From contig JACCSN010000215.1 in assembly GCA_013812985.1 (NCBI GenBank), forward strand, positions 1 through 20,930: DNA of 20,930 nucleotides, given 5' to 3'. The notes under the pieces were generated by a model. The model was not told the origin of the DNA, did not search any database, and saw nothing but the letters and a program-made list of their open reading frames with translations. A program made the position numbers and the translations under genes. Each line of letters opens with the position of its first letter. Position 1 is the stretch's first letter. Below, one piece after another: positions 1-20,930 of the stretch. This stretch comes from Hyphomicrobiales bacterium. GTDB taxonomy: Bacteria; Pseudomonadota; Alphaproteobacteria; Rhizobiales; Afifellaceae.

Positions 1-1
1 G

Positions 2-52
2 AGCAAGGACGTGATAAAGCTCACCTCCTGGCGCCATCCCCGCGACGGCTGA
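2..52 (+). CDS. possible C-terminal end of an upstream gene (partial)
   Basis: From base 2 one frame reads SKDVIKLTSWRHPRDG and stops at TGA (50-52). Only 16 residues are visible, so no family can be named. The basic, tryptophan-containing tail and the sharp drop in GC just after the stop fit the end of a real plus-strand gene. Another frame stays open from base 1 to about 111, so this reading is not unique. Low confidence. Confidence 0.3.
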   Translation, partial: SKDVIKLTSWRHPRDG

Positions 53-254
53 TCGCTGCGTTTCTAAAGAAGATTTGCAAGCACTGCCGTGTTCGCGACA
101 ATTCTTTTTGAATATTTCTCGCTTTTCGAGCAGATCACATAAAACCAATTCTTCCGCATGCTGGGCGAGGACGATCAAGGCGCTCCTGTTCGACCATTCA
201 CTGGCGCCCGCAGGTGATCAACGCAGCGGTCGGGGTGATTGAGATGATCGGATC
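53..254. other. AT-richer intergenic spacer, no gene recognised
   Basis: Bases of about 60-160 are clearly poorer in GC than the rest of the window, as expected for a promoter-bearing spacer. A weak plus-strand candidate is TTGCAA followed after 16 bases by GACAAT (about 75-102). I see no terminator hairpin with a T-run and no RNA gene. Nothing else can be supported here. Confidence 0.4.
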
Positions 255-524
255 TTGCTGCTCGACACCCTGAATGACGAATTGAGTAAGCTATCGCTGT
301 CGCTTTTTGGTGAGCGCAAGGAAATACGGGATGCCCGTGAGTACCTTCCAGAAGCTTCCTCCAAGCGGGAAAGCGCGCCAGCCCTCCCGGACATGATCGC
401 CTCATACGACCAATTTCTGGCGCATCGCTATGCGAGCGACCTCGCCTACTATGATGAGCTCATTGCATCGCGCTCGCAGCGCCCGGAAAGCGAGCCGGCC
501 GAAGCCCGGTCGCGTGCCGGATAG
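255..524 (+). CDS. small hypothetical protein, 89 aa
   Basis: I do not recognise this protein. From a TTG at 255 it would be an 89-residue, charged, soluble protein with no signal peptide or membrane segment. Its second half contains a helix-like stretch rich in Tyr, Asp and Ala (MIASYDQFLAHRYASDLAYY), which looks more protein-like than typical high-GC shadow translations. No good Shine-Dalgarno sequence precedes the TTG, and an internal ATG at 393 would leave a 44-residue product. A stop lies in frame just upstream (240-242), so the gene cannot begin much earlier. It is followed by the tRNA on the other strand. It may be real but could be spurious. Confidence 0.4.
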   Translation: MLLDTLNDELSKLSLSLFGERKEIRDAREYLPEASSKRESAPALPDMIASYDQFLAHRYASDLAYYDELIASRSQRPESEPAEARSRAG

Positions 525-578
525 AACCGGCGATCCAGCGAAATGCTGGCCGAGGTGGCGCTGAACGTCCGGGAAGAA

Positions 579-655
579 TGGTCGGAGCGAGAGGATTTGA
601 ACCTCCGACCCCCTGCACCCCATGCAGGTGCGCTACCAGGCTGCGCCACGCTCCG
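579..655 (-). tRNA. tRNA-Pro (anticodon GGG)
   Basis: On the minus strand a 77-base cloverleaf runs from 655 to 579. The acceptor stem CGGAGCG pairs with CGCTCCG and is followed by A and an encoded CCA (581-579). The anticodon stem CCTGC/GCAGG closes the seven-base loop ATGGGGT, giving anticodon GGG, which reads the proline codon CCC. The T arm carries GGTTCAAATCC. The sequence closely resembles bacterial tRNA-Pro(GGG) genes, for example E. coli proL from memory. It lies 45 bp downstream of the ligase gene on the same strand and has its own promoter-like sequence. Confidence 0.97.
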
Positions 656-665
656 ACGTGGGTGG

Positions 666-694
666 ACTATAGTTGCCCGACTCCCCTGACGCAA
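666..694 (-). promoter_or_regulatory. candidate sigma-70 promoter of tRNA-Pro
   Basis: On the minus strand TTGCGT (694-689) is followed after exactly 17 bases by TATAGT (671-666). The mature tRNA begins 10 bases further on. Spacing and box quality are good, and the elements fit between the ligase stop codon and the tRNA, so independent transcription of the tRNA is likely. Mapping the 5' end would decide this. Confidence 0.6.
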
Positions 695-700
695 TGCCGA

Positions 701-1969
701 TCAGGCTGCGACGCCGCCGCTCGGGTGGAAGCGTGCAGCCCCGGATTGCTGCTCGACAAGCCGGGTTTGCACGGTCTGCCGGTCCGCCGCGATGGCGCCC
801 CAAAGGAGGCCGAACAACAAATAGACGTGGCGCCAATGGTCGATGTCGATGACGGTCGCCATGACGATATGCCCGGCGAACACGATGTAGGCGGCCTGGG
901 TCGCAACCTGGATCGGCCCGGTGCGGAACATCAGCGGGAACGCGGCCAACAGAGTCCAAACCACAAGGCCCGAGAACGCGACAAACCCAAGCCATCCGTA
1001 GGTGGTTATGGTCTTCAGCCAGATATTGTGCTCGTCCTCGCCGAACATCCTGCCGAATTCCGACGACCCGATGCCGAGCGGATGGTCCAGCATCAAATTG
1101 AACCCGAGCGCGTAGCGCTCGAAGCGCCCGAAACGGCCGCCATCGTACTCCTGGATGATCTGCGCGCGTTGCTGGAAAAGGTCCGCCACAGAGGGCAGCG
1201 AGAGCGCCGCGGCGAGCAATAAAGCGATCAAGGCTAGTCCGACCGCCGCGACGCCCACATAGCGCATTCGCGCCGAAGGGCTGCGTTCCGTCAGGAAGAG
1301 GACGATCCCCATCATCAACGCGGTGAGGACGGCGAGGCCCCACGTCGCGCGCGAGAAGGACAGGAAAATTCCGGCGAAGAGGATGAGCGCCAGCGTCCCG
1401 TTGGCGAGGGCGCCGCCAAGGCGGTGGGTCAGCGCCCGCCGGACCAGGACGATGAACGGGAAGATCAGGAAAGGGCCGAAGACGTTCGGGTCCTGAAAGC
1501 CGCCGGCGGCGCGGCCGAACTTGACGAACATCTCTCCGGTCAGCCCGAAATAGCCGAGGATGCCTAAACCGGCGGTGAGGAGGGCCGAGAAGATCCATGC
1601 GCCGACGATCGTATCAAGCCGGTCCGCGCCCTGGCCGATAAGGGCGGCGTAGAAGCAGGCGCTGAGCGCCAGGAACCCGCTCACCGCCATGTAGATGGGC
1701 TGCTCGTCGAGATCGACCGCCTGCGCGGCGGCGATGACCCCACCGGCCAGGAACAACGTCATCAGGACCACCAGCGGGCTGATCGCGCGCGGCACGCTCA
1801 AGCCGAGGATCATCCAGAGCGGGATGATCGCGGCGAGAAAATACTCATAGGGCGCCGGCTCGACGAAGACGAAGCCGCCCAGGAACACCGCGAACCACAG
1901 GATGGCGTTCGAGAAGCTTCGGGTCGGCAAGCCGGTCGGACGCGCGACCGCGGTCCCGGCGGGGTTCAA
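701..1969 (-). CDS. O-antigen ligase / Wzy-family polysaccharide polymerase
   Basis: This is a 422-residue polytopic inner-membrane protein of the O-antigen ligase/polymerase type (Wzy_C family). About ten to twelve hydrophobic segments span residues 22-395. Family features include GGFQDPNVFGPFL (157-168), SFSRATWG (204-211), the large periplasmic loop before DHPLGIGSSEF (295-305) and EHNIWLKT (313-320). In EPS loci such proteins polymerise or transfer lipid-linked repeat units in the periplasm. I chose the TTG at 1969. It overlaps the TGA of the preceding gene as TTGA, and GGAG lies 8 bases upstream. The frame could be extended to a GTG at 2113, but that would lie wholly inside the preceding gene. 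Polymerase versus ligase role cannot be told from sequence alone. Confidence 0.9.
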   Translation of the reverse strand: MNPAGTAVARPTGLPTRSFSNAILWFAVFLGGFVFVEPAPYEYFLAAIIPLWMILGLSVPRAISPLVVLMTLFLAGGVIAAAQAVDLDEQPIYMAVSGFLALSACFYAALIGQGADRLDTIVGAWIFSALLTAGLGILGYFGLTGEMFVKFGRAAGGFQDPNVFGPFLIFPFIVLVRRALTHRLGGALANGTLALILFAGIFLSFSRATWGLAVLTALMMGIVLFLTERSPSARMRYVGVAAVGLALIALLLAAALSLPSVADLFQQRAQIIQEYDGGRFGRFERYALGFNLMLDHPLGIGSSEFGRMFGEDEHNIWLKTITTYGWLGFVAFSGLVVWTLLAAFPLMFRTGPIQVATQAAYIVFAGHIVMATVIDIDHWRHVYLLFGLLWGAIAADRQTVQTRLVEQQSGAARFHPSGGVAA

Positions 1970-3528
1970 TAGGCGTTCTCCGTATTGAGCAGACGGACGG
2001 GTGTCAGGATCAGGATGTAGAGGTCGAGGAGCACGGACCAGTTCTCGATGTAGAAGAGATCGTGCTCGACCCGGCGCTCCAGCTTCTCCTGCGTGTCGGT
2101 TTCGCCGCGCCACCCGTTCACCTGGGCCCAGCCGGTTATACCGGGCTTCACCCGGTGACGGGCGAAATAGCCGTCCACCACCTGCTCATAGAGGCGGTCG
2201 GCGGCCTTTGCCTGGATGGCATGCGGCCGCGGGCCGACGAGCGACAGATCGCCCCGGACCGCGACGTTGATCAGCTGCGGCAGCTCGTCGAGGCTGGTCT
2301 TGCGGATGAAGCGGCCGACGCGGGTGATGCGGGAATCGCCGCGCGTCACCAGCTTGGCCGCGTTGGCGTCCGTCTGGTTCACATGCATCGACCGGAACTT
2401 GAAGACCTCGATCAGCTCGTTGTTGAAGCCGTAGCGCTTCTGCCGGAACAGGACGGGGCCGGGGCTGTCGAGCTTGATGGCGGCCACCACCGCGAGCATC
2501 AGAGGAACCGCCGCGACAAGCAGCAGCGCGCCGGCGATGCGGTCGAACGCCGCCTTCACCACATAGTCCCAATCGGCGATCGGCTTGTCGAACAGGTCCA
2601 GGAACGGCACCGAGCCGACATACGAATAGGAGCGTGGCCGGAAGCGCAGCTTGCTGGACCGGGCGGAAAGCCGGATGTCGACCGGCAGCACCCAGAGCTT
2701 CTTCAGAAGGCCTACGAGGCGCTGCTCGGCCGCCATCGGCAGCGCGACGATGAGCATGTCGATCTCCGCCTGACGGCCGAATTCCAGCAGCTCGTCGATA
2801 CGCCCGAGCCGCGGCAGCCCCTCGTTCAGAGCCGGGACGCGTGCGTCCTCGCGGTCGTCGAAGACGCCGCAGATGCGGATGTCGTTGGCCGGCTCCTGCC
2901 GCAGGGCATGGATCAGCTCGACCGCTTCCGGGCCGCCGCCGACGAGCACCGCGCGCCGCTCCAGGACCCCCGCCGCGGTCCACCCGGCGACCAGCCGGCT
3001 GACGATGACCCTGAGCACGATGATGGCGAAAAGGCCGGACATGAACCAGCTGGCCAGCCAGACGCGCGAGAAGTCCTCGCTCATCTTGAGGAAGAAGAGC
3101 ACCAGCGTGAAAGAGCTGAAGATCGCAGTCCACGCGCCGATGACGCGGCCGAGATCGAAAACGAAGCGCCGGTATGCGCCAACCGTATAGCCGCTGAAGC
3201 CGCCGATCAGGATTGTCGTGGCCAGGGGGAGGACAAGCGAGGCGAGAACATATCTGACGCCGATCGTCTCGGCCGGCGCGACATAGAGCCAAAGTATGAC
3301 GGCGCTGACCGTGGCGAGACAGCTGAAATCCGCCAGCCGCGCAAAGGCGGACAGGACGCCAGGGGTGATGAAGCGTCGCCGCAACGTGGCGGCGATCTGC
3401 GCGGCGCCGATGTTCAGCGGCGTTCGCGCTCCGAAAATCACCGGAGACATGGGGGATAGGCTCGATTCCGCAGCCGAGAAGACGCGGTCGCTCTCCATGA
3501 CGCTCATAGCCTTGTGTCCGCCTGCCAT
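1966..3528 (-). CDS. undecaprenyl-phosphate sugar phosphotransferase (GumD/WcaJ type)
   Basis: Priming enzyme that moves a sugar-1-phosphate from a UDP-sugar, probably glucose, to undecaprenyl phosphate at the inner membrane. The product is about 520 residues. Several membrane segments lie between residues 65 and 180, a nucleotide-binding-like middle domain starts at RRAVLVGGGPEAVELI (191-206), and a C-terminal bacterial sugar transferase domain spans about 324-515. Diagnostic motifs are FRQKRYGFN, FKFRSMHV (377-383), TSLDELPQLINV, DLSLVGPRPHA (427-437) and VKPGITGWAQVNGWRGET (460-477). It is the long, two-domain form rather than the short WbaP/ExoY core. Starts are ambiguous: TTG 3567, ATG 3528, 3507 or 3498. 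I used 3528 and the catalytic domain is unaffected. It follows the export gene and is coupled to the ligase by a 4-bp overlap. Confidence 0.92.
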   Translation of the reverse strand: MAGGHKAMSVMESDRVFSAAESSLSPMSPVIFGARTPLNIGAAQIAATLRRRFITPGVLSAFARLADFSCLATVSAVILWLYVAPAETIGVRYVLASLVLPLATTILIGGFSGYTVGAYRRFVFDLGRVIGAWTAIFSSFTLVLFFLKMSEDFSRVWLASWFMSGLFAIIVLRVIVSRLVAGWTAAGVLERRAVLVGGGPEAVELIHALRQEPANDIRICGVFDDREDARVPALNEGLPRLGRIDELLEFGRQAEIDMLIVALPMAAEQRLVGLLKKLWVLPVDIRLSARSSKLRFRPRSYSYVGSVPFLDLFDKPIADWDYVVKAAFDRIAGALLLVAAVPLMLAVVAAIKLDSPGPVLFRQKRYGFNNELIEVFKFRSMHVNQTDANAAKLVTRGDSRITRVGRFIRKTSLDELPQLINVAVRGDLSLVGPRPHAIQAKAADRLYEQVVDGYFARHRVKPGITGWAQVNGWRGETDTQEKLERRVEHDLFYIENWSVLLDLYILILTPVRLLNTENAY

Positions 3529-3612
3529 CTCTGATCCATGAGTGACGCGGGCGGGCGGCGGAATCAATTTAATCCAAACCGTAAGGTTACCGTGGAAGCC
3601 GCCGGAGAAGGC

Positions 3613-4176
3613 CTAGAACAGCCGCTCATAGACATAGATCGTATCGCCGGGGCGGATCGGCTCGGTGACGGCGATACGGCCTTCGTAGAGCTTCTCGTCG
3701 ATCGTCCGGCTCACTCGGACGACCCGCAGATTGGCGCGGTCCGTGAAGCCGCCGGCTACGGCGATCGCAGTCTCGGCCGTCATGCCGGGAACATAGGTGT
3801 ATTGGCCGGGGTTGCCGACCTCGCCGAGGGCGAAGAATGGTCGGTAGGCGGCCACCTCCACCGACACGTTCGGGTCGCGCAGGTAGGCGGCGCCCAATCT
3901 GCCGGCGATCCGTCCGGCGATTTCCTCGGTCGTGGAGCCGCGAACCGCCACGTCGCCGATGAGCGGCATGGAAATGTAGCCGGATTGGTTGATGCTGTAG
4001 AGGTTCGTGAGGCTCGCCTGCTCGAACACCACGACGCGCAGCTGATCGCCGGTGTCCAGCCGGTAGGGTCCCTCGATCATCGCCGACGCGACCGGGAGCG
4101 GCGGCCGCTCGCATCCGCCCAGGCCGGCGCCGGCCAGAGCCGCGACGACGACAGCAAGGACGCGAAATCGAATCAT
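3613..4176 (-). CDS. polysaccharide export lipoprotein (Wza/GumB family)
   Basis: Outer-membrane polysaccharide export protein of 187 residues. A signal peptide ends in a lipobox LGGC with Cys22 as the lipidated residue. The Poly_export domain follows (YRLDTGDQLRVVVFEQ at 38-53, then YSINQSGYISMPLIGDV), with a single SLBB-like segment (FFALGEVGNPGQYTYVPG) and an end typical of the family (IRPGDTIYVYERLF). The length is close to GumB-type proteins (about 210 residues) and half that of Wza (about 380), so the extra C-terminal barrel region of Wza is absent. GGGAAAG stands a few bases before the ATG. It is the first gene of the minus-strand EPS operon and would work with the divergent co-polymerase as the envelope-spanning export path. 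Confidence 0.92.
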   Translation of the reverse strand: MIRFRVLAVVVAALAGAGLGGCERPPLPVASAMIEGPYRLDTGDQLRVVVFEQASLTNLYSINQSGYISMPLIGDVAVRGSTTEEIAGRIAGRLGAAYLRDPNVSVEVAAYRPFFALGEVGNPGQYTYVPGMTAETAIAVAGGFTDRANLRVVRVSRTIDEKLYEGRIAVTEPIRPGDTIYVYERLF

Positions 4177-4198
4177 GTACTTTCCCGCTGGCGAGGAC

Positions 4199-4213
4199 GC
4201 CTGATTTGCAGGC
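4199..4213. repeat. short inverted repeat before the export gene
   Basis: GCCTG-ATTTG-CAGGC is a perfect 5-bp inverted repeat with a 5-base loop, 23 bp upstream of the export gene ATG. In the minus-strand transcript it would form a small leader hairpin, or it may be an operator. The stem is short, so chance is possible. Confidence 0.35.
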
Positions 4214-4232
4214 TCAAATTGCCGTCTTATGG

Positions 4233-4248
4233 TTAACGCTCCGCTAAT
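4233..4248 (+). promoter_or_regulatory. CtrA-like binding site A
   Basis: TTAAC-GCTCCG-CTAAT matches the alphaproteobacterial CtrA consensus TTAAC-N6-TTAAC at 8 of 10 fixed positions with the correct 6-base spacer. It lies in the divergent EPS promoter, 40 bp from a second, better copy. Binding is inferred from the motif only. Confidence 0.45.
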
Positions 4249-4272
4249 CCTGATCGCGGATAGTTCTTGTTC

Positions 4273-4288
4273 TTAACGCCCTCCTAAC
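4273..4288 (+). promoter_or_regulatory. CtrA-like binding site B
   Basis: TTAAC-GCCCTC-CTAAC matches the CtrA consensus TTAAC-N6-TTAAC at 9 of 10 fixed positions. It starts exactly 40 bp after site A, and the 22 bases from each TTAAC share 17 identities, so the pair looks like a duplicated operator. It lies 43 bp before the co-polymerase ATG. Binding is inferred from the motif only. Confidence 0.5.
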
Positions 4289-4330
4289 CATGATTCGGTG
4301 AGGGTGCCGCGGAGAGATGGAGCAGCCGCG

Positions 4331-5422
4331 ATGGCGCAGATTCGTGAAACCGAGCTCGATGTCGGCGCCTTGGCCAGAGCACTGTGGCGGCGGGCGTGGC
4401 TGCTCGTGCTGCTGGCGGGCCTGGCCGCGGCCGGAACTTACTACGCGCTAGGCTTCGTGGAACCGCTCTATACCGCCGACACCAGCATCCTGATCGAGCA
4501 GCGCGAATCGCCGCTGACGCGCCCGCGTGAGGATGGGCAGAACACCACGACCGTTTTTGACGAGTCCGCGATCCAGAGCCAGGTCGAGGTGTTGCGGTCG
4601 CGCGAAATCGCCGAGGCCGTCATCGACCGGCTGGACCTGACCCGGCGGCCGCAATTCGACCCGGCGACTGCGCCCTCGCTGATCGGCTCCTTAAGCGTGC
4701 TGCTCGGCATCGAGAAACATCCGGTCGAAGCGACGATACGCCAGCGCGTGATGGACAGCTATTTCGAGCGCCTCACGGTCTACCCGGTGCAAAAATCACG
4801 CGTGATCACCGTGGAATTCTCCGCGCCCACCGCCGCGCTGGCCGCCGAGGTCGCGAACGCGGTGGCCGAAGCTTTCGCCGATTTGCAACAGGACGCCAAA
4901 CGCGAATCCGCCGTGGCGGCGACGTCCTGGCTGGAGCAGGAAATCGATCGCTTGCGTGAACGCGTGGCGGAATCGGAACAGGAGGTCGCCGATTACCGCG
5001 CCAACAACGAACTTTTCGACGTCGACAGCCAGTCCGGGAGCCTGTCGACGCAGCAGCTCGGCGACCTCAATGCGGAACTCGCGCGCGCCAGGGCCGCACG
5101 CGCCGAAGCCGAGGCCCGCGCCCAGCTGGTGGAGCAGGTGCTTGCCGAGGGAGGCTCGCTGGAGACCTCTCAGGAGGTTCTCGATTCGGCGCTGATCCAG
5201 AGGCTGCAGGAGCGTCAGGTCGCGCTTGGCGCGCAAATCGCCGAGCTGTCGACGACGCTGCTGCCGGCGCATCCGCGCATTCGCGCCCTCCAGGGGCAGC
5301 TCGCCGATCTGGAAGGGCAGATCCGCCAGGAAGGCCGCAAGGTCCAGACGTCGCTCAACACGGCGGCCAGGGTCGCGGCGGCGCGCGAGCAGTCCCTGCT
5401 GGCGAGCCTGGATGACGCCTAG
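4331..5422 (+). CDS. Wzz/GumC-like EPS co-polymerase, N-terminal part (ends at in-frame TAG)
   Basis: Polysaccharide co-polymerase that sets chain length and links the inner membrane to the export lipoprotein. The visible product is 363 residues: a cytoplasmic start, membrane segment 22-42, a Wzz domain just after it (YTADTSILIEQRE, 47-59), and a long periplasmic coiled coil of about 195-360 with the conserved LPAHPRIRALQGQL (311-324). I chose the ATG at 4331 because GGAG stands 8 bases upstream; an in-frame GTG at 4298 is less likely. The frame ends at TAG (5420-5422) in the middle of the coiled coil, but the same frame continues without any gap into the rest of the protein. As it stands this half lacks the second membrane segment. 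It is a nonsense-interrupted gene, a sequencing error, or a readthrough case. Confidence 0.8.
   Translation: MAQIRETELDVGALARALWRRAWLLVLLAGLAAAGTYYALGFVEPLYTADTSILIEQRESPLTRPREDGQNTTTVFDESAIQSQVEVLRSREIAEAVIDRLDLTRRPQFDPATAPSLIGSLSVLLGIEKHPVEATIRQRVMDSYFERLTVYPVQKSRVITVEFSAPTAALAAEVANAVAEAFADLQQDAKRESAVAATSWLEQEIDRLRERVAESEQEVADYRANNELFDVDSQSGSLSTQQLGDLNAELARARAARAEAEARAQLVEQVLAEGGSLETSQEVLDSALIQRLQERQVALGAQIAELSTTLLPAHPRIRALQGQLADLEGQIRQEGRKVQTSLNTAARVAAAREQSLLASLDDA
5420..5422 (+). other. in-frame amber codon splitting the co-polymerase gene
   Basis: TAG is codon 364 of a frame that is otherwise open from 4331 to 6730 (800 codons including the final stop). The flanking residues (SLLASLDDA before, VEVSRSGGEEIELRALEREA after) join as one continuous coiled coil as in GumC-type proteins, so no insertion or frameshift is needed to explain it. 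One substitution from CAG (Gln) or AAG (Lys) would create it. A GTG codon follows at once (5423), which could allow reinitiation. Confidence 0.85.
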
Positions 5423-6730
5423 GTGGAGGTGTCGCGCTCCGGCGGCGAAGAGATCGAGCTGCGCGCATTGGAGCGGGAGGCCGCCGCCCAGCGCGGCCTC
5501 CTGGAATCGCTGCTGGCCCGCTATCGCGAGGCGCTGGCGCGCACCGATGCCGACTACCTGCCGGCCGACGCCCGCATCATCTCGCGGGCGGTGGCGCCGG
5601 GCGAGGCCTCGTTCCCGAAACGGACGATGATGGCGACGGCCGCCGGCCTCGCCACGTTCCTGATAGCCTCTGCAATCCTGATGCTGCGGCAATTCACATC
5701 CGGCCGTGCGTTCCGTGTGATCGACTATGGGATGATGGGGGCGCCCGGGAGATGGCGCGAACCAGGGAGCGCCGCCCTGATGCCGGTCGCCTATTCCGCG
5801 CCGGAGCAGGCGTTTCGCCGCTCCCCGAAGGCTGCCGCGGTATCGAGGCGGGACTTCACGGTTCGCGACCGGACGGCGGAAGAGGCGGATGTGGTTATTG
5901 TGCCGCCTGCGCCGGCTCGGGCTTTGCATCCGGCCCCGGTTTCCATCGACCAGAGCCCGGCGCCTGATGCGACGGCCGAAACTGCCAGTGCGCCGGAGGA
6001 GGCTCCTGCTCTGGCGGACGCGCCCGCGGTCCTGACAGCCGCGACGGCGCCGGTGGACGCGCCTGCTCTGTCGGACGCCGCTCCGGCGGCGATAGCGGCC
6101 GCGGCGCTGGCGTCTGTCGCCAGCACCCCAGCCGGGGCCGACCAGCCGAATGCCGACCGGCCGGATACGGCGGAGCTTTCCGATGCTTTTGGCGATGACG
6201 GCGTTCGCGTCGCGGTGGTCGCCGGCGTGACAGGGGAGCAGGGGGCAGGGAAGATCGCCTTCGCCGCCGGCCGCCGGGCCGCCGACGCTCACCGGCTTGT
6301 CCTTCTGGATCTTGGAGCGACGCCGTCCGACGCGCTTGGCGGATACGAGCAGCCCGGTCTGGGCAACCTCCTCGCCGGCGACGCCGCCTTTGGCGAGGTC
6401 ATCCAGCGTGACGAGGAGTCGCGGGTGCATTTTATCCCGATGGGCGCGGCGGGGAAGAACGTGTCGCCGCACAGGCTGCGGGCCGTCATCGGCGCCCTCA
6501 CTCGCACCTACGACAAGGTCATCCTGGTCGCCAACTCGATGCAGGATTGGCCAGCCGAGCTACAGCCCGACCTGGCCGCCATCATCTGCCCGCCGGACGC
6601 CACGGAACAAGCGCGTAGCGAGGCGCTGGCGGCCGTGCTCGCCCGCGGGGCGGGACGCGCGCTGGTCGTGCGCTTCGGGGGCGAGCCGGCCGATGCGGAT
6701 CGACCCCAACAAACGAGCGAGGCGGCCTGA
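5423..6730 (+). CDS. EPS co-polymerase, C-terminal part with degenerate BY-kinase-like domain
   Basis: This 435-codon continuation of the co-polymerase is in the same frame as the preceding part. It holds the end of the coiled coil (residues 1-40), the conserved ADARIISRAVAPGEASFPKR segment before the membrane (48-67), the second membrane segment (about 69-90), an Ala/Pro-rich linker (about 155-250) and a P-loop-like domain (about 260-420). The kinase motifs are eroded. Walker A reads GEQGAGKI without Ser/Thr after Lys, Walker A' keeps one Asp (VLLDLGATPSD), Walker B reads KVILVANSM without Asp, and there is no C-terminal Tyr cluster. It is therefore probably a structural or regulatory pseudokinase. 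No strong ribosome site precedes the GTG at 5423. It would normally be part of the preceding protein. Confidence 0.72.
   Translation: MEVSRSGGEEIELRALEREAAAQRGLLESLLARYREALARTDADYLPADARIISRAVAPGEASFPKRTMMATAAGLATFLIASAILMLRQFTSGRAFRVIDYGMMGAPGRWREPGSAALMPVAYSAPEQAFRRSPKAAAVSRRDFTVRDRTAEEADVVIVPPAPARALHPAPVSIDQSPAPDATAETASAPEEAPALADAPAVLTAATAPVDAPALSDAAPAAIAAAALASVASTPAGADQPNADRPDTAELSDAFGDDGVRVAVVAGVTGEQGAGKIAFAAGRRAADAHRLVLLDLGATPSDALGGYEQPGLGNLLAGDAAFGEVIQRDEESRVHFIPMGAAGKNVSPHRLRAVIGALTRTYDKVILVANSMQDWPAELQPDLAAIICPPDATEQARSEALAAVLARGAGRALVVRFGGEPADADRPQQTSEAA
6005..6078 (+). repeat. 17-bp direct repeat in the Ala/Pro linker
   Basis: CCTGCTCTGGCGGACGC (6005-6021) recurs with one mismatch at 6062-6078, 57 bp (19 codons) apart and in the same frame. 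Both copies encode PALADA/PALSDA-like segments. It suggests the low-complexity linker grew by local duplication. Confidence 0.55.
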
Positions 6731-6744
6731 GCCGCGTCGCCATC

Positions 6745-7782
6745 GTGGTGCGCTATGCCCTGATACGCGCTGCGCTCGAGGCGCTTGCCGCAACACGCGC
6801 CTCTCGATGGATGCCCGCGGCGCCGGATTTTTCCGGCTTCGTCGTCACGCTGCATCATGTCCGTCCAAGAGAGCCAGGCGCCTTCGACCCAAACGGAATC
6901 CTTTCGGTCACACCGGAGTTCCTGGATTCGTTTCTGGCCCGCTTCAGATCCGCAGGCTGGCGGTTCGTCCCGGCCGCGGAACTCGTCGGTTCCGGAACTT
7001 ACCCTGACGGCGCGCGTCGGCTCGCGGTGACGCTCGACGACGGTTTCCGCGACAATCTCCAGCACGCTTTGCCGGTGTTCCGGCGCCACTCCGCACCCTT
7101 CACGATCTATGTCTGCCCCGGATTTTCCGACCGGACATCGGAGCTGTGGTGGGAGGCGCTCGAGCGCATCATCGCGGCAGCGGACGCGGTTGCCGTTGAC
7201 GGGCACGGGCCGGCGCCCAGGCTCTCCGCCCGCACGCCCGCGGAGAAACAGCGCGCGTTCCAGCTTTGGGCGAAGTGGCTGACGACGGAGGCCGACGAGA
7301 CCCGTCAGCGCGTCGCGATCCGGGCGCTTGCCGCCGCCTATGGCCTCAATCTGGCTGAACTCGCCCGCGAGCTGGTCATGGACTGGGACGAGGTTCGCGC
7401 CGTCGCCGCCGATCCGCTTTGCGCGATCGGCGCTCATACGATGACGCACCCGGCGCTGGCGCGCCTCCCGCCCGATGCAGCGCTTCGCCAGATGCGCGAG
7501 AGCGCCGACCGGATCGAAGCGGAGATCGGCGTGCGCCCGCGAACGATCGCCTTCCCGTATGGCTATCCGGCCGCGGCTTCGGCCCGCGAGGCGCGGCTCG
7601 CCGAGGAGGCGGGCTTTGCCGCCTCGTTCACCACGCAGCCGGGCTACATCTCGACACGAGGGAGCCGCCACGCGCTTCCGCGCGTCTCGGTGAACGGGCT
7701 CTACCAGGAGCTCCGCTATCTGGATGCGCTGCTCACCCCTGGCCTGTGGCGGCTCAGGAACCGCATCCGCTCACGGCGCTAG
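6745..7782 (+). CDS. polysaccharide deacetylase (NodB-homology) family protein
   Basis: This 345-residue carbohydrate-esterase-4-type protein probably removes acetyl groups from amino sugars in the exported or lipid-linked polymer. NodB motif 1 is VTLDDGF with Asp98 and Asp99, motif 2 is HTMTH with metal-binding His231 and His235, and FPYG (270-273) is motif 3. A stretch of about 75 residues (130-215) is inserted between motifs 1 and 2. The N-terminus has an amphipathic helix rather than a clear signal peptide. The start is one of two adjacent GTG codons (6745 or 6748), 14 bp after the preceding stop, with no strong ribosome site. It is probably cotranscribed with the co-polymerase. Its stop codon overlaps that of the convergent DUF2842 gene. 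The substrate is unknown. Confidence 0.87.
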   Translation: MVRYALIRAALEALAATRASRWMPAAPDFSGFVVTLHHVRPREPGAFDPNGILSVTPEFLDSFLARFRSAGWRFVPAAELVGSGTYPDGARRLAVTLDDGFRDNLQHALPVFRRHSAPFTIYVCPGFSDRTSELWWEALERIIAAADAVAVDGHGPAPRLSARTPAEKQRAFQLWAKWLTTEADETRQRVAIRALAAAYGLNLAELARELVMDWDEVRAVAADPLCAIGAHTMTHPALARLPPDAALRQMRESADRIEAEIGVRPRTIAFPYGYPAAASAREARLAEEAGFAASFTTQPGYISTRGSRHALPRVSVNGLYQELRYLDALLTPGLWRLRNRIRSRR

Positions 7783-7994
7783 GCCGCCGGCCGGTCGGGC
7801 TTCGACATCCAGGCGATCAGCGCCGCCGCGGGAAGCACCCAGAGCAGGCCGGCGACCATGAAGAAGATGAGCTGCGCCCAGCCGGAGGCGTTGGGCAGCC
7901 TTGCCGCGGCGACCGTCATCGCGATCAGCGCGTATGACGAGACGAAGATCACAAGCACGATCGTGCCGACGAGCTTGCGGATACGCTGAGGCAT
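7779..7994 (-). CDS. DUF2842-family small membrane protein
   Basis: Small inner-membrane protein of 71 residues with two hydrophobic segments (about 9-31 and 41-63), matching my recall of DUF2842, an alphaproteobacterial family of unknown function. The pattern of basic N-terminus, VGT, first helix, short polar turn ASGWAQL, second helix is typical. I chose the ATG at 7994 because AAGGA precedes it closely. A longer frame exists (ATG 8024), but its extra residues are low-complexity. It is divergent from ctaA across 122 bp. Its stop codon shares a CTAG palindrome with the deacetylase stop. Function unknown. Confidence 0.8.
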   Translation of the reverse strand: MPQRIRKLVGTIVLVIFVSSYALIAMTVAAARLPNASGWAQLIFFMVAGLLWVLPAAALIAWMSKPDRPAA

Positions 7995-8116
7995 GGCGTC
8001 CTTTCGGGGCGGCTGCTCCTCCATATGGGGCCGACGTGGATGTCGGCTCGCGACCGGGTGTCGCGCGCAAGCAGCGCGGCCTTGTTCCGGTCCCGGGACG
8101 CTCCACCTCAACGATC

Positions 8117-9190
8117 ATGGTCGCACTGGCAACCTATGGCGTCTCCACGGCGGAGCCGGGAACCCGGCGGTTGGGCGCGGTCCGGGTCTGGCTCGCCGTT
8201 CTTATTTTCCTTGTCTTCGGAATGGTGCTGGTCGGCGGGGCGACCCGGCTCACCGAATCGGGGCTGTCGATCACCGAGTGGAGGCCGATCGCCGGCGCTA
8301 TCCCGCCGATGGGCGAAGCGGCATGGCAGGCGGCCTTCGAGCTTTACCGCCGGAGCCCGCAATACGAGCTTCTCAACCGTGGCATGAGCCTTGCCGAATT
8401 CCAGGCGATCTTCTGGTGGGAATGGGCGCACCGCGAGCTCGGCCGTTTCATCGGGCTCGTCTACATCGCGGGCTTCTTCTGGTTCGCCATCAAGCGGGCC
8501 GTCCCGCCCCGGACCATGGTTGCGCTGGCCTTGATGGGGGTTCTGCTCGGCGCGCAGGGTTTTGTCGGCTGGATCATGGTCGCCTCCGGGCTGGAGCCCG
8601 GAATGTCGGCGGTGGCGCCAGTGAAGCTCGCGCTGCATCTGATCCTGGCGTCCCTGTTCTTCGCCGCGCTGGTCGCGACGTTCGTCGGGCTGGGTGGCGC
8701 TGCAAGCGAGGCGGCTCCGCCGCGGGTCCGCGGGGCCGCTCGTCTTCTCGTCCTCCTGGGCTTCGCCCAGATCGCTTTGGGCGGCTTGGTCGCCGGTCAC
8801 GATGCGGGGCTCACGTATAATACCTGGCCGCTGATGGACGGTCGCTGGGTCCCGAACGGGCTCTGGCTCCTCCAGCCTGCCTGGCTCAACCTCGTCGACA
8901 ATGTCACAACGATCCAGTTCAACCACCGGATCGGCGCCTACGTGCTTGCCGCGTCTATTGTGGGCTACGCCATAGCGCTCCGCGGCGCGGAAGGGCCGGC
9001 GCGCGGGCGCGCCGTTCTGATGCTGGCGCTGGTGCTGGCCCAGATGGCGCTGGGGATCATGACGCTCGTTCTCATTGTGCCCATAAGCTTGGCGCTCGCT
9101 CATCAGGGCGTGGCCCTGGTCCTGCTTCTCGTGCTCGTTTGGAACGCCAGCGTGCTCCAGCGAGGCGCGCGCGCCAAATCCGGCGGGTAA
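8117..9190 (+). CDS. ctaA: heme A synthase (COX15/CtaA)
   Basis: Inner-membrane enzyme that oxidises the C8 methyl group of heme O to a formyl group, giving heme A for aa3-type cytochrome oxidase. The product is 357 residues, normal for the type-2 (COX15-like) family, with about eight membrane segments in two similar halves. Candidate heme-ligand histidines are H105 (WEWAHRELGR), H174 (KLALHL), H270 (QFNHRIGAY) and H329 (ALAHQG). Other signatures are GGATRLTESGLSITEWRP (40-57) and GLTYNTWPLMDG (231-242). The ATG at 8117 is the natural start, although the frame is open upstream and the ribosome site is weak. The ctaB and cox genes are not in the window. Confidence 0.95.
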   Translation: MVALATYGVSTAEPGTRRLGAVRVWLAVLIFLVFGMVLVGGATRLTESGLSITEWRPIAGAIPPMGEAAWQAAFELYRRSPQYELLNRGMSLAEFQAIFWWEWAHRELGRFIGLVYIAGFFWFAIKRAVPPRTMVALALMGVLLGAQGFVGWIMVASGLEPGMSAVAPVKLALHLILASLFFAALVATFVGLGGAASEAAPPRVRGAARLLVLLGFAQIALGGLVAGHDAGLTYNTWPLMDGRWVPNGLWLLQPAWLNLVDNVTTIQFNHRIGAYVLAASIVGYAIALRGAEGPARGRAVLMLALVLAQMALGIMTLVLIVPISLALAHQGVALVLLLVLVWNASVLQRGARAKSGG

Positions 9191-9335
9191 GGCAGGCCGG
9201 ATTCCGTCCAGGGTCCCGTGAGGTCAGGCCTTGCGCTCGCCGGCCATTGCAGCTAGCGCCTTGTCGGCTGAAAGGGCGATGCAAGCCTGCCGGCCGGTAT
9301 CGCCGAGCCGGACCGCGGAGCCCCCGGGTCCTGCC

Positions 9336-9908
9336 TTGACCATACCGAACTTCATCACCATCGCCCGGCTGCTCAGCGTTCCGCTGATCGTCTGGCTGAT
9401 GATCGCCGACCGCTTCATGGGGGCCACCGTGCTGTTCGTCATGGCGGGCCTGTCGGACGCGGCGGACGGCTTCATCGCCAAGCGCTTCGGCGCGGCGTCG
9501 GAGCTCGGCGCCTATCTCGACCCGGTCGCCGACAAGGCGCTGCTCGTCTCCGTCTTCGTCACGCTCGGATTCAAGGGCGCCCTGCCGGCCTGGCTGATCG
9601 TGCTTGTGGTGAGCCGCGACATCCTGATCATCGGCGGCATCCTGCTGGCATACCTGCTCAGCAATCCCATGGAGGTCCGGCCGCTCTGGGTTTCCAAGAT
9701 GAACACCGCCGCCCAGATCATCCTGATCGCCCTGGTGCTGGGCGCCCAGTCCGGCGCGTCGATCTTCCAACCCTTGCTCGCGGTCTTCGTGCTCGCCGCG
9801 GCGGGATTGACGGTCGCTTCCGCCGCCGCCTATCTCGTCGAGTGGGTTCGGCACATGGCCGGCGGGCCGGGTGACCCGCCCCGCGACAGCAAGGAGGGCC
9901 GTCGGTGA
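9336..9908 (+). CDS. CDP-alcohol phosphatidyltransferase family protein
   Basis: Inner-membrane enzyme that transfers a phosphatidyl group from CDP-diacylglycerol to an alcohol such as glycerol-3-phosphate. From the TTG at 9336 it has 190 residues, the usual family size. The start MTIPNFITIARLLSVPL resembles PgsA-like proteins. The CDP-alcohol motif has Asp41, Asp44-Gly45, Ala48, Gly58, Asp62 and Asp66 (DAADGFIAKR then GAYLDPVADK); the usual Arg after Ala is Lys here, with Arg next to it. About five membrane helices follow. An upstream ATG at 9279 would add 19 residues not expected in the family. The stop overlaps the next gene's GTG (GTGA), so the two are coupled. PgsA or a cardiolipin-synthase-like paralogue are both possible. 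Confidence 0.88.
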   Translation: MTIPNFITIARLLSVPLIVWLMIADRFMGATVLFVMAGLSDAADGFIAKRFGAASELGAYLDPVADKALLVSVFVTLGFKGALPAWLIVLVVSRDILIIGGILLAYLLSNPMEVRPLWVSKMNTAAQIILIALVLGAQSGASIFQPLLAVFVLAAAGLTVASAAAYLVEWVRHMAGGPGDPPRDSKEGRR

Positions 9909-10987
9909 CACTCGGGCGTCAGGCGGCATTCTGGATAGGCGTCCTGCTCCTCATCCTGCTGTTCTTCTGGGTCTTCAGCGAAATCCTGCTGCCCTTCATC
10001 CTCGGCCTGGCGCTCGCTTATCTGCTCGATCCGATCGCCGATCGGCTGGAGCGAGCCGGAATGAGCCGGTTCTGGGCCACCATCAGCATCGTGCTCATCA
10101 CCGTGCTGACGATCGGCCTGGTCGCCCTCCTTGTCATTCCGGTGCTGATCTCGCAACTTGCCGGCTTCCTGGAGCGGCTGCCGTCCTATGTCGAGCAGCT
10201 CCGCAGTCTCGCCAGCCGGTTCTTCCAGACCCGCATCGGCCAGTATTTCGGCCCGCAGGAGGGGAGCGCGGGCGTTGAGCAGGTGGTCTCCCAAGGCGCC
10301 TCGTGGATCGCCTCGGTGCTGGAATCGATTTGGGCCGGCGGCCAGGCGCTGATCGGGGTCGTCAGCCTGATCGTCGTGACGCCGGTCGTCACGTTCTACA
10401 TCCTCTACGACTGGGACCGGATGCTCGCCCGCCTGGACGCGCTTGTGCCGCGCGACCATATCGCGACGGCGCGCCGGCTGGCCTCTGAGATCAACGCCGC
10501 CATGGCCGGCTTTGTCCGCGGGCAGGGCTCGGTCTGCCTCATCCTCGGCATTCTCTATGCGATCTCGCTCTCCGTGGTGGGGCTGAATTTCGGCTTCCTG
10601 ATCGGCGCCGTTTCGGGCCTCATCAATTTCATCCCGTTCGTCGGATCCATTGTCGGATTCATCACGGCGGTGGGCGTCGCGATCGTGCAGTTCTGGCCGG
10701 ACTGGATTCCGATCGTCGTCGTCGCCGCCATTTTCGCCGGCGGCCAGTTCCTGGAAGGCAACATCCTGCAGCCGCGCCTGGTCGGCTCCAGCGTCGGCGT
10801 GCATCCGGTCTGGCTCATGTTCGCGCTGTTCGCCTTCGGAACCCTGTTCGGCTTCGTCGGGCTGCTGCTCGCCGTTCCAGCGACCGCGGCGCTTGGCGTC
10901 ATCGTCCGCTTCGCCGTCGAGCGCTACCGCCAGAGCGGCATCTATTGGGGCCATGAAGGCGGCCCGCCGGAGGATCGCCTGCTCTGA
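9905..10987 (+). CDS. AI-2E family transporter (UPF0118 permease)
   Basis: Inner-membrane protein of 360 residues with about eight helices in the usual arrangement: two at the N-terminus (8-40), one near 58-82, a soluble amphipathic region (about 85-145), then a helical bundle (150-340). Family signatures include LLPFILGLALAYLLDPI (residues 28-44), the segment around VTPVVTFYILYDWD and FIPFVGSIVG, and FLEGNILQPRLVG. Members are varied exporters or antiporters, and the AI-2 role of the E. coli protein TqsA should not be assumed. The GTG start overlaps the preceding TGA, and AAGGAGG precedes it at good spacing. Its stop overlaps the ATG of the HdaA-like gene (TGATG), which points to one operon. 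Confidence 0.9.
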   Translation: MTLGRQAAFWIGVLLLILLFFWVFSEILLPFILGLALAYLLDPIADRLERAGMSRFWATISIVLITVLTIGLVALLVIPVLISQLAGFLERLPSYVEQLRSLASRFFQTRIGQYFGPQEGSAGVEQVVSQGASWIASVLESIWAGGQALIGVVSLIVVTPVVTFYILYDWDRMLARLDALVPRDHIATARRLASEINAAMAGFVRGQGSVCLILGILYAISLSVVGLNFGFLIGAVSGLINFIPFVGSIVGFITAVGVAIVQFWPDWIPIVVVAAIFAGGQFLEGNILQPRLVGSSVGVHPVWLMFALFAFGTLFGFVGLLLAVPATAALGVIVRFAVERYRQSGIYWGHEGGPPEDRLL

Positions 10988-11694
10988 TGGCGATCCAGGC
11001 GCCCTCGCAGCTCCCCTTGGCGCTCGCCCACCCTCCGCAACATGGACGTGACAGTTTTCTTCCGGGCAGGTCGAACCGCGCCGCCCTCGCTTTGGTTGAA
11101 AGGTGGCCGGACTGGCCGGCGCCGATCGCGCTCCTCAGCGGCCCGGCCGGCTCCGGCAAGACGCATCTGGCGCACATCTGGGCGGAGCGATCGGGGGCTC
11201 GCCTGATAGCGGCGACGGATCTCGCTTTCCCCGGGCGGGTCCAACTAGCGCGCGGAGAATGGATCGCGATGGAAGATGTCGCGCCAGAAGATGTCCCGGA
11301 GGCGGAGCTCTTCCATCTCATCAACAGCGCCCGGGAGAGCGGGGCGGGGCTCCTCATCACCTCCCGCGCCGCGGCTCCCACTTGGCGGATCGCTCTTTCG
11401 GATCTCCGCTCGCGGCTGCGCTTGGCGGCGCCGGCGGCGCTGGAGGCGCCCGACGACGACCTGCTGCGTCAAGTGCTCGTCAAGCTCTTCGCCGACCGCC
11501 AGCTCGTGGTGGAGCGGCCGGTGATCGACTTTCTCCTGGTCCGGATGGAGCGGTCGCTCAGCGCCGCCGGCCAGCTTGTGGAGGCCCTCGATCGCGAGGC
11601 CTTGGCGCAAGCCGGCCCGATCACCCGGCCGATGGCGGCGCGGATACTTTCCGCGGCTGCGGATTCCGCCGCCGAGTTTGCGGTTCGCAAATAG
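10987..11694 (+). CDS. hdaA: HdaA-like DnaA regulatory protein (AAA+)
   Basis: Cytoplasmic AAA+ protein of 235 residues related to the DnaA ATPase domain. With the DNA polymerase sliding clamp, Hda proteins stimulate ATP hydrolysis by DnaA and so prevent over-initiation. The N-terminal QLPLAL (8-13) is a clamp-binding motif in the expected place. Walker A is GPAGSGKT (52-59), and the Walker B region ([12 protein letters not shown]) has lost part of the classic acidic pair, as in many alphaproteobacterial homologues. No DnaA DNA-binding domain is present. In sphingomonads and Caulobacter this gene usually follows a permease gene and precedes or lies near ppk, as here. It overlaps the permease stop by one base. 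Confidence 0.88.
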
Positions 11695-11756
11695 GTCGTC
11701 ATCATTATGTACCCAAAGCGCTTCGAGAATTGATCGCCGCTACGGGTGAGACTGTG

Positions 11757-13949
11757 ATGAGCCAAGCCTTCGCCGAGACAGCACCTTTCCAAGGCGCAAG
11801 CCCCGAGTCGGCCCGGCCGCCGGCGCTCGCCGGGAACCCGGCGCGATTCATCAATCGCGAGATTTCCTGGCTGGAGTTCAACCGGCGCGTCCTCGAGGAG
11901 TCGGAAAACCCTAACCACCCGGTGCTGGAGCGGCTGCGGTTTCTCTCCATCTCCGGGAAGAACCTCGACGAGTTCGTCATGGTTCGCGTCGCAGGCTTGA
12001 CCGGCCAGGCGCGCGAGCTGATCTCCACGATCAGCGACGACGGGCTTTCTCCTGCCGAGCAGCTTCGCGCCATCGACGCCAAGCTGAACGAGCTGGTGCT
12101 CCAGCAACAGGCCAACTGGCGCGCGCTGCGCGGCGAACTGGCGCGGGCTGGGGTCGTCATCGTGGATGCCGAAGCGCTGAACCGGCCCGATCTCGCCTGG
12201 CTGGACGGCTATTTTCTCGAATCCGTCTTTCCCGTCCTGACGCCGCTCGCCATCGATCCGGCGCACCCGTTTCCGTTCATCCCCAATCTCGGCTTCACGC
12301 TGGCTCTGCAGCTTTCCAGCGGCAAGGGGCGTGACATGCAGGCGCTCATCCGGGTGCCGGGCAGCCTGGAGCGGTTCATCGCGTTGCCGCGCGGCGACGG
12401 CCCGGCGGCGCCGCGCTACATCATGCTGGAGGACGCGGTCAGCCTGTTCATCCCGCGTCTCTTCCCCGGGTTTGAAGTGAGCGGGCAGGGAGCGTTCCGT
12501 CTCATCCGCGATTCCGATATCGAGATCGAGGAGGAGGCGGAGGATCTCGTCCGTTTCTTCGAGCGTGCGCTGAAGCAGCGCCGGCGCGGCACCGTCATCC
12601 GGCTGGAAGTCGAGGAGGACATGCCGGAAGCGCTCCGCCTCTTCGTCCAGCGGGCGCTGGCGCTTCCCGACAACGAGGTTCACATCATTCCGGGCATGCT
12701 CGGCATCGACCACCTGTCGCAGCTGGTCGCCATCGACCGTCCCGACCTGAAATTCGAGCCCTACGCGCCGCGTTTTCCCGAGCGCATCCGCGAGCATGGC
12801 GGCGATTGCTTCGCCACCATCCGCCAGAAGGACATGATCGTTCACCACCCGTACGAATCCTTCGACGTGGTGCTGCAATTCCTCCGCCAGGCGGCGGCCG
12901 ATCCCGATGTGGTGGCGATCAAGCAGACGCTCTACCGGACGTCCAACGATTCTCCGATCGTCAAGGCGCTGATCGAGGCGGCCGAGAGCGGCAAGTCGGT
13001 GACGGCGCTGGTGGAGCTCAAGGCCCGCTTCGACGAGGAAGCCAACATCAAGTGGGCGCGCGATCTCGAACGCGCCGGCGCCCAGGTCGTCTACGGCTTC
13101 ATCGAGCTCAAGACCCACGCCAAGCTGTCGCAAGTCGTGCGCCGGGAAGCGGGCGGGCTGGCCAGCTACGTCCATGCCGGAACCGGCAACTACCACCCGA
13201 TCACCGCGCGCATCTATACGGACCTCAGCTATTTCACCGCCGATCCGGTGATCGCCCGGGACGTGGCGCGGCTCTTCAACTTCATCACCGGCTACGCGCC
13301 CCCGCAGGATTTGAAGCGCATCGCGGTCTCCCCTCACACTTTGCGCGGGCGCATCCTCGAGCATATCGAGGCGGAGACCAGCCACGCCGGCGCGGGGCGC
13401 CCGGCGCAGATCTGGATCAAGATGAACTCCCTCGTCGACCCGGAGATCATCGACGCGCTTTATCGCGCCAGCCAGGCCGGGGTGCAGATCGAGCTCATCG
13501 TTCGCGGCATCTGCTGCCTCAGGCCACAGGTGCCGGATATGTCGGAGAACATCCGAGTCAAGTCGATCGTCGGCCGGTTCCTCGAACATTCGCGAATTCT
13601 GTGCTTCGGCAACGGGCATGGGCTCCCATCCGACGAAGCGATCGTCTATATCGGCTCGGCCGACCTGATGCCGCGCAACCTGGATCGGCGCGTGGAGGCG
13701 ATCGTCCCGATCAGCAATCCAACGGTCCACAGGCAGGTTCTCGACCAGATCATGGTAGCCAATCTGATGGACAACGAGCAGAGCTGGGAGGTCCTGCCCG
13801 ACGGCACGTCGCGGCGGATTCATCCAGGCGAGGGCGAGGAGCCGTTCAACGCGCATCGCTATTTCATGACCAATCCCAGCCTGTCCGGCCGCGGCCGCTC
13901 GCTGAAATCATCGCCGCCACGTGCTTTTACGCCGCTCAACCGAAGCTGA
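11757..13949 (+). CDS. ppk1: polyphosphate kinase 1
   Basis: Catalyses reversible transfer of the ATP gamma-phosphate to growing inorganic polyphosphate. The product is 730 residues. The N-terminal domain begins [18 protein letters not shown], and the two C-terminal phospholipase-D-like domains carry the active site. His473 in HAGTGNYHP corresponds to the phosphorylated His of E. coli Ppk (H435), and His611 in [12 protein letters not shown] to its second essential His (H592). [20 protein letters not shown] and [17 protein letters not shown] are conserved. I chose the ATG at 11757 with GGTGAG six bases before the preceding GTG-ATG; upstream extension would run inside the hda gene in another frame. 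The gap to hda is 62 bp and the end overlaps ppx by 29 bp. Confidence 0.96.
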
Positions 13950-15459
13950 GCCGGATCCGGCCCAGGGGCGTATCGCTGGCGATGGCCCCGTCGCCGTCAT
14001 CGATATCGGGTCGAACTCCGTTCGTCTGGTCGTCTATGAACGGCTTGCCCGTTCGCCGACGCCGCTGTTCAACGAGAAGATGCTGGCCGGCCTCGGGGCA
14101 GGCGTGGCGGAAACCGGCCGGCTCGCCCCCGACGCGGTGACCAAGACCAAGGCCGCGCTCCGCCGCTTCGCGGCGCTGGCCGAGCAGATGGGCGTCACCG
14201 AGCTGGAGGTCCTCGCGACCGCGGCCACGCGCGAGGCGTCGAACGGAGCCGACTTCATCCGCGATATCGAGGCGATCTGCGGGGTTCCGGTCACCGTGCT
14301 CTCTGGCGCCGACGAGGCCCGCATCGCCGCGCTCGGGATCGTCGCGGGCTTTCAGAACCCTGACGGCGTGGCCGGCGACCTCGGCGGCGGCAGCCTTGAG
14401 CTGACCGAGGTGAGCGGCAGGCAGGTCGGCGTCGGCGACAGCCTGCTGCTCGGCGGCTTGCGCCTGCAGACGACATCCAAGGGGTCCGTGAAGGCGGCGC
14501 GCGATCTCGCACGGCGGGCGCTGGAGGGCTCCAAGGTCGTCGGCCGCATGGAGGGCCGCTCATTCTATGCGATCGGCGGCACATGGCGTTCGCTGGCGCG
14601 GCTCCACATGCACGAATGCGGCTATCCGCTGCAAGTCATGCACGAATACAAGATAGGCGCCGGCCAGGCCGAAGATTTCCTGAAATTGCTCTCGCGCGGT
14701 TCGCTGGAGTCGGTTCCCGGCATCGAGGTCGTCTCCAAACAGCGCCAGACGCTGTTGCCTTTCGGGGCCGTCGTGCTCGCGGAGGTTCTGCGGGCAGGCA
14801 AGCCCAAGACCTTGATCATCTCCGCCCTGGGCCTGCGCGAGGGGCTGCTCTATTCGAAGCTTTCACCGGAAGAGCAGGCAGAGGATCCGCTGCTCTCCGC
14901 CGCGCGGGAATTGTCGCTGCTGCGTTCGCGCTCGCCGCAGCATGCGGAAGAGCTGATCGCGTGGTCCGATCAGGCGATGCAGGCTGTTGGGCTCTTGGAA
15001 TCGGCGGAGGAGAAACGGCTCCGCGCCGCGGCGTGCCTCCTGTCCGACATCGGCTGGCGGGCGCACCCCGATTATCGCGGCGAACAAAGCCTCAACATCA
15101 TCTCGCATGCGGCTTTCGTCGGGATCGACCATCCCGGCCGGAGCTACCTCGCGCTCGCCGTCTACTACCGCCATGCCGGGCTCACCGACGAGCATCTGGG
15201 CCCCGGCATACGCGAGCTGGCGCCGCTGAAATATCGGGAGGCGGCGCGGGCCGTCGCCGGCGCGTTCCGCGTCGCTTACCTGGTGTCGGGCGCGGTCGAG
15301 GGCGTCCTGCCCCGCACGCGCCTCCGCCGCTCCAATGATCGCGTCGAGCTCGTCCTGCCGGTCGAGCTGAGAGACCTTGCAGGCCCCCGGCTCGAGACGC
15401 GCCTGAAGCAGTTCGCCGCGCTGGGCGGGCTCACGTCGCGGATTGTTGTCGACGGCTGA
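13921..15459 (+). CDS. ppx: exopolyphosphatase (Ppx/GppA family)
   Basis: Releases terminal phosphate from polyphosphate, or hydrolyses pppGpp; the family does both and sequence cannot settle which. The product is 512 residues with two actin-like ASKHA subdomains: phosphate-1 motif [17 protein letters not shown] (24-40), [12 protein letters not shown], and phosphate-2 motif [10 protein letters not shown], followed by an HD-like helical C-terminal region (about 310-512). I used the GTG at 13921, inside the end of ppk1 (29-bp overlap), because there is no other start before the essential DIGSNS segment. The overlap suggests coupled translation of synthesis and degradation enzymes. Its TGA abuts the convergent rnd stop. 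Confidence 0.92.
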
Positions 15460-16656
15460 TCACTCCGCGGCGATCCGCTCCGGCGCTTCGAGCGCGACCG
15501 CGACCACGCCCCGCGGCGACATCGACAGCGCCAGCTCGCCGCGTTTCAAGGCCAGCGCCTGCTCGCCGAACAGCTGCCGCCGCCAACCCTTCAGCGCTTG
15601 CACATCGGCGCGATCATCGGCGGCGATGGCTTCAAGATCGTCCGCATTGGCGATCACGCGGGCTGCTACGGCATGGTCCTCGGCAACCATCTTCAGGAGC
15701 ACTTTCAGGAGTTCGGCGGCCGCGCCGGCATGTTCCGAGACCGGTCGTTGGCGTGGCACGCTGGGCAGGGCGCTTTCCGCCAGGGCGAACACCTCCTCCA
15801 CGGCGCCCAGGATTCCCCGAGCGAGGCTGGAGCGTTCGAAGCCGCGCGGGATCGCCCTGAGCCGCCCAAGCGCTTCCGCGTCGCGCGGCTGCTGGAGCGC
15901 GACCTCGTAAAGCGCGTCGTCCTTCAGCACCCGGCCGCGCGGCACGTCGCGCTCCTGGGCCTCCCGCTCGCGCCAGGCGGCGAGCGCCTGCAGGATGGCG
16001 AGCTGCCGCGGCTTCTTCACCCGCATTTTCAGCCGCTGCCAGGCTTCCTCCGGCTCCGTCCGGTAGGTCCGCGGATCGGAGAGAACCGCCATCTCCTCCG
16101 CCACCCATTCGGTGCGCCCCTGTTCGGCCAGCTGCGCGGCGAGCGAAAGGTAGACGTCGCGCAGATGCGTCACGTCGGCGATGGCATAGGCGATCTGCTT
16201 GGCGTTGAGCGGTCGGCGCGACCAGTCGGTGAAGCGCGAGGTCTTGTCGATCTGCTGACCGGCGATGCGCGACACGAGCTGGTCGTAACTCACCTGGTCG
16301 CCGTAGCCGCAGACCATTGCGGCAATCTGAGTGTCGAAGAGCGGCCGCGGCACGGCCCCGGCCTGCTTGACGAAGATTTCGATGTCCTGACGGGCGGCGT
16401 GAAAGACCTTGAGCACGCCTTCGTCGGCCATCAGCCGGTAGAACGGGTCCAAGTCCAGGCCCGCCGCGAGCGGGTCGATGATGGCCGCCTCGTCCGGCCC
16501 GGCCATCTGGATGAGGCAGAGTTGCGCCCAGAACGTGCTCTCGCGCATGAACTCCGTGTCAACCGTGATGAAGGGAGTTTTGGAGAGCCTACCGCAGAAG
16601 CCGACAAGCGCGTCACTGTCTGTGATGATCGTGTGTTCGTGGATGTTCGATTCCAT
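15460..16656 (-). CDS. rnd: ribonuclease D
   Basis: 3'-5' exoribonuclease that trims the 3' ends of tRNA precursors and other small RNAs. The product is 398 residues. The DEDDy exonuclease domain has Asp33 and Glu35 (VDTEFMRE), Asp91 (HAARQDIE), then Tyr157 and Asp161 (YAIADVTHL). An HRDC domain follows (about 208-290), with a C-terminal helical region. DTEFMRESTFWAQLCLIQ at the N-terminus is typical of RNase D. The ATG at 16656 has no strong ribosome site and may be at or next to the transcription start. It is convergent with ppx with no spacer between the stops. Confidence 0.95.
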   Translation of the reverse strand: MESNIHEHTIITDSDALVGFCGRLSKTPFITVDTEFMRESTFWAQLCLIQMAGPDEAAIIDPLAAGLDLDPFYRLMADEGVLKVFHAARQDIEIFVKQAGAVPRPLFDTQIAAMVCGYGDQVSYDQLVSRIAGQQIDKTSRFTDWSRRPLNAKQIAYAIADVTHLRDVYLSLAAQLAEQGRTEWVAEEMAVLSDPRTYRTEPEEAWQRLKMRVKKPRQLAILQALAAWREREAQERDVPRGRVLKDDALYEVALQQPRDAEALGRLRAIPRGFERSSLARGILGAVEEVFALAESALPSVPRQRPVSEHAGAAAELLKVLLKMVAEDHAVAARVIANADDLEAIAADDRADVQALKGWRRQLFGEQALALKRGELALSMSPRGVVAVALEAPERIAAE

Positions 16657-16663
16657 GCTCGCT

Positions 16664-16692
16664 TTAATAGCGAAAGCGGCTCAGCGTGTCGC
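16664..16692 (-). promoter_or_regulatory. candidate rnd promoter, possibly leaderless
   Basis: On the minus strand GCGACA (16692-16687) and TATTAA (16669-16664) stand 17 bases apart. The rnd ATG begins 7 bases after the second box, where transcription would be expected to start. Together with the lack of a ribosome site this suggests a leaderless mRNA. The -35 match is only fair. Confidence 0.4.
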
Positions 16693-16831
16693 TTCAAAAC
16701 GAATCGGGGCGGGCCCGCGAGGACATGATGCGTCACGCCTCGTTGAGCTAGCCGAAGCCCAAAGTGCTACGGCGGCGCCTTCCGATGCGCGAGCTGTCGC
16801 CAACGAAGAGGTCAAGCGTCGTCCGCAGCCC

Positions 16832-17577
16832 TTATTTGGCATCGTGGAAGATGATGCCGAGCGTGTGCCTACGCCCGGACCGGACCCGGCTGACGCCATG
16901 GCGCAGGTTGACCCGGTAGATCCCCTTTGCGCCCTGAACCGGACGATGATGGACCGCGAAGGCGACCGCGTCCCCCTGGCGGAGCGGCACGACCTCCGGC
17001 CGCGACTGCATGCGCGGCCGCTGCTCGGTCAGCACGAACTCGCCCCCGGCGTGGTCCCGGCCCGGCTCGGTCAGGAGGGCCGCCACCTGGAGCGGAAATG
17101 CGAGATCGCCGTAGAGGTCCTGATGCAGGCAGTTGTAGTCGCCCGACTCGTATTGCAGGAGCAACGGCGTCGGCCGCGTCTGCCCGGCCTGGTGACAGAG
17201 ATCGACGAACTCCGCATGCGTGTCCGGGTAGCGCGTTTCGATCTTCATAAGCTCGTTCCAGCGATTGGCGATCGGCGCAAGCCTTGGATAGAGCGCGGTC
17301 CGCAATGCCTCGATCAGGCCGGGAAGCGGATAGGCGAAGTACTTGTACTCGCCCCGCCCGAAGCCGTGACGCGCCATCACGACCTTGCTGCGAAACCTGT
17401 CGTCCTCTGGGTAGAAAGCAGCGATCCCGCGGCACTCGTCAGGCGTCAGGAGCTTTTCCAGCACCGCCGAACCCTGCGAGGCGAGATCGTCGGTGATGCG
17501 GTTCCAGTCGAACGCGTTCGCGCGGTCGGCGGGGGAGCCGGCGCCCTGGAGAGCGGCGCCGGCGCTTGACTGTACTT

Positions 17578-17581
<4 letters not shown>
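16832..17581 (-). CDS. 2OG-Fe(II) oxygenase (Ada-linked, PF09859-like)
   Basis: Putative iron- and 2-oxoglutarate-dependent dioxygenase of 249 residues. The facial triad is visible: HxD in CLHQDLYGD (His153, Asp155) and the distal His228 in NLRHGVS, with Arg237/238 (GRRHTLG) as the likely 2-oxoglutarate binder. It matches what I recall of the family described as an oxygenase acting on damaged DNA and usually found beside Ada, not AlkB itself. The ATG at 17581 overlaps the ada stop (ATGA), so expression is coupled to ada. It probably demethylates or otherwise oxidatively repairs alkylated nucleic acid, but the substrate is not shown by sequence. The frame is open upstream only because it runs antisense-free through ada in another frame. 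Confidence 0.88.
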
Positions 17582-18654
<1,073 letters not shown>

Positions 18655-18691
18655 CGTCTTGATCCTCGGAGTTCTTCGCCGCTCATTCGTT

Positions 18692-18708
18692 GAGGCGTAT
18701 GTAGCCTC
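18692..18708. repeat. inverted repeat upstream of ada
   Basis: GAGGC-GTATGTA-GCCTC is a perfect 5-bp inverted repeat with a 7-base spacer, 38 bp before the ada ATG, where a -10 region or operator would sit. It may be a regulator site or a leader hairpin. Short enough to occur by chance. Confidence 0.35.
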
Positions 18709-18733
18709 GCGCCCGGATCGCGGCACTCCGGGT

Positions 18734-18750
18734 CTTGCTTTCAAAACAAG
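18734..18750. promoter_or_regulatory. operator-like palindrome upstream of ada
   Basis: CTTGCTTT-C-AAAACAAG is an 8-bp inverted repeat with one mismatch around a single central base, in an AT-rich patch about 80-96 bp before the ada ATG. The minus strand reads AAAGCAAG, sharing AAAGC with the E. coli Ada box. Ada or another regulator might bind here; this is motif inference only. Confidence 0.35.
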
Positions 18751-18988
18751 ATTTTTGCCGCCCGCGCTGCGCCGAGTTCTGGACAGCCGCTAACCGTCTC
18801 GGCGGGATCCCGAGCGAGCCCTCCTCGACATTGCCTCAGACCTGTGGCTTGTTTCCTCGGCCACCGACTTGCAGTTTCGGGTGGCGAGCGCGGGCCGGGT
18901 CCGGTAGTTTCCGACCATCGAAATGTGGTGCGCACAACCCGATTATCTTGAGACAGCGGCGACTTATGCAAGCAATGGCCATCGGATG

Positions 18989-19045
18989 GCGGGCTCTCCC
19001 GCGCGCGCCGGCCGGGGGGCTTACAAAGCCCCGCCAAAGTTTTTT
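18989..19045 (+). terminator. double hairpin followed by T6 (terminator-like)
   Basis: GCGGG-CTCT-CCCGC (18989-19002) is followed by GGGGCTT-ACA-AAGCCCC (19016-19032), a perfect 7-bp stem, and a run of six T (19040-19045) after an 7-base gap. The plus-strand polarity of the T-run fits termination of a transcript entering from the left, although no plus-strand gene lies there. It could be the end of a small RNA or an attenuator before the kinase gene. The gap between stem and T-run is longer than ideal. Confidence 0.4.
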
Positions 19046-19123
19046 GCTCGCCAGGTTGCGCGTCACGGGCACGGCGCTGGCTGAAATCGGGATGTAGCCA
19101 CGATTAGCGAAATCCTCATCCCA

Positions 19124-20930
19124 ATGCAGCCGCACGACGATCCAGACCGCGCGGCCACGCCCGATTTCCTCGCCGGCGGCGGCGAAATGGGACGGCTCAT
19201 GCGCGCGCACCCCTGGTCGGCGCCGCTCGGCGCGCCCGGAACATGGCGGGTGGCGCTGCGCACGCTCGTCAGCGTCATGCTGGGCTCCAAGCAGCCCATG
19301 CTCCTCACCTGGGGTCCCGAACGCACCCTGCTCTACAACGACGGTTACGCCGGGCTCCTGGGGCGCAAGCATCCGGCGGCCCTCGGACGGCCGTTTCTCG
19401 ACGTGTGGTCGGAGATCCGGGGCGACCTTCAGCCCTTGCTGGATCAGGTCGACGCCGGCGAATCCGTCCAGATGGACGACATCACGCTGATCCTGGAGCG
19501 GCACGGCTATCCGGAGGAGACGCACTTCGCCTTCTCCTACACGCCCGTGCTCGACGAGACCGGTCGGGTAGCCGGGTTATTCTGCCCATGCCAGGAGACC
19601 ACGCAGCAGGTGCTGGCCGAGCGGCGGATCGTCGCCGAGCGCGAGCAATTCGAGAGGCTCTTCGAGCAGGCGCCCGGCTTCATGGCGATGCTGCGCGGGC
19701 CGGAGCACGTCTTCGAGCTCGTCAATCCCACCTACATGCAATTGATCGGGCACCGCGACGTGATCGGGAAGCCGGTCCGCCAGGCGCTCCCCGAGATCGA
19801 GGGGCAGGGCTATTTCGAGCTGCTCGACGAGGCCTACGCGAAGGCAGAGGCGTTCAAGGGAACCGCTTTGAGAGTCGGCCTGCAGCGCACGCCGGGCGCG
19901 GCTGTCGAGGAGCGCTTCGTCGATCTCGTCTATCAGCCCGTCACCGACGCCGAAGGCCGGGTGACGGGCATCTTTGCCGAGGGCTCCGATGTGACGGAGC
20001 GCGTGCACGCGGAGGCGGCGCTGCGCGAGAGCGAGGCGCAGTTCCGCACCTTCGCGCAAGCGATGCCCAACCACGTATGGACGTCGCCGCCAGATGGATT
20101 GCTCGATTGGTTCAACGACCGCGTTTATGACTACAGCGGCGCTGCTCCGGGCGAGCTTGACGGGCAGGGCTGGGCCGGGATCGTCCATCCCGATGATCTG
20201 GCGGCGGCCGGCGAGCGCTGGTTGGCCGCCCTTTCGTCCAAGCAGGAATACGAAGCGGAATTCAGGCTTCGGCGCGCGGACGGCGTCTACCGCTGGCACA
20301 TCGCCAGGGCGGTTCCCATCCGCGGAGCGGAAGGCGATGTGATGCGCTGGATCGGAACCAACACGGACATCGAGGACCAGAAGACCACCGCCGAGGCGCT
20401 GGCCGACCTTAACGCGACCTTGGAACAGCGTGTCGAGGAGAAAGTTCGCGAGCGGGACCGGCTCTGGTCGACCACCAACGATCTCATGGGCACCGCCGGG
20501 GTCGACGGCTATTTGAAGGAGTTGAACCCAGCCTGGGGACGCGTGCTCGGGTGGGACGAGGCAACCCTGTTGGGACGACCATTCCTCGACATCATCGACC
20601 CCGCCGATCACGCGGCGACCGCTCGGATCGTCGAGCAGCTGGCGCGGGGTGAGGCGGTTCGCGATTTCGTCGACCATCTGCGCGCCAAGGACGGCAGCGC
20701 GCGCACGGTGATGTGGAACGCGGTGCCGGACGGTCCCTTGATCTACATCGTCGGCCGCGACATCACCGAACAGCGCGAAATCGAAGATCGCCTTCGTCAG
20801 GCGCAGAAGATGGAGGCGGTGGGCCAGCTCACCGGCGGCATCGCGCACGACTTCAACAACCTGCTGACCGGCATCACCGGGTCGCTCGACCTCATTCGCC
20901 GGCGTCTGGACGCTAACCGCACGGATGGGC
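19124..20930 (+). CDS. multi-PAS sensor histidine kinase (3' end beyond window)
   Basis: The first 602 residues of a soluble sensor kinase are visible and the frame runs off the window. An N-terminal sensor region resembling PAS/GAF (about 24-155, HPWSAPLGAPGTW) is followed by PAS domains at about 170-290, 305-412 and 447-545, each ending in DxTE/DIED-type motifs, with a coiled coil (about 415-445) between the last two. The dimerisation/phosphoacceptor domain begins at QAQKMEAVGQLTGGIAHDFN, with His575 as the phosphorylated residue in HDFNNLL. No membrane segment is seen, so the signal is probably cytoplasmic (redox, light or small ligand). The ATG at 19124 has a weak ribosome site; ATG 19187 is an alternative. 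The ATPase domain and any receiver domain lie outside. Confidence 0.88.
   Translation, partial: MQPHDDPDRAATPDFLAGGGEMGRLMRAHPWSAPLGAPGTWRVALRTLVSVMLGSKQPMLLTWGPERTLLYNDGYAGLLGRKHPAALGRPFLDVWSEIRGDLQPLLDQVDAGESVQMDDITLILERHGYPEETHFAFSYTPVLDETGRVAGLFCPCQETTQQVLAERRIVAEREQFERLFEQAPGFMAMLRGPEHVFELVNPTYMQLIGHRDVIGKPVRQALPEIEGQGYFELLDEAYAKAEAFKGTALRVGLQRTPGAAVEERFVDLVYQPVTDAEGRVTGIFAEGSDVTERVHAEAALRESEAQFRTFAQAMPNHVWTSPPDGLLDWFNDRVYDYSGAAPGELDGQGWAGIVHPDDLAAAGERWLAALSSKQEYEAEFRLRRADGVYRWHIARAVPIRGAEGDVMRWIGTNTDIEDQKTTAEALADLNATLEQRVEEKVRERDRLWSTTNDLMGTAGVDGYLKELNPAWGRVLGWDEATLLGRPFLDIIDPADHAATARIVEQLARGEAVRDFVDHLRAKDGSARTVMWNAVPDGPLIYIVGRDITEQREIEDRLRQAQKMEAVGQLTGGIAHDFNNLLTGITGSLDLIRRRLDANRTDG

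Follow-up and report, generated by a model that had tools for sequence, protein, structure and literature searches.

Polysaccharide co-polymerases of the PCP-2 class, such as Wzc, ExoP and PssP, combine a membrane helix, a Wzz domain, a helical periplasmic part, a second membrane helix and a cytoplasmic kinase-fold domain, and their systems include Wzy-, WbaP- and Wza-like neighbour genes. In R. leguminosarum, deletion of the co-polymerase PssP abolishes exopolysaccharide (EPS), and shortening of its C terminus changes chain length (PMC5748678). Fusions of PCP-2 proteins to BY pseudokinases (SMc01795 and others) lack the Walker A Lys-Ser/Thr and the Tyr-rich tail, as described in PMC12004946. 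The locus analysed here resembles the PCP-2 systems in both domain layout and neighbour genes, and differs from TIGR01005-like PCP-2 proteins in that its near-identical intact relative scores below the curated cut-off, its kinase domain is degenerate and this copy is interrupted. Natural and laboratory loss-of-function alleles of polysaccharide genes exist in which a single nonsense change breaks an otherwise intact gene; the change at this locus is of the same kind and has been seen on one contig. A literature search gave no direct precedent for a natural premature stop in genes of this type in those parts of the sources that were accessible.

The window (the whole stretch of DNA analysed, 20,930 nucleotides) carries a frame on the + strand from ATG 4331 to TGA 6728–6730, in which the TAG at 5420–5422, codon 364, is the sole in-frame stop in 799 codons, confirming the original prediction of a single stop in a frame open from 4331 to 6730. 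The codon directly after the stop is GTG (5423). The features of the polysaccharide cluster are as follows.

701–2113, − strand: Wzy_C/O-antigen-ligase-like protein, a probable polymerase
1966–3567, − strand: WbaP-like initiating sugar transferase (Bac_transf and CoA_binding_3)
3613–4176, − strand: Wza-like polysaccharide export protein (Poly_export and SLBB), divergent from the co-polymerase
4331–5419, + strand: N-terminal 363 codons of the PCP-2 co-polymerase, with membrane helix 1 (about residues 22–41), the Wzz domain and most of the periplasmic helical region
5420–5422, + strand: in-frame TAG, codon 364, within predicted helix 315–406
5423–6730, + strand: remainder of the frame, with the end of the return helix, membrane helix 2 (431–457), a disordered linker (about 468–609) and the kinase-fold domain (about 611–790)
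6745–7782, + strand: polysaccharide deacetylase (with a PgaB-like stretch below the NCBIfam cut-off), ending in TAG

The deacetylase is followed by genes for CtaA, a CDP-alcohol phosphatidyltransferase, an AI-2E-type transporter, HdaA, PPK and PPX. This gene order is kept in two related loci (L001 and L050) and largely kept in four more (L051–L054); the 2OG oxygenase, Ada and PAS genes of the window were matched in none of these six loci. An ORF on the + strand at 3538–4236 runs antisense to the Wza-like gene, and its initial reading as a gene was discarded. A plasmid origin of the contig was also discarded, since the best-ranked plasmid matches, at about 72% identity, span 9% of the window. 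The only tRNA of the window, a tRNA-Pro (GGG) at 579–655 (− strand), lies beside the end of the Wzy-like gene.

Long ORFs alone are weak proof of a single gene here, given the GC content of the window (60–71%) and an antisense ORF of 558 amino acids that also covers the TAG site. The two sides of the stop are instead assigned to one gene by homology. The upstream and downstream parts matched TIGR01005 in order (positions 3–360 and 372–523, respectively), and a query with X at the stop retrieved an intact protein (P0002; 799 amino acids, from an NCBI-sourced contig of 9175 bases, in a cluster of 3 member sequences) that matches the interrupted frame at every position but the stop and residues 517 and 764. 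The upstream part exceeds the Pfam Wzz cut-off (50.4 bits, and 47.9 for P0002, versus 25.5), and the Pfam GNVR gathering cut-off is missed by both the downstream part (21.7 bits) and P0002 (21.1, versus 27.7). Full-length P0002 (301 bits) and a second protein, P0057 (310.8 bits), also fall below the curated TIGR01005 cut-off of 411.7; judged by these scores, P0002 is best described as a relative of that family and not a formal member. Named relatives belong to the Hyphomicrobiales (Propylenella, Faunimonas, Afifella and an Afifellaceae MAG), and the best places in the closest genomes searched have 59–62% identity. At that distance the genomes searched do not include the species of the window, which probably belongs near Afifellaceae.

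An AlphaFold2 model of P0002 (76 sequences; mean pLDDT, 81.7; pTM, 0.51) has helices at residues 22–41, 168–225, 238–273, 315–406 and 431–457, and hydropathy peaks lie at 25–43 and 434–452. P0002 thus has two membrane helices around a long helical periplasmic part, and the second helix of the window's frame lies beyond the stop. Residue 364 falls inside the long periplasmic helix 315–406, which leads back to membrane helix 431–457, and is 67 residues ahead of the latter. Residues of about 468–609 are modelled with low confidence, and the kinase-fold domain comes next. Foldseek placed Wzc first (structures such as 9r68 and 7nhr; E = 3.9e-18, probability 1.00), with a whole-chain TM of just 0.25/0.30 and an rmsd of 54.9, the domain arrangement being unmatched, and aligned the last domain with the VpsO kinase (6u1q_B; TMt 0.73, rmsd 2.7). 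The TIGR01005 match, P0002 and the predicted structure together support the original prediction of a GumC-like co-polymerase intact on either side of the stop, and the gene is a Wzc/ExoP-type PCP-2 co-polymerase fused to a catalytically degenerate tyrosine-kinase domain.

The cytoplasmic domain with the BY-kinase fold occupies 6161–6700 of the window (residues of about 611–790) as a fused pseudokinase. None of the 76 aligned sequences has a Gly-Lys-Ser/Thr in the Walker A stretch, and none has a Tyr-rich C-terminal tail (0–2 Tyr in the last 30 residues). Judged from these motifs, the last domain is a pseudokinase and lacks the marks of an active BY kinase. Its likeness to SMc01795 is one of description, resting on the Walker A Lys-Ser/Thr and the tail as reported in PMC12004946, where such fusions are already described; we therefore dropped the idea of a novel PCP–pseudokinase fusion.

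The gene has been under long-term constraint on both sides of the stop. Compared with L001, dN/dS was 0.19/1.13 before the stop and 0.24/1.21 for residues 365–470, and compared with L050 the values were 0.19/0.90 and 0.23/1.01; the ratios are similar on either side and, with dS near saturation, show constraint over the long term and not events since the stop arose. The linker (dN 0.75–0.85) and the last domain (dN 0.44) are less conserved. Together with the two other residue differences from P0002, these values bear out the expectation of little decay.

We then asked how widely the stop is distributed, using six-frame genome searches in which stops were read through and counted. In the order sample, 130 of 199 genomes matched at E ≤ 1e-60, at one place each and with every place spanning codon 364; none of these 130 contained an internal stop at that level of match, and the other 69 genomes had no match at it. 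A family set of 11 genomes, overlapping with the order set, likewise gave no internal stop in the ten genomes with a place across codon 364, the eleventh (G007) having only a weak partial match that ends at residue 240. The conservation of TAG in relatives that would mark programmed readthrough was thus absent (0/130 in the order, 0/10 in the family). Among gene-called proteins of at least 0.55 of the query length, the residue aligned to codon 364 in the best 120 of 305 matches was Lys in 114, Met in 4, Thr in 1 and Ser in 1, which shows that the site is conserved and not that the stop is absent, because gene-called proteins can hold no stop.

Protein searches found the 363-amino-acid product on one contig only, that of the window. 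A search with the N-terminal part, covering proteins of about 200–635 amino acids, returned 51 proteins, and 40 fragments picked by eye (the window's own included) were compared with P0002: their breaks are scattered and many end in tails without homology. In one of them (P0137, 42% identical) homology breaks off at codon 364 and 20 further residues without homology follow; in another (P0141) it breaks off at 371, with about 60 such residues following. The frame is presumably shifted in both, and, with breaks scattered over the 39 fragments besides the window's own, a break near codon 364 can be chance. Many relatives from the 'ena' source (P0124, P0126, P0128, P0135, P0149 and others) have breaks at scattered points followed by non-homologous tails and, judged from the proteins, look like assembly frameshift errors. 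In two further pairs (P0125 and P0093, on contigs of 14783 bases; P0126 and P0162, on contigs of 92513 bases), the co-polymerase appears as two proteins, split away from codon 364. With the allele on one contig only and no internal stop in any genome place across the site, a shared or programmed stop was rejected. Within the set searched, the stop is unique to this one copy of a conserved co-polymerase gene that is otherwise intact, and a recent mutation—which a TAG conserved across species would have contradicted—survives as an explanation.

A one-base sequencing or assembly error, with the gene intact in the cell, accounts for many of the same observations and remains a serious candidate, if one we place short of even. 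An allele found on one contig, in one member, fits a one-off error equally well; the near-identical P0002 is intact, no other decay was seen, and by our own rough estimate a consensus error that creates a stop has about the same prior probability as a genuine nonsense allele. Against an error stand the neighbours: 11 of them (the named genes and an RNase D-like gene) align with relatives without a frameshift or early stop, their ends lying within a few residues of those of at least one relative, so that the contig does not look error-rich. In this comparison the RNase D-like gene was set against L051 alone, and single relatives can differ more (78 residues for the CDP-alcohol enzyme versus L053). 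It replaces a stop count over 14 genes (6230 codons, one internal stop) as the test of the neighbours, the count being partly circular in that the genes were chosen as open frames. Ahead of its Pfam domains, the PPK frame stays open for about 200 codons (11103–11702 of the window), overlapping HdaA in another frame; this stretch aligns with the same frame of L001 and L050 and is probably a GC-rich artefact.

Readthrough or suppression of the TAG, including by pyrrolysine or an amber suppressor tRNA, would fit the conserved downstream frame. TAG terminates on this contig, however, as HdaA ends in TAG at exactly the same place as in L001 and L050; it ends so in three relatives, and the deacetylase, too, has a terminal TAG, a few residues at most from where its relatives end. 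PylS exceeded the cut-off in none of the 11 family genomes, all of which gave weak sub-threshold matches (ring controls: matches in 13/14, with 1 over the cut-off), and the single tRNA of the window is the tRNA-Pro (GGG). We regard suppression, one of the meanings proposed earlier, as very unlikely.

Reinitiation at the GTG directly after the stop, or at GTG 5429, could yield two chains that assemble into a split protein, but the predicted anti-Shine–Dalgarno pairing at GTG 5423 (−3.1 kcal/mol) is close to the background mean (−2.9; 5th percentile, −6.8) and the gene's own start reaches −6.4. Pairing upstream of GTG 5429 is moderate (−5.8 kcal/mol) but abuts the start codon. A missing signal is weak evidence here, because other starts, as taken, also lack one (deacetylase, −1.9; PPX, +0.4; WbaP-like, −3.1 kcal/mol). 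The second chain would begin within helix 315–406, none of the relatives searched is divided by a stop at codon 364, and a search with the 435-amino-acid part found no separate product of the window's contig among the best 120 of 161 matches. The proposed restart in mid-helix at a GTG without a Shine–Dalgarno signal is accordingly very unlikely.

Polysaccharide genes are known to be subject to phase variation, reportedly including PNAG in Staphylococcus, and an on/off variant had been suggested for this gene. Tandem Repeats Finder gave three rows in the window (two at 11413–11450 and one at 15603–15627), none near 5420, and a substitution has no ready way back; such a switch is hardly credible here. 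Rfam searches at gathering thresholds found only the tRNA in the window and no RNA element at the TAG site.

Of the meanings first listed for the stop, a recent nonsense mutation and a sequence error survive. We lean towards a nonsense allele that arose recently in a natural population, at somewhat better than even confidence. One nucleotide change would have created the stop at codon 364 of an intact Wzc/ExoP-type gene, so that the ribosome would stop within the long periplasmic helix without reaching membrane helix 2 or the cytoplasmic pseudokinase domain. The truncated protein would be unable to build the usual two-helix oligomer in the membrane, and the cluster's polysaccharide would not be normally polymerised or exported. 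Presence of the stop in living cells, its origin in one substitution, a non-functional product and loss of this polysaccharide are all inferences. From the predicted topology, the 363-residue product is expected to be null and not to shift chain length, as it lacks the second membrane helix. In 9 of the 11 family genomes an additional co-polymerase match, distant and in some cases partial, is present, so that the strain may still make other polysaccharides; the 'EPS-negative strain' of the original prediction is too strong. A maintained polymorphism, in which polysaccharide-minus cells live beside intact P0002-type kin in one habitat, where phage pressure or a cheater's advantage, for instance, might sustain them, seems improbable; if true, the allele would be at appreciable frequency and not a one-off.

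Either outcome, nonsense allele or one-base error, is ordinary, and knowledge of co-polymerases and of TAG is unchanged. For annotation, the 363-amino-acid product should be treated as a truncated co-polymerase and not as a short family member. If the nonsense allele is real, it would be a naturally occurring null in a gene for polysaccharide assembly, beside an intact, near-identical allele, and a small case of standing loss-of-function variation in an uncharacterised alphaproteobacterial lineage.
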